From: Helcobacillus massiliensis
GTDB lineage: Bacteria > Actinomycetota > Actinomycetes > Actinomycetales > Dermabacteraceae
Direction of reading: 5' to 3'
Assembly (NCBI RefSeq): GCF_014191425.1
Contig: NZ_JACHWP010000002.1
Span: 124,001 to 188,000 of the forward strand
DNA: 64,000 nucleotides
In this document: in pieces, positions 1 through 64,000 of the stretch
How positions within the stretch are numbered: the first letter of the stretch is position 1
How the letters are laid out: every line of letters begins with the position of its first letter
The notes under the pieces: generated by a model
The model's database searches: none
Told to the model about the DNA's origin: nothing
Seen by the model: the letters and a program-made list of their open reading frames with translations, nothing else
Position numbers and translations under genes: made by a program

Positions 1-3155
<3,155 letters not shown>

Positions 3156-3283
3156 GGGTGATCCTTCCACGGGCCGAGGATGAATGGGCGCCGCTGCTGT
3201 GACCGCACCCACCTTCTCGACCAACCCCGCTATATGAGTCGAATTCTGAAAATGGGCGCGCTGATCACTGGGCGCAAAGAACC

Positions 3284-3312
3284 AGCATAAGCCGCGCCCG
3301 ATACCCCGTAAA
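3284..3312 (-). promoter_or_regulatory. Candidate rpoB promoter
   Basis: Reading the minus strand, TTTACG (3312-3307) and TATGCT (3289-3284) are separated by exactly 17 bases, a reasonable -35/-10 pair. Transcription would start near 3277 and give a leader of about 120 bases before the rpoB TTG. The rest of 3171-3437 shows no gene. Confidence 0.45.
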
Positions 3313-3437
3313 GGGGTCCCGCGGAAAATGTGACGGCCGTTATCCCTGACACACTCGCTCCTGCGCGCCCCGCAGCCGGTGCGGCTGGCGCCCGGGGCGC
3401 CGCTGGGAGGCCGACGGCTTCCGCGGCTCGGCAGAGC

Positions 3438-3469
3438 GAAGCGGCGGGCCCCGTGGGCGCCGCCGCTTC
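3438..3469 (-). terminator. Hairpin downstream of the lipoprotein gene
   Basis: Inverted repeat GAAGCGGCGG / CCGCCGCTTC (10 bp arms, 12-base loop) just past the stop of the lipoprotein gene. There is no clear U-tract, as is common in high-GC actinomycetes. It probably ends the lipoprotein transcript ahead of rpoB. Confidence 0.55.
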
Positions 3470-3481
3470 CGGAACGGGAGG

Positions 3482-4366
3482 TCAGCCGTTCATATGCTCC
3501 TCGAGCGCACTCGCGTACTTCAGCGCAGAGGCCTCATCGAGGTTGATGGCGAGGATGTAGCCGTGCTCGGTGCCCTTGTCCACGCCGGACATGAGCATGG
3601 TGAGCTTCTGCTCGCCGAGGGTCATGGTGGTGAAGGACGTGTTGGGGTTGTTCCCGAGCTGTTTGACGGTGGCCTTCGCCGCGCCGCCCTGGCCGGACAT
3701 CTCCTCCGTGCATGCGGCGGCGACTTCCTTCAGGGGGTCGAACAGTGTGGTGTCCTCGTTGGTGGTGGCGAGTGCGGAGACCACGGTCGGCTCATCGGTT
3801 GCGCCGTCGACGGCCTCAGCACTGAAGTCACCGTCGTAGTTGACGACGACGAGGCCCGTGGCGTCCTGCTTGGAGTTGTTGACTCCGTCGATCGCCGCCT
3901 GGCATGCGGGCGGGATGTCGACGCCGTCGAGGGTGTAGGTCATGGTGAAGTCGAGAGGCTGGTCTGGGCCGGGGGAGCTCTGCTCCTGGACTGAGGCCTT
4001 CACGTTCGTGCCGATGCCGATGTCCTCGGCCATCATCGCGCCATCGGGGCCGCCGGAGGAGTCGTCGGACGGGCTCGCATCATCGGACGGGCTCGCATCA
4101 TCGGACGGTGTCGCGTCGTCGCTCGGGGCGGCGTCATCCGACGGGCTCTGGTCGCCCGCGGGGGTGGATCCGTCAACCTCGTCGCTCGCTGTCTCACTGG
4201 GCTTCGCGGTGGGGTCCGCCTCGCTGCCGAAGCCGCTGATCGCACCGCAGCCGGTGAACAGCAGCGCGGAGGCGGCGAGCGCGGTGGCGGCGGTGACGCT
4301 GCGGCGCACCGTACGGGTGCGGCCAGCGCGGGTGCGTCCGGGACGGGTGAGGGCTGAGCGGGTCAT
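3482..4366 (-). CDS. Secreted lipoprotein of unknown function
   Basis: 294 residues, starting at the ATG with AGGAG seven bases upstream; the upstream in-frame extension has no ribosome site. The N-terminus is Arg-rich, followed by a hydrophobic helix ending in the lipobox LFTGC (Cys near residue 34), so it is exported and lipid-anchored. A disordered Ser/Asp/Pro linker of repeated six-residue units (PSDDAS type) follows, then a ~180-residue extracytoplasmic domain with two Cys (ACQAA, ACTEE) that could form a disulphide. I do not recognise the domain family. It sits between rplL and rpoB, where the ribosomal operon is usually uninterrupted, with terminator-like hairpins on both sides, so it is probably an independent unit. 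Confidence 0.85.
4063..4152. repeat. Five 18-bp coding repeats in the lipoprotein linker
   Basis: Five consecutive 18-bp units (4063, 4081, 4099, 4117, 4135) encode the PSDDA-type linker. The first two differ by one base; the others are more diverged. Copy number may vary between strains by slippage. Confidence 0.85.
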
Positions 4367-4564
4367 GGGATCTCCTGGTGGTCGGGCCCGTCGGCGACAC
4401 TGCAGACAGCGGCCCGGGGCTGAGCGATTGAGCCCATCATCTCCCAGCGCATCCCTCGCCGCCACCGGAACGAGCGGGTACCCGTGCCCCTGGAGACCTC
4501 TCCCCCGCCGGCCGCACACGCTGCGGCCCGACGGATGCCTGCGCGCTCCGATGCCGCCCATACA

Positions 4565-4601
4565 GGAACCGCCCGCCTCCTCATGGGAGACGGGCGGTTC
4601 C
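4565..4601 (-). terminator. Terminator of the rplJ-rplL operon
   Basis: Arms GGAACCGCCCG / CGGGCGGTTCC (11 bp, 15-base loop), about 70 bases past the rplL stop. The remainder of 4367-4669 holds no recognisable gene. It should contain the promoter of the lipoprotein gene, but I see no convincing hexamers. Confidence 0.7.
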
Positions 4602-4669
4602 GTCACGAGCATCGGGCGCTGTTCGTGCCCGGTCGGCTCGGGGTCAGGCTGCGCTTCTCAGCGCGGAGG

Positions 4670-5059
4670 TCACTTGACCTCGACAGCGGCGCCTGCGCCC
4701 TCGAGCTGCTCCTTGGCCTTGTCGGCGGCGTCCTGGTCGACACCCTCGAGGACCGGCTTCGGTGCGCCGTCGACGAGCTCCTTGGCCTCCTTGAGGCCGA
4801 GGCCGGTGAGGGCACGGACTTCCTTGATCACGGCGATCTTGGCGGAGCCGGCGGAGCTGAGGATGACGTCGAACTCGGTCTTCTCCTCAGCGGCGCCACC
4901 GGCGTCGCCGCCTGCAGCGCCACCGGCTGCAGCGACGGCCACGGGAGCGGCGGCCTCAACGTCGAAGACCTCCTCGAACTCCTTGACGAACTCGGAGAGC
5001 TCGATGAGGGTCATTTCCTTGAAAGCTTCGATGAGCTCGTCCTTGGTGAGCTTAGCCAT
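4670..5059 (-). CDS. rplL: 50S ribosomal protein bL12 (L7/L12)
   Basis: 129 residues, normal length. The N-terminal dimerisation segment ([20 protein letters not shown]) is followed by an Ala/Gly-rich hinge (about 35-58) and the C-terminal factor-binding domain with [20 protein letters not shown]. It forms the ribosomal stalk with L10 and recruits translational GTPases. It follows rplJ after 56 bases in the usual order and is preceded by a purine-rich ribosome site. Confidence 0.97.
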
Positions 5060-5115
5060 GGGGCTTAGTCCTTCCTAAGTTGGGGTGGTGCACGCAGCAC
5101 CGTTTCGTCAGAGTG

Positions 5116-5634
5116 TCAGGCGTCTTCGTTCTTGGCACGCAGAGCGTCGACGGTGCGGGCGGTCTTCGTGAGCGGCGCGTTGAAGACTGCCGCGGCCTTG
5201 GACATGGATGCCTTGAGGGCACCGGCCGCCTTGGCCAGAAGAACCTCGCGGGACTCCAGGTCTGCGAGCTTCTTGACATCGTCAGCCGTGAGAGCGGAGC
5301 CCTCGAAGTAGCCGGACTTGACGATCAGCTGTGGGTTTTCCTTGGCAAAGTCACGCATGGCCTTTGCCGGTTCGACCGGCTCGCCCTTGATGAAGGCGAT
5401 AGCGGTCGGGCCATTGAGCTCGCCGTGGAAAGCATCGACTCCTGCTTCCTTGGCGGCGATCTCAGCCAGCGTGTTCTTCACCACGGCGTAGGTGGTATCA
5501 GCACCGAGCGAACGGCGCAGCGTCTGCAGCTGCCCCACGCTCAGGCCGCGGTACTCGGTCAGGATCGCTGCGCTGGACTCGCGGAACAGATCCGCGACCT
5601 CAGCAACAGCTGCTGCCTTGTCAGGCCTCGCCAT
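5116..5634 (-). CDS. rplJ: 50S ribosomal protein uL10
   Basis: 172 residues, starting [17 protein letters not shown] at the ATG preceded by AAGGAGGGCC. The longer in-frame open frame upstream runs back through the leader RNA and is not coding. L10 anchors L12 dimers to 23S rRNA and in many bacteria represses its own operon by binding the leader. First gene of rplJ-rplL. Confidence 0.96.
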
Positions 5635-5690
5635 GGCCCTCCTTCCAGAGGTTGTGCTGCCGGCCTTGAAGGATTCGTGTCCCGCAGCAT

Positions 5691-5720
5691 AAGAAAAGCC
5701 CCGACGCAGGCGTCGAGGCT
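5691..5720 (-). promoter_or_regulatory. rplJ leader attenuator hairpin (L10-leader type)
   Basis: In the minus-strand RNA a 10-bp stem (AGCCUCGACG / CGUCGGGGCU, one U-G pair) is followed directly by a U-rich run (UUUCUU). This is an intrinsic terminator-like structure about 60 bases upstream of the rplJ ATG. Rfam-type L10 leaders have this layout: an upstream L10-binding fold competes with an attenuator. The upstream part (5721-5846) should hold the L10-binding fold, but I could not fold it by eye with certainty. Confidence 0.6.
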
Positions 5721-5852
5721 CATCGCCCACTGGAGTCCAGCCCCGGTGTGCGGAAGAATCGTCACCTGCGCAGGCCGTTCCTCAGTGCGACTGGGAAACC
5801 TTCGGTCGATCCTGATGGCAGGACCGACGACCGGCGGTCTTCGGTAGCTGTC

Positions 5853-5858
5853 ACACTA
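5853..5858 (-). promoter_or_regulatory. Candidate -10 box of rplJ-rplL
   Basis: Minus-strand TAGTGT gives a start near 5846 and a ~210-base leader, the length expected for an L10 leader. No good -35 is visible, so the call is weak. Flanking GGTAG/CTACC arms form a small inverted repeat around it. Confidence 0.3.
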
Positions 5859-5959
5859 CCCGATCCCGTCGCCTTCTCCCACCCCGATGTGGCGCGGATC
5901 AAATGCGACCCGGCAGCCCGCGGGGACGACCCGGGGAGGCGACGGCCCGTGGGCACCGC

Positions 5960-5989
5960 TTGAGCGGATTGTTCAACAACTGCTAGTGT
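5960..5989 (+). promoter_or_regulatory. Promoter with GntR-type operator for the NRAMP-DUF1445 pair
   Basis: TTGAGC (5960-5965) and TAGTGT (5984-5989) are 18 bases apart. The spacer contains ATTGTTCAACAAC (5968-5980), a palindrome with TTGTT/AACAA arms around a central C. A nearly identical element lies at 13181-13193 before pxpA. The position between the hexamers suggests repression, most simply by the GntR protein encoded at 8240-8917. Confidence 0.6.
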
Positions 5990-6047
5990 CGTGCGACTAC
6001 GCGACCCAGTGTGACCCCTCTCACCCCTCCAATGGAACGGACGGTCA

Positions 6048-7292
6048 ATGTCCAGCACTCCCTCCCAGACCGACGCAGCCGCCCACAGCAGCGACGACCG
6101 CACAGCCCGCCGCGGCCGCCGGACAGCGCTCCTCGGCGCCATGTTCCTCATGGCCACCAGCGCCATCGGTCCCGGCTTCATCACCCAGACCACCGTGTTC
6201 ACGGCGCAGCTCGGCGCCGCGTTCGCCTTCGCGATCCTCGTCTCGATCCTGATCGACATCGCCGTCCAGCTGAACGTGTGGAAGATCCTCGGCATCTCCG
6301 GCCTGCGCGCCCAGGAGCTCTGCAACCGGGTCCTGCCCGGCGCCGGCTGGGTGCTCGCCGCCCTCGTCTTCATCGGCGGCGCGGTGTTCAACATCGGCAA
6401 CATCGCCGGCACCGGCCTCGGCCTCAACGCCATGCTGGGCCTCGACCCGACCATCGGCGGCGGCGTCTCCGCCGTCCTCGCCATCCTCATCTTCCTGTCC
6501 AAGCGGGCCGGGCTCGCCCTGGACCGCATCGTGGTCATCCTCGGCGCCGTGATGATCCTGCTGATGATCTACGTGGCAGTCGTGTCCGCTCCCCCGGTCG
6601 GTGAGGCGCTGAAGAACACCGTACTGCCGGAGCAGGTCGACTTCCTCATCATCTCCACTCTCATCGGCGGCACCGTCGGCGGCTACATCACCTACTCCGG
6701 TGCCCACCGCATGATCGACTCCGGCGTCACCGGCCCCGAATCGGATCGGGAGATCACCCGCAGCTCGGTGGTCGGCATCCTCGTCACCTGCGTGATGCGC
6801 GTGCTGCTGTTCCTTGCGATCTTCGGCGTGGTCGCCGGTGGTGTCGCGCTCGCCGGTGACAACATGGCCGCCGACGCGTTCCAGGCCGCGGCCGGGCAGA
6901 TCGGCCTGCGCCTGTTCGGCGTGGTGCTGTGGAGCGCCGCCCTCACGTCCGTGATCGGCGCGTCCTTCACCTCCATCTCCTTCATCACCACCCAGGCCAC
7001 CGCGGCGCGCACCCGCAACCTGATGACGGTCGCGTTCATCGCGGTGTGCGGCATCCTGTTCGTGGTGCTCGGCCAGGCCCCGCAGGCACTGCTGATCTTC
7101 GCGGGTGCGTTCAACGCCCTGATCCTGCCGTTCGGCCTCGCGATCCTGCTGTACGCCGGGTGGCGCCGCCGCGACCTGCTGCACGGCTACCGCTACCCCG
7201 CCTGGCTGCTGCTGCTCGGTGTCCTCGCCTGGCTGGTGTCCCTCGGCCTCGCCTGGACCTCGCTCGCGAAGATCCCCGGCATCTTCGCCTGA
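6048..7292 (+). CDS. NRAMP-family transporter without metal ligands (YcsG-like)
   Basis: 414 residues with about eleven membrane helices. It belongs to the NRAMP fold, but the helix-1 DPGN motif of manganese/iron carriers is absent (the stretch reads [14 protein letters not shown]) and the helix-6 MPH motif is replaced ([12 protein letters not shown]). It therefore resembles the Bacillus YcsG branch found beside pxpA/ycsF and kipI/kipA rather than MntH. In this context it is inferred to carry an organic substrate such as 5-oxoproline or a related acid, not Mn. It is followed after 14 bases by the DUF1445 gene and is divergent from rplJ. The ribosome site is weak (GGACGG), so start confidence is moderate. 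Confidence 0.85.
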
Positions 7293-7306
7293 GAAGGAGG
7301 CCAGCC

Positions 7307-8197
7307 ATGCGCGCAGAATCCGTCGGCCCCGCGGACCGCGACGCGCAGCCCGCCGCCGCGCCGGATGCGTCGGCCCCCGCGCAAGCGGCCGGACCTGCTT
7401 CCGACTCCCCCGGCGGCGACTGGGCGGACCTGTCACCGGCCGATGCGCGTTCGCGCTTCCGCGCCGGCGAGGTGCGCCCCACCTCCGGGATCGCCGACGC
7501 CTTCGCGCAGGCCAACCTGATCGCGGTCCCACAGGAGCTCGCCTTCGACGTCCTTTTGTTCGCGCAGCGCAACCCCAAGCCCTGCCCCGTTCTCGGCGTG
7601 CTGGAGCCCGGGCAGGTCACCAGCGATCTGCTCGCCGGCGGGGACATCCGCACCGACATCCCGCGCTACCGCGTCTTCGAGAACGGGGTGGAGGTCGCGC
7701 GGCCGACGGATGCCACCGACTATTGGCGCGAGGACCTGGTGGCGTTCCTCGTGGGCTGCTCGTTCACGTTCGAACGGGCCCTGCTGGAGGGCGGGATCGC
7801 GCTCGCGCACCAGGACCAGGGCGTAAACGTGCCGATGTTCCGCACCACGCGCCGCTGCGCATCAGGGGGCCGGATCGGCGGGCCGCTGGTGGTGTCCATG
7901 CGGCCCATCCCCGCCTCCCAGGTGGCCGACGCGGTCCGCATCACCTCCCGCTACCCCGCCGTGCACGGCGCCCCGGTGCATGTGGGCTCCCCGTCGGAGC
8001 TGGGGATCGCCGACCTGTCCCGACCCGATTTCGGTGACCCGGTGGACATCCCCGCCGGGCACATCCCCGTGTTCTGGGCCTGCGGGGTCACGCCGCAGGC
8101 AGCGGTGATGGAATCGCGGCCGTCGTTCGCGATCGCGCACGACCCGGGGCACATGCTGATCACGGACGCCCGCGACAGCGACTACCTCGTGCCCTGA
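7307..8197 (+). CDS. DUF1445 / D-glutamate cyclase-like protein (YcsI-like)
   Basis: 296 residues, starting at the ATG after AAGGAGGCCAGCC. A ~45-residue Ala/Pro-rich N-terminal extension precedes the conserved domain, which begins around [13 protein letters not shown]. Family hallmarks seen: [36 protein letters not shown] and [10 protein letters not shown]. The family is annotated as putative hydro-lyase; its mitochondrial relative DGLUCY converts D-glutamate to 5-oxo-D-proline. With pxpA and pxpBC nearby, a role in making or isomerising 5-oxoproline is plausible, but this is inference. It pairs with the NRAMP-like transporter exactly as ycsG-ycsI do in Bacillus. Confidence 0.85.
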
Positions 8198-8219
8198 CCG
8201 CGGCTGCTGGGCGCCGCAC

Positions 8220-8240
8220 GGGCGCGTGGCCCGCGCGCCC
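8220..8240. terminator. Short GC hairpin between convergent genes
   Basis: GGGCGCG / CGCGCCC with a 7-base loop in the 42-base gap between the converging DUF1445 and gntR genes. It may end transcription on both sides. It is short and lacks a U-run. Confidence 0.35.
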
Positions 8241-8917
8241 TAGCGGCGGGGTGCCTGAGCGCCGTAGCCGAGGAAGTCGAGGACCTCGGTGCGCGCATCC
8301 ACGAGGTAGCGGCGCAGCTCCTCCGCGGCGTCTCGGCGGCGTCCCTGCATCACCATCGCCCACAGCTCGGCGTTGCGGTGCACATAGTTCGCGTGGAACG
8401 TGGGGCTGTAATCCTTGCACAGGAACATCAGCCGCATCCGCGCCAGCAGCTGATCCATCGCCCCCATCACGATGGTGGACCCGGTCATCTGCACCAGACC
8501 GTCGTGGAACAGCTGGTTCTGGTCGCCCACATCGTGCATGCGCCCCTCGCCCAGCGCCTCCTGTGCGGCGGCGAGGACGCTCTCCTGCCGGGCGGCCAGC
8601 TGATCCGTGACCTCACCCCACAGGACGGCGCTGGGCTCCACCGCGAGCCGCGCTTCGTAGATCTCCCGCACGTCCGCTTGGTCCGGCCGGGCGACGCACA
8701 CGCCCCGGTGCGGCCGCCGATCGATCAGGTTCTCCTGCGCGAGAGTCGCGAACGCCTCCCGCAGCGTATTGCGGGAGATGCCGAGCTCCGCCGCCACCGC
8801 CACCTCGGACAGCTTCGACCCGGGCAGGAGCCGGCCCGCGGAGATCTGGGCGCGCAGCGACGCGGCCGCCCGGCTCGAGGCCGAGCGGGTGTCACGGTGG
8901 GGCGGGCGAGCGGTCAT
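8240..8917 (-). CDS. GntR-family (FadR/FCD) transcriptional regulator
   Basis: 225 residues. The N-terminal winged helix-turn-helix includes [24 protein letters not shown]. The C-terminal all-helical FCD effector domain has the usual spaced Asp/His residues ([21 protein letters not shown]), which bind a metal and a carboxylate ligand in relatives. It is the last gene of the pxpA operon: its ATG overlaps the stop of the biotin carboxylase gene (ATGA). Likely controls the whole locus through the TTGTTCAAC palindromes at 5968 and 13181. Bacillus uses the IclR-type KipR in the equivalent position. Confidence 0.9.
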
Positions 8918-10677
8918 GCGATCCTCGCGATCTCCTGACCGCGCGTCAGCGCTTCCCCGTCGCTGATGTCGGCGCGGGTGAGGCGTCCGGCGCGGTGCGC
9001 GCGCACCGTCGTCTCCATCTTCATCGCCTCCATCACGAGCACGGCGTCGCCGTCCTCGACCTCGGCGCCGTCCTCCACGGACCAGGACACGACGGTGCCG
9101 GACATCGGTGCGGTCAGCTGCGACTCATCGCGCTCCTGGGACCCGTCTGCCCCCTCGCCGCCGGCGGCGCCGCCATCGGCACCACCAGCGCCGCCCTGAC
9201 CGCCCCCGCCGCTGAGCAGGGCGCGGTGCAGATACGCGGGCAGACCGAGCTGCACGGCCCGGCCGTCGATGTCGATCATCACGGTGGTGCGGGTGCGCTC
9301 CGGCGCGGCCGCGTACGGCGAGGTCTCCAAGTCCGGCGCGAACTCCGACTCGATCCAGGTGGTGAACACGCCGAAGCGATCAGCGGCGGTGTAGGCGGGG
9401 TGGTCCATGACCGCGCGGTGGAACGGCACCACGGTGGGCAGGCCCTCGATCCGCAGTTCCGCAAGAGCGGTGCGGGCTCGCCGGATCGCCTGCTGCCGGT
9501 CCTCACCCCACACGATCAGCTTCGCCAGCAGGGAGTCGTACTCCGCGGGGACGGTGAAGCCACTGCGCACACCGGTGTCCACGCGGACCCCGAGACCCGT
9601 CGGCGCCTCGAACACCTCCACCAGGCCGGGGGTGGGCACGAAGCCGAGTGCAGGATCCTCCGCGTTCAGCCGGAACTCGAACGCGTGGCCCGACGGCTGC
9701 GGGTCCTCACTGACGCTGAGCCGCTCGCCCGCCGCGATGCGCAGCTGCTCGCGCACCAGGTCCACCCCGCTGGTCGCCTCGGTGACGGGATGCTCCACCT
9801 GCAGGCGGGTGTTCACTTCGAGGAAGGAGATGACACCGTCCTCGGAGACGAGGTACTCCACCGTGCCGGCGCCGACGTACCCGGCCTCACGGGCGATCGC
9901 GCGGGCCGAATCGTGGATGCGCATCCGCTGCTCATCGGTGAGGAACGGCGCCGGGGCCTCCTCCACGAGCTTCTGGTGGCGGCGCTGCAGGGAGCAGTCG
10001 CGGGTGCCGATGACGGCGACGCTGCCGTGGGTGTCGGCGAGCAGCTGCGCCTCCACATGGCGGGGCCGGTCGAGGAACCGCTCCACGAAGCATTCGCCGC
10101 GGCCGAACGCGGCGGTCGCCTCGCGGGTCGCGGAGAGGAAAGCATCCTCCACCTCATCCATGGTGCGGGCGATGCGCATGCCGCGGCCGCCGCCGCCGAA
10201 CGCCGCCTTGATCGCGATCGGCAGGCCGTGCTCCTCGGCGAATTCGCGCACCTGAGCGGCGTCCTTCGCGGGCCCGTCGGTGCCGGGCACGAGGGGCGCA
10301 CCGACGCGCACGGCGACCTCGCGGGCGGCGACCTTGTCACCGAGCGTGGCGATGACGTCGGCGCTGGGCCCGATCCAGGTGAGGCCGGCGTCGACCACGG
10401 CGCGGGCGAAGTCGGCGTTCTCCGACAGGAACCCGTAGCCGGGGTGGACCGCGTCGGCGCCGGAGCGGCGGGCGATCTCGAGGATCTTCTCCTGGTCGAG
10501 GTAGGTCTCGGCGGGGGCGGAGCCGTTCAGCGCGTAGGCCTCGTCGGCGAGGGTCGTGTGCATCGCGTCGGCGTCCGGGTCCGAGAACACGGCGATTGAG
10601 GTGAGGCCTGAGTCGGAGCAGGCGCGGATGATGCGGACCGCGATCTCGCCTCGGTTGGCGATCAGGACCTTCTTCAT
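8914..10677 (-). CDS. Biotin carboxylase fused to biotin carrier domain
   Basis: 587 residues. N-terminal biotin carboxylase ([29 protein letters not shown]-grasp [22 protein letters not shown]), a Gly/Ala-rich linker (about 480-510) and a C-terminal biotinyl domain whose VMEAMKMET motif puts the biotinylated Lys near 553. The architecture matches actinobacterial acyl-CoA carboxylase alpha chains, but no acyl-CoA carboxyltransferase gene is nearby. The partner in the operon is the fused KipI-KipA protein, the module that acts as carboxyltransferase in urea carboxylase. A biotin-dependent step on 5-oxoproline or another lactam/amide is therefore inferred. RBS AGGAGAG; 10 bases after pxpBC; ATGA overlap with gntR. 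Confidence 0.92.
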
Positions 10678-10687
10678 GCGTTCTCTC

Positions 10688-12376
10688 CTACGCGTCGGGG
10701 GATTCGGTGAGCTCGAAGCGCACGTGCGCTCCGGGCGGGAGCTGTCCGGCCAGCGGCAGGTCCTCCGGCACTACGACGGCGATCACGGGGTAGCCGCCGG
10801 TCACGGGATGGTCGGAGAGGAACAGCACGGGCACGCCCGAGTGCGGCACCTGGAGGGAACCGGTGACAGCGCCTTCGCTGGCGAGTTCGCCGTCGCGGGC
10901 GCGAGTGAGGCCGCCGCCGGCGGGTTCGTCGAAGCGGACGCCGACGCGGTTCGACTGGTTCGACACCACCCAGGTGCGGGAGGTCAGCTCCTGCATCGCC
11001 TCGGGGGTGAACCAGTCGTCGCGCGGGCCGGGCAGGATCCGCAGCACCGCCGTGTCGTCCCGCGGGGGCAGCGACACCGCCGGCTCGGCCCGGTCCTCCG
11101 GGTCGGGCAGGACCGGCAGCGACCCGGTGGTGGGGGCGCTGACGGCGGGGACTTCGGGGGCGCCGACGTGTCCGCCGCGGCGGTGCACGGCGAGGACGTC
11201 CCCGGCGGCGAGGGGCTCGGGGCCGATGCCGGAGATGATGTCGCGGGAGGCGGAGCCGAGCACCACGGGCACGTCGAAGCCGCCGCGGACCGCGACGTAG
11301 GTGCGCAGTCCCGTGGTCGGCATGTCGATGCGGAGGGTCTCCCCGTCGTACAGGGGGATCGCGGACCAGCGCACTGCGGTGCGCGTCCCGTTCGGCCCGT
11401 CGATGCGGAGGGGGCCGGCGGCGCCGGTGACGGAGACGACGTGGTGGCCGCGGGCGGTCAGCGCGAAGCCGTCCAGGAGCGCTTCGACGACGGCGCAGCG
11501 GGCGTCGTTCCCGACGAGGCGGTTCGCCTGGCGGGCGGACGCGCGGTCCACCGCACCGGAGGCGACGACGCCGAGGTCGCCGTGCCCGGGCCGCCCCATG
11601 TCCTGCATGAGTGCCTGCATCCCCGGGTCGGTGACTTCCAGGGCGTAGTCGGCGTCGGGCCGGCTGGCGGTGACGGGGCGCTGCGGGACCGCCGGGAGCT
11701 GCGAGGGGTCCGCGGCGGGCTCGTCCTGGTGGGCTGCCGACGGGTCCTGCACACGGATCTGTTCGGTGACGGCGCGGTAGCGGACCGTGTCACCAGGACG
11801 GATCAGCGACGGCTCCTCCCGGCCGAGGTCCCACAGGACCGCGTCGGTGTGTCCGATCAGCTGCCAGCCGCCCGGCGACTTCTGTGGGTACACCGCGGAG
11901 AACGCCCCGGCGAGGGCCACCGACCCTGCGGGCACGGCGGGGCGCGGGGAGGTGCGGCGCGGCACCTGCAGGGGGTCACCGTCGGCCGCCAGGTAGACGA
12001 AACCGGGGGCGAAGCCGCCGAACGCGGCGGTCCACTCGGCACCCGTGTGGGCGGCGATGACCCCGTCGGCTCCGAGGCCGGTGAGCTCCCCGACCTCCCG
12101 GAGGTCCTCCCCGCTGTAGACCACGTCGATGTCGATGATCCGGCCCGCGACGGCCGCCCGTTCATCGAGCTGCAGCTGCTGGAGCGCGTCGGCCCCCCCT
12201 GCGGCGCGGGGCCCGGACTCGAACTCCACCAGCACGGTCTCGGCGGCAGCGAGCACCTGCACCTGGCCCGGCAGCGGATGCTGGGACAGGTGGGCGTGCA
12301 GGCGCATCACCTCGGGCAGGTCCGTGCACTCCACGAGGAACGCACGGGCACCGGCCCAGCGCAGCGGGCGGCTCAT
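10688..12376 (-). CDS. pxpBC: 5-oxoprolinase subunits B and C, fused (KipI-KipA)
   Basis: 562 residues in one chain. The first ~210 are the KipI/PxpB domain (allophanate-hydrolase subunit-1 type; [31 protein letters not shown]). After a linker the KipA/PxpC domain begins near 245 ([25 protein letters not shown]). Many bacteria encode these separately. With PxpA they form ATP-dependent 5-oxoprolinase, which opens 5-oxoproline to glutamate. The same two domains form the carboxyltransferase half of urea carboxylase. The start ATG overlaps the pxpA stop (ATGA), so translation is probably coupled. Confidence 0.9.
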
Positions 12377-13131
12377 GCGAACGCCTCGATCCGGATGCCG
12401 GCGGCTTCCAGCCCGGCGCGGACCTGCCCGGCCATGGCGGCGGCGCCGGGGGTGTCGCCGTGCAGACAGATGCTGTCGGCAGCGATGCGGATGTCGGTGC
12501 CGTCGATGGCAGTGAGGGTGCCGGTCCGCACGAGCCGCACCATGCGCTCGGTGACGGCGTCGCCGTCATGCAGAACCGCACCCGCTTCCCGGCGGGACAC
12601 CAGGGTCCCCTCCGGGGTGTAGGCGCGGTCGGCGAACGCTTCGGCGACGCCGCGCAGCCCAGCGGCCTCCGCCTTCTGCAGGGCGATCGAGCCCGGCAGG
12701 AGCAGCAGAGCGAGATCGGGGCTGAACGCGCGGACGGCGTCCACCACCGCCTGCGCGTGCTGCTCATGGTGGACGATCGTGTTGTAGAGGGCGCCGTGCG
12801 GCTTCACGTAGCGGACTTCGCCGCCTTCGCGGCGGGCCACGGCGTCGAGGGCGCCGAGCTGGTAGAGGACGTCGTCGGCCAGTTCGGTGGGTGAGCAGTC
12901 CAGGAAGCGGCGCCCGAAGCCGACGAGGTCGCGGTAGGCGACATGCGCGCCGATGGTCGCACCGGCTGCGACCGCGCTGCGGCAGGTGGCGGCCATGACG
13001 CTGGGGTCGCCGGCGTGGAAGCCGCAGGCGATGTTGGCGCTGGAGACGGCGGCGAGCACGGCGGCGTCATCGCCCATTGTCCAGCTGCCGAAGGATTCAC
13101 CGACGTCACTGTTGAGATCGATGACGCTCAC
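12373..13131 (-). CDS. pxpA: 5-oxoprolinase subunit A (LamB/YcsF family)
   Basis: 252 residues, full length. Family motifs: [13 protein letters not shown] at the start, [14 protein letters not shown] (about 33-46), [11 protein letters not shown] (about 109) and CLHGDTPGA near the C-terminus. It works with PxpB/PxpC on 5-oxoproline in the cytoplasm. The start is GTG with GGAGG seven bases upstream. First gene of a four-gene minus-strand operon pxpA, pxpBC, biotin carboxylase, gntR, with a palindromic operator about 50 bases upstream. Confidence 0.95.
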
Positions 13132-13180
13132 GGGGGGACCTCCGAGGGATCGTGCGTTCGCAGAGCGGGGGCATCCGCGA

Positions 13181-13193
13181 ATTGTTCAACGAT
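13181..13193. promoter_or_regulatory. Palindromic operator upstream of pxpA
   Basis: ATTGTTCAACGAT, matching the element at 5968-5980 in its first ten bases; one arm base breaks perfect symmetry. On the minus strand a TAGGAT hexamer abuts it, so the site would overlap or lie just after a -10 box. Inferred binding site for the GntR regulator of the locus. Confidence 0.55.
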
Positions 13194-13237
13194 CCTACGG
13201 CATCACGGTCCTCCCCGTGAGGCGGACCACGTGGCGG

Positions 13238-14878
13238 TCAGGCGACGTCGGCGGGCTCGCTGCCCTGCTCAGCCCTCTCCATGGAGGCCTTGCCTTCGCG
13301 CTCACGCTGGTCGATGTCGTCCATCTTCGACTGCACCCACGGTGCGATCACGAACATGCCGACGCTCACCACGAGCGTCACCACACCGAGCATCGTGTAG
13401 AAGACGCCGTCGCCCACGCCGCTGGCCATCTGGATGACCACCGAGGTCAGGCCCATGCCCACCGCCGGGGCCAGCAGCCACAGCGTCATCGTCTGCGACG
13501 CGAAGTAGCGCGGCGCCAGCTTCGTCGTGACGGACAGACCCACCGGGTTCATGAACAGCTCCGCGACGGTCTGCACGAAGAACACGGCGGCGAGGAACCA
13601 GAACGGCGCGAGCGCGGCGCCTCCCGGCCAGGTGCTGAAGCCGTAGCCCATCATCAGCGCGGACACACCGATGATGACCAGGGATATCGCGAACTTGGCG
13701 GCCGTGTTCGGGAAGCGTCCGGCACGGCGGGTGAACAGCCAGCCGAGGACCGGTGCGAGCAGCAGCACGAACAGCGGGTTGAACGACTGGTACATCGCCG
13801 GCGCCAGCTCGAACAGGCCGAACACGCTGCGGTCCGTGTTGTCCAGCGCGAAGGTGGCCATCTTGCCGGCCGCCTGCTCGAAGATCACCACGAACAGCAC
13901 GTTGCCCACCCACAGGGGCGTGAACGCGCTGAGGTGCGACCGCTCCTGCGCCGTGACGCGGGGGCTGCGGAACATGGTGAGGAAGTAGCCGAGCGCGGTC
14001 ACGAAGGCGAAGATGAACAGGGACCAGGAGATCGCACCGACCAGCGGGTCCTCGGAGTCGGCGAACACCACGAGGGAGAAGAACGCGACGAGGCCACCGG
14101 CGAGGGCCACGATTCCGAGTCCCAGCAGGGCCATCTTCTTTCCCTCGCCCGGCTGCAGCGGGTTCGGGATGGTGAACGCGAATTCGCCGAGGCGGCGGCG
14201 GCCGTAGAAGAACGCGATGAGGGCGAACGCCATTCCGACCGCGGCGGCCATGAAGGCGATGTGGTAGCCGAACATGCCGCGGAGGAAGGAGATCAGCAGC
14301 GGCGCTACGAGGGAGCCCACGTTGATCGACATGTAGAAGTACTGGAACCCCTGGTCGCGGCGCGGGTCGTTCTTGTCATACAGGCCTCCCACCACGGTCG
14401 ACAGGTTCGGCTTGATGAAGCCGGTGCCGATGGCGATGAGGATCAGACCCACCCACGAGGTGGGGACGCTGGGGATGGCGAGGACCACGTGGCCCGCCAT
14501 GATGACGGAGCCGCCCACGAGGGTGGACATCCAGGGGCCGAGGACACGGTCGGCGACGATGCCGCCGGGGATCGTCATGAGCAGCACCGCGGCGCCGTAG
14601 GCGGAGACGACCACCTGGCCGGCGGTGGTGGACAGTCCCAGGCCCTGGTTGGCGAGGGTGTCGGTGAGGAAGTACAGGAGGATGGCGCGCATCCCGAACC
14701 AGGAGAAGCGCTCCCACATCTCGACCTGCAGCATCCACGGCAGGCCGCCGGGGTGGCCGATGAACGAGCGGTCGTTCACGGACGGACCGGTGCGCAGTCC
14801 CTCGGGGACGTACGCGGCGCGGCGGGAGATGGTCTCCTCGCCGATTGCCGTGCCTGCTTCGTTGCGGGCAGTGGACAT
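13238..14878 (-). CDS. POT-family proton-dependent oligopeptide transporter
   Basis: 546 residues and about 12-14 membrane helices. Signature motifs are WERFSWFGMRAILLYFLT in helix 1 (ExxER-type proton site) and GTGFIKPNLSTVVGGLY with FQYFYMSINVGS further on (PTR2 signature). It imports di- and tripeptides with protons. The start is the ATG with AAAGGA eight bases upstream; the longer open frame has no ribosome site. It lies 106 bases upstream of pxpA on the same strand, so peptide uptake and 5-oxoproline use may be functionally linked; the intervening operator suggests separate control. Confidence 0.92.
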   Translation of the reverse strand: MSTARNEAGTAIGEETISRRAAYVPEGLRTGPSVNDRSFIGHPGGLPWMLQVEMWERFSWFGMRAILLYFLTDTLANQGLGLSTTAGQVVVSAYGAAVLLMTIPGGIVADRVLGPWMSTLVGGSVIMAGHVVLAIPSVPTSWVGLILIAIGTGFIKPNLSTVVGGLYDKNDPRRDQGFQYFYMSINVGSLVAPLLISFLRGMFGYHIAFMAAAVGMAFALIAFFYGRRRLGEFAFTIPNPLQPGEGKKMALLGLGIVALAGGLVAFFSLVVFADSEDPLVGAISWSLFIFAFVTALGYFLTMFRSPRVTAQERSHLSAFTPLWVGNVLFVVIFEQAAGKMATFALDNTDRSVFGLFELAPAMYQSFNPLFVLLLAPVLGWLFTRRAGRFPNTAAKFAISLVIIGVSALMMGYGFSTWPGGAALAPFWFLAAVFFVQTVAELFMNPVGLSVTTKLAPRYFASQTMTLWLLAPAVGMGLTSVVIQMASGVGDGVFYTMLGVVTLVVSVGMFVIAPWVQSKMDDIDQREREGKASMERAEQGSEPADVA

Positions 14879-15055
14879 GGAGGGTGTCCTTTCCGAGCGG
14901 ACCGACGCGGGGTGTGCGTCGGTTCTGAGTGGAGGGTCGTCGCGGCCGGGTGGGCCGCGCTTCGAGTGAATCATGCGCCGCCACCGGCCGACGGGGTCAG
15001 GAGTCCCGATGGCGCGGACTGTGCCCGCCCTCACAGCGGGGCGGCTGCGATACGG

Positions 15056-15091
15056 ACGAGCCCCGCTCTGCAGATGCAGAGCGGGGCTCGT
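15056..15091 (-). terminator. Strong terminator after rplK-rplA
   Basis: Perfect 16-bp stem ACGAGCCCCGCTCTGC / GCAGAGCGGGGCTCGT with an AGAT loop, 20 bases beyond the rplA stop. It separates the ribosomal rplKA unit from the inserted POT/pxp block. Confidence 0.85.
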
Positions 15092-15110
15092 GTGAGGGGA
15101 CGACGGGGGC

Positions 15111-15830
15111 TCAGGCCTCCGGGGTCTCCTCGGTGAGGTTGCGGGTGCGGTTGACGTCGATCGCGATGCCCGGGCCCATGGTGGTGGACATGGTGATCTT
15201 CGAGATGTAGCGACCCTTGGCGCTGGCCGGCTTGAGTCGCAGGATCTCCTCGAGCGCTGCCACGTAGTTCTCGATCAGCTGGGTGTCGGTGAAGGACGCC
15301 TTGCCGATGATGAAGTGCAGGTTCGAGGCGCGGTCCACGCGGAACTCGATCTTGCCGCCCTTGATGTCCTCCACAGCCTTGGCGGTGTCCATCGTGACCG
15401 TGCCGGTCTTCGGGTTCGGCATGAGGCCGCGGGGGCCGAGCACGCGGCCGAGTCGGCCGACCTTGCCCATGAGGTTCGGGGTGGCCACAGCGGCGTCGAA
15501 GTCGGTCCAGCCGCCGGCGACCTTCTCGATGAGCTCGTCGTCGCCGACCTCATCGGCGCCTGCTGCGCGTGCAGCCTCGGCCTGGGGGCCGGTGGCGAAC
15601 ACGATCACGCGGGCGGTCTTGCCGGTGCCGTGGGGCAGGTTGACGGTGCCGCGCACCATCTGGTCCGCCTTGCGGGGGTCGACGCCGAGGCGCATGGCGA
15701 CCTCGACGGCGGCGTCGAACTTGGTGACGGAGGTCTTCTGGGCGAGGCGCACAGCGTCGAGCGGAGCGTAGAACTGCTCGCGGTCGATCTTGGCGACTGC
15801 GTCCTGGTAAGCCTTGGAACGGTTAGCCAT
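15111..15830 (-). CDS. rplA: 50S ribosomal protein uL1
   Basis: 239 residues, starting [16 protein letters not shown]. Contains [21 protein letters not shown] and [18 protein letters not shown], all typical of L1. It binds 23S rRNA at the L1 stalk. It follows rplK after six bases, with GGAGGG at the rplK 3' end as ribosome site. Normal length. Confidence 0.97.
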
Positions 15831-15836
15831 CGTGTA

Positions 15837-16268
15837 TCAGCCCTCCACCGTGATGCCCATGGAACGCGCGGTTCCGGCCACGATCTTCGCGGCTGCATCG
15901 ATATCGTTTGCGGTGAGATCCGGCATCTTCGTCTCCGCGATCTCCTTGACCTGCGCCATGGTCAGCTTGCCGACCTTGTCGGTGTGCGGCACAGCCGAGC
16001 CCTTGTCGAGGCCAGCGGCCTTCAGGATCAGCTTCGCTGCCGGCGGGGTCTTGGTGATGAACGTGAACGAGCGGTCCTCGTACACGGTGATCTCAACGGG
16101 GATGACGTTGCCGCGCTGGGACTCGGTGGCAGCGTTGTACGCCTTGGTGAACTCAACGATGTTCACACCGGCGGCACCGAGGGCGGGGCCGATCGGCGGC
16201 GCAGGCGTGGCCTGGCCGGCCTGGATCTGGAGCTTGATGACGCTCGAGACCTTCTTCTTGGGAGCCAT
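15837..16268 (-). CDS. rplK: 50S ribosomal protein uL11
   Basis: 143 residues. [18 protein letters not shown] then [20 protein letters not shown], the invariant L11 N-terminal domain; the C-terminal rRNA-binding domain ends [16 protein letters not shown]. It forms the GTPase-associated centre. Order nusG-rplK-rplA is conserved; the 71-base gap to nusG holds no obvious terminator. Confidence 0.97.
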
Positions 16269-16339
16269 TGCTCTTCCTTACTGTGTTGTGGTTCGGGCGG
16301 AGTCCGCCAGGACCCCTCCCACGTACGACTCGCGGTGGA

Positions 16340-17173
16340 TCAGATCTTGGCGACCTGGTCGAACGCGAGCTCGACCGGGGTTTCGCGTCCGAAGATGGAC
16401 ACGAAGACCCGGAGCTTCTGGTTGGTCGAATCGATCTCCGAGATGGTGGCGGGCATCGTCTCGAACGGACCGTCCATGACGGTCACCGACTCACCGACGC
16501 TGAACGCCGGAACAGCGGCGCTCTTGGACGCCTTCGCACTCGAGGACTTCTTCTTCTCCGGCAGGTTCACCGACGGAGCCAGCATCGAGTAGATCTCATC
16601 GAACGACAGCGGAACAGGATCCGTGGCGTTTCCCACGAATCCGGTGACGCCGGGAGTGTCGCGGACCACGCGCCAGGACGCTTCGGTGAAGTCCATGCGC
16701 ACCAGGACGTATCCGGGCATGCGCACGCGGCGGACGATCTTCTTCTGACCGTTCTTGACCTCCGCGGCGTCCTCCATCGGGACCTCGATCTGGAAGATGA
16801 ACTCCTCCATGTCCTGGGTCTCGATACGAGTGGTCAGCTGCGTCTTCACGCGGTTCTCGTGACCGGAGTAGGAGTGCACGACGTACCACTCACCCGGGGC
16901 ACTGCGCAGATGGCGCTTGAGCGCCACGGTGGGGTCCTCGACAGTGGGCTCGGAGTCGGCATCGAGAACAGCCGGGGCATCGTCCTCGTCGGCAGCGACC
17001 CCGTCAGAGACGTCTGCGGAGACCTCGTCGACGGAGGCCTCGTCGACTGCGGGCGCGTCAGCAGCCTCGTCGACTGCGGGCTGCTCGGCGGCGGTGTCCT
17101 CAGCGGCGGCCTGCTCCAGAGCGCTCTCGTCGGCGCCGGTGAGGGCGTCGTCGGTGGTCATGTCATCGGACAC
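16340..17173 (-). CDS. nusG: Transcription elongation factor NusG
   Basis: 277 residues from the chosen GTG at 17173 (AAGGAAG upstream); an ATG at 17161 is the alternative. The first ~85 residues are a very acidic, Ala-rich, disordered extension common in actinobacterial NusG. The NGN domain follows ([37 protein letters not shown]), then a [11 protein letters not shown] linker and the KOW domain ([18 protein letters not shown]). It binds RNA polymerase and couples it to Rho and the ribosome. Confidence 0.95.
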
Positions 17174-17216
17174 GGATGAACCAACTTCCTTTGCTATCGG
17201 TGAGTTCGCGGCTGCG

Positions 17217-17471
17217 TCAGCCCACGAAGACAAGACGGCTGAGCGCGGCGAACGCGAAGTCCAGGCCGAAGATCAGCGCGATCATGACGACCACGAAGAG
17301 GACCACGATCACTGAGTAGGAAGCGAGTTCGCGACCCGTGGGGGTGACCACCTTGCGCATCTCCGCGAAGACTTCGCGGATGAAGGTCAGCAGCGCCGTG
17401 ATCGGGTTCCTGCTGCGAACGGGTTCGTTCTCGAAGTCGCCCCGCGTGCGGTCCGTCTCCAGTTGTGACAT
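17217..17471 (-). CDS. secE: Preprotein translocase subunit SecE
   Basis: 84 residues, starting [16 protein letters not shown] at the ATG with GAGG five bases upstream. An upstream in-frame extension runs through the tRNA and is not coding. The conserved amphipathic segment ([19 protein letters not shown]) precedes a single membrane helix, the minimal single-span SecE form. It clamps SecY in the Sec channel. Directly downstream of tRNA-Trp and upstream of nusG. Confidence 0.95.
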
Positions 17472-17521
17472 AGAAACCTCGGTCCGTCGTGGGTCTGTGT
17501 GCATCGTGAGGCGGATAGTAG

Positions 17522-17594
17522 CAGGGCAGACAGGATTCGAACCTGCAACCGACGGTTTTGGAGACCGTTGCGCTACCAATTGCGCCACTGCCCT
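17522..17594 (-). tRNA. trpT: tRNA-Trp (anticodon CCA)
   Basis: 73 bases on the minus strand, beginning AGGGCAGTGGCGCAATTGG. The 7-bp acceptor stem is AGGGCAG/CTGCCCT, the anticodon CCA is at 17561-17559, and the T-loop is GGTTCGAATCC. The 3' CCA is not encoded. It lies about 50 bases upstream of secE, a conserved actinobacterial arrangement. Confidence 0.95.
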
Positions 17595-17695
17595 GTGTCC
17601 GGACGTATCCGAACGCGGCCACCGCGTGAGTGACCGCCATCGATCATACGCACATCCGGGGCCCCGGGGCGAATCCTTCGGCCGAGTGTGAGCAA

Positions 17696-17721
17696 GCATG
17701 CAGGATTCCCCAGCTGCATGC
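17696..17721. repeat. Inverted repeat before the aminotransferase gene
   Basis: GCATGCAG and CTGCATGC, perfect 8-bp arms 10 bases apart, in the 195-base gap between tRNA-Trp and the aminotransferase gene. It could be a regulator site or a hairpin in the leader. Nothing else recognisable in 17595-17789. Confidence 0.4.
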
Positions 17722-17789
17722 GGGGTGCTCTGGAACAATGACAGAGCCCTCATCTGTGCCCCGTGACCACCGGAAAGGTGCTGACCTCC

Positions 17790-18992
17790 ATGACTGCTCC
17801 CTCTCGCCGTCTCTCCCAGCGCATCGGCTCCATCGCCGAGTCCGCCACCCTCGCCGTGGATGCGAAGGCCAAGGCGCTGAAGGCCGCCGGCCATCCCGTC
17901 ATCGGGTTCGGCGCCGGGGAGCCCGACTTCCCCACCCCGCCGCACATCGTGGAGGCGGCGAAGGAAGCCGTTATGGACCCGAGGAACCACCGCTACTCCC
18001 CCGCCGCCGGTCTGCCGGAGCTGCGCGAGGCCGTCGCCGAGGCCGCGAAGACGTACAGCGGCGTGGAGGCGGACGCCTCCCAGGTGCTCATCACCAACGG
18101 CGGCAAGCAGGCCGTCTACCAGGCGTTCGCCGCACTGATCGACCCGGGCGACGAAGTCATCGTCCCCGCCCCGTTCTGGACCTCCTACCCGGAGGGCATC
18201 CGCCTCGCCGGCGGCACCCCCGTCAGCGTCTTCTCCGGCGCCGACCAGGACTACCTACCGACGGCTGCGCAGCTGGAGTCGGTCCGCACCGACCGCACGA
18301 AGGCCGTGCTGATCTGCTCGCCGTCGAACCCGACGGGGTCCGTGCTGAGCCGCGCCCAGATGGAGGAGATCGGCCGCTGGGCGCTGGAGAACGGCCTGTG
18401 GGTCATCACCGATGAGATCTACCAGCACCTCACCTACGAGGGCACCGAGTTCACCTCCGTGCTGCAGGCCGTGCCGGAGCTCGCGGATCAGACCGTTGTC
18501 CTCAACGGCGTCGCCAAGACGTTCGCGATGACGGGCTGGCGGGTGGGCTGGATGATCGCCCCGAAGGACATCCTGACCGGCGCCGCCAACATGCAGAGCC
18601 ACCTCACCTCGAACGTCAACAACATTGCGCAGCGCGCTGCGCTGGCTGCTCTGACGGGCCCGATGGACAGCGTGGAGGACATGAAGACGGCCTTCGCCCG
18701 TCGGCGCACCACCATCCTCGACATGCTCAGTGAGATCGACGGATTCTCCGTGCCCCGTCCCACCGGCGCGTTCTACGCGTTCCCCGAGGTCAGCGGGGTG
18801 CTGGGACGCACCATCGGCGGGCAGAAGGTGGAGACCTCCACCGACCTCGCCACGGTGATCCTCGACCAGGCGAAGGTCGCCGCCGTTCCCGGTGAGGCGT
18901 TCGATGCGCCCGGGCACCTGCGCTTCAGCTACGCCCTCAGCGATGCCGATCTCACCGAAGGCATCGAGCGCGTGCAGAAGCTCCTCGCCTGA
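17790..18992 (+). CDS. aspC: Pyridoxal-phosphate aminotransferase (aspartate type, class Ib)
   Basis: 400 residues from the ATG at 17790 (AAAGG upstream); a GTG 27 bases earlier lacks a ribosome site. Fold-type I motifs: [12 protein letters not shown] near the N-terminus, [19 protein letters not shown], and [16 protein letters not shown], in which the Lys forms the cofactor Schiff base. It most likely interconverts aspartate/2-oxoglutarate and oxaloacetate/glutamate, although substrate choice within class Ib (aspartate, prephenate, alanine) cannot be fixed from sequence. The adenosine deaminase gene follows 11 bases later. Confidence 0.88.
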
Positions 18993-19003
18993 AGGGCGGA
19001 CCC

Positions 19004-20023
19004 GTGGAGGCGGTCCGGGACCTGAGGGCGCTGCCGAAGGCGCATCTGCACCTGCACTTCACCGGGTCGATGCGGCAGGACACCCTGCTGGAGCTCGCCG
19101 AGGAGCAGCGTCTGCGTCTGCCGTCGCAGCTGCAGACGGGCCAGGCGCTGCGGGTGGAGCCGAGCGCCCGGGGCTGGTTCCGCTTCCAGCGGTTCTACGA
19201 CACGGCGCGGCGCGTGGTGAACTCCGAGGAGATCATGCGCCGCCTGCTGCGCGAAGCGGCGATCGATGACCGCGCGGAGGGGTCGGTCCGCCTCGAACTG
19301 CAGATCGACCCCACCAGCTACGCCCCGTTCGCGGGCGGTCTCACACCCGCGCTCGAGCTGATCCTCGACGAAGCGGAGGCGATCGAGCAGGAGGAGGGCA
19401 TCTCGCTGGGCATCGTGGTGGCGGCCTCCCGCATGCGGCACCCGTTGGAGGCGCGCACCCTCGCCCGCCTCGCCGCCCGGAACGCGGGTCGGGTGATCGG
19501 GTTCGGCCTGTCGAATGATGAGCGCCGCGGTGACACGCGCGAGTTCGCGCCCGCGTTCCGCATCGCCCGGGATGCCGGTCTCGCCGCGGTTCCGCACGGC
19601 GGCGAACTGCTCGGCCCCGGCCACATCACCGAGGTGCTCGACTCCCTGCGGCCCACCCGGTTGGGCCACGGGGTGCGGGCTGCGGAGGACCCGCGCCTGG
19701 TGGAGCGCCTGGTGGCCGACGGGATCGCCTTCGAGATCTGCCCCGCCTCGAATGTGGCTCTCGGGGTCTACTCCGAATCCGGGGACGTGCCCGTGCGCAC
19801 CCTTCTGGAGGCTGGTGCCACGATCGCGCTCGGCGCTGATGACCCGCTGCTGTTCGGCTCCCGCCTGCTGGAGCAGTACGAGAAGGCGCGCGAGCACGGC
19901 TTCAGCGATGCTGAACTCGCGCACCTCGCCGAGGGCTCCATCATGGCCTCAACGATGAGCGATGAGGCGAAGCAGCAGCACCTCGCCGGCGTTCAGCGCT
20001 GGCTGGAGACCGAGCCGTCCTGA
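19004..20023 (+). CDS. add: Adenosine deaminase-family protein
   Basis: 339 residues. Zinc-site motifs are present: KAHLHLHFTGSM (HxH), PHGGELLGPGH, LGHGVRA and GADDPLLFGS (catalytic Asp pair). It hydrolyses adenosine to inosine in purine salvage; adenine or other purine preference cannot be excluded. The start is GTG after GAAGGGCGG, 11 bases past the aminotransferase stop, so the two are probably co-transcribed. Confidence 0.9.
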   Translation: MEAVRDLRALPKAHLHLHFTGSMRQDTLLELAEEQRLRLPSQLQTGQALRVEPSARGWFRFQRFYDTARRVVNSEEIMRRLLREAAIDDRAEGSVRLELQIDPTSYAPFAGGLTPALELILDEAEAIEQEEGISLGIVVAASRMRHPLEARTLARLAARNAGRVIGFGLSNDERRGDTREFAPAFRIARDAGLAAVPHGGELLGPGHITEVLDSLRPTRLGHGVRAAEDPRLVERLVADGIAFEICPASNVALGVYSESGDVPVRTLLEAGATIALGADDPLLFGSRLLEQYEKAREHGFSDAELAHLAEGSIMASTMSDEAKQQHLAGVQRWLETEPS

Positions 20024-20048
20024 TCCAGCCCGGCTCTCCAGCCCGGCT

Positions 20049-20076
20049 GACCGGGACCGCGCCTCGGGGCCCGGTC
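20049..20076. terminator. Hairpin between convergent add and galK
   Basis: GACCGGG / CCCGGTC (7 bp, 14-base loop) in the 56-base convergent gap, plausibly a bidirectional terminator. Confidence 0.45.
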
Positions 20077-20079
20077 CTC

Positions 20080-21312
20080 TCAGATGTCTCGGCCGGCCCC
20101 GGTCGACGGCTGCGCCGCGAACGCCACCGGTGCGGTGAAGCCGTGCTCCGCAAACGCCGTCGCCACCGCCGCAGCGGTCGCCTCCATCTGATCCGCATCC
20201 ACGAGCGCGATGATGCTGCCGCCGAAGCCGCCGCCGGTCATGCGGGCACCATGCGCGCCAGCATCGCGCGCCGCTCCCACCGCGACATCCAGTTCCGGGA
20301 CCGTCACCTCGAAGTCGTCCCGCAGCGAGTCGTGCGAGGCGTTCATCAGTTCACCGAGGCGGCGCAGGTTCTCCCCCACTCCCCCGTCGGCGAGCAGGTC
20401 GGCGAACTCCCGCACCCGGCAGATCTCCGTCACGACATGGCGGGCGCGCCGACGGATCACGTCATCCTCCAGCGCATCCAGCTGATCGCGGACGCCGTCG
20501 GCCCCCGCATCGGCGACCTCGCGCAGCGTCGCCGCGCCGAGCGCCTCGGCCGCCGACTCAGTCTGGCCGCGCCGCTCCGCGTACTCCCCTCCGATCAGCG
20601 AATGCTCCGCGCGGGTGTCGACGATCAGCAGACCGAGCCCGTGCTCCGACAGGTCCCACGGCTCCAGCTCCACGGCGCCGTCCGCGCAGTCCAGCAGCAG
20701 GGCGTGGCCCTGCGCCGCTCGCACAGACGCCGACTGGTCCAGCCCGCCCGTTGCTGCGCCGACGAACTCGTTCTCCGCGCGGATGCACGCAGCGATCCGT
20801 TCCTGCTGCGTGGTGCCCAGGCCGAGCAGCTCCTCCAGCGCCTGCGCCACGGAGCATTCGAGCGCGGCCGACGAACTGAGCCCCGCCCCCAACGGCACCT
20901 GGCCGTCCACCAGGATCGCCAGGCCCAGCTCTCCGCTGCGCAGCTGCGGATGGGCGTCGGCGAGCGCCCAGATCACGCCGGCGGCATAGCCAGCCCACAC
21001 GGGCACGGCACCCGGCGCCAGGTCCGCGAGCGCAACGTCCACGGCATCGTCCGGCATCTGCCGGGACCGCAGCTGCAGACGGCCCGTTTCGGTGACGCGG
21101 ACGGCGGCGAAGCAGCGGTGGCCGATCGCCATCGGCAGGCAGAGCCCGTCCTGGTAGTCGACGTGCTCACCGATGATGGTGACGCGCCCCGGGGCGGAGA
21201 AGACTCCGTCGGCCTCGGTGCCGAACGCGTCGGCGAAGGCCCGGCCAGCGGCGCGGGCCGCCTCGGCTCGGTCGGGGGCGCGGTGCAGGCGGGTCGTCGA
21301 CGTCTCGGTCAC
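20080..21312 (-). CDS. galK: Galactokinase
   Basis: 410 residues of the GHMP kinase fold. Signature APGRVTIIGEHVDYQDG near 40-56, ATP loop PLGAGLSSSAALE and C-terminal MTGGGFGGSI. It phosphorylates galactose at C1. No galT or galE lies in the window, so the pathway partners are elsewhere. The GTG start overlaps the stop of the ThrE-type gene by four bases (GTGA), an unusual operon partner for galK. Confidence 0.92.
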   Translation of the reverse strand: MTETSTTRLHRAPDRAEAARAAGRAFADAFGTEADGVFSAPGRVTIIGEHVDYQDGLCLPMAIGHRCFAAVRVTETGRLQLRSRQMPDDAVDVALADLAPGAVPVWAGYAAGVIWALADAHPQLRSGELGLAILVDGQVPLGAGLSSSAALECSVAQALEELLGLGTTQQERIAACIRAENEFVGAATGGLDQSASVRAAQGHALLLDCADGAVELEPWDLSEHGLGLLIVDTRAEHSLIGGEYAERRGQTESAAEALGAATLREVADAGADGVRDQLDALEDDVIRRRARHVVTEICRVREFADLLADGGVGENLRRLGELMNASHDSLRDDFEVTVPELDVAVGAARDAGAHGARMTGGGFGGSIIALVDADQMEATAAAVATAFAEHGFTAPVAFAAQPSTGAGRDI

Positions 21313-22784
21313 GGATTCTCCTCATCGGTGCTGCCGAGCACGAGACGGCTGAGCACGCTCTGGCTCTCCGTGGTCGCTTCCGGCTCGGTGGGGTCGGCTT
21401 CGCCCGGTTCCAGACGGACCACGGGAATCGCCAGAGTGTAGTTCGTGGCCTTCGCGGCGGCGGTGCGGGAGTTCAGGACCCGTCGGCGCCTCGCCGTGCT
21501 GAACGGTGCGGACATCACCGGGATCCAGGTGGTGGACGCCGCCTGCAGGCCCAGCAGCAGGCGCGCCATCAGCAGCTGCCCGAACACCACGCCCGCGCTG
21601 ATCGCGACCGCGACCGACACCGCGGTGAACAGGGACAGCGCGCCCGCCTGCGGGTCGTCGCCGAGCGCGAGGAGGCCGCGGTAGATGATGGAGCCCGGCA
21701 CCAGCGGCAGCACCCCGACGATCACCATCGACACGGCGGGAGTGCGCAGACGCTGAGCCCCTATCACGGCGAAGCAGCCGACCAGCAGTGCCGTCACCCC
21801 GACGTTCCAGGGCTGCTCCAGGCCGACGGTGCGCAGCGCGAAGCTCACCACCGACGACATCGTCGCCAGCAGGGTCGACACCGCGATCACGCGCCGCGGC
21901 GACTGCACACCGATCGAACTTCCCAGGCCCATCACCGCACCGGCGACAAGCACCACTATCACGGACGCGAGCGTGCTCGGCAGGGACGAACTGACGGAGA
22001 TGTCCACCCCCACCCAGGTGGAGAACATCAGACCGGCGCGCACGCCGATCACCACGCCGATCGTCAGCATGATGGTCTGCAGGATCCGCGCCGAGGCCGT
22101 GATGTACCAGCCGGTGATCGCGTCCTGCATCGCGCCGATGGAGGTCAGGCCCGCCAGCAGCAGGATGATGCAGGCGATCACCACGATGGAGGCGTTCACG
22201 CTCGGGTCGATGACGTACGCGAGGATCGCCGCCATCACCGACAGGAAACCGCCGATGACCTGCGCGAAGAACATGGGGATGCCGCGGCGGGCGAGTGCGC
22301 CGAGCAGGTTGTAGATGATGCCGGCGGTGATCGCCGCGAACAGCATCACCATGGTGCCGGCACCGAAGCCGACCGCGGCGGCGCCGCTCATGATCGCCCA
22401 GCCCGCGGTCGTCAGCGCGTTGGAGTAGCGCTTCGGGGCGGAGCGGGTGCGCTCAGCCGCGGTGATCGCTTCGGCGAGGGCGAGTTCGCCGTGGATGTAG
22501 TCGGAGGTGATCTTCTCCGCCTCGTCCAGCTTGGAGAAGTCCATGTCCGCGTCTGCGACTGCGCGGATGCGGGTGAACGGGGTAGATTCCTCGTCGGGCA
22601 GGTAGCTGACGCTCAGTTCGTTGAACGTGACCTGCACAGAGACGTTCCGGATGCCGGAGGACGCAGTGATGCGCAGCATCGTGGCGGTGACTTCGGATGC
22701 GGCCGCGCCACTGGCCAGCATGATCTCGCCGATCCTCATAGCGAGGTCGAAGACATCATGCAGTCTCGACAGGGAAGTGCTCAC
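21309..22784 (-). CDS. thrE: ThrE-family threonine/serine exporter
   Basis: 491 residues from the chosen GTG at 22784; an internal ATG (MRIGEIM) at 22739 is possible but would remove a conserved helix. N-terminal cytoplasmic domain (MRIGEIMLASGAAASEVTATM, FNELSVSYL), then about ten membrane helices with LVPGSIIYRGLLA and a hydrophilic C-terminal tail. The family exports threonine and serine in Corynebacterium. Only 34 bases separate it from the divergent carbonic anhydrase gene, and its ribosome site is poor. Confidence 0.85.
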   Translation of the reverse strand: MSTSLSRLHDVFDLAMRIGEIMLASGAAASEVTATMLRITASSGIRNVSVQVTFNELSVSYLPDEESTPFTRIRAVADADMDFSKLDEAEKITSDYIHGELALAEAITAAERTRSAPKRYSNALTTAGWAIMSGAAAVGFGAGTMVMLFAAITAGIIYNLLGALARRGIPMFFAQVIGGFLSVMAAILAYVIDPSVNASIVVIACIILLLAGLTSIGAMQDAITGWYITASARILQTIMLTIGVVIGVRAGLMFSTWVGVDISVSSSLPSTLASVIVVLVAGAVMGLGSSIGVQSPRRVIAVSTLLATMSSVVSFALRTVGLEQPWNVGVTALLVGCFAVIGAQRLRTPAVSMVIVGVLPLVPGSIIYRGLLALGDDPQAGALSLFTAVSVAVAISAGVVFGQLLMARLLLGLQAASTTWIPVMSAPFSTARRRRVLNSRTAAAKATNYTLAIPVVRLEPGEADPTEPEATTESQSVLSRLVLGSTDEENP

Positions 22785-22818
22785 CGACCGATGATCCCAC
22801 ACCACAAGGAGACTTTTC

Positions 22819-23418
22819 ATGCCCGCTCCCGCGCGCACCCCGGCCGACGCCCTGGACAAGCTTCTGCGCGGCAATCGCCGCTTCGCGGACAACGCCGCCC
22901 TGCACCCGCGGCAGCACGCCGACCACCGCTCCATCCTCACGGAATCGCAGGAGCCGTTCGCGTGCGTAGTGGGCTGCTCGGACTCCCGCGCCAGTGTGGA
23001 GCTGCTGTTCGACCAGGGCTTCGGCGACCTGTTCGTGATCCGCAACGCCGGGCATGTGGCGGGCCGTTCCGTCCGCGCCTCCATCGAGTTCGCGGTGGAC
23101 GTCCTGGGCGTCCAGATCGTATTCGTGCTCGGCCACGAGAACTGCGGCGCCGTCAAGGCCACCATCGCCGCGATCCGCGACGGTGAGCAGCTGCCCGGCT
23201 CCATGCCGGTCCTGGTGGAGCGCCTGCGCACGCACATCAGCGACCCGGACGACCCGCGCCCCATCCGCCACCACGTGGCCGGCACCCTCGCGGACCTGCC
23301 GCAGGAGTCGGAGATCGTGCGCCGCGCTGTGGAGGAGGGCCGCATCGCCCTGGCCGGCGGCGTGTACCAGTTGGACTCCGGTCTGGTGGAGCTGGTGGAG
23401 GCGCCCGACGGAGTCTGA
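22819..23418 (+). CDS. can: Beta-carbonic anhydrase
   Basis: 199 residues. Zinc ligands CSDSR (about residue 54) and HENC (about 111), plus RNAGHV. It interconverts CO2 and bicarbonate. Bicarbonate supply is relevant to the biotin carboxylase at 8.9 kb and to purine synthesis, though no direct link is visible. RBS AAGGAGA seven bases before the ATG. Convergent with the DUF3017 gene. Confidence 0.93.
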   Translation: MPAPARTPADALDKLLRGNRRFADNAALHPRQHADHRSILTESQEPFACVVGCSDSRASVELLFDQGFGDLFVIRNAGHVAGRSVRASIEFAVDVLGVQIVFVLGHENCGAVKATIAAIRDGEQLPGSMPVLVERLRTHISDPDDPRPIRHHVAGTLADLPQESEIVRRAVEEGRIALAGGVYQLDSGLVELVEAPDGV

Positions 23419-23468
23419 CCCCGTCGGCCGGGCGAGCATTCCTCCGCCCTCGCCGCGCAGGCGGGCCG

Positions 23469-23753
23469 TCAGAGGTTCGGGCTGGACGACAGCAGCAGCA
23501 GACCGCCGGCGAGGACGAGGAGGATCACGGCGTCGATCACGCGCCGACGGATTACGAGCCCGCCGAGGCGCCGCGCCGGCACCACCAGCCGCACCACCGC
23601 GAGGCAGAGCAGCAGGCCCGCGAGCGCGAAGCCACCGGTGGAGACGTCCACCAGCAGGGCGATCAGCACCGTGGCCAGCAGGCCGATGAGAGCGAGGATC
23701 AGTGCCCGCTGGCGCACCATGGCGGCCCTCAGGGTGTACGGCGACTGATTCAC
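23469..23753 (-). CDS. DUF3017 small membrane protein
   Basis: 94 residues with three hydrophobic helices. The family core LLLCLAVVRLVVPARRLGGL followed by RRRVIDAVILL is clear. Function unknown; in actinobacteria it usually sits near folD, purH and purN, consistent with purNH 3 kb away. Start: GTG at 23753, preceded at exactly six bases by TACCAT, the leaderless layout. The ATG at 23720 has a fair GAGGG ribosome site and would give an 83-residue form. Confidence 0.8.
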   Translation of the reverse strand: MNQSPYTLRAAMVRQRALILALIGLLATVLIALLVDVSTGGFALAGLLLCLAVVRLVVPARRLGGLVIRRRVIDAVILLVLAGGLLLLSSSPNL

Positions 23754-23828
23754 GCTCCCATGGTAGACGGACGCGCTACCCTGGTGGATGTCAGCGTTGA
23801 CACCACCTGAAAAGGACAATCGAAGAAT

Positions 23829-25274
23829 ATGACTGAGGTTCGCACCGAACACGATCTGCTCGGTGATCGCGACGTCCCCGCCTCCGCCTACTACGGGGTG
23901 CAGACCCTGCGGGCGCAGGAGAACTTCCACATCACGGACGTGCCCCTGAAGCACTTCCCCCCACTGGTCGAAGCCCTCGCGTACGTGAAGCATGCGGCGG
24001 CCCGCGCCAACCAGGAGCTCGGCATCCTCGACGATGAGAAGGCCGACGCCATCGGCGCCGCCTGCGAGGAGATCGTGAACGGCCAGCTCCACGACCATTT
24101 CGTGGTGGACATGATCCAGGGCGGGGCCGGCACCTCCACCAATATGAACGCGAACGAGGTCATCGCCAACCGGGCCCTGGAGATCCTCGGCCACGAGAAG
24201 GGCCAGTACGAGCACCTCCACCCCAACAACGACGTCAACCTCGGGCAGTCCACCAACGACGTCTACCCGACCGCCCTGCGCCTGGCGATCCTGCTGTCCT
24301 TCCCGCAGCTCACGGCCGCAATGGAGAACCTCATCGAGTCGCTGAAGGCGAAGGGCGAGGAGTACAAGGACATCCTCAAGATGGGCCGCACCCAGATGCA
24401 GGACGCCGTCCCGATGACCGTGGGGCAGGAGTTCACCGCCTGGGCCACCACCATCGCCGAGGACGTCCAGCGCCTCACCCGCACCGCGCGCCTCTTCCAC
24501 GAGATGAACATGGGCGCCACCGCCATCGGCACGGGCATCACCACCGACCCGCGCTACGCGAACCTGGTGGCGAAGAAGCTCACCGAACTGACCGGCATCG
24601 AGTTCGTCACCGCGGTCGACCTCGTGGAGGCGACCTCCGACACCGGCGCGTTCGTCACGTTCTCCGGCATCCTCAAGCGCGTCGCCGTGAAGACCTCGAA
24701 GATCTGCAACGATCTGCGCCTGCTGTCCTCCGGTCCCCGCGCCGGCTTCAACGAGATCAACCTGCCCGCTGTGCAGCCCGGCTCCTCCGTCATGCCCGGC
24801 AAGGTCAACCCGGTGATCCCGGAGGTCGTCAACCAGGTCGCGTACCAGGTCATCGGCAACGACATGACGGTGACGATGGCGGCGGAGGGCGGCCAGCTGC
24901 AGCTCAACGCGTTCGAGCCGGTCATCGCGTACAACATCCTCAACTCCACCCGCATGATGACCCGCGCGATGGACACCCTGTCCGAGCGCTGCATCAAGGG
25001 CATCACGGTGAACGAGGACGTGCTGGGCGACCATATCCGCCGCTCCATCGGCGTCATCACGGCCCTCGTGCCAGTGATCGGCTACGCCGCGTCCACGGAG
25101 ATTGCGGCGGAGGCGCTGAAGAGCGGCCGCGGCGTGGCCGAGCTCGTCATCGAGCGGGGCCTGCTGGACGAGGCGCACCTGCGCCACATCCTCGCGCCCG
25201 AGCGCATGACGAAGCCGTACCGCGCCACCGGCAAGACCGACATCATGCCGGTCATCACCGACGCTGACCTCTAG
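23829..25274 (+). CDS. aspA: Aspartate ammonia-lyase
   Basis: 481 residues of the aspartase/fumarase superfamily. Conserved blocks: GAGTSTNMNANEVIANRA, NDVNLGQSTNDVYPTA, and the active-site loop GSSVMPGKVNPV. The latter parts, with KTDIMPVITDADL at the end, resemble AspA more than FumC. It converts aspartate to fumarate and ammonia. AAAAGGA precedes the ATG. A TACCCT hexamer at 23777 could be its -10 box. Followed by a strong terminator. Confidence 0.9.
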   Translation: MTEVRTEHDLLGDRDVPASAYYGVQTLRAQENFHITDVPLKHFPPLVEALAYVKHAAARANQELGILDDEKADAIGAACEEIVNGQLHDHFVVDMIQGGAGTSTNMNANEVIANRALEILGHEKGQYEHLHPNNDVNLGQSTNDVYPTALRLAILLSFPQLTAAMENLIESLKAKGEEYKDILKMGRTQMQDAVPMTVGQEFTAWATTIAEDVQRLTRTARLFHEMNMGATAIGTGITTDPRYANLVAKKLTELTGIEFVTAVDLVEATSDTGAFVTFSGILKRVAVKTSKICNDLRLLSSGPRAGFNEINLPAVQPGSSVMPGKVNPVIPEVVNQVAYQVIGNDMTVTMAAEGGQLQLNAFEPVIAYNILNSTRMMTRAMDTLSERCIKGITVNEDVLGDHIRRSIGVITALVPVIGYAASTEIAAEALKSGRGVAELVIERGLLDEAHLRHILAPERMTKPYRATGKTDIMPVITDADL

Positions 25275-25340
25275 CTCTGAGCCTCAGCGCCTGCTGAGCG
25301 CAGCACCGGCTGCCGGCTGAGCGCGATGGGCGAGAACAGT

Positions 25341-25381
25341 GAAGCGGCGCGGATGCCCCATCGGGGTGTCCGCGCCGCTTC
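25341..25381 (+). terminator. Terminator of aspA
   Basis: 13-bp perfect arms GAAGCGGCGCGGA / TCCGCGCCGCTTC; the stem continues through two wobble pairs to CCCC/GGGG, leaving a 3-base loop. The following stretch to 25522 shows no gene. Confidence 0.8.
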
Positions 25382-25522
25382 TGTCTGCGATCGGCGATCC
25401 GTCTGCGCATTCGGGGATCTTCGCGCCGCTTTCCCCGCATACGTCGACCGATCGTCGCTGGCGGCGGGGGCTGCGGGGCGCGAGGCGGGCCGACGGGTCA
25501 GCGCGGCGCGCTCAGCGCACCG

Positions 25523-26431
25523 TCACTCGTCGGCGACTTCGTGCTTGCCGCGCATCACCAGCAGCGGGTCCGGAGTGCCGACCACGGCATGGTCCTTGCC
25601 CTCGTATTCGAACTGCGAGAGGAAATAGCGCATCGCGTTGAGGCGGGCGCGCTTCTTGTCGTTGGAGCGGATGATGATCCACGGCGCGTACTTCTTGTCC
25701 GTGCGGCGGAACATCTCCTCCTTCGCTTCGCCGTACTGCTCCCAGCGGTCCAGGGACTCCAGGTCCATCGGCGACAGCTTCCACTGGCGCACCGGGTCCA
25801 GCTGACGGATCGCGAAGCGGGTCCGCTGCTCCTTCTGCGACACCGAGAACCAGAACTTCGTGACATGGATGCCGGCATCCACCAGCATCCGCTCGAACTG
25901 CGGAGCCTGGTCCATGAAGCGGTGGTACTCGTCATCGGTGCAGAAGCCCATCACGCGCTCCACACCGGCGCGGTTGTACCAGGAGCGGTCGAACATGACG
26001 AGCTCACCATCGGTGGGCAGGTGCTGCACGTAGCGCTGGAAGTACCACTGGCCGCGTTCGCGGTCGCTGGGCTTGTTGAGCGCCACCACGCGCGCCATGC
26101 GCGGGTTGAGGTGCTCGGTGAACCGCTTGATGGTGCCGCCCTTGCCGGCGGCGTCGCGGCCCTCGAAGATGATGATGGCCTTCTGGCCCTCATCCTCCAT
26201 CCAGTACTGCAGCTTGAGCAGCTCCACCTGCAGGCGGTACTTCTCCAGCTCATAGGCGTCGCGCTCCATGCGCTCGTCGTACGGGTAGCCCTCCTGCCAC
26301 GTGTAGACGGGGTTGCCCTGCGGGTCGATCAGGTCCGGGTCCGGGGACTCTCCGCCCTGGACGGAGTACCCCTCTTCACGGAGGTGCTCGATGAATTCGC
26401 GGAGGTTCTGGTTCGTGGGGACGTCCTTCAT
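25523..26431 (-). CDS. ppk2: Polyphosphate kinase 2
   Basis: 302 residues, class I single-domain PPK2. Walker A GRDAAGKGG (about residue 90), Walker B region FDRSWYNRAGVERVMGFC, and lid module residues between. It transfers phosphate between polyphosphate and nucleoside diphosphates/triphosphates. RBS AAGGAG before ATG. It lies 54 bases downstream of purNH with a hairpin between, so it may be transcribed separately. Confidence 0.95.
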   Translation of the reverse strand: MKDVPTNQNLREFIEHLREEGYSVQGGESPDPDLIDPQGNPVYTWQEGYPYDERMERDAYELEKYRLQVELLKLQYWMEDEGQKAIIIFEGRDAAGKGGTIKRFTEHLNPRMARVVALNKPSDRERGQWYFQRYVQHLPTDGELVMFDRSWYNRAGVERVMGFCTDDEYHRFMDQAPQFERMLVDAGIHVTKFWFSVSQKEQRTRFAIRQLDPVRQWKLSPMDLESLDRWEQYGEAKEEMFRRTDKKYAPWIIIRSNDKKRARLNAMRYFLSQFEYEGKDHAVVGTPDPLLVMRGKHEVADE

Positions 26432-26460
26432 TGACTGGCTCCTTCGTTGGGCGGCGGGGC

Positions 26461-26478
26461 GGGCACCGGGCGGTGCCC
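26461..26478 (-). terminator. Hairpin after purNH
   Basis: GGGCACC / GGTGCCC with a 4-base loop, eight bases beyond the purNH stop; a compact terminator without a U-run. Confidence 0.5.
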
Positions 26479-26485
26479 GGGTGGG

Positions 26486-28855
<2,370 letters not shown>

Positions 28856-28920
28856 ACCCCCAGCGTAGTCGACCCGTGCGGGGTGGTTGGGGGTCCTCCG
28901 TCTCGGGCACAATGGGGTGC

Positions 28921-29307
28921 GTGATGGATGAGAAGAACCTGCGTGACTACACCCGATGGACCACTCGAGCACTGCTCTGCTTCGCGGTGGCGTGGGCGCT
29001 GTCCCTGGTCCCGCTGCCGTTCTCGCTCCTCTCGGGCGTGGTGGCGATTGCGGCGATCGTGATGCTGGTGCGGTCGATCATGGCGGGGCTGCGCACTGAG
29101 CGCCGTGCCCGGGCCGTCATCATGGGTGCGCTCGGCATCCTCGCGTCACTGCTGCTGGTGGCGATGGCGGGTCTGTCTGCGATCTTCTACCAGCCGATGC
29201 ACGCGATCCAGCAGTGTCAGGAGAACGCGATCACGGAGCAGGCGCGCGCCGCCTGCAAGGACTCCGCGCAGGACGAGGTCATCGACTGGCTGCGCGGCGG
29301 TCGCTGA
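28921..29307 (+). CDS. Small membrane protein of unknown function
   Basis: About 128 residues with two to three hydrophobic segments ([56 protein letters not shown]) and a C-terminal acidic tail with two Cys (QQCQEN, ARAACKD). Family not recognised. Divergent from purNH and convergent with perM. GTG at 28921 lies seven bases after CACAAT (leaderless-like); the adjacent ATG at 28924 is the alternative start. Confidence 0.75.
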
Positions 29308-29325
29308 GCTGCGCTCTGCTGCGCG

Positions 29326-30612
29326 TCAGTCCTCGTCGGTGCGCTCAGACGCATCCACGCGGTCCCGCAGACGCTGCGTCGCATCCGCGGTGCGCTGCCC
29401 CAGCCCCGTCAGCTCCCACACGGCGACCGAGCCGGCGCCGAGGACGATGATCCCCAGCAGCGGCAGCGCAAGCGAGCTGAGCTTCGGGCCGAGCTCACTG
29501 AGCTGATCCGCGCCGATCGCACCGCCGGAGAACGCCGCCAGCAGCATCAGCACGCAGAACAGTCCGCCGACGAACCCGCCCCAGATCACGGCGATCTCGC
29601 GGCCGTCCAGGGGCGGCTCATCAGCAAGCGGCCGGGTCTCGCGCGCCAGCAGAACAGCACCCATCCCCACCGCGATCACCGGCAGGATCATCAGCGCGAG
29701 CATCCAGCGGGGGAACACACCGGGCTGCGGCAGCGCCGCCAGCACCGGCAGCACCGGCAGCACACCGACGGTCGCGCCGCCGAGGGAGATGCCGGTGCCG
29801 ATGCCGGTCAGGACGGTGCCGCCGAGCAGCACCACCATCGCCCACACGATCAGGCTCGGCAGCACAAGCAGCTGCGCGAGGATCAGGACTGCCCCGCCGA
29901 ACGGTCCGGGCTTGAGGCCGGTGAACATCTCCATCACGGACGGGGAGGCGACAGCGAGCATGACCGTGGTGAGCAGGGCGCCGAGGCCGAGCAGCAGCAG
30001 GACGGTCGCGCCGATGGCACGGATGATGGCGTCGAACGGGTGTGGGATGAGGGCGAGCATCCCGACGGCGGGAATGCCTCCGTCGGCCGGCCGCTTCAGG
30101 CTCGCCATCGTGCCCACCGCGCCCGCGACCAGGGACAGCACCAGGGCGGCGAGGGTGGTGGGGATGGTGGTGACGCGGACGTCTGCGCTGGTGATGAGCA
30201 TCATCGTCACCATGGTCGCGACGGTGTACGCGGCGGCGAACGCGCCGATGATCACGCCGAGGCCGGCGATGGCGCCCGGGTGGAGGCCGCCGTCGGCCCG
30301 CGTGAACTCGATGAGGCGGGCGCGGCTGCGCATCGTGAACGCGAGCACTGCGAAGAACACCACGGTGAGGCCGACGGGTGAGATCGTGACCGGCCCCGTC
30401 ATCCCCGTCACGATCAGGTGGATCGCGCCGCCGTTGCCGAGGGCGAAGAACGACAGCGCCACCATGATCGCGTCCAGCAGACTCAGCGAGGTGCGGGAGT
30501 CGGCGGTGTGGGCGGCGATGGCGGGCACGATCACGGTCGCGGCGTTGACCGCGAACGCGATGAGACCGGCGATGATCCCGGCTGCGGCCGGGGATGACGG
30601 TCTGCGAATCAC
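29326..30612 (-). CDS. PerM-like polytopic membrane protein (DUF6350)
   Basis: 428 residues and roughly eleven membrane helices with a short charged C-terminal tail (RLRDRVDASERTDED). The position beside purN/purH matches Mycobacterium Rv0955 (PerM), a membrane protein needed for cell division and persistence. The assignment rests on topology, length and synteny rather than a short motif. It diverges from menF over 45 bases. Confidence 0.75.
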   Translation of the reverse strand: MIRRPSSPAAAGIIAGLIAFAVNAATVIVPAIAAHTADSRTSLSLLDAIMVALSFFALGNGGAIHLIVTGMTGPVTISPVGLTVVFFAVLAFTMRSRARLIEFTRADGGLHPGAIAGLGVIIGAFAAAYTVATMVTMMLITSADVRVTTIPTTLAALVLSLVAGAVGTMASLKRPADGGIPAVGMLALIPHPFDAIIRAIGATVLLLLGLGALLTTVMLAVASPSVMEMFTGLKPGPFGGAVLILAQLLVLPSLIVWAMVVLLGGTVLTGIGTGISLGGATVGVLPVLPVLAALPQPGVFPRWMLALMILPVIAVGMGAVLLARETRPLADEPPLDGREIAVIWGGFVGGLFCVLMLLAAFSGGAIGADQLSELGPKLSSLALPLLGIIVLGAGSVAVWELTGLGQRTADATQRLRDRVDASERTDED

Positions 30613-30657
30613 TGGCTTACCTCTTCCGGCCTGCTCGACGGCATAATGGTGATCATC

Positions 30658-32010
30658 ATGGCCACCCTAGTGAACCGCCCGGGGACCGCTGGCTCAGATG
30701 CATCCGCGTCCCGGCTCAGTGTGACGACTCTCCGCCTCGACGGCCCTGTGGACCTCGCCCAGCATATTCCAGCGGACCCCTCCGGCCTGTTCTTCCACCG
30801 CGGCGACGGCCTGCTCGCCCGCGGCGAGGCCCTCGTCCTCACCGCCACCGGCGAGGACCGCTTCACGGACCTCTCCCAGGCGTTTCAGCAGGTCAGTGCC
30901 GCCGCCACGGTCGATGACGCCGCCGGTGTGCGCGGCAGCGGGCTCCTCGCCCTCGGCTCCTTCTCCTACTACGCCGCCTCCGAGCGGCCCTCCCGCCTCG
31001 TGATCCCCCGCGCCGTCCTCGGACAGGCCGACGGGTGCGCCTTCCTCACCCTCATCACCGCCGATGGCGAGGATCCAGCGCGCGGCCTCGGCGCAGCGGA
31101 TGGCCGGGACCCGTCGGCCCTGCTCGCGGAGCTCTTCCCCACCGCTGACGCCGAGGCGAGCGCAGCCGATGCGCCGGCCCCGCCCGTGCCGCACATCGAG
31201 GTGGCCAGCGCCCACACCCCCGCCGAGTATCAGGCGCTGATCAGCCGCGCCGTGGACGAGATCCGCGCCGGCGGTGCCGAGAAGCTCGTCATCTCCGAAC
31301 GCCTCGACGCGCGGTCCAGTGACCCCGTCTCCATCCCTGCGCTCGCCCGCCGCCTCGCCGCGATGTATCCCATGACGTGGGTGTTCCGCGTGGGCGATGT
31401 CATCGGCGCATCCCCCGAGATGCTGGTGGAGACCGAAGGCTCCCGCCTCTTCTCCCGCGTCCTCGCCGGCACCCGGCCCGTCGCCGACGGCGGGGAGCTC
31501 ACCGCCGAGGACCGCGACGCCTTCTTCCACGACCCGAAGGAGCGCGCCGAACACGAGTACGCGATCCGCTCCGTCACCGGCCCGCTCGAAGCCGTCACCG
31601 AATGGATCTCCGCCCCCGCGGAACCGTTCGTGCTGCGCCTGCCCGGCCTGGAGCACCTCGCCTCCGACGTCTCCGCGAAGCTGCGGCCCGGCCTGACGAG
31701 CGTGGACGTGGCCGGTCTGCTGCACCCGTCGGCCGCCGTCAGCGGCATGCCCCGCGCCGACGCCGACCGCATCAACCGGACCATCGAGGAGCAGGACCGC
31801 GGCGGGTACGCCGCCCCCGTCGGGTGGATGAGCGGGCGCGGCGACGGCCAGTGGGCGATCGCGCTGCGGATGGCGCACCTCGACCCCGAGGACCCGCACT
31901 ACCTGGTCCTGCAGGCCGGCGGCGGCATCGTCGAAGCGTCCGATCCGCTGACCGAGCACGCCGAGGCGCTCGCGAAGACCCGCCCTATGATGCGCGCCCT
32001 GCGCGGCTGA
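30658..32010 (+). CDS. menF: Isochorismate synthase (menaquinone pathway)
   Basis: 450 residues. C-terminal chorismate-binding domain: AEKLVISERL, WVFRVGDVIGASPEMLV, SRVLAGTRP, HEYAIRSV, LHPSAAVSGMP and QAGGGIVEASDP. It converts chorismate to isochorismate, the first committed step to menaquinone here. The start ATG at 30658 lies ten bases after CATAAT, a likely -10, giving a very short leader; ATG 30646 overlaps that box. The menD and menC genes lie downstream on the opposite strand. A siderophore-type role is unlikely given the men context. Confidence 0.88.
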   Translation: MATLVNRPGTAGSDASASRLSVTTLRLDGPVDLAQHIPADPSGLFFHRGDGLLARGEALVLTATGEDRFTDLSQAFQQVSAAATVDDAAGVRGSGLLALGSFSYYAASERPSRLVIPRAVLGQADGCAFLTLITADGEDPARGLGAADGRDPSALLAELFPTADAEASAADAPAPPVPHIEVASAHTPAEYQALISRAVDEIRAGGAEKLVISERLDARSSDPVSIPALARRLAAMYPMTWVFRVGDVIGASPEMLVETEGSRLFSRVLAGTRPVADGGELTAEDRDAFFHDPKERAEHEYAIRSVTGPLEAVTEWISAPAEPFVLRLPGLEHLASDVSAKLRPGLTSVDVAGLLHPSAAVSGMPRADADRINRTIEEQDRGGYAAPVGWMSGRGDGQWAIALRMAHLDPEDPHYLVLQAGGGIVEASDPLTEHAEALAKTRPMMRALRG

Positions 32011-32076
32011 ACGACTCGCCGACGGCCCCGACGCCACGGCATCCCCACGGGGTTCTCCCAGGGATCATCGGGCTCC

Positions 32077-32340
32077 CCCACCTGGCGGCGTGGACCGCCC
32101 CCGTGGTCGCACTGCTGGTCATCGTCAGCCTCATCGCCCTGAACATTCCGAGCGTGAAGAACTTCGGTGAGCTCGAGTTCTGGTTCGCGATGAGCTCCGC
32201 GAACTCCGGGATCTACTCCACGTCCCGCATGATCTTCGGCCTCGCCACCCCGTTCTGGTTCCTGCTGGTCGCGATCGGCTGGATCGTGCTGCGCCGAAGC
32301 CCGCACCACATGGAGCAGAAGCGCCTGCACCCCGAAGGGC
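32077..32340 (+). pseudogene. Remnant of an amino-acid permease (APC/AAT family)
   Basis: In the 337-base gap after menF, one frame encodes three recognisable but non-contiguous pieces of an amino-acid permease: NIPSVKNFGELEFWFA (helix 5/6 region), SSANSGIYSTSRMIFGLA (helix 8 region) and PFWFLLVAIGWIVLRRSP (last helix). About 90 and about 150 residues seem deleted at the two joints, both in frame. No start or ribosome site precedes it and the frame runs into the 3' end of the convergent htrA gene. A non-functional deletion relic is the simplest reading. Confidence 0.7.
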
Positions 32341-32347
32341 GTCCGTG

Positions 32348-33538
32348 TCACATGCTGCCGAGTGTGACGCGGACGTCCTTCTTCTCATCCCCGCGGATCA
32401 GCGTGATGGTGTGCTCACTGCCGGGCTGCAGACCCCGCACGATCGCGGTGAGGCCGCTGGCGGAGCCGACGGGGATCTGATCCACCGCGATGATCACATC
32501 ACCCCGGCGGATCCCGGCCTTCTGCGCCGCTCCGCCGCCGGTGATGTCCTTGACCTCGGCGCCCCTGTAAGTGGCGTCGGCCCCACCGGTGGCGGAGTCC
32601 TGCGCCGTCACCCCCAGCAGGGCGTGCTTCACGTCCTGGCCGGCGATGATCTGCTCGGCGATCATCGTGACCGTGTTCGACGGGATGGCGAACCCGAGCC
32701 CGATCGACCCGGCGCTGCGCTCATCGGTCGCGTTCGACGCGATCGACGAGTTGATCCCGATGACCTCACCGTTGGCGTTGACGAGGGGGCCGCCGGAGTT
32801 GCCGGGGTTGATGGATGCATCGGTCTGCACGGCGGAGATGAAGGTGGCGTCGGACCCGTCGGCCTTCTCCCCCATCGTGGTGACGGGGCGGTTCAGTGCG
32901 GAGATGATGCCGGTGGTGGCGGTGTTCGCCAGCCCCAGCGGCGTGCCGACCGCCATCACGTCCTGCCCGACCTTGAGCTGATCGGAGTCGCTGAACACCG
33001 CTGGCTTCAGATCCTTCGGCGCCTGCTCCAGAGCGATGACGGCGACGTCCGTAGTCGGGTCGGCTCCCACGGGCTTCGCGGAGAACGTGCGGCCGTCCGC
33101 CAGGGTCACGGCGATCTGCCTCGCGCCCGCGACCACGTGGTTGTTGGTGACGATGCGGCCCTCCCCGTCCAGGATGATGCCGGTGCCCTCGGCGCTGCCC
33201 TCCTCCGACTTCACCTGGATGGACACCGTGGAGGGGCCGATCTGGTCGATGGTCTGCGACCAGCGGGCCGACGGGTCATCCCCGCCCTTTCCGTTGCCGG
33301 GGTTCGGCGGGGCGCTCGGCGCTGCGGTGGTGATGGCGGGCCCGCTGCGGTCCCCGGAATCGCTGAGCTCGTTGATCGCGGTGCTGCCGGCGATGGAGAT
33401 GCCAGAGGCGACGAGCATGCCGGTGGCGACCAGTGCGAGCGTGCCGCACCAGCCGGGTGATCGAGGGGCCATCCGAGTTCCTGTTCTGGTCATGTCCGTC
33501 GCCGCTGCGCCGCGCCGACGGGGCTGGAGTTCCGCCAT
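32348..33538 (-). CDS. HtrA-family membrane-anchored serine protease
   Basis: 396 residues. Short basic N-terminus, one membrane helix (about 30-50), Pro/Gly-rich linker, then a trypsin-like domain with catalytic His (IVTNNHVVAG), Asp (DPTTDVAVIAL) and Ser (INPGNSGGPL), and a C-terminal PDZ domain (LLGVTAQD; GAAQKAGIRRGDVIIAVD). Envelope protein quality control. The ATG at 33538 has GGAGG 11 bases away. It follows menD by 27 bases on the same strand, so menC-menD-htrA may form one operon. Confidence 0.92.
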   Translation of the reverse strand: MAELQPRRRGAAATDMTRTGTRMAPRSPGWCGTLALVATGMLVASGISIAGSTAINELSDSGDRSGPAITTAAPSAPPNPGNGKGGDDPSARWSQTIDQIGPSTVSIQVKSEEGSAEGTGIILDGEGRIVTNNHVVAGARQIAVTLADGRTFSAKPVGADPTTDVAVIALEQAPKDLKPAVFSDSDQLKVGQDVMAVGTPLGLANTATTGIISALNRPVTTMGEKADGSDATFISAVQTDASINPGNSGGPLVNANGEVIGINSSIASNATDERSAGSIGLGFAIPSNTVTMIAEQIIAGQDVKHALLGVTAQDSATGGADATYRGAEVKDITGGGAAQKAGIRRGDVIIAVDQIPVGSASGLTAIVRGLQPGSEHTITLIRGDEKKDVRVTLGSM

Positions 33539-33565
33539 TGTTCCAGAGCCCTCCTGAGGACGCGA

Positions 33566-35314
33566 TCAGCCCCGCTGGGCTGTGGATGACTGCACGACCA
33601 GCACCCGTCGGCCCCGCGTCTGCTCCCCCAGCGCCTCCGGAAGATCCTCCGCTGTGACAGTGCGGGCATCGACGCCGAGGGCGCGGGCCGCAGCGGCGAG
33701 GTCCGTGCCGTGCGGGGTGGTGAAGAACCGGTCGAAGAGGCCGCGGTCGGCACCGGCGTGCTCGAGGCCGCCGAAGATGCGGCCGCCGCCGTCGTCCACG
33801 ATGACGATGTCCAGCTCCGGCTGCTCCTCGGTGGGGCCGATGACGAGCCCGGTCAGGTCGTGGATCGCGGACACGTCCCCCAGCAGCACGCGGGTGCGTC
33901 CCCGCTCGCCGCGGTGGGCGCGGGCGAGGGCGATGCCGCTGGCCATCGACATCGTGCCGTCGATGCCGGCGAGACCGCGATTGGCGATGATGCGGGCGCG
34001 GGTGGGGCCGCCGTGCCGTTCGAGGTCGCGGATGAGCGCGCTCGCACCGAGGATGAGGACGTCGCCGTTGCGGGCCTCGTTCCAGACCGCGAGCGCGGCG
34101 CGGGTCTGCCAGGTGGTCGCGTCGCTGGTGGGGACAGCGGCCCAGGCCCGGGCGTACTCGCCGCCGGTGGTGCTTCCGGCGGCGTCCGCGTCGCCGGTGA
34201 GGCGGGAGGCCGACGGGTCCACCCGCGCGAGAACGCGGGCGGCGCGATGGGTGGGGTCCACCCAGTCGATGGTGGGTGAGACGACCGTGATGTCCACGTC
34301 GTCAGCTCCCAGGAGGCTGCGCAGGACCGGGCGGGACAGCGTCGGGTGGCCGAAGACGACCGCTGCGTCGGGCCGCAGCGGGTGCGCATCCTCGGCGAAC
34401 ACGGTCGCCAGCTGCTCCGGGGTGATGAGGGTCGGGCCCGGGCGGCGCGCGCTGCTGGACGGCTCGGCGGCGATCGGCAGGTCGAGGTGCTCGGCGAGGG
34501 CGGCAGCGTCGGCGCCGGTGGCCTCATCGGCGTCACCGGCCACGACGACGGTGCGCATCGGCAGGCTCAGCGGGACGCCGGGTGCCCGCTGCGCGTCGCG
34601 GCGGGCGCCGAGTCTGATCGCACGCGAGGGCGCCGACGCATCCTCGCCGCCCGGCCCGGGCGCTGCAGACTCGGGCGCGGTCTGCGGGGTGAGGGGGTCG
34701 CGGAAGGACAGGTTGAGGTGCACGGGCGCTCCGAGGTCGGTCCCGGGCGCTCCTCCCTCGAGCGCGGTCGCGGCAGCGCGCGCCGCGGTGGACGCCCAGG
34801 TGCGCAGCTCCATCCCGCTCGCCCGGTCCGCGGCCGGTGCGGGAAGGTCCGCACTGAGCGCCGTGAACGGCTCGAACATCCCCACCTGGTGGGTGGTCTG
34901 GTTCGCGCCCGTTCCGCGCAGCTCTGCCGGCCGGTCAGCGGTCAGCGCAACCAGGGGGACATGCGAATGGTGCGCCTCCATCATCGCGGCCAGCAGGTGC
35001 GCCGTCGCGGTGCCGGACGTGGTGGCAACGGCGGCGAAGGACCCGTCGGCCCGCCCGGCGCGGGAGATGCCGAGCGCGGTGAACGCGGCCGACCGCTCAT
35101 CGAGGCGCACGTGGCACCGCAGGCCGAGCGCGTGCGCGGCGTACACGATCGGGGCGGACCGCGACCCGGGCGCCACCACGAGGTCGCTCATGCCGGCGGC
35201 CCGCAGCGCTTCCAGCAGGGCACGCGCGCACTCGACGGCACCGGACCCGCTCGCGGGGATCACCGCGGTGCCGGGCTCGGGGCGTGCGGGCGGCACGGGC
35301 TGGGCGTCGGTCAC
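33566..35314 (-). CDS. menD: SEPHCHC synthase MenD
   Basis: 582 residues. Thiamine-diphosphate enzyme: VVAPGSRSAPIVYAA, RLDERSAAFTALG (catalytic Glu), TSGTATAHLLAAMMEA, and the cofactor-binding IVIVDDGGGRIFGGLEH. It joins isochorismate with 2-oxoglutarate. It starts at GTG eight bases after the menC stop. Ala-rich insertions around residues 200-240 lengthen it slightly relative to relatives. Confidence 0.93.
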   Translation of the reverse strand: MTDAQPVPPARPEPGTAVIPASGSGAVECARALLEALRAAGMSDLVVAPGSRSAPIVYAAHALGLRCHVRLDERSAAFTALGISRAGRADGSFAAVATTSGTATAHLLAAMMEAHHSHVPLVALTADRPAELRGTGANQTTHQVGMFEPFTALSADLPAPAADRASGMELRTWASTAARAAATALEGGAPGTDLGAPVHLNLSFRDPLTPQTAPESAAPGPGGEDASAPSRAIRLGARRDAQRAPGVPLSLPMRTVVVAGDADEATGADAAALAEHLDLPIAAEPSSSARRPGPTLITPEQLATVFAEDAHPLRPDAAVVFGHPTLSRPVLRSLLGADDVDITVVSPTIDWVDPTHRAARVLARVDPSASRLTGDADAAGSTTGGEYARAWAAVPTSDATTWQTRAALAVWNEARNGDVLILGASALIRDLERHGGPTRARIIANRGLAGIDGTMSMASGIALARAHRGERGRTRVLLGDVSAIHDLTGLVIGPTEEQPELDIVIVDDGGGRIFGGLEHAGADRGLFDRFFTTPHGTDLAAAARALGVDARTVTAEDLPEALGEQTRGRRVLVVQSSTAQRG

Positions 35315-35322
35315 GGCGGGGA

Positions 35323-36285
35323 TCAGGACGCGTAGTGGCTCAGGCGCTCCATCCAGCGCTCACGCACATCCTCCGGCGCTTTCACGACCTCCAGGCCCAG
35401 CTCGTCGATGTCCTGGCGGAACGAGGTGAGGCGGCCGTTGCCGGAGATGAGCGGGTCGGCGACCACGTCGGTGGCGAGCAGGCGCGCCGTCCCCAGGCCG
35501 CACGCGTACGGAGGCTCCGGCAGGGACGTGGCCAGCGCCAGCCCCATCGCGATGCCGATCGACGACTCCAGCGCACTGGAGACGACGACGGGGACATCGG
35601 CGTCCTCAGCGATCTGCAGGCAGCGGGTGATGCCGCCCATCGGCTGCACCTTGAGGATCATGATGTCGGCGGCGTCCTTGCGGATCACTTCGAGGGGGTC
35701 ATCGGCGAGCCGCACCGACTCGTCCGCCGCGATCGGCACATCAACGCGGGAACGGATCCAGGCCATGTCGGCGATCGTGCGGCCCGGCTGCTCGACGTAT
35801 TCGAGGCCGCCGGCGGCGCGGTCGAGCTGCCCGATGCGCTTCACCGCTTCGGACTTCGCCCATCCGGCGTTGGCGTCGATCCGGATCTTCGCCTCCGGGC
35901 CGAGGGCATCGCGCACTGCCTCCAGGCGCGCCTGGTCCTCCTTGTGGGTGGAACCGGACTCCGCCACCTTCACCTTCGCCGTCGCCGAGCCGAAGGAGCG
36001 GGCGATGCGGTGCGCCTCGTCGGGCCCCACGGCGGGCACGGTCGCGTTGATCTCGACATCGGACCGCTCCATGCGGGGGAACTCCCGGGTGGCGGATTCC
36101 ATCGCCGCCTCGAACCAGGGGCGCGACTGCTCAGCGTCGTAGTCCCAGAACGGGGAGAACTCCGACCAGCCCGCCTCCCCGTGCAGGAGGACGCCTTCGC
36201 GCACATCCAGCCCGCGGAATCGGGTGGTGAGGGGGATGCGGTAGACCTCGATCCGGTCGATGCCGTCGAACATAGTTGTGGCCAT
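35323..36285 (-). CDS. menC: o-Succinylbenzoate synthase MenC
   Basis: 320 residues of the enolase superfamily. Catalytic Lys in AKVKVAES, metal ligands in RIDANAGW, YVEQPG and IAADESV, and the second Lys in ILKVQPMGG. It dehydrates SHCHC to o-succinylbenzoate. The ATG at 36285 is preceded at six bases by TACTCT (leaderless type) and by GGAGG, which would be too close for a normal ribosome site. It diverges from the alkyltransferase-like gene across only 22 bases. Confidence 0.92.
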   Translation of the reverse strand: MATTMFDGIDRIEVYRIPLTTRFRGLDVREGVLLHGEAGWSEFSPFWDYDAEQSRPWFEAAMESATREFPRMERSDVEINATVPAVGPDEAHRIARSFGSATAKVKVAESGSTHKEDQARLEAVRDALGPEAKIRIDANAGWAKSEAVKRIGQLDRAAGGLEYVEQPGRTIADMAWIRSRVDVPIAADESVRLADDPLEVIRKDAADIMILKVQPMGGITRCLQIAEDADVPVVVSSALESSIGIAMGLALATSLPEPPYACGLGTARLLATDVVADPLISGNGRLTSFRQDIDELGLEVVKAPEDVRERWMERLSHYAS

Positions 36286-36291
36286 GCCTCC

Positions 36292-36301
36292 AGAGTAGTC
36301 T
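36292..36301. promoter_or_regulatory. Overlapping divergent -10 boxes (menC and alkyltransferase-like gene)
   Basis: Minus-strand TACTCT (36297-36292) and plus-strand TAGTCT (36296-36301) share two bases. Each lies exactly six bases from its start codon (ATG 36285, GTG 36308). The -35 regions must lie inside the opposite genes. Both transcripts would be leaderless and polymerases would compete for the same DNA. Confidence 0.6.
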
Positions 36302-36307
36302 GTCTGA

Positions 36308-36676
36308 GTGGATCCTGAGACCAGAGCAGAGATGATTCTGAGACTAACGGAAACGCTCGCTGAGCGCGAAGCGGTCACCTACGGCGACCTGGGGGAAGTC
36401 ACCGGTCTCGGCCCCCGTGAGGTGGGGCGGATCATGGCGCAGTACGGCAGCGCCGTCCCCTGGTGGCGCGTCACCAACGCCCGCGGCGAGCTCCCACCCC
36501 ACCTCCTGGAGCGCGCCCGGCAGCTGTGGGCGGCAGAGGGCATGCCCCTCACGGCCGACGGATGCCGCCTCCGCCTCGGCGCCGTGCGCGTCCCGCTCCC
36601 GGACCTGGCGGCGCGGTTCGCCCCCGTCGGCCGCGACTTCGCCGAGCAGGACCCACCTTCTACAGTGGAGCCATGA
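36308..36676 (+). CDS. Alkyltransferase-like DNA repair protein (ATL)
   Basis: 122 residues with the DNA-binding half of O6-methylguanine methyltransferase (VTYGDLGEVTGLGPREVGRIM). The active-site PCHRV motif reads PWWRV, so the methyl-accepting Cys is Trp, the defining feature of ATL proteins. These flip damaged guanines and hand them to nucleotide excision repair. GTG start with TAGTCT six bases upstream. Its stop overlaps the menB ATG (ATGA), so a DNA-repair gene is translationally coupled to menaquinone synthesis. Confidence 0.88.
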   Translation: MDPETRAEMILRLTETLAEREAVTYGDLGEVTGLGPREVGRIMAQYGSAVPWWRVTNARGELPPHLLERARQLWAAEGMPLTADGCRLRLGAVRVPLPDLAARFAPVGRDFAEQDPPSTVEP

Positions 36677-37653
36677 CCACTGATGGAGCCACCCCCACCG
36701 CACTCCCCCGCCGCGTCTCCGACACGTTCGATCCCGAGCGCTGGCGCGACATCCCCGAGGCCGAACTCGGCGGCCCCGCGTTCACCGACATCACGTACCA
36801 CCGCGCCGTCGCCCGCGACAGCGGCGCCATCCGCGACCTGAACGCCGTGCGCATCGCGTTCGACCGCCCTGAGGTCCGCAACGCGTTCCGCCCCCACACC
36901 GTGGATGAGCTGTTCCGCGCCTTCGACCACGCCCGCCTCGACCCGACGGTCGGCGTCATCATCCTCACCGGCAACGGCCCCGCCCCGAAGGACGGCGTGT
37001 GGGCGTTCTGCTCCGGCGGCGACCAGCGGATCCGCGGCCGCTCCGGCTACCAGTACGCCGACGGGGACACCGCCGACACGGTCCGCGCCGGCGGCGCCGG
37101 CCGCCTCCACATCCTCGAAGTGCAGCGCCTGATCCGCACCATGGGCAAGGTCGTCATCGCCGCGGTCAACGGCTGGGCCGCCGGCGGCGGGCACTCCCTG
37201 CACGTGGTGGCCGACATGTCCATCGCCTCCCGCCAGCACGCCCGGTTCAAGCAGACCGATGCGAACGTCGGCAGCTTCGACGGCGGCTACGGCTCCGCGT
37301 ACCTCGCCAAGCAGGTCGGGCAGAAGCGCGCCCGGGAGATCTTCTTCCTCGCCGAGGAGTACTCCGCTGACGACGCCTACGACTGGGGCGCCGTGAACCG
37401 CGTGATCGACCACGAGGACCTCGAGGACGAGGCGCTGCGGATGGCCGCGGTCATCGCCACGAAGTCGCCGCAGGCGATCCGGATGCTGAAGTTCGCGTTC
37501 AACCTCACCGACGACGGCCTCATGGGCCAGCAGGTGTTCGCCGGCGAGGCGACTCGTCTCGCATACACCACCGACGAAGCGGTCGAGGGCCGCGACGCCT
37601 TCCTGGAGAAGCGTGACCCTGACTGGTCGTCGTTCCACCACCCGCAGGGCTGA
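36673..37653 (+). CDS. menB: 1,4-Dihydroxy-2-naphthoyl-CoA synthase
   Basis: 326 residues of the crotonase fold. MenB features: FDRPEVRNAFRPHTVDEL, CSGGDQRIRGRSGYQYA, VNGWAAGGGHSLHVVADM (oxyanion hole) and FKQTDANVGSFDGGYGSA. It cyclises o-succinylbenzoyl-CoA. ATG at 36673 overlaps the preceding stop; TACAGT six bases upstream could also give a leaderless transcript of menB alone. menE follows after 56 bases. Confidence 0.95.
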   Translation: MTTDGATPTALPRRVSDTFDPERWRDIPEAELGGPAFTDITYHRAVARDSGAIRDLNAVRIAFDRPEVRNAFRPHTVDELFRAFDHARLDPTVGVIILTGNGPAPKDGVWAFCSGGDQRIRGRSGYQYADGDTADTVRAGGAGRLHILEVQRLIRTMGKVVIAAVNGWAAGGGHSLHVVADMSIASRQHARFKQTDANVGSFDGGYGSAYLAKQVGQKRAREIFFLAEEYSADDAYDWGAVNRVIDHEDLEDEALRMAAVIATKSPQAIRMLKFAFNLTDDGLMGQQVFAGEATRLAYTTDEAVEGRDAFLEKRDPDWSSFHHPQG

Positions 37654-37709
37654 CCTCCCCCCACCCGCAGGGCTGACCCGTCGGCCCTGATCCCCGCTGA
37701 AAGGACTGC

Positions 37710-38948
37710 ATGCGCCTGCTCGCCCCCGGCCCGTTCACCGGCACCCGCGACTCCTTCTCCCGCTACGTGGACGCCCTCACCGGCATGTCCGACGGCGCCA
37801 CCCTCGTGTGGCTCGCCCCGTTCGCGCCACCGCCGTCGATCGGAGCCCAGTACGCCCTCGTGCTGCCGACCTCCGGCTCCACCGGCGCCCCGAAGGCCGT
37901 CGCCCACACCCTGTCAACGCTGCGGGCCTCGCAGACCGCGACCGCTGAGGCGCTCGGCGGGCACGGGGCGTGGCTGCCGTTCCTGCCGCCCACGCACATC
38001 GCGGGCGTGCAGGTGGTCGCGCGGGCGCTGCGCACCGCGGAGGAGCGGGGCCTCACCGACCCGCACGGCGCACTGGGACCGCTGCCGGACCTGGGAGCGT
38101 CGTTCACCGCGCGCACGGTGCTGGAGGCGATGGAGCAGTGGGTCGCACCCGACGGCCCCCTGTTCACGTCCTTCGTGCCGACCCAGCTGGAGCGTCTGCT
38201 GCGCGACCCGGACCGGGCTGTTCTCGAGCAGCTGCGGCGGTTCTCGGCGATCCTCGTGGGCGGCGCCGCCACCCCGGCGGCCCTGCTGCGACAGGGGCGG
38301 GACCTCGGACTTCGCCTCGTCACGACGTACGGGTCGTCGGAGACCGCCGGCGGTTGCGTGTACAGCGCCCGCCCCCTGCCGGGTGTGGATCTGTCCCTCG
38401 ATGATGAGGGCCGCCTCGTCATCACCGCGCCGTGCGTGGCCCGCGGCTATCTCTCCGACGAGGGTGAGCTCAGCGCCTTCGAATCGGTGCCCTCCACTGC
38501 GGGCGGCGCCGCCGGGGTGCGCCGCTTCGTCACCAGCGATCTCGCGGATCTGGGGGCCGACGGGACCCTCTCCATCCGCGGCCGCGCCGACCACGTCATC
38601 ATCACCGGTGGCGCCAAGGTCAACCCGGTGGAGGTGGAGCAGGCGATCTGTCAGCACCCGTCGGCCGCGGCGGCGCTCGTGACGAGCGTGCCGGACGACG
38701 AGTGGGGGCAGAAGGTCGTCGCGCTGGTGGTCCCCGCCGAACCGGCACACCCTGGCGGCGCAGATGTGGAACGGCCTGGCCCGGAGCTCCTGCGGGAAAC
38801 GGTGCCGGACGCGGTGCGCGCCGCAAGGCTGGGCTCTGCGAGCGTCCCCAAGATCACCCTTGTCGTGGACGACCTCCCGATGCTGGCCCCCGGTAAGGTG
38901 GATCGGGTTCGCGCCGCGGATCTCGCCCGGCGCCTCATCCGCGAGTAA
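37710..38948 (+). CDS. menE: o-Succinylbenzoate-CoA ligase
   Basis: 412 residues, adenylate-forming enzyme: P-loop PTSGSTGAPKAVAHT, TYGSSETAGGCVY, SDLADLGADGTLSIRGRADHVIITGGAKVNPVEVE split over the hinge and C-terminal lid. Activates o-succinylbenzoate with CoA for MenB. Short N-terminus is typical of actinobacterial MenE. RBS AAAGGA; menA follows nine bases later. Confidence 0.9.
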   Translation: MRLLAPGPFTGTRDSFSRYVDALTGMSDGATLVWLAPFAPPPSIGAQYALVLPTSGSTGAPKAVAHTLSTLRASQTATAEALGGHGAWLPFLPPTHIAGVQVVARALRTAEERGLTDPHGALGPLPDLGASFTARTVLEAMEQWVAPDGPLFTSFVPTQLERLLRDPDRAVLEQLRRFSAILVGGAATPAALLRQGRDLGLRLVTTYGSSETAGGCVYSARPLPGVDLSLDDEGRLVITAPCVARGYLSDEGELSAFESVPSTAGGAAGVRRFVTSDLADLGADGTLSIRGRADHVIITGGAKVNPVEVEQAICQHPSAAAALVTSVPDDEWGQKVVALVVPAEPAHPGGADVERPGPELLRETVPDAVRAARLGSASVPKITLVVDDLPMLAPGKVDRVRAADLARRLIRE

Positions 38949-38957
38949 GGAGCGCCT

Positions 38958-39863
38958 GTGGCATCGGTGAGCCAGTGGATCGAAGGGGCTCGCCCCCGCA
39001 CTCTTCCCGCGGCGTTCGCGCCGGTGGCAGCGGGTGTGGGCCTGTCGATCCACCATGCGGGCTTCCTCGGCGCCACCACTGCTGTGCGCGGCCTCCTCGC
39101 CCTCGGTCTCGCGCTCGCCCTCCAGGTGGGGGTGAACTACGCGAACGACTACTCGGACGGCATCCGCGGCACTGACGAGGACCGCGTGGGGCCGTTCCGC
39201 CTCACCGGGTCCGGAGCGGCGCCGGCATCAACGGTGAAGCGAGCCGCGTTCCTCAGCTTCGGCATCGGCGGCCTGTTCGGACTCGTGCTCGTCGCACTGG
39301 CCGGCGCGTGGTGGATGCTGCTGGTCGGCGTGGCCTGCGTTCTGGCGGCATGGTTCTACACCGGCGGGAAGAGGCCGTACGGCTACCTCGGCTTCGGTGA
39401 AGTCATGGTGTTCATCTTCTTCGGCCTGGTCGCCGTGATGGGCACCAGCTATCTGATCACCGGCCGCACCAGCTGGGAGGATGTGCTGGTCGCTGCAGCG
39501 ATCGGCCTGCTCGCCTGCGCCGTCATGCTGACGAACAACCTGCGCGACATTCCCACCGATGAGGTCGCCGGCAAGCGCACGCTCGCTGTACGACTCGGCG
39601 ATGCCCGCACTCGGCGACTGTTCGCGGCGACACTCCTCGTGCCGTTCCTCCTGGTCATCCCGTACACGATCGTGAACATCGGTGTGGTGATCACCCTGAT
39701 CGCGGTGGTTCTGACCGTGCACCCGCTTCGCCTGGTTGTCGCTGAGCACGCCACTGGGCGCAGTCTGATCCCCGTTCTCGGTGCGGCGGGCAAGTTGGAG
39801 GCGGCGGTCGGCCTGCTGCTGCTGATCGGGCCGATCCTCACGCTCGTACTCAGCCTGCGCTGA
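38958..39863 (+). CDS. menA: 1,4-Dihydroxy-2-naphthoate polyprenyltransferase
   Basis: 301 residues, UbiA-type membrane prenyltransferase with about nine helices. First Asp-rich motif NYANDYSDGIRGTDEDR, second NNLRDIPTDEVAGKRTLAVRLG. It attaches the isoprenoid tail to make demethylmenaquinone. GTG start with AAGGAG five bases upstream. Last gene of the ATL-menB-menE-menA run. Confidence 0.94.
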   Translation: MASVSQWIEGARPRTLPAAFAPVAAGVGLSIHHAGFLGATTAVRGLLALGLALALQVGVNYANDYSDGIRGTDEDRVGPFRLTGSGAAPASTVKRAAFLSFGIGGLFGLVLVALAGAWWMLLVGVACVLAAWFYTGGKRPYGYLGFGEVMVFIFFGLVAVMGTSYLITGRTSWEDVLVAAAIGLLACAVMLTNNLRDIPTDEVAGKRTLAVRLGDARTRRLFAATLLVPFLLVIPYTIVNIGVVITLIAVVLTVHPLRLVVAEHATGRSLIPVLGAAGKLEAAVGLLLLIGPILTLVLSLR

Positions 39864-39904
39864 TCAGCGCTCGCATTCAGCCTGAGGCGAGCAGGCCAGG
39901 ATCC

Positions 39905-40219
39905 TCAGCGGTCTCCGGCCGACTCCCGGGCGTCCATGACGGCGTCCTCGGCTTCGGCGTCTTCGTCGGCAACAGAACGGCGGCCCGCAGCCCTCTTCTT
40001 CTCCGCCTTCGCTCGGCGCTCAGCGCCCCGGCGCTGCATCTCTTCGGTCACCTGCTGGCGCTGCTTACCCAGCAGGAGGATCGACACCAGCATGGCGATG
40101 ACCGCGGCCAGGATCCCGGTCCAGATCCACGGAACCGACGGCATCAGAACCGCGAGCAGGAACCAGGCAACGGCGAAGACCGCTAGCCGGAGCAGAGAGA
40201 ACAGAAGAATCGAACGCAT
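39905..40219 (-). CDS. DUF4229 small membrane protein
   Basis: 104 residues: two membrane helices (LLFSLLRLAVFAVAWFLLAV; WIWTGILAAVIAMLVSILLL) and a long charged, coiled-coil-like C-terminal tail. The family is common beside menA in actinobacteria; function unknown. The chosen ATG (MRSILLFSLL) has TAGCCT seven bases upstream and GGAGGG overlapping, so it could be leaderless or led. Confidence 0.8.
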   Translation of the reverse strand: MRSILLFSLLRLAVFAVAWFLLAVLMPSVPWIWTGILAAVIAMLVSILLLGKQRQQVTEEMQRRGAERRAKAEKKRAAGRRSVADEDAEAEDAVMDARESAGDR

Positions 40220-40358
40220 GCCCTCCAGGCTAGCGCCGCCTCCGGCAGTCCCGCGCGGGCCCGTGACGGGTCCCTCTCGGCCACCTGGTCGCGGAACGAT
40301 TCCCACTGACAGCCATCCGCACCCCCTCACTGCCTTCGAACACCTGTTGCGCTAATGC

Positions 40359-40387
40359 TTGACGTCGATCATAGATCGGGATAGCAT
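40359..40387 (+). promoter_or_regulatory. Promoter with operator-like spacer for the DUF222-HNH gene
   Basis: TTGACG (40359-40364), 17-base spacer, TAGCAT (40382-40387): one of the best sigma-70-like promoters in the window. The spacer contains the perfect inverted repeat CGATC-ATA-GATCG (40366-40378), a likely repressor site. Transcription would begin near 40394, leaving a leader of ~125 bases. Confidence 0.6.
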
Positions 40388-40399
40388 CGAACGCAAAAC

Positions 40400-40434
40400 C
40401 TCCGTGACACCCCTCCTCTCTCTTCATCACGGAG
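40400..40434 (+). promoter_or_regulatory. Leader hairpin with anti-ribosome-site loop
   Basis: CTCCGTGA / TCACGGAG form an 8-bp stem with a 19-base pyrimidine loop. Loop bases CTCCTCTC (40413-40420) are fully complementary to GAGAGGAG (40506-40513), the ribosome site of the DUF222-HNH gene. A loop-to-ribosome-site pairing could block translation. Seen by eye only. Confidence 0.4.
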
Positions 40435-40518
40435 CGTCGGGTCAGCGCACCCTCGCGCACCCGGCGGGTTCACCAGCGCTGGCTCCTGCCCGCGCTCGCA
40501 CCGACGAGAGGAGAGCTC

Positions 40519-42033
40519 ATGACACCCCGCAGCACGGACAGCGCCGACGACCGTCCGAACCGGCGCGAGCCGCGAGCTCCCCGTCCGGTGCAGCGCCGAG
40601 ACGACACCGTCGGCGTCACCGAATTCGCCGCCCTGCCCGACACCGACCGTGCAGCCCGCGACCGAGCCCACGCCCTGTCAGCCCTCACTCGTGCTGCCGC
40701 CGAGCACGCCGCACGCGAGTACAGGCTGCTGGCCCCGCTGCATCTCGACGACACCAGCACAGAAGCGAATCTCCTCGTCGCCGCGCAGAACGAACTCATC
40801 GCATCCGTCGGCCTGCACACCACCAACGACCGCGCCACCCGGCGGATCCAGGACGCCCACCGCGCCGTCACCGCGCTGCCGACGACCCTCTCCCGGCTCG
40901 AACGCGGGGAGATCACCGCCGACCAGTTCTCCCTCCTGCTGCACCGGACCCGCCATCGGTCACCGGAGATCCTCCGCCGCGGCGATGATCTCCTGGCCGA
41001 GTGGGACTTCACGGCCGACCCCGCCGATCTCGACCACGGCATGCGCCGACTCGCCGTCTACCTGCGGGAACTCGAACGCGCCGTGGACGAAGCCCCGCCG
41101 CCCATGCGGGACGCCCGCCTTCTGCCGCCCGATCCTGAGCACCCGGGTGCTCTCTCGATGATCATCACCGGCCCGGCGCCCACCATGATCGACATGGCGG
41201 ACAGGCTGGACCGAACCGCCCGCGCCGCACAGCTGCAGCAGAAGCACGCATTGGAGCGGGGTGAGGACGTCCCGTTCGACCCCGACGGGATCGCCGCGCT
41301 CAAACAGAGGCCGCTGTCCGTCAGCGCGCTGCGCAGCATCCTCATCACCAGCGCCGAATTCACGAATGACGGTCTCCGCATCCCCGAACCCCGCTTCCAG
41401 ATGTTCGTCCAGGTTCCGGCGCTCACCCTCCTCGGGAAGAGCGACCTGCCCGGCACCATCAACGGGGACCACGTCATTCCGGCGGACATGGCGCGTGACC
41501 TCGCCGGTCGCAGCAGCACCTGGCTGCGGATCCTGCAGGACGAAGCCACCGGGGCGATCCTGCCGGTCCCCGCGACCCGGTACCGCCCCACGCCGCAGAT
41601 GCTGCAGCACCTGCGTCTGCGCAACCGCATGTGCGCAGCGCCCGGGTGCACACGCCGAACCAACGGGGCCCGCATCGAAGCCGACCACATCGTCGAGTTC
41701 AACCACCGCGATCCCCACAGCGGCGGTCGAACCGAGATGGAGAACCTCCACCTGCTCTGCACGCGCCACCATCAGGTGAAGACAGCGAAAGCGGTGGACC
41801 CGGTTCGGATCCACGGCCCGAAGCCGGGCCGATCAACCGGTCGGACCCGGTGGACGATCGCCGACAGGCTCGTCGCCGACAGGACCGACGCCGATGACCT
41901 CATCGCAGCATCCGAGTACGCCTTCGTTCGCTCCGCCTGGGCGCATCACGCCCGCCGACACGGGCTCGACGGGTCCGGTGGAGAGGACCCGCCGCCCACA
42001 TCCGGAGCAGATCCAGGTCCCCCGCCGTTCTGA
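40519..42033 (+). CDS. DUF222 / HNH endonuclease-domain protein (REP13E12-like)
   Basis: 504 residues. N-terminal helical DUF222 region (about 45-330), then an HNH domain with CAAPGCTRRTNGARIEADHI and NLHLLCTRHHQVKT (metal and catalytic His/Cys). The family is multi-copy in actinobacteria, for example the M. tuberculosis 13E12 repeats; its role is unsettled, with suggestions ranging from mobile element to recombination site. No terminal repeats are visible here. RBS AGGAGAG; a regulated promoter and structured leader precede it. Confidence 0.88.
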   Translation: MTPRSTDSADDRPNRREPRAPRPVQRRDDTVGVTEFAALPDTDRAARDRAHALSALTRAAAEHAAREYRLLAPLHLDDTSTEANLLVAAQNELIASVGLHTTNDRATRRIQDAHRAVTALPTTLSRLERGEITADQFSLLLHRTRHRSPEILRRGDDLLAEWDFTADPADLDHGMRRLAVYLRELERAVDEAPPPMRDARLLPPDPEHPGALSMIITGPAPTMIDMADRLDRTARAAQLQQKHALERGEDVPFDPDGIAALKQRPLSVSALRSILITSAEFTNDGLRIPEPRFQMFVQVPALTLLGKSDLPGTINGDHVIPADMARDLAGRSSTWLRILQDEATGAILPVPATRYRPTPQMLQHLRLRNRMCAAPGCTRRTNGARIEADHIVEFNHRDPHSGGRTEMENLHLLCTRHHQVKTAKAVDPVRIHGPKPGRSTGRTRWTIADRLVADRTDADDLIAASEYAFVRSAWAHHARRHGLDGSGGEDPPPTSGADPGPPPF

Positions 42034-42047
42034 TGACCAGGCCGGCA

Positions 42048-42129
42048 GCGCGAGCCTGCCCCTACACTGCGCGAGCCTGCCCCTACACTGCGCGGGCCCG
42101 CCCCTGCACTGCGCGGGCCCGCCTAGACT
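42048..42129 (+). repeat. Four tandem promoter-like repeats
   Basis: Three 21-bp units (42048, 42069, 42090) and a 19-bp final unit (42111) follow one another without gaps. Units 1 and 2 are identical. Each ends in a -10-like hexamer: TACACT, TACACT, TGCACT and TAGACT. The last is the presumed -10 box of the next gene, six bases from its ATG. Confidence 0.85.
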
Positions 42130-42135
42130 GTCTGC

Positions 42136-42747
42136 ATGCTGCGGCCGCTCATCATCATCGTCACCATCGCCCTGGCCATCTACGCCCTCGCGGACTGTGT
42201 GCAGTCCGAAGAGCGCGAAGTGAAGGTCATGCCGAAGCTCGTGTGGGCCATGTTCATCGTGCTCATCCCCTGGGTCGGCCCCATCACGTGGTTCCTCGCC
42301 GGCAAGGAGGGCCGCGCCCTCACCGGCACCGGCACCAGCAACGGCGGGAACGGTCCAGGGCGGCAGAACCTGTCGGCGCTCGGCTGGGGAAATCGGCGCC
42401 GTCAACGCGCACGCACCGGCCCCCTCGCGCCGGACGACGATCCCGAATTCCTTGCCAAGCTCGACCGGGAGATCCGCGCCGAACGCCGCCGACGCATCGA
42501 AGAACAGCATCGCGCGGCGAAACAGGCGGAACTCGAGCGTCGCCAACAGGAACGCGGTGGCTCCACTGCCGCGGAGCGGAGCCCAGGAGATCCGCAGGCA
42601 CGAGGTCCGCAGGCGCGAGGTCCGCACACCGACGGCCCCAGGGCAGGCGATACCCCCGAGACCGGGTCGACGGGCGATGCCCCCGAGACCGGGTCAACCG
42701 GCGATACCCCCGAGACCGGGTCGACGGGCGACGATCCGACTCATTGA
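42136..42747 (+). CDS. PLDc_N-domain small membrane protein
   Basis: 203 residues. N-terminal PLDc_N-type domain: helix IIIVTIALAIYALADCVQS and helix VWAMFIVLIPWVGPITWFLAG. A charged Arg-rich coil follows (DREIRAERRRRIEEQHRAAK) and the C-terminus has four nine-residue repeats (DTPETGSTG type). Such proteins sit near DUF4229 and cytochrome c genes in actinobacteria; function unknown. ATG is six bases after TAGACT with no ribosome site, so the mRNA is probably leaderless. Confidence 0.82.
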   Translation: MLRPLIIIVTIALAIYALADCVQSEEREVKVMPKLVWAMFIVLIPWVGPITWFLAGKEGRALTGTGTSNGGNGPGRQNLSALGWGNRRRQRARTGPLAPDDDPEFLAKLDREIRAERRRRIEEQHRAAKQAELERRQQERGGSTAAERSPGDPQARGPQARGPHTDGPRAGDTPETGSTGDAPETGSTGDTPETGSTGDDPTH

Positions 42748-42775
42748 GGACTCCCCGCCCGGATAGGGTGATGCC

Positions 42776-43666
42776 ATGAACGACAACGAAAAGCCGCAGG
42801 TCGCCGCGGTCGAGATCGGAGACGGCGACGGGGCCCCCGTCGTGTTCATCCACGGGTTGTTCGGCCGCGGCCGCAACTTCAGCAGCATCGCCAAAGGCAT
42901 GCAGCCCGGCTTCCGCTGCCACCTCATCGACCTGCCCAACCACGGCATGTCCGCCTGGACCGAGGATTTTTCCTACACCAGCACCGCCGACATCGTCGCC
43001 GAGCACCTGCGGGACGGCATCGCGGCCGGCGGCCCCGTCGACATCGTCGGCCACTCCATGGGCGGCAAAGTCGCCATGCTGATCGCCCTGCGACACCCCG
43101 ACCTCGTGCGCCGCCTCGTCGTGGTCGACATCGCACCCGTCGGCGACGGCGGCCCGAACGGCGACTCCCCCTCCGGCCGCGGCGACTTCAAGCACCTCCT
43201 CGACACGCTCGCGCGCCTCGACCTCGACTCCCTCACCGGCCGCACCGACGCCGACCGCCGACTCGCCGCGGACGTTCCCGACGCGTCTGTCCGCGCATTC
43301 CTCCTGCAGAACCTCAGCCGCACTCACCGCGCCGGATCCCACAAGGACAGCCCCACCGGCGACGGCTTCCACTGGCAGCCGAACTTCCCGCTCCTGCACC
43401 GCGCCATCGACCAGATCAAGGACTGGCCCGCAAACGAGATCGATGGCTCATCCTTCACCGGCCCGGTTCTGTGGATCGCCGGCGCTGACTCCGACTACAT
43501 CCGCGCCGAGGACCTGCCGGTCATGCGAGCCCTGTTCCCCTCCGTGCTGCAGGTGACGATCAAGAACGCCCGCCACTGGGTGCACGCCGACCAGCCCGAC
43601 GCATTCATCAGCGCACTGCGCACCTTCCTGCGCGCTGACCAGAAGACGGCCGCAGCTCAGGTGTAG
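42776..43666 (+). CDS. Alpha/beta-hydrolase (YbfF/MenH-like)
   Basis: 296 residues. FIHGLFGRGRNFSSIA at the oxyanion side, nucleophile elbow GHSMGGKVAM (Ser), acid in WIAGADSDYI, and C-terminal His in NARHWVHADQP. It resembles YbfF-type esterases. Since no other menH is visible among the men genes, a SHCHC synthase role is possible but unproven. ATG six bases after TAGGGT (leaderless type). Its 3' end overlaps the convergent kinase gene by ten bases. Confidence 0.85.
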   Translation: MNDNEKPQVAAVEIGDGDGAPVVFIHGLFGRGRNFSSIAKGMQPGFRCHLIDLPNHGMSAWTEDFSYTSTADIVAEHLRDGIAAGGPVDIVGHSMGGKVAMLIALRHPDLVRRLVVVDIAPVGDGGPNGDSPSGRGDFKHLLDTLARLDLDSLTGRTDADRRLAADVPDASVRAFLLQNLSRTHRAGSHKDSPTGDGFHWQPNFPLLHRAIDQIKDWPANEIDGSSFTGPVLWIAGADSDYIRAEDLPVMRALFPSVLQVTIKNARHWVHADQPDAFISALRTFLRADQKTAAAQV

Positions 43667-44421
43667 CGGGAGGCGACCCGGCGGGTCTGCTCCCGATACG
43701 GCCCGCCGAACAGCACCACATGCAGCATCAGCAGGTGCAGCTGGTGCAGCCCCACCCGGTCCTGCCACCCGTCGGCCAGCGGTGAGACGCTCTCATACCC
43801 GGCGATGATCTCCTCCAGGTGCGGCGCGCCGAACAGGTGCAGCGCCGCCAGGTCATCCTCCCGGTGTCCGCCGTGCGCCGCCGGATCGATCAGAACACCG
43901 CCGCGCGGCGTCCACAGAACATTGCCGGCCCACAGGTCGCCGTGGATCCGGGCTGGCGGGGCGTCGTCACTGAACTCCCCGGCGCGCAGACGAGAACACA
44001 CCGCGTCGATCTCGGGAATGCGGGCGTGCTCGTTGAGGGGTGCGAGTCGCGCATCGGCGAACATCGCACCCCAGTGGTCGAAGTCGCCCGGCGCCGCCAG
44101 ATCCAGTCGGATCTGCTCCCCAGCGGGTCCCTGCAGCCCGAACCCGTGATCGTCGTCCCAGCTCGGCGGGCCGACACCGAACCCGTCGGCCCCCGCTCCG
44201 TGCGTGCGCGCGAGCGCCGCCCCGAACTGCCGCGCCTGCTCAGCCGACGGGTGCCCGTCCTCCAGGCGCTCCAGGATCAGCGCGTCGTCGCGGATGTCGA
44301 GGACCGCAACCACGGGGGCGCCGCCATCGGCCTCGGCCTCGGCGAGCCAGCGCAGCCCTGCCGCCTCCCAGCGGTGCGCACGCGACTCCCCCGGTTTGCG
44401 GAACTCCTGCGGACTGTTCAC
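43657..44421 (-). CDS. Fructosamine/ketosamine-3-kinase family protein
   Basis: 254 residues. Kinase-like fold with catalytic HGDLWAGNVLW and metal-binding IDPAAHGGHREDDLA, as in FN3K and bacterial YniA. It phosphorylates sugar adducts on amines and so repairs glycation; exact substrate unknown. GTG start after AGGAGGCCCACC. The N-terminal lobe is somewhat short, so the extreme N-terminus may be trimmed relative to relatives. Confidence 0.85.
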   Translation of the reverse strand: MNSPQEFRKPGESRAHRWEAAGLRWLAEAEADGGAPVVAVLDIRDDALILERLEDGHPSAEQARQFGAALARTHGAGADGFGVGPPSWDDDHGFGLQGPAGEQIRLDLAAPGDFDHWGAMFADARLAPLNEHARIPEIDAVCSRLRAGEFSDDAPPARIHGDLWAGNVLWTPRGGVLIDPAAHGGHREDDLAALHLFGAPHLEEIIAGYESVSPLADGWQDRVGLHQLHLLMLHVVLFGGPYREQTRRVASRYT

Positions 44422-44466
44422 GGTGGGCCTCCTTCACCGGCCGACGGTTGCTGTGCTGGATGCGGG

Positions 44467-45942
44467 TCAGCGGGAGCGTCGACCCCCGCCGGCGGAGAAC
44501 GACGCGAGACCAGCTGAGCGGGCCGACTGCCCACCGGAGCGCGCCGACTGCGCGCTCTGCTGGCCGGACGCGGCGCCGCCGCGGCCCCGTCGGCCCCGCG
44601 AGCGACCACGGCCGCCCTGCCCGCCGCCGCGGGCATCGCCGCCGCGGGAGGAGCCGGAACGGCCCTGACCGGAGCGCGACGCACGGGCCCGGCCCTGGCC
44701 GCCGCGCTGCTGACGGCCGCGCTGCTGGCCGCCCTGCTCCGCGAGATGCGGCTGCGCCTGCTTCTCCGCCTCCGCGCGGGTGAGGAACGTGCGCTCACCC
44801 GGTGCGAGGGCCCGCAGCGCCTCATCGTCCGCCGATGACCGGGCGGCGGTGATCTTCGCCGCGCGCATCAGCGAACGCACCTCTCCGCGCTGCTCCGGCG
44901 TCGCGATCGTCACCACGGTGCCGGCCCGACCAGCACGCGCCGTGCGGCCGGAACGGTGCAGATATGCCTTGTGCTCCGCCGGCGGATCCGAATGGACCAC
45001 CAGTGCCACATCGTCCACGTGGATGCCGCGGGCGGCGATATCGGTCGCCACCAGGGTCTCCACCCGGCCGGAATGGAACGCCTCCATGTTGCGGGTGCGG
45101 GCGTTCTGGCCCAGGTTGCCGTGCAGGTCAACCGCCGGCACCCCCATCGCCAGCAGCTTCTTCGCGAGCTTCTTCGCGCCGTGCTTCGTGCGGGTGAAGA
45201 CGATCGTCTTGCCCGGCGCCGCCGCGAGGTCCGCCACCACGCGGACCTTGTCGCCGCCGTCGACCTCCAGCACATGATGCTCCATCGCGGCCACCGGCGA
45301 ATGCGCCGAATCCGCTTCGTGCACCACCGGCTGGTGGAGGTAGCGCTTCACCAGCACATCGATGCCGTTGTCGAGGGTGGCGGAGAACAGCATCCGCTGG
45401 CCCCGCTGCGGGACCCGGTCCAGGATCCGCTTCACCATCGGCAGGAACCCCATATCGGCCATGTGGTCCGCTTCGTCGAGCACGGTGATCTCCACCCCGC
45501 CGAGGTCCACAGCGCCCTGACCCATCAGGTCGAGCAGGCGGCCCGGGCAGGCGATGAGGACGTCCACGCCGTCGGCGAGGGCCCGCACCTGCGGGTTCTG
45601 GCCCACGCCGCCGAACACCGTCACCCAGTTCAGGCCAACGGCGCGGCCCAGCGGTTCGAACGATTCGGCGATCTGGCTGGCGAGCTCACGGGTGGGCGCG
45701 AGGATCAGCGCCCGGGGGCGCTTCGAGGTGCGTCGGGTCTCGCTCCGCAGCAGGCGGGTCGCCGTCGGCAGCAGGAATGCGAAGGTCTTGCCGGAGCCGG
45801 TGCGGCCACGGCCGAGGACATCGCGGCCCTCGAGGGAATCCGGCAGCGTCGCCGCCTGGATCGGAGTCGGAGTGGTGATGCCGCGCGTACGAAGAGCAGC
45901 GGCGAACGGCTGGGGAACACCCAGCGAAACGAAGTCAGACAA
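44467..45942 (-). CDS. DEAD-box RNA helicase with Arg/Gly-rich tail
   Basis: 491 residues. Q motif (FVSLGVPQPF, TPIQ), Walker A GRTGSGKT, PTRELA, DEAD, SAT and HRSGRTARAG in order. The last ~85 residues are Arg/Gly/Ser/Gln-rich and basic, as in cold-shock type helicases, and should bind RNA. Start is TTG at 45942: an in-frame TAG 12 bases upstream and the conserved Q motif at residue 4 leave no other choice. The gap 45943-46169 holds no gene I can identify. Confidence 0.93.
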   Translation of the reverse strand: MSDFVSLGVPQPFAAALRTRGITTPTPIQAATLPDSLEGRDVLGRGRTGSGKTFAFLLPTATRLLRSETRRTSKRPRALILAPTRELASQIAESFEPLGRAVGLNWVTVFGGVGQNPQVRALADGVDVLIACPGRLLDLMGQGAVDLGGVEITVLDEADHMADMGFLPMVKRILDRVPQRGQRMLFSATLDNGIDVLVKRYLHQPVVHEADSAHSPVAAMEHHVLEVDGGDKVRVVADLAAAPGKTIVFTRTKHGAKKLAKKLLAMGVPAVDLHGNLGQNARTRNMEAFHSGRVETLVATDIAARGIHVDDVALVVHSDPPAEHKAYLHRSGRTARAGRAGTVVTIATPEQRGEVRSLMRAAKITAARSSADDEALRALAPGERTFLTRAEAEKQAQPHLAEQGGQQRGRQQRGGQGRARASRSGQGRSGSSRGGDARGGGQGGRGRSRGRRGRGGAASGQQSAQSARSGGQSARSAGLASFSAGGGRRSR

Positions 45943-46169
45943 AGAAGAGGCCTATCGGGTCGGTGTCCTGCACGGAGCACACGGGCTGTCCGCCGGGCGG
46001 CGGAGCGGCGGGACTCGATCACCAGGGCCGCAGCAGCATCGGAGGCTGCGGGCGAGCGCAGACGACTGCGCCGGTGGGTCGCGCCGAGAGGCCGCAGCAG
46101 AACAGGGCGGGCCTCACCCCACCACGGTAGTGCACGCACCGCCCCGCGCCCGAAGGGCGGAGCCGTTCA

Positions 46170-47108
46170 TCACAGACCGGAGTACGAGTGCAGGCCGTTG
46201 ATCACCGTGTTCACCACGGTGAAGTTGAAGATGAGGCACACGAATCCCACGAGGGAGAACCAAGCGGCGCGGTTGCCGCGGAAGCCCTGCGTGGCGCGGG
46301 CATGCAGGTAGGCGGCGTACACCACCCAGATGATGAACGTCCACACCTCCTTCGGGTCCCAGCCCCAGTAGCGGCCCCACGCGTACTTCGCCCAGATCGC
46401 GCCGGCGATCAGCGTGAACGTCCACAGCACGAAGCCGATCGCGTTGATCTGGAAGCTCAGCTGCTCCAGCTTCTTCGCCGACGGCAGGCGCGCCAGCAGA
46501 CCCCTCGACTCAGCCTCTCCAGCGTGCTTCTCCTCCCAGCGGGCCCGCACCAGCTGCAGCACCGATGTGACCGCACCGAGGGTGAACAGGGCGCAGGAGA
46601 GAATGGCGACGAACACGTGGATCACCAGCCAGTACGAGTTCTGCAGCGACGGCGTCAGGTGCGCGGCCGGCAGGTACCACGCGGTCTGCGCCACCATCAT
46701 CAGCAGCAGCAGCGGGCCGAACACGAACGCGCCCAGGTGCCGCAGGTCGCGGTTGCGCAGGCAGATCAGAAGGAACATCACGGTGACCGCGGCGGAGCCG
46801 GTCATCGAGAACTCGTACATATTGCCCCACGGGACGCGGCCCGTGGCGATGCCGCGCATCACCACACCCGCCACGTGGATGATGCCGCCCACCACCGTGA
46901 CGGTCATGGCGAACTTCAGCGCCGTCATCGCTCCCGCTTCGTCCGCGGTGGGGCGCGGGCCCTCGCCGCCGGATTCGAGGCGGGCGTCGCTGCGCACCTG
47001 GGTGCCGCGCACCGCGTCCACAGTGAAGGCGATGAAGCCCAGCACGTAGATCGCGATGGCGGTGACCAGCGCGAGGGTGGAGAACTGCGCGAGCTGTTCG
47101 TTGATCAC
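46170..47108 (-). CDS. ccsB: Cytochrome c biogenesis protein CcsB (ResC)
   Basis: 312 residues, about eight membrane helices. Heme-handling Trp-rich motif YAWGRYWGWDPKEVWTFI and WGNMYEF; periplasmic His residues for heme transfer. It forms the System II cytochrome c synthase with ResB. ATG overlaps the resB stop (four bases). Last gene of the operon. Confidence 0.94.
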   Translation of the reverse strand: MINEQLAQFSTLALVTAIAIYVLGFIAFTVDAVRGTQVRSDARLESGGEGPRPTADEAGAMTALKFAMTVTVVGGIIHVAGVVMRGIATGRVPWGNMYEFSMTGSAAVTVMFLLICLRNRDLRHLGAFVFGPLLLLMMVAQTAWYLPAAHLTPSLQNSYWLVIHVFVAILSCALFTLGAVTSVLQLVRARWEEKHAGEAESRGLLARLPSAKKLEQLSFQINAIGFVLWTFTLIAGAIWAKYAWGRYWGWDPKEVWTFIIWVVYAAYLHARATQGFRGNRAAWFSLVGFVCLIFNFTVVNTVINGLHSYSGL

Positions 47109-48784
47109 TCGTCTGCTTCCTTCCTGCCCGTGACCTCAGCCACGAGCTCCTGCACATCCTGCTGCAGGCGGTAGTCTTCGCTGCGCGCCAGGCCGGCGGC
47201 CTCCAGGCGCAGACCTTCACTGGTCTCGGCGACGCGCACGAAGATGCGTCGACGCGGAATGAACAGGGACGCCACCAGCCCCACGATCGAGGCGAGCGCC
47301 ATCGCGAGGGTGAAGCCCTCCCACGGGTCGCGCTTCACATCGAACGCGGCGTAGCGCTTCACATCGGTGAACTCGATCGTGGTGCCGTCCGGCAGCTTCG
47401 TCGTTTCACCGGGCTTGAGCCGGATCAGCATCGGGGAGCCGTCGGCCTTCGTCACCGGGTCGAGCTTCTGGACATCGATCTGGAACACGTTCTGCGGCAC
47501 ACCGCCGTCCAGGCCGAGGTCGCCGGTGTGGACGGTGAGGGCGATCTCCGGGTTCACCAGGCCCGCGTACTCCGAGTGGGGGCCCTTGTCGTCGATCACC
47601 ATCGTGGGGGCGAAGATGCCCACCACCGCCATCTGCTTCGGTCGGGCATCCGGCATCTTCAGCACCAGCTGCGAGGTGTAGTGCAGGCCCTGCGGGACCG
47701 TGATGACGGGGCCGTCGGCGATGACGCGGCCCTTCGGGTCCGTGACGGTGAGCACGGGGGCGTAGCCGTTGCCGAGCAGGTAGATGCCGGAGCCGCCGAG
47801 GTTCAGCGGCTGGTTGACGCGCACAGTCTTCGTGAACTCCGGCTGGTCCGGGTCGGAGGCGGTGACGTCCGCCTCGAACTTGGTGGGCTTGCCGAACTCG
47901 CGGGGGTTGTCCGTGTCGGTGTTGAACTCGGCGCGGAACTCATCGAGCGTGAAGCGGAACGGCGGCAGGCTCGTCTCATCGAACCAGGGGCCCGCCTCGA
48001 ACGAGTCGTAGCGGGTGAGGGAGTTGGCGAACCCCTCCCCCTCGACCACGGTCACCTGACCGCGGTAGCTGGTGAGGTGGCCCATCGCCACACCGATCAG
48101 GACGCCCAGCAGTGCGACGTGGAACAGGAGGTTGCCGGCTTCGCGCAGGTAGCCGCGTTCGGAGGAGACGGCGAAGCCGCGCTCGTCCTCGGTGGTGCGG
48201 ATGCGGTAGCGCGAACGGCGCAGGCGCTGGGCGAAGCGGTCGCGCAGGTCGGCGGCGCTCGTGGGGCTGGCGTCAGCGCTGAGTGCGTCGGCGCTCGTGT
48301 CGGCGGGGAGGGCCGACGGGTCCAGGATGACGTCCGTGTAGCCGGTGAACCGCGTGAGGCGCCGCGGCGTCACGGGCGGCTTCGCCACCACCTGTCGGAG
48401 GTACACCTGCAGGCGGGGGATCACGCAGCCGATCAGGGAGACGAACAGCAGCAGGTAGATCGCGGAGAACCAGACGGAGCCGAAGACATCGAACATGCCG
48501 AGCTTGTCGAGGATCTCGGCGGTCTTCCCATGCTCCTGCAGGTACTGCTCCGTGAGGCCGGGGTTGACGGAGCGCTGCGGGTAGAGGCTGCCGGGGACCG
48601 CGGCGATCGCCAGCAGCATCAGCAGGATCAGCGCGGTCTGCATGCTGGTCAGCTGACGCCACAGGAAGCGCAGCCAGCCCATCAGCCCGAGAGAGGGCAG
48701 GGTGGGCCGCTTCTTCGGGCCCGACGCGGCGGACTCCGGCGCTGCGGAATCCGGCGCGGCCGGTTCAGGTGCGGCGGTGCTCAT
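47105..48784 (-). CDS. resB: Cytochrome c biogenesis protein ResB
   Basis: 559 residues. N-terminal disordered Ala/Pro/Glu stretch, three membrane helices (WRQLTSMQTALILLMLLAIA; VWFSAIYLLLFVSLIGCVI; LLFHVALLGVLIGVAMGHL), a large extracytoplasmic beta-rich domain and a last helix near 495-515. It partners CcsB for heme export and attachment. It lies 13 bases after ccdA. Confidence 0.93.
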   Translation of the reverse strand: MSTAAPEPAAPDSAAPESAASGPKKRPTLPSLGLMGWLRFLWRQLTSMQTALILLMLLAIAAVPGSLYPQRSVNPGLTEQYLQEHGKTAEILDKLGMFDVFGSVWFSAIYLLLFVSLIGCVIPRLQVYLRQVVAKPPVTPRRLTRFTGYTDVILDPSALPADTSADALSADASPTSAADLRDRFAQRLRRSRYRIRTTEDERGFAVSSERGYLREAGNLLFHVALLGVLIGVAMGHLTSYRGQVTVVEGEGFANSLTRYDSFEAGPWFDETSLPPFRFTLDEFRAEFNTDTDNPREFGKPTKFEADVTASDPDQPEFTKTVRVNQPLNLGGSGIYLLGNGYAPVLTVTDPKGRVIADGPVITVPQGLHYTSQLVLKMPDARPKQMAVVGIFAPTMVIDDKGPHSEYAGLVNPEIALTVHTGDLGLDGGVPQNVFQIDVQKLDPVTKADGSPMLIRLKPGETTKLPDGTTIEFTDVKRYAAFDVKRDPWEGFTLAMALASIVGLVASLFIPRRRIFVRVAETSEGLRLEAAGLARSEDYRLQQDVQELVAEVTGRKEADE

Positions 48785-48797
48785 GCTCGTCCCCTCC

Positions 48798-49556
48798 TCA
48801 GATCACAGTCTCGAACGTGCCGGTCATGACGGACAGCTGATCCATCCACTTCGCCCATTGGCCCGTCAGCAGAAGGGTGCCGATGATGATGAGGATGACG
48901 CCGCCGATCGTGGTGATCGCCCGGCGATGCCGCTTCAGCCAGGAGGACACGCCGATAGCCTTGTCGAACAGGATCGCGAACAGCACGAACGGCAGACCCA
49001 GGCCCAGCGAATACGCGAGGGCGAGGATCGCGCCGCGCTCCGCGGACGCCCCGTCGAGCGCGAGGGACGTGACGGCGGCGAACGTGGGGCCGATGCACGG
49101 CGTCCACGAGAAGCCGAAGACCATCCCCATCAGAGGCGCGCCGAGCAGACCCGCGTCCGGCCGCTTCGAGATGCGCTTCTCCCCCGACAGCGACGCCGGG
49201 AACAGGCCGATGAACAGCAGGCCCATGAGGATCACGATGACGCCGGCGATGCGGTTGATCCACGTGGTGTGCGCCTGCAGCTGGTAGCCGAGGGCGCCGA
49301 CGAAGCCGCCGATCACCATGAACACGACCGTGAAACCGGCGATGAACAGCAGCGCTCCGGCCACCATGCGGCCCCGTCGGCCGCCCTGCTCCCGCTGACC
49401 CGCGAGCCCCGAGACGTACCCCAGATAGCCGGGGACCACGGGGAACACGCACGGCGACAGGAACGCGACGATGCCGGCGAGCGCCGCCACGGCCACCGCG
49501 AGGACGAGGGAGCCGGACAGGATCGTGGACTGGAACGCTTCGCGCAGGGCGCTCAT
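48798..49556 (-). CDS. ccdA: Thiol-disulphide carrier CcdA
   Basis: 252 residues, six membrane helices. Two conserved Cys-Pro sites, FLSPCVFPVVPGY and SWTPCIGPTF, pass electrons across the membrane to the ResA-like protein and then to apocytochrome c. ATG overlaps the resA stop by four bases. Confidence 0.95.
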   Translation of the reverse strand: MSALREAFQSTILSGSLVLAVAVAALAGIVAFLSPCVFPVVPGYLGYVSGLAGQREQGGRRGRMVAGALLFIAGFTVVFMVIGGFVGALGYQLQAHTTWINRIAGVIVILMGLLFIGLFPASLSGEKRISKRPDAGLLGAPLMGMVFGFSWTPCIGPTFAAVTSLALDGASAERGAILALAYSLGLGLPFVLFAILFDKAIGVSSWLKRHRRAITTIGGVILIIIGTLLLTGQWAKWMDQLSVMTGTFETVI

Positions 49557-50134
49557 TCGCTGAGCACCCGATCGATCATGGCGCGCAGGATGCTGGGGTC
49601 GGCGATGCCGGAGATGCGGGCGGCGACCCGGCCCTCGTCATCGAGGACGAGGGTGGAGGGCACCGCGTTCGGCGACACCTGGCCGCGGAGCTTGTACATG
49701 ATCTGCGCGTCGAGGTCGGGGACCGACGGGTACGGAATCGCGAAGTTCTCCTCGAACGCCTTGGCGGCGCCCGCGCCGTCGCGGACGTTGATGCCGAGCA
49801 TGTGGATCTTTTCGCCGTAGTCGCCGGCGATCGCCTTGAGGTCGGGCGCTTCCTTGCGGCAGGGGGCACAGGAGGCGTACCAGACGTTGAGGACCACCGG
49901 CTTCCCGCGCCAGTCAGCAAGGGCGATGTCCGTGCCGTCGTAGGCGGTGGCGGTGAAGTCGACCGCATCGCCGCGGTCCGCCGGGTCGATCTCCGTGGTG
50001 ACGCCGTCACCGGCGACGAAGCCGGTGTCGTAGCGGGAGTTCGTGTCGGTTCCACAGGCAGCGAAGACAGCGGTGGTGGTCAGCGCGCCGAGTGCGCCGA
50101 CCAGGTGGCGGCGCGACAGGGGCGGGTTGGTCAT
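49553..50134 (-). CDS. resA: ResA/TlpA thioredoxin-like lipoprotein
   Basis: 193 residues. Twin-Arg-like start (LSRRHLVGALGAL), lipobox AVFAAC giving an anchored lipoprotein, then a thioredoxin fold with WYASCAPC (CAPC redox pair) and the cis-Pro region NAVPSTLVLDD. It reduces apocytochrome c thiols for heme attachment. Overlaps its upstream phosphatase and downstream ccdA genes by four bases each. Confidence 0.93.
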   Translation of the reverse strand: MTNPPLSRRHLVGALGALTTTAVFAACGTDTNSRYDTGFVAGDGVTTEIDPADRGDAVDFTATAYDGTDIALADWRGKPVVLNVWYASCAPCRKEAPDLKAIAGDYGEKIHMLGINVRDGAGAAKAFEENFAIPYPSVPDLDAQIMYKLRGQVSPNAVPSTLVLDDEGRVAARISGIADPSILRAMIDRVLSE

Positions 50135-50778
50135 GTGAGCTTTCCTCCAGTGGCATCGACGGCACCACTGTAGAGCTCGGCTGCGGGTTCGGCGTACTCA
50201 ACGTGATCGAGATGGTCTCCGCGGAACACCAGGGACGTCACGGAGCACAGCCCGCACTGGCGCCGGCGCGGATCGTGGAACAGGGGCCGGCCTTCGGCGG
50301 CGAGGCGCGTCACCCAGATCGGCAGCTGGTGCAGCACCAGCACTGCCTCGTGGCCCTCGTTGGTGTTCTTCGCATCCCGCACGGCTGCGCGCACCCGCGC
50401 GACCTGCTCGCGGTACGGCTCGCCCCAGGAGGGGGTGAAGGGGTTGCGGAAGTGCGGCCAGTGGCGGGGGTTGGTGAGCCGACCTTCGCCGTGGCCCACC
50501 CGCAGGCCCTCGAAGTGGTTGGTGGATTCGATGATGCGGTCATCGGTGCCGACGCCCAGGCCGTGGCGCTGTGCGATCGGCGCGGCGGTCTGCTGGGCAC
50601 GCAGCAGCGGGGAGGCGGTCACAGCCGTGATGTCACGGCTGGCGAGGTGGTTGGCGACCAGTTCCGCCATCTTCTCGCCGCGCTCGCTCAGCCGGTAGCC
50701 GGGCAGGCGTCCATAGAGGATCCTGTCCGGGTTGTGCACTTCGCCGTGCCGGACGAGGTGGATGACCGTGTCGACCAT
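50131..50778 (-). CDS. Histidine phosphatase (phosphoglycerate mutase-like)
   Basis: 215 residues, starting MVDTVIHLVRHGEVHNPDR at the ATG preceded by AAGGAG; longer in-frame starts run into the marR gene. Phosphohistidine motif LVRHGE, second His in VLVLHQLP, and ASPLLRAQQTA. Not a glycolytic mutase by length and motif. In actinobacteria it commonly heads the resA-ccdA-resB-ccsB operon, as here; its substrate is unknown. Confidence 0.9.
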   Translation of the reverse strand: MVDTVIHLVRHGEVHNPDRILYGRLPGYRLSERGEKMAELVANHLASRDITAVTASPLLRAQQTAAPIAQRHGLGVGTDDRIIESTNHFEGLRVGHGEGRLTNPRHWPHFRNPFTPSWGEPYREQVARVRAAVRDAKNTNEGHEAVLVLHQLPIWVTRLAAEGRPLFHDPRRRQCGLCSVTSLVFRGDHLDHVEYAEPAAELYSGAVDATGGKLT

Positions 50779-50863
50779 GCTGCCGCGGCTCCTTCTTTCC
50801 CGATGGATGACTGCCCCACGGTAGCAATCCCGGCCGGGCCGGTCCCGTCGGGGCCGACGGGGG

Positions 50864-51364
50864 CTACTCGGGTGTGGCGGCGATCTCGGCGCGTTCGTCC
50901 TCGGTGAGGAGGGCGGACAGGAGGGAGCCGAGGCGGACCATGCCGTCGGTGCCGAGGGGGTCGACGAGCTGGGCGCGGACGCTCGCCACGTGCACCGGTG
51001 CGGCGCGCTCGAGCAGGGCCCGCCCGTCGGCGGTGAGGAGCGCTTCGCGGCCGCGCCCATCGGAGGCGCAGCGCTGACGCTCCACCAGGCCCCGCTTCTC
51101 CAGGCGGGTCACCGTGTGGGTGAGGCGGGAGCGGGAGTGGACCACATGATCGGCGAGCTCCGACATGCGGGCGTGGCCGCCGGGCGCCTCGGACAGGCGC
51201 ACGAGGATCTCGTACTCGGCGAGGGTGAGGGACACCTCGGGGTCCTGCTCGAGCGCCTGCGAGAGCGCTTCGCGCAGGCGGGTGGTGGTGTAGAGGAACA
51301 CCCGCCAGGCGCGCTGCTCCTCAGGGGAGAGCCAGCGGGGCTCATTACCGTTCGTTGGTGCCAT
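50864..51364 (-). CDS. MarR-family regulator
   Basis: 166 residues. Winged helix: EYEILVRLSEAPGGHARMSELADHVVHSRSRLTHTVTRLEKRGLVERQRCASDGRG. One Cys near the wing (RCASDGRG) could sense oxidants. Divergent from the YceI gene over 101 bases and likely controls both through the palindromic region at 51405. RBS AGGAAG. Confidence 0.92.
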   Translation of the reverse strand: MAPTNGNEPRWLSPEEQRAWRVFLYTTTRLREALSQALEQDPEVSLTLAEYEILVRLSEAPGGHARMSELADHVVHSRSRLTHTVTRLEKRGLVERQRCASDGRGREALLTADGRALLERAAPVHVASVRAQLVDPLGTDGMVRLGSLLSALLTEDERAEIAATPE

Positions 51365-51402
51365 GAGTCACACTTCCTTTGCGTTCGCGACGGCTCTCCG
51401 GA

Positions 51403-51432
51403 TAGTTTAAGTTTCAACAAGCCGGGGCGCAA
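51403..51432. promoter_or_regulatory. Overlapping marR/yceI promoters and operator
   Basis: For marR, minus-strand TTGCGC (51432-51427), 17 bases, TAAACT (51409-51404). For yceI, TAGTTT (51403-51408) on the plus strand. Over both lies GTTTAAGTTTCAAC (51405-51418), an imperfect palindrome of the MarR type, so one bound dimer would block both. A CGGGGC/GCCCCG hairpin follows in the yceI leader. Confidence 0.5.
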
Positions 51433-51465
51433 GGCCCCGATTCCGAACTCTTCGAAGGAGACGCA

Positions 51466-51996
51466 ATGACCACCGATCTCACCACTGGCACCTGGGCCCT
51501 CGACGCCGCTCACTCCGCGGCCAGCTTCACGGTCCGTCACGCCGGCATCTCCCGAGTCCGCGGCCAGTTCGACTCCATCGACGGCTCCATGGTCGTGGGC
51601 GACGGCAAGGACGACGTGAAGTACACCGCCACCCTGCAGGTCGACTCCATCAACACCGGCAACGCCGACCGCGACAACCACCTGAAGTCCGGCGACTTCT
51701 TCGACGCCGAGAAGAACCCGACCATCACCTTCACCTCCACCGAGGTCAAGGGCGACAAGCTCGCCGGCGAGCTCACCATCATGGGCATCACCAAGCCGGT
51801 CGAACTGGACTACGAGTTCGGCGGCGTGGTCACCGACCCGTTCGGCACCAAGCGCGCCGGCGTCGCCGCTGAGACCACCGTCTCCCGTAAGGAGTTCGGC
51901 CTGACCTGGAATGCCGCCCTCGAAGCCGGCGGCGTGATGGTCTCGGACAACGTCCGCATCACCATCGAGGCCGAGTTCGTGGCCCCGACCGCCTGA
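51466..51996 (+). CDS. YceI-family lipid-binding protein
   Basis: 176 residues: GTWALDAAHSAASFTVRHAGISRVRGQF at the start and ITGI-type MGITKPVELDYEF later, the lipocalin-like YceI fold that binds polyisoprenoids. No signal peptide, so cytoplasmic here, as is usual in actinobacteria. RBS AAGGAG. A menaquinone/isoprenoid role would fit the window but is inference. Confidence 0.92.
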   Translation: MTTDLTTGTWALDAAHSAASFTVRHAGISRVRGQFDSIDGSMVVGDGKDDVKYTATLQVDSINTGNADRDNHLKSGDFFDAEKNPTITFTSTEVKGDKLAGELTIMGITKPVELDYEFGGVVTDPFGTKRAGVAAETTVSRKEFGLTWNAALEAGGVMVSDNVRITIEAEFVAPTA

Positions 51997-52039
51997 TCCG
52001 TCCCCCTCCGGCCGACGACGGCTGCGGTAGCGTGAGGCC

Positions 52040-52339
52040 ATGACCTCCGCACGCATCACCGTCCTCGACCGGCCCGGCTGCCACCTCTGCGTGGAGGCCT
52101 CCGCCGTGGTCCACCGTGTCGCCGACGAGCTCGGCGAGGCGGTGGACCATCGCAATATCGATGAGGACGACGACCTCAAGCGCCGCTGGTCACTGGAGAT
52201 CCCGGTGATCATGGTGGACGGCGAGGTCGTCGCCGTGTACCGCGTCACCGAGCAGGAGCTGCGCCGGGCGCTGAAGAAGAAGCGCCGCCGACCCCTCATC
52301 GGGTTCCCCAGCGGCTTCGGCCGCCGCGGACCGCGCTGA
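52040..52339 (+). CDS. Glutaredoxin-like protein
   Basis: 99 residues. ITVLDRPGCHLCVEA gives the CHLC redox pair; VIMVDGEVV has the cis-region, though the usual Pro (IPVIMVDG) precedes it directly. The C-terminus is Arg/Lys-rich (RRALKKKRRR). ATG is six bases after TAGCGT, a leaderless layout. Ends 17 bases before a strong terminator. Confidence 0.88.
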   Translation: MTSARITVLDRPGCHLCVEASAVVHRVADELGEAVDHRNIDEDDDLKRRWSLEIPVIMVDGEVVAVYRVTEQELRRALKKKRRRPLIGFPSGFGRRGPR

Positions 52340-52356
52340 CCAGAAGCCCAGAACAC

Positions 52357-52397
52357 AGCAGCGGGCGCCCCGATCAGATATCGGGGCGCCCGCTGCT
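52357..52397. terminator. Strong bidirectional terminator
   Basis: 18-bp perfect arms (AGCAGCGGGCGCCCCGAT and its complement) around a CAGAT loop, between the converging glutaredoxin-like and bS22 genes. It should end both transcripts. Confidence 0.88.
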
Positions 52398-52411
52398 TGC
52401 GTGATGGTCGA

Positions 52412-52510
52412 TCACTTCTTGTTGCGACGCTGGTGGCGCGTCTTCCGAAGAAGCTTGCGGTGCTTCTTCTTCGACATGCGCTTGCGACGCTTCTTGATGA
52501 CGGAACCCAT
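52412..52510 (-). CDS. 30S ribosomal protein bS22 (AURKAIP1/COX24 family)
   Basis: Only 32 residues, 18 of them Lys or Arg: [19 protein letters not shown] at the start and ending RHQRRNKK. This matches the tiny actinobacterial ribosomal protein bS22, bound near the decoding centre in mycobacterial ribosomes. GAGG lies five bases before the ATG. Likely missed by length cut-offs. The promoter must lie in 52511-52652, which holds no other gene. Confidence 0.92.
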
Positions 52511-52652
52511 AGTGACCTCATTTCACGATGACGAATAGCGGTTCGCTTGAACACAGACGTTGCATTATTTTACACGCCGGCAACGCGCAGGAGGCCAGGC
52601 GGTGGCGTGGTGAGACCGCTCACGGCCCTCCCCGGGACGGCCGGAGGGCGGG

Positions 52653-54413
52653 TCACGCTCGCGCGAGCGTGCTCAGCGCCCCCTCCACGGATCGAGCACG
52701 GTCCAGCTCCTCCTGAGCGGCGTCGGCCACTGTGTCGTCGATCGCCGAGGCGATCGATGTGCGCAGGCGGCGCCGCGCCGCCGACCGCAGGGACCCAGCC
52801 CGCACCCGCGCCAGCAGAGTGGAGAGCACCGCCAGCACGATGCCGAGGCCGAGCCCGAGGATGATCATCGCCGTTGGCACCGGCAGAGGGAAGCCCAGGC
52901 CCTGCACCATCGGCAGCTCCGGCTGCGGGATCCCGAAGAACCCCAGCGCCGACAGGCCCAGCAGCCAGCCCAGGCCCGCGAGGGCGACCAGCAGCGCCAG
53001 CCACTGGATGATGTTGAGCGGCAGCCACCACCAGGAGCGCCCCGTCCCCGGCAGCTGCGTGTGTGTCAGCACATAGTCGAGGCCGTCGGGCAGATGCTCC
53101 GCCTCCGCATCGACCACGTCGCGCAGTCGGGCGGGCCACGGCGCGGGCGCATCACCGGCGGTGACCTCCGCGAACCTGTCGGCGCCGCGGGTGATGACGG
53201 CGCGGGAGCCCGGCGCATCCAGGGACAGGGAGCTGCGGGAGACGAACTCCGGCTGCCCCTCCCCCGCGGCGGACCCGTCGGCCCCTCCGGCGGTCACAGC
53301 CCTGCCGTGGCGGGACGCGGGCGCGAAGCCGAGGCGCATCCGGGCGAGCGGGTCGGGGCGGAAGCTCCGCAGCCAGCGCGTTCCCGGCCAGCCCGTGCTC
53401 CGGGAGGCGCGGTGGATGTAGGAGTCGCCGACAGCGCGGGCGATCGCATCGACCTGGGCGGCGCGGGAGCAGGCGTCGACGAGGCCGTCGTGCGCCTCAG
53501 TCGGCACCGTGTCCGGCAGGCCCGGGACGCGGAAGTCCTGATGCTTCGTGCGGCCACCGGTGACCGCGCTGCGCAGCGCGGACCGCTTCGGCGCCTCCGG
53601 CTGGGATGCGCCGAGCATCGGCCCGACCCGTGCCGCGGTGGCCTGGAAGTCAGCGGTGAGGCGCTGGGCGATCGCCTCCTTCTGCTTCGCAACCCGCGAC
53701 GCCGCCTGCAGCAGCTCTCGCACGCCCTCACCGGTGCGGGCCGAGGTGGCGAGCACCTCAGCGCCGGGGAGCCCGTCGGCCGCCAGCAGCTCGGCGAAGG
53801 ACTGCACAACAGCGTCGCGATCGCGGTCGCGGACGCGGTCGATCTGGTTGATGACACTGAGGGTGACGGCGCGGTGCGACGCGAAGCGGGCGATGAACTC
53901 CTGGTGCATCACTCGGTCGGCGTACTTCTCCGGGTCGCTCACCCACACCACGACGTCGACGAGGTCGGCGAGGCGCTCAGCGACAGCTCGGTTCGCGGCC
54001 TGAACGGAGTCGAAGTCGGGCATGTCCACGAGGATCACCCGGGGATCGGCGCCGTCGGGGCTGACGATGTGCCGCTCACTCACCTCCAGCCAGTCGAGCA
54101 GGCGGTGCGCCTCATCCTCCAGCTCGGGCGACGTGCGGTTCTCCACGATTGCGGCGACCGGCTGTGCGGTGGTGGGCCGGCGCACCGCGACGCGGGAGAC
54201 CTCCTCGCCCGCGAGCGCGTTGAAGAGGGTGGACTTGCCGGAGCCGGTGGCACCGAACAGGCCCACCACGGTGTGCTCGGCAGACAGGCCGACGCGTTCG
54301 CGCACGCGTGCGTCCAGGGCTGTGAGCTCGCCGGTGGCGGCGTCGTCCAGCAGGGGTCCGCCCGCGGTCCGCAGATCCTCCAGGGCGCGGAGGCGGTCGC
54401 TGATCGTCGTCAT
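52653..54413 (-). CDS. Dynamin-like/YfjP-type membrane GTPase (second of pair)
   Basis: 586 residues. Walker A FGATGSGKSTLFNAL (about 52-66), switch I Thr in RRPTTAQP, DMPDFDSVQAAN as G3 and NQIDRVRD as G4. Helical middle, then two or three C-terminal membrane helices (IIQWLALLVALAGLGWLLGL; MIILGLGLGIVLAVLSTLLA). Its ATG overlaps the stop of the preceding GTPase gene, so the two are made together, as with bacterial dynamin pairs such as DynA/DynB or IniA/IniC. Role in membrane remodelling is inferred. Confidence 0.85.
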   Translation of the reverse strand: MTTISDRLRALEDLRTAGGPLLDDAATGELTALDARVRERVGLSAEHTVVGLFGATGSGKSTLFNALAGEEVSRVAVRRPTTAQPVAAIVENRTSPELEDEAHRLLDWLEVSERHIVSPDGADPRVILVDMPDFDSVQAANRAVAERLADLVDVVVWVSDPEKYADRVMHQEFIARFASHRAVTLSVINQIDRVRDRDRDAVVQSFAELLAADGLPGAEVLATSARTGEGVRELLQAASRVAKQKEAIAQRLTADFQATAARVGPMLGASQPEAPKRSALRSAVTGGRTKHQDFRVPGLPDTVPTEAHDGLVDACSRAAQVDAIARAVGDSYIHRASRSTGWPGTRWLRSFRPDPLARMRLGFAPASRHGRAVTAGGADGSAAGEGQPEFVSRSSLSLDAPGSRAVITRGADRFAEVTAGDAPAPWPARLRDVVDAEAEHLPDGLDYVLTHTQLPGTGRSWWWLPLNIIQWLALLVALAGLGWLLGLSALGFFGIPQPELPMVQGLGFPLPVPTAMIILGLGLGIVLAVLSTLLARVRAGSLRSAARRRLRTSIASAIDDTVADAAQEELDRARSVEGALSTLARA

Positions 54414-56185
54414 CGATCGCCCCCGTCGGATGTCTGTGCGGTACCGGAGCGGAGCTGGGCGGTGAGGTCGCGCAGCTGGGCGGCGTCGGCGCGCAGAACC
54501 TCCTCGCCGACGGGGATCGGGTGCTCTGCCAGGACATGTGCGAAGTCAGCGGCCTGCGCGTCCACCAGGGCGTTGAGGCGGTCGTCGAGCTGCTGCCGGG
54601 CGACCCGGGCGAGGCGGCGCACCGCCTCATCCCCGAAGATCGACTCCAGCAGCTTCTGGCCGACGACTGCGGTGGTGGCGCCGGCGCCGACTTCGAGCCC
54701 GGTGGGGATGAACGCGGTGGAGGCGAACACCACCACCATGAGCGCAATGCCGACGACGTTCACACCCAGCGACAGGATCCGCGCCTTCTGCCGGCGGTCC
54801 TGCCCCTCCCGGGACACGAGATCGAGGACATCGCGCTGCCAGGATCGGACCTGGTCCTCCACCTGCCGACGGAACCGCTCGTCGACCGCGAGCAGCTGAC
54901 GCTCCAGCCCCGGCTCGGACTGCAGGACCGAGGTGCCCGCCTCGTGCGAGCCCCACTGACGGACCGTGCGGGTGCGGGCGTTGGCGCATTCATCGATCAC
55001 CACGGAGACCAGGCCCGTCTCGATCGCGCTCTGCGCATCCACCACGGGTTTCGCGGTGCCCGTCAGAGCGTTCGTGATGCGGTCGCGCATGCGGGACACC
55101 CAGCCCTGCACGCCCTTGAAGAACTCACCGGTGCCGACCACGTCCTGCCAGCGGGCGAGCACTTCACCGCGCAGCAGGGCGCCGTCGCGGGTGACCTCTG
55201 CGATCGCTTCGGCGGCGGTGTCGAACTCGGAGCGGACGATGCCGGCGAGGCGGTCCTGTTCGCTCTGCTGCTCACCGACGTGCTCCGCGACCTGCTCGAG
55301 GGCGTCGGCGGCATTGGTGAGCGCGCCCGCCAGGGTGCGGCGGGCGATGGAGGCCCGCTGGCCGGAGTCCCCGGCGAGGGACAGGATCCATGAGCGCAGA
55401 GCATCCACTTCGGGGCCGCGGATGAGGCCGTCGTCCGTCAGGGGTGCCTCGTGGATGCGGAACACGGTCGCCGCGTCGACTCCGCGCTCCGCCATCATCT
55501 CCTGCAGGTGCCCGCCGAGCTCCTCGGCGACGCCCGGCTGGTTCGGGATGCGGTTCATGACGAGGGAGACGGTGATGTCGCGTGCCGCGGCCTGCGACAG
55601 GACGTCCCAGGGGACCGCGTCGGCGTAGCGGTGGGCGGTGGTGACGAAGATCCACAGGTCTGCGGCGCGCAGCAGCTGCCCGGCGAGCTCTCGGTTCGCG
55701 GCGGCGACGGAGTCGATGTCCGGGGCGTCGAGGACGGCGATGCCGGTGGGGATGGTGTCGTCGGCGACGAGGTTGAGGCCGGCGGCGGACTGCGAGCCAG
55801 GGACCTCGTCGGCGGCGGAGCGGCGGATCACGCGCGGCAGGTTCGGCAGGATGCGGGGGCCTTCGAACCAGGCGGCGTCCTTCGGATTGTGGAGGAGCAC
55901 CGGCTGGCGGGTGGTGGGGCGGATCGCGCCTGAGCGGGTCACCTCGTGCCCCACCAGGGAGTTGACGAGGGTGGACTTGCCGGCACCGGTGGAGCCGCCG
56001 ACGACGGCCAGCAGCGGCGCGTCGAGGGAGGCGATGCGCGGTTCGATGTGGTCGGCGAGCTGGTCGCGCAGGTGGCGGGCGGTGCGCTCAGCGGCGCTGG
56101 ACCCGCGGATGTCGAAGGGGATCCGCAGGTCGGCGAGGTGAGCGCGCGCCGCTTCGGTGACGGTGCGCGTGGGTGTCTCGGTCAT
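54410..56185 (-). CDS. Dynamin-like membrane GTPase (first of pair)
   Basis: 591 residues. Walker A VVGGSTGAGKSTLVNSL (about 60-76), switch I RPTTRQPVLL, G3 DAPDIDSVAAANREL and G4 MNRIPNQ. A long helical region with heptad-like stretches follows, then a hydrophobic hairpin near 475-515 (VGIALMVVVFASTAFIPTG). The pair are paralogues with the same order of parts but little identity. ATG is six bases after TACTGT without a ribosome site (leaderless type). Confidence 0.85.
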   Translation of the reverse strand: MTETPTRTVTEAARAHLADLRIPFDIRGSSAAERTARHLRDQLADHIEPRIASLDAPLLAVVGGSTGAGKSTLVNSLVGHEVTRSGAIRPTTRQPVLLHNPKDAAWFEGPRILPNLPRVIRRSAADEVPGSQSAAGLNLVADDTIPTGIAVLDAPDIDSVAAANRELAGQLLRAADLWIFVTTAHRYADAVPWDVLSQAAARDITVSLVMNRIPNQPGVAEELGGHLQEMMAERGVDAATVFRIHEAPLTDDGLIRGPEVDALRSWILSLAGDSGQRASIARRTLAGALTNAADALEQVAEHVGEQQSEQDRLAGIVRSEFDTAAEAIAEVTRDGALLRGEVLARWQDVVGTGEFFKGVQGWVSRMRDRITNALTGTAKPVVDAQSAIETGLVSVVIDECANARTRTVRQWGSHEAGTSVLQSEPGLERQLLAVDERFRRQVEDQVRSWQRDVLDLVSREGQDRRQKARILSLGVNVVGIALMVVVFASTAFIPTGLEVGAGATTAVVGQKLLESIFGDEAVRRLARVARQQLDDRLNALVDAQAADFAHVLAEHPIPVGEEVLRADAAQLRDLTAQLRSGTAQTSDGGDR

Positions 56186-56289
56186 AACACAACAGTAACG
56201 GTCGGCACCTGCGCGGCCGTCCGGCGGGGCCGGCGGTGCGGCTCAGGGCGCGGGGCGGGCGGTGCACCTCACGCCGTGGGACCGACGGA

Positions 56290-57519
56290 TCAGTCGTACA
56301 GCGGGTCCAGGCCCCATTCGGGGAAATGCGCGCGCCGCACCGACTGCACCAGGCGGTCCACCGGATGCTCCGGGTTGAACCCTGCGCTCCACGGCCTGAA
56401 CACCGGCTCGGACCCATCGCCCATCGTGGTGAAGGCCCGCGGCGGCACCGCCCCGGTGCGGTGCGCCCCGTCCCGCATCCGCTGCAGCTCTTCCTCGGGG
56501 ATCGGCGCATCGGCATCGATGTCGGCGTCCAGCACGACCGCCACCAGGTGGGTCCACGAGCGCGGCACCACGTCCGCCACCGAGTACCCGCCGCCGCCGA
56601 GCGCCAGCCAGCGGCCGCCCGCCGCGGTCGTTGCGAGGTCCCTGCACATCAGCATCGCTGCGCGCTGCGCTTCGATCGTCAGGTCCATGTCGGCCAGCGG
56701 ATCGATGCTGTGGGAGTCGGCCCCGTGCTGGGTGACCAGCAGGGTGGGGCGAATCGCACGGATCAGGGGGTCGATCGCGCCGTCGATCGCGCGCAGCCAG
56801 TCCTCCGGGCGCGTCCCCGCCGGCATCGGAATGTTGATCGCCGTGCCGGGGGCGGCCGGCCCGCCGCTGTCCTGGATGAACCCCGTGCCGGGGTAGAGGG
56901 TGTCGCCGCTCTGGTGAATGGAGATCGTGGTGACGCGCGGGTCGTTCCAGAAGATCTGCTCCACCCCGTCGCCGTGGTGGACATCCAGATCGAGGTAGAC
57001 GATGCGCTCCTCCCCCGCCGCGAGCGCCGCCGCGATGGCGGCCGCGGCATCGTTGAACACGCAGAACCCACCGGCGAAACCGGACTTCGCGTGGTGCATT
57101 CCTCCGGAGAAGCTGACGGCGCGCTCGCAGCGGCCCTCCAGGATCTCGGTGACCGCGGCGATGCTGCCTCCCACGAGCCGGGCCGAGGCCTCGTCCATGC
57201 CGGGGAAGATCGGCACCTCGGGGGTGGCGAGCCCCCACCGGTTCAGGTGCGTGCGCTCCTCAGCCGACGGGTTCAGCCCCGCAGCGGACGCATCCCGCAC
57301 CGCCTGGACGAACACGGGGTCGTGGATCGTCTCCAGGACGGACCCGTCGGCCACCGGCGCGGAGATCAGGCGCACCCGCGGAAGGTCGAAGAGCCCGAAC
57401 GACCGTGCGAGCGCGGCAGTGAGCTCGAGCCGAACGGGGTCCATGGGGTGCGCGGGGCCGAAGTCGTAGGCGCACAGCGCGTCATCCCAGACAACGGCTG
57501 TTTCGCCTGGTCTCGTCAT
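56290..57519 (-). CDS. acuC: AcuC-type histone deacetylase-family protein
   Basis: 409 residues. Zinc deacetylase motifs: GMHHAKSGFAGGFCVFNDAA, YLDLDVHHGDGVEQIF, QHGADSHSIDPLA and LGGGGYSVADV. Actinobacterial/Bacillus AcuC removes acetyl groups from acetyl-CoA synthetase and other proteins. The ATG (MTRPGETAVV) is seven bases after TACCCT, a leaderless layout; the longer upstream frame is unsupported. Divergent from trkH. Confidence 0.93.
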   Translation of the reverse strand: MTRPGETAVVWDDALCAYDFGPAHPMDPVRLELTAALARSFGLFDLPRVRLISAPVADGSVLETIHDPVFVQAVRDASAAGLNPSAEERTHLNRWGLATPEVPIFPGMDEASARLVGGSIAAVTEILEGRCERAVSFSGGMHHAKSGFAGGFCVFNDAAAAIAAALAAGEERIVYLDLDVHHGDGVEQIFWNDPRVTTISIHQSGDTLYPGTGFIQDSGGPAAPGTAINIPMPAGTRPEDWLRAIDGAIDPLIRAIRPTLLVTQHGADSHSIDPLADMDLTIEAQRAAMLMCRDLATTAAGGRWLALGGGGYSVADVVPRSWTHLVAVVLDADIDADAPIPEEELQRMRDGAHRTGAVPPRAFTTMGDGSEPVFRPWSAGFNPEHPVDRLVQSVRRAHFPEWGLDPLYD

Positions 57520-57625
57520 GGTTACGAGGGTAGCGCAGGGCGCGTACAATCGCCGGCGACGTCCCCTGGGCGTCCTGACCGGTCCGGGCCCGGCCGGTCA
57601 CATCCAATGGGTCGGGAGCACACGC

Positions 57626-59014
57626 ATGCAGAAAGCCGCGAAGAGTCGCGGGTCGAAGAGCGCGCTGGGACGGATCGTCCAGAACGCCGCGCGGACCCGC
57701 ACCTCGCCTGCGCGCCTGGCGATGATCGCCTTCCTCGGCATCATCGGCCTGGTGACGCTGCTGCTGTGGCTGCCGATCTCCAACGCCGACGGGACCTCCC
57801 CGCCGCTGATCGACGCTCTGTTCACCGCCGTGTCCGCCGTGTGCGTGACGGGCCTGACCACCCTGGACATGGCGCACCAGTGGAGCCTGTTCGGCAACAT
57901 CGTCATCATGGCGGCGATGAAGGTGGGCGGCTTCGGCGTGCTCACCGTGGCGTCCCTCCTCGGCCTGTCCGTGATGCGGGAGATGGGCCTCGCGCAGCGC
58001 ATCGTAACGGCCCGCGAGACGAAGGCGCAGCAGCTGGACCAGGTGGGCGGGGTGCTGAAGACCATCGTCATCACCTCCACGGCCCTGGAGACCCTGACGT
58101 TCCTGTCGCTGGCCCCGTTCTTCCTGTCCCGCGGCGCGTCCGTCCCCACCGCCCTGTTCGACGCCCTCTACTACGGCATCTCCTCCTTCAACAACGTCGG
58201 CTTCGTGCACGAAGCCGAAGGCACCCTGCAGTACGTGGGCGAGCCCGCTTTCGTGCTGCCGGTCGCCGCCGCCGTGTTCACCGGGTCCCTCGGCTTCCCC
58301 GTGATCCTCGTGCTGTTCCGCCACTGGAACCACCCCGCGAAGTGGACGCTGCACGCGAAGATGACGATCGCGGGATCCACACTGCTTCTGCTGCTCGCCA
58401 TTGTTTCGATCACCGCCCTTGAGTGGACGAACCCGGACACCTTCGGCGGCCTGCCGCTGAAGGATCGCATGCTGGCCGCGCTGTTCACCGGCGTGATGCC
58501 GCGCTCCGGCGGCCTGTCCGTGATCGACGTGGGCGCGATGCACCCCGAGTCGTGGGTGGTGCAGGACCTGCTGATGTTCATCGGCGGCGGCTCCGGCTCC
58601 ACCGCCGGCGGCATCAAGGTGACCACGTTCGCGATCCTGATGCTCGCGATCATCGCGGAGGTCCGCGGTGACCGCGATGTGGAGGCGTTCGGCCGCCGCA
58701 TCCCGGAGGACACGATCCGTCAGGCGATCGGCGTGCTCGCCATCTCCGTCATGGTCATCTTCTTCGCCACCCTGGTGATGCTGCGCCTCACCCCGTACGG
58801 GCTGGACCAGGTGCTGTTCGAGGTGCTGTCCGCGTACGGCACGGTCGGCCTGTCCACCGGCATCACAGCGGACCTGTCCACTCCGGCGAAGGCCGCGATC
58901 GTCACCTGTATGCTCGTGGGCCGACTGGGTCCCGTGACCGTCGGCGCCGCCCTGGCGATGCGCACGCGTCCGAGGATCATCCGCCTGCCCGAGGAGCGGC
59001 CGATCATCGGCTGA
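57626..59014 (+). CDS. Potassium transporter membrane subunit (KtrB/TrkH)
   Basis: 462 residues with four M1-P-M2 repeats. Selectivity-filter loops show the conserved Gly: SAVCVTGLTTLD, GISSFNNVGF, GVMPRSGGLSVID and SAYGTVGLSTG; the gating loop GGSGSTAGGIKVTT is present. Start ATG with GGGAG seven bases upstream. TACAAT (57546-57551) is a likely -10, leaving a ~70-base leader with GACCGG/CCGGTC arms. Works with the RCK protein encoded next. Confidence 0.92.
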   Translation: MQKAAKSRGSKSALGRIVQNAARTRTSPARLAMIAFLGIIGLVTLLLWLPISNADGTSPPLIDALFTAVSAVCVTGLTTLDMAHQWSLFGNIVIMAAMKVGGFGVLTVASLLGLSVMREMGLAQRIVTARETKAQQLDQVGGVLKTIVITSTALETLTFLSLAPFFLSRGASVPTALFDALYYGISSFNNVGFVHEAEGTLQYVGEPAFVLPVAAAVFTGSLGFPVILVLFRHWNHPAKWTLHAKMTIAGSTLLLLLAIVSITALEWTNPDTFGGLPLKDRMLAALFTGVMPRSGGLSVIDVGAMHPESWVVQDLLMFIGGGSGSTAGGIKVTTFAILMLAIIAEVRGDRDVEAFGRRIPEDTIRQAIGVLAISVMVIFFATLVMLRLTPYGLDQVLFEVLSAYGTVGLSTGITADLSTPAKAAIVTCMLVGRLGPVTVGAALAMRTRPRIIRLPEERPIIG

Positions 59015-59031
59015 CACATCAGAGGAGACCT

Positions 59032-59697
59032 ATGCCCGACAATCGCAGAGGCGACGGCGTCCTCGTCGTCGGCCTGGGCCGCTTCGGCGCGTCCATCGCC
59101 CTGACGCTGGAGAAGCTCGGCACGAACGTGCTCGCGATCGACTCCCGGCCCGACCTGGTGCAGGAGTACTCCGGCCGCCTCACCCACGTCGTCGAAGCCG
59201 ACGGCACGAACATGGACGCCCTCCACCAGGTCGGCGCCGCCGGGTTCGACGTCGCCGTGGTCGGTGTGGGCACGAGCGTGGAGGCGAGTGTGCTGATCAC
59301 CGCGAACCTCGTGGACCTCGCCGGCCCGATCATCTGGGCGAAGGCGATCTCCGCTTCGCACGGCAAGATCCTGGAGCGGATCGGAGCCCACCACGTGGTG
59401 TTCCCGGAGAAGGACGCCGGTCAGCGGGTGGCGCACCTGGTGAACGGCCACCTGCTGGACTACATCGAGTTCGACGACGACTGGGCGATCGTGAAGATGC
59501 GGCCGCCGCGGGAGATCCAGGGCTTCACCCTCGCCGAATCGGACATCCGCTCGAAGTACGGCGTGACCGTGGTGGGTGTGAAGTCACCGGGGCGCGACTT
59601 CACGTACGCGGCACCGACAACCAAGGTGGCGGTGCATGACACGCTGATCGTGTCGGGCCACACGGACCTGATCGAACGGTTCGCGAACCGGCCCTGA
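59032..59697 (+). CDS. Potassium uptake regulatory subunit (KtrA/TrkA, RCK)
   Basis: 221 residues: RCK_N Rossmann domain (VLVVGLGRFGASIALTLEKLG, then acidic VLAIDSRPD) and C-terminal RCK_C domain from ~135. It forms the cytoplasmic ring that gates the transporter with ATP/ADP, and possibly c-di-AMP through RCK_C. 17 bases after the transporter gene, AGAGGAGA as ribosome site. Confidence 0.93.
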   Translation: MPDNRRGDGVLVVGLGRFGASIALTLEKLGTNVLAIDSRPDLVQEYSGRLTHVVEADGTNMDALHQVGAAGFDVAVVGVGTSVEASVLITANLVDLAGPIIWAKAISASHGKILERIGAHHVVFPEKDAGQRVAHLVNGHLLDYIEFDDDWAIVKMRPPREIQGFTLAESDIRSKYGVTVVGVKSPGRDFTYAAPTTKVAVHDTLIVSGHTDLIERFANRP

Positions 59698-59730
59698 GCG
59701 CCGGCGCCCGTCGGCCCCGAACAGGCCGGA

Positions 59731-60543
59731 TCAGCCCTCCTCCATGTGGCGCGACCAGTCGGCGGCGGCGCGCATCGCCTTCGCCAGGCCCACGCGCACC
59801 CCGGCCTCTTCGAGCGCGGCGACACCGCGCACCGTGGTGCCACCGGGGCTGGAGACGCGGTAGCGCGCCTCGGCGGGGCTGAGGCCCTGCTCCTGCAGCA
59901 GCTTCGCAGACCCCGCCATGGTCGCGATGACCATCTCGGCGGCCTGGTCGCGGGTGAGGCCCTGCATGACGCCCTCGTCGATCATCGCTTCGGCGACGTA
60001 GAACATGAACGCGGGCGCGGAGCCGGCCGCGCCGATCACCTGGTGGACCTTGTCCTCCGGGACCCGCACCACGTCGGCGGACGCTGCGAACAGCTCCTCG
60101 ACCGTCGCGGTCTCCTCGTCGGTGACGGCGTCGGCGGGCATCACGGCGACGACGCCGGAGCCGACGGCGACCGGGGTGTTCGGCATGGTGCGGATGATCT
60201 TCTCGTGCCCGCCGAGGTGCTCGCGCAGCGTGTCGATGGTGGCGCCGGCCGCGAGGGACACCACGAGGGTGTCCGCGCTGAGGTGCTCGGCGAGCTTCGG
60301 CAGCTGGGCGGCGAGCTGGTACGGCTTGATGCCGAGGATGATGATGTCGGCCTCGCGCACGGCGTCCTCGAGCGAGTCGGCGGGCGTGAGGTCGTACTCC
60401 TTCGCGGCGCGCTCGGTGGATTCCGGGCGGGAGTTCATGACGTGGACGTTCTGCGCGTCGATGCCGGAGCGGCGGATCGCGGTGGCGACGGCGCCGCCCA
60501 TGCTGCCGGCGCCGAGCATGAAGATGGTGGGCTGCTTCGTCAC
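59731..60543 (-). CDS. proC: Pyrroline-5-carboxylate reductase
   Basis: 270 residues. NADPH site MLGAGSMGGAVATAI, IRTMPNTPVAVGSG, and the signature YRVSSPGGTTVRGVAALEEAG. Last step of proline synthesis. GTG start with GGAGGAGA upstream. The 70 bases between it and the upstream small gene contain no clear terminator. Confidence 0.95.
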   Translation of the reverse strand: MTKQPTIFMLGAGSMGGAVATAIRRSGIDAQNVHVMNSRPESTERAAKEYDLTPADSLEDAVREADIIILGIKPYQLAAQLPKLAEHLSADTLVVSLAAGATIDTLREHLGGHEKIIRTMPNTPVAVGSGVVAVMPADAVTDEETATVEELFAASADVVRVPEDKVHQVIGAAGSAPAFMFYVAEAMIDEGVMQGLTRDQAAEMVIATMAGSAKLLQEQGLSPAEARYRVSSPGGTTVRGVAALEEAGVRVGLAKAMRAAADWSRHMEEG

Positions 60544-60613
60544 GGTTCTCCTCCTGGTGGCCGGGCGTGCGCCCGGGTCGGGTGCGGTGCGGATCGAACG
60601 GGGTGCGGGGCCG

Positions 60614-60814
60614 TCAGCGCCCCCAGTGCGGCGGTACGTCCTGCCGGAGGCGGTCGTCGTTGCTGTCCACGGCCGCGTCGTCCTCGGTGCGGTTGGGCAC
60701 GATGCGCGGGCCGCCGCGGCGTACGGGCTGCTCCATCGGCTTCCCGGTGACCGACGAGACCACGACGCGGCCCGGGCGCGACTCTCCGAGCGTGGGTGAG
60801 CGCCGATCAGTCAT
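60614..60814 (-). CDS. Small basic protein of unknown function
   Basis: 66 residues, starting MTDRRSPTLGESRPGRVVV and ending RLRQDVPPHWGR; Arg/Pro-rich, probably disordered, no membrane helix. Its ATG overlaps the 3' end of the helicase-nuclease gene by eight bases, so coupled expression is likely. Family not recognised. Its neat overlap and full-length frame with sensible codon use argue that it is real. Confidence 0.65.
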   Translation of the reverse strand: MTDRRSPTLGESRPGRVVVSSVTGKPMEQPVRRGGPRIVPNRTEDDAAVDSNDDRLRQDVPPHWGR

Positions 60815-63800
60815 GGCTCTCCTGGTAGCGGCGGATCGCGGAGGACACGGACACATCCAGCAGCAGGGAGCGCTGCTCGAAGCCGAGGAACTCCCGCACT
60901 TCGGCGGCGAGCTGCTCGGTGAGGCGGGCACGTCCGTCACTGGAGATGTAGGCGACGACCGCGTCGAAGTCCTCCGCGCCGTAGAACGACAGCGGGTGGC
61001 CTGCCGGCACCTTGGGGCGCGGGAGGCGATGGCGGGTGGTGCCGGCGCGTGCCACCGGCTCCTGGAGGCGCTCCATCCAGAACGCGTGCGCCCGCTCCAC
61101 CGTGCGCGTGACGCGGTCCGCTTCGCCTTCGGGGTCGATGAACAGGGCCCACGACCAGACGCGCTCCACGACCCAGCCCGCGGCTTCGAGGCGTTCGGTG
61201 CGAAGCCGGTCGCGTTCGCGCTGGTCAGCGGTGGTGGCGTAGCGGGCTCCGTCGGTCTCCACCGCCACGAGGAGGCGGCCCGGCAGGTCCCGGTGGCCGA
61301 CGGCGAGTTCGATGCGGTCGTGGGAGAGGCCGTAGTCGAGCTCGGTGTGGAGGCCGCGCTCCTGCAGACGGTCCGCGAGGTCGGCCACGAGGGCGTCGAT
61401 GTGGGAGTCGCCGCCCTCGGCGAAGCGGATCGCCGGCGTGGCGTCGGCGGTGGCGTCGTCCTCGGACACCTCAAGGGTGGGCTCCGGCAGGGGCGCGACG
61501 TCGGCGGCGGAGTGGCCGACGGGTTCCGACGCGTCCGCGGATTCACCGGCATCCTCAGCGCACTCGGTGGCTTCCTGCTCGGCGGGATCGGGGGCTCCGT
61601 CGGCTTGCTGCTCCTCGGCTGCCTGCTCGGCGGACTCGGAGACTCCGTCGGCCTGCTGCTCCTCGGCTTCCTGCTCGGTGGGCTCGGGGGCGGCGGCTGC
61701 CTGCTCGGCGGGGTCGGGCGTGCCGTCGTCCTCGCCGAGGACCGCGGCGTCGAAGCCTGCTTCGAGGAAGCGCAGCAGATCGTAGAGGTCGCGCGCCCCC
61801 TCCGTCGTGAGGCGGTCCGGGTCGAAGTCCGCGGAGGCCAGGGAGCTGACCACGACGGTGCGCAGGCGCGATCGGGTCAGCAGGCTGACCAGGACCTTGC
61901 GGCCGTGCGGGCCGGACAGCGGCCCAAAGGAGTGGAACAGGCGGCCGTGCGGGGTGAGGCCGAAGCCGAGGGAGACGATGATGTCGTCGCGCTCCACCGC
62001 GGTCGCACCGATCGCGGGCGTCACCACGAACGCCTCCGGCACGTTCGGCTGGAAGAAGTCCCGCAGCTCCGGCATCCGGCTCACCGTCGACATGATCCGG
62101 TCCATCACGCGCTTCGCGTGCTCCGCCGTCACCGTCACCACCGCGAGCGAACGCTCCGGTGACATGCGGGCATGCTGCACCACCAGGTCAGTGATGCGGC
62201 GCAGCTCGGCCTCGGTCGACTCCACGTAGGCGGTGTCCGCGGCGACGGGGCCGCGGCCGTCCTCCACGTGGATGAACAGGTCATCGTCCGGCGGCAGGGG
62301 GCTCGGCACCGCGAGCTGGTGGGCGTCCAGTTCATCAGGGCGGCCGGCTCGGGTCACACGGGACACGAAGCGGCGCACACCACCGGTCGCGGGGTGCTGG
62401 TCCCGGCGGATCCGCACGATCGGGGCAAGGGCCCGCAGGTCGTCCAGCAGCAGGTTGTTCGCCATCGGCAGCGCCCCCGGCTCCAGCTCCTCCGCCTCCG
62501 GCTGCAGCGGCGGCTCCCCCGCGTACTCGTACGCATCACCGATGACCACGGCGCGGTCGGCGCGGGTCAGGGCGGGGACCGCAGCAGCGGTGGGCAGGCG
62601 GGCGCCGTCGGCCACAATGACGACATCGAAGTGGACGCCCGACGGGATCAGCTGCGGCACCATGTACGGCGACACCAGCCAGAGGGGGCGGGCGCGGAAC
62701 ATGATCTGCTCGTACTTCGCGACCACGTCCTTCACGCTCGTGGTGCCCGGGTTGTTCAGCTCCACGATCGCGGCGCGGGACGTGTCCCGGTAGCGCTTCA
62801 TCGTCTCCACGAGGATGCGGTCGGCCTGCTCCCGCACCCGGTACTGCTGCGCGGCGAGGAACTGCGCATCCAGGCGGCGGTAGCGCTCCGCGATCTGCGA
62901 CAGGTCCGTGCCCGTGTGCTCACTGAGCAGCGGTTCCTTCGCCGCGATGAACTCGAACACGCTGGACCACCAGGCGAGGTCGAGCTCCGCAGCGACGTTC
63001 TCCTCCTCGAGTTCGCGGGCGCGCAGATCCGCCACAAGGCGGCCCAGGCCCTCGAAGTCGAGCTCGCGCAGAATCGTGGTCTGCTCCGGCAGGTCCTCCA
63101 GCGCCTGCTTGTCCTCCACCAGTTCCCGGATCTGCGCCTGGATGTCGGTGATCGGACGGCGGCCGAACTCGGTGCCGGCGCGGGTTCCGGCGAGCAGCAC
63201 CTCCAGCTCATCCAGGGCGCGCTCACAGCGGTCCACCACCGCGGTCAGGTCATCCAGATCCGCGGGTACCACAGGCTGGGAATCGGGGGCTGTCGAATGG
63301 GTGCGCCAGTCGTGGGCCACCCCGCGCACCCCGGTGAGCGCTTCATGCAGCTCCTGCGGGGTCGCCGAGTCCTTCGCATACCCGGCGGCCTCCTGCCGCA
63401 GGGCGCGGCGCTGCCGCATCCCCTGCTTGATGCCGTGCGCCTGACGGAACTTCTTGTCGCCCGTCGCGGCGATGAGGGCATCCAGATCGGAGAGGAACAC
63501 CTGGGCATCGAACCGGGTCGTCACGGTGCGCACCCGTTCCAGGACGCGGATCTGCGTGCGCAGCGCATCGATCGATTCGGCGGGCTCGAGGTGAGCCTGC
63601 TTCGTCATCTCCCGGCTGCGGCGGATCAGCTCCGGCAGGTGCTCGTCATCGAGCGCCTCAGCGAGCTCCAGGGCTCGGTCCGCCTGCGTGCGCGTGGTGA
63701 TGTGGGCACCGGCCCACGGCGTGACATCGGCCCCCAGGTAGAGGGCGCGGGTGGCGGCGGCACGCTCCAGCAGCTCGCGGTACTCATCGGGCCGCTCCCC

Positions 63801-64000
63801 CACTCGGCGGGCCACATCGGCCGGCAGGCGCACCTGCGTGCGCGGCGCGGGGTCACGGCGCAGCAGGCCCGAGAGCGCGTTGATCGCATCGTGCGCGGAG
63901 GCGCCCCAGGGCTCCTGGCGGCGGTGCATCGCCGTCAGATGCTCACGCAGCGACTCCGCCGCCTCCACGAGCGCCGGGTCCTCCTCCATCGAGACCGGCG
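60807..64000 (-). CDS. Large helicase-nuclease fusion (5' end beyond window)
   Basis: At least 1064 codons, open through base 64000; the Walker A part must lie further right. Visible: a long helical region, a Walker B/motif III-like block (FDVVIVADGARLPTAAAVPAL, RAVVIGDAYEY), motifs V-VI-like (RDDIIVSLGFGLTPHGRLFHSFGPL; LVSLLTRSRLRTVVVSS) of the SF1/DUF4011-like helicases, an acidic repeat linker (EEQQADG units, about 61560-61730), then a restriction-endonuclease-fold domain (DRIELAVGH, VETDGARY, RDRLRTERLEAAGWVVERVWS) of the MTES_1575 type. The role is unknown; DNA repair or defence are both possible. Confidence 0.8.
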   Translation of the reverse strand, partial: PVSMEEDPALVEAAESLREHLTAMHRRQEPWGASAHDAINALSGLLRRDPAPRTQVRLPADVARRVGERPDEYRELLERAAATRALYLGADVTPWAGAHITTRTQADRALELAEALDDEHLPELIRRSREMTKQAHLEPAESIDALRTQIRVLERVRTVTTRFDAQVFLSDLDALIAATGDKKFRQAHGIKQGMRQRRALRQEAAGYAKDSATPQELHEALTGVRGVAHDWRTHSTAPDSQPVVPADLDDLTAVVDRCERALDELEVLLAGTRAGTEFGRRPITDIQAQIRELVEDKQALEDLPEQTTILRELDFEGLGRLVADLRARELEEENVAAELDLAWWSSVFEFIAAKEPLLSEHTGTDLSQIAERYRRLDAQFLAAQQYRVREQADRILVETMKRYRDTSRAAIVELNNPGTTSVKDVVAKYEQIMFRARPLWLVSPYMVPQLIPSGVHFDVVIVADGARLPTAAAVPALTRADRAVVIGDAYEYAGEPPLQPEAEELEPGALPMANNLLLDDLRALAPIVRIRRDQHPATGGVRRFVSRVTRAGRPDELDAHQLAVPSPLPPDDDLFIHVEDGRGPVAADTAYVESTEAELRRITDLVVQHARMSPERSLAVVTVTAEHAKRVMDRIMSTVSRMPELRDFFQPNVPEAFVVTPAIGATAVERDDIIVSLGFGLTPHGRLFHSFGPLSGPHGRKVLVSLLTRSRLRTVVVSSLASADFDPDRLTTEGARDLYDLLRFLEAGFDAAVLGEDDGTPDPAEQAAAAPEPTEQEAEEQQADGVSESAEQAAEEQQADGAPDPAEQEATECAEDAGESADASEPVGHSAADVAPLPEPTLEVSEDDATADATPAIRFAEGGDSHIDALVADLADRLQERGLHTELDYGLSHDRIELAVGHRDLPGRLLVAVETDGARYATTADQRERDRLRTERLEAAGWVVERVWSWALFIDPEGEADRVTRTVERAHAFWMERLQEPVARAGTTRHRLPRPKVPAGHPLSFYGAEDFDAVVAYISSDGRARLTEQLAAEVREFLGFEQRSLLLDVSVSSAIRRYQESHD

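Follow-up and report, generated by a model that had tools for sequence, protein, structure and literature searches.

A 22-nucleotide divergent gap between menC and an alkyltransferase-like gene is best read as a compact leaderless bidirectional promoter

The 64,000-nucleotide stretch of the Helcobacillus massiliensis genome analysed here (the window) contains a menC gene and a gene for an alkyltransferase-like (ATL) protein that diverge from each other across 22 nucleotides, and this raises the question of how two genes can be started from so small a gap. Between the menC ATG (36285-36283, minus strand) and the ATL GTG (36308-36310, plus strand), TACTCT and TAGTCT are read on opposite strands and overlap in the bases TA (36296-36297), so that the -10 region is shared as in bidirectional promoters (Table 1). 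A first-pass annotation of this DNA had described the two boxes, their two-base overlap and the six bases that separate each from its start codon, and its coordinates proved exact. It had also interpreted them as two leaderless-type promoters facing apart in a minimal element, an interpretation supported by the geometry of the gap and by the spacing peak of the genome.

Table 1. Coordinates of the genes and of the predicted promoter elements around the menC/ATL gap (positions in the window).
Feature	Position	Strand	Evidence or remark
menD, following menC	33566..35314	-	TIGR00173, 303.6 bits (cut-off 244.2)
menC, o-succinylbenzoate synthase, 320 aa, predicted leaderless	35323..36285	-	NF002782, 396.5 bits (cut-off 288)
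Whole candidate bidirectional promoter	36286..36307		22-nt divergent gap
menC -10 box, TACTCT	36292..36297	-	6 bases (GGAGGC) to ATG
ATL -10 box, TAGTCT	36296..36301	+	6 bases (GTCTGA) to GTG; modal spacing in the genome
ATL gene (alkyltransferase-like), 122 aa, GTG start	36308..36676	+	PF01035, above cut-off
Further TANNNT (TAGTCT) inside ATL, possible start of a leadered menC RNA	36341..36346	-	Sequence; rival explanation
menB -10 box, TACAGT, inside the ATL gene	36661..36666	+	N6 (GGAGCC), then ATG at 36673
menB, putative leaderless gene served by its own box	36673..37653	+	NF006186, 529.8 bits (cut-off 378); ATG overlaps the ATL stop (ATGA)
menE-like ligase	37710..38948	+	NF005877, 238.6 bits (below cut-off 345)
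menA	38958..39863	+	NF004751, 358 bits (cut-off 264)

The menC, menD, menB and menA products passed their NCBIfam cut-offs, and the match of menE stayed below its own. The ATL protein matched only the DNA-binding domain PF01035 and gave no NCBIfam match. The active motif of alkyltransferases is PCHRV. At the position of this cysteine motif the ATL protein carries PWWRV, which aligns with the PWFRV of 2kif_A, the acceptor cysteine being replaced. A homologue with 50% identity likewise adjoins menB in genome G008. Note that in G008 an HNH-nuclease-like gene (assigned by eye) lies between menC and ATL-menB (L082, G008:C6:421000-430000), and that a gene of similar type is present in the window past menA, at 40519-42033.

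Is the geometry of the gap accidental? Probably not: when the gap's own letters were shuffled 200,000 times, both boxes fell at spacing 6 in just 0.2% of the shuffles. To this we added a spacing control over a 464-kb sample of the genome (the window plus 20 further stretches), which contains 367 predicted genes with 734 candidate ATG or GTG starts. Spacing 6 accounted for 40 occurrences of TANNNT before these starts and spacing 7 for 14, and the other 29 spacings between 0 and 30 held 37 in total, or 1.3 each. Leaderless starts are therefore common in this genome, with six bases as the usual spacing. The rougher control motif TNNNAT was found at spacings 5-8 in 23 of the 367 genes, compared to 53 for TANNNT; it was considered to resemble the -10 motif too closely, and the weight was placed on the spacing control. 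Taken together, the low shuffle rate and the genomic spacing peak suggest that menC and ATL are both probably leaderless. Among 50 divergent pairs in the sample, boxes at spacing 6 or 7 precede both genes in five, one gene in 15 and neither gene in 30; the window's pair entered this count as menC/menB, ATL having been left uncalled by the codon-based gene finder.

Leaderless genes have been reported as common in Actinobacteria (PMC3160421, PMC3898074; here and below, as given in the accessible parts of the cited papers). In those genes TANNNT lies about 12 bp from the start codon, a spacing matched in this genome, and those of Mycobacterium tuberculosis lack a conserved -35. At the gap, the best -35 matches in the two directions are 2/6 and 3/6, typical of random sequence. 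What differs at menC/ATL is the interleaving of two putative leaderless starts. The divergent genes prpD/Rv1129c have been reported as a leaderless pair (PMC3898074), whose accessible description does not mention overlapping -10 boxes. The accessible part of the same study describes respiration genes as nearly absent from the leaderless set of M. tuberculosis, and we counted this against our preferred explanation. A sigma-70 scan returned no match, and the helpful T at -18 was absent upstream of both predicted starts. The near-random -35 matches and the missing T at -18 would make both promoters weak, so that little competition between them is to be expected. Rfam yielded zero matches across 35000-40000, and the single terminator-like stem (36370-36356, minus strand), against a shuffle mean of 0.4, is near the level of chance. 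On the translational side, no Shine-Dalgarno sequence precedes the ATL GTG, and a GGAGG lies upstream of menC, 1 base from the ATG.

This GGAGG belongs to an explanation in which only one side of the gap is leaderless: menC would be translated, through GGAGG as the ribosome site, from a leadered RNA begun for example at the TAGTCT at 36346-36341, perhaps from a second ATG at 36273. The GGAGG does stand just 5' of the ATG, and the upstream TANNNT leaves 55 bases to it. However, the first ATG follows GGAGG after 1 base and the second after 13, and either distance is poor spacing for a ribosome site. Comparison with relatives weighs on the same side. We collected 128 menC loci from the family and order (from 49 of 57 matched genomes and 79 of 101 further ones), of which 127 passed the start filter. 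With the window's locus included, 81 of the 127 carry TANNNT at spacing 6 or 7 (62 and 19, respectively) and 46 do not; in the histogram, which includes all candidate starts, every other spacing holds 0-5 matches. In relatives the letters between box and ATG vary, and the box with its spacing is kept where GGAGG is not. Moreover, menC homologues mostly start ten residues before a shared GID, and here the first ATG stands seven residues before it and the second only three. A leadered menC is thus unlikely, and menC shows what is expected of a leaderless gene, a conserved TANNNT 6-7 bases from its start.

The same is true of menB. This gene was in reach in 75 of the 128 loci, and a box at spacing 6 or 7 was found in 61 of the 75 (31 and 30, the window's locus included), with 0-9 matches at each other spacing, the 9 being at spacing 8. 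In all 75 loci menB faces away from menC. Since both genes are divergent throughout and each has a conserved box of its own, an arrangement of divergent menC and menB, both predicted to be leaderless, looks like the ancestral state. The distance between them is variable, from overlapping starts to 1,705 bases (2,256 in G008); to measure it, a start preceded by a box at 6 or 7 was given precedence over other possible starts. Gaps of up to 80 bases occur in 14 of the 75 loci, and gaps of up to 30 bases in four. Among the 14 gaps of up to 80 bases, overlapping boxes occur once, in the distant genome G037, with the same ANNNTANNNT overlap as in the window; the plus box of that genome addresses an ATG situated eight bases ahead of the menB start. 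Thus, of the conservation that the first-pass annotation had proposed to look for, relatives retain the distance that separates menC and menB from their respective boxes, and do not retain the interleaved gap. No congeneric genome was among the relatives compared, and a scan of genome contigs yielded two loci only, one in a Brachybacterium MAG (57% identity) and a Planctomycetota match (28%).

ATL stands beside menC in one of the 128 loci, that of the window's own genome, a count that covers ATL genes within about 1.5 kb of menC. For 28 other ATL loci, located in other contexts (L002-L030 without L023, whose match began too far in), TANNNT at spacings 5-8 was seen only in L029, where the start lies 29 codons upstream and is doubtful; a conserved box at 6-7 bases is hence not found for ATL as it is for menC and menB. 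This would fit an explanation in which the plus box is a by-product, TAGTCT arising by chance from the symmetry of the menC box and ATL really beginning at 36332 (ATG) or otherwise. TANNNT is partly symmetric, so that one box favours the other, and the missing gene call for ATL agrees with such an origin as well. Against it, an in-frame GTG follows TAGTCT at precisely the spacing most frequent for leaderless starts in this genome, many homologues have an in-frame ATG within one residue of this GTG, and the Pfam match and the G008 homologue back the ATL gene. We regard this explanation as quite improbable.

We consider it likely that the menC/ATL gap is a minimal leaderless bidirectional promoter with two low, constitutive outputs, and that menB is started mainly from its own box. 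The gap is best read as a compact case of a promoter type that is already known. In the bidirectional promoters described by Warman, Grainger and colleagues (PMC12825309, PMC10268837), -10 elements on opposite strands overlap, as they do here. The commonest distance between the two start sites of that class is 18, with 10 and 23 also common (PMC12825309), and the distance predicted from the box positions at menC/ATL, 23 bp, is one of these three. The difference is that the start codons are here the predicted start sites, so the gap would be free of 5' leaders and of further intergenic DNA. A partial precedent exists in Bradyrhizobium, where the divergent csoR and cueA genes also have overlapping -10 boxes and one gene is leaderless by RACE (PMC5057107); there, however, the cueA message carries a leader of 42 nt, and the promoters are covered by a repressor box, of a kind not known at menC/ATL. 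In the part of the open-access literature that was searched, we did not find an interleaved leaderless pair like the one at menC/ATL.

We infer the following course of events for this promoter. The control region would be reduced to its minimum, the two overlapping -10 boxes of ANNNTANNNT, and RNA polymerase with the housekeeping sigma factor would bind it in either orientation. Transcripts would begin with the first base of the start codon, the A of ATG for menC and the G of GTG for ATL, and would thus be leaderless in both directions. Binding in both orientations at once would be impossible, and because the promoter regions appear weak the polymerases would seldom meet. The output would then be two low, largely independent and constitutive levels of transcription, with no switch, and menB-menE-menA would be started mainly by the leaderless promoter of menB itself, in the last part of ATL, to which read-through from ATL would be an addition.

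The first-pass annotation had gone further at this point, proposing that menC-menD and ATL-menB-menE-menA are transcribed in a mutually exclusive manner, which would give balanced or flip-flop control of one pathway. Its premise agrees with what is stated for the class in the accessible text of PMC12825309: two polymerases cannot bind a bidirectional promoter simultaneously, and the two shared bases should likewise prevent it here. The consequence drawn from it found no support. In the window menB has its own TACAGT-N6-ATG (36661-36675), of the type conserved in relatives, and therefore menB-menE-menA could be transcribed independently of the shared gap. The genes that would surely be divided between the two gap boxes are menC(-menD) and ATL, and judged by sequence, the two halves of the pathway need not both depend on the shared element. 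As for a balance between the two sides, the basal activity of all five promoters tested in E. coli was below the level at which competition occurs, although competition can arise if one side is substantially activated (PMC12825309), and it has been suggested for csoR-cueA (PMC5057107). With the box before menB, these five basally weak promoters, the weak -35 matches of the gap and an interleaved arrangement that is not conserved all against it, exclusive or flip-flop control is very improbable.

Finally, we asked how often the interleaved pattern recurs. The exact pattern CAY-N6-ANNNTANNNT-N6-RTG has four sites in this genome, compared to none for the reversed pattern; two of them separate long divergent frames (menC/ATL and serS/diacylglycerol-kinase-like), and each of the remaining two is flanked by a short frame in one direction. 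Over 56 genomes the excess is weak, 61 sites versus 42 reversed (p = 0.076), seven of the 42 being in one genome. Frames that look coding flank the pattern on both sides at 22 of the 61 sites, compared to 81 of 735 CAY-N22-RTG controls (Fisher p = 1.2e-6), a value that is a guide only, since the controls were drawn from the sample of this one genome and the same site occurs twice among the 22, in two genomes of one genus. In this genome, an 18-bp version of the pattern (one site versus three reversed) and a variant with 7/6 spacing (none versus one reversed) gave no excess, so the pattern alone carries little weight. In one genome, a distance of 1.76 kb separates two near-identical copies of a ANNNTANNNT site (L250 and L251, G010:C1:1607280 and 1609039).

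Two further gaps of this genome lie between genes whose names were assigned by eye. The serS and diacylglycerol-kinase-like genes diverge across 22 nt, where TANNNT boxes interleave as at menC/ATL and stand six bases from each start (L063:1501-1528, G000:C3:2087-2114), and the TANNNT box at the serS start is kept, by eye, in 75-base stretches from 30 genomes. A coaE-like gene and a membrane-protein gene diverge across 17 nt, with TAGCCTA as the candidate box for both directions, as in the 18-bp class (L085:1501-1523, G000:C1:668228-668250).

It is possible, if on balance somewhat doubtful, that in compact actinobacterial genomes the gaps between divergent leaderless genes shrink until two interleaved -10 boxes are left, and that this is a recurring end state. 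The examples cited for such contraction are menC/ATL, serS with the diacylglycerol-kinase-like gene, the coaE-like gene with its membrane-protein neighbour, and the 22 of 61 sites in the 56 genomes. At menC, the gap perhaps contracted between two leaderless starts once ATL had come beside menB. If contraction of this kind occurs, two genes would have their promoters, start sites and start codons locked together within 17 or 22 bases, and a change in the promoter of one gene would tend to alter that of its partner. In the promoter proposed here, 22 bases would serve two promoters and two translation starts, which would illustrate to what size the control region of two genes can shrink if neither message is leadered, and such gaps may be natural minimal objects in which to test polymerase competition at bidirectional promoters outside E. 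coli.
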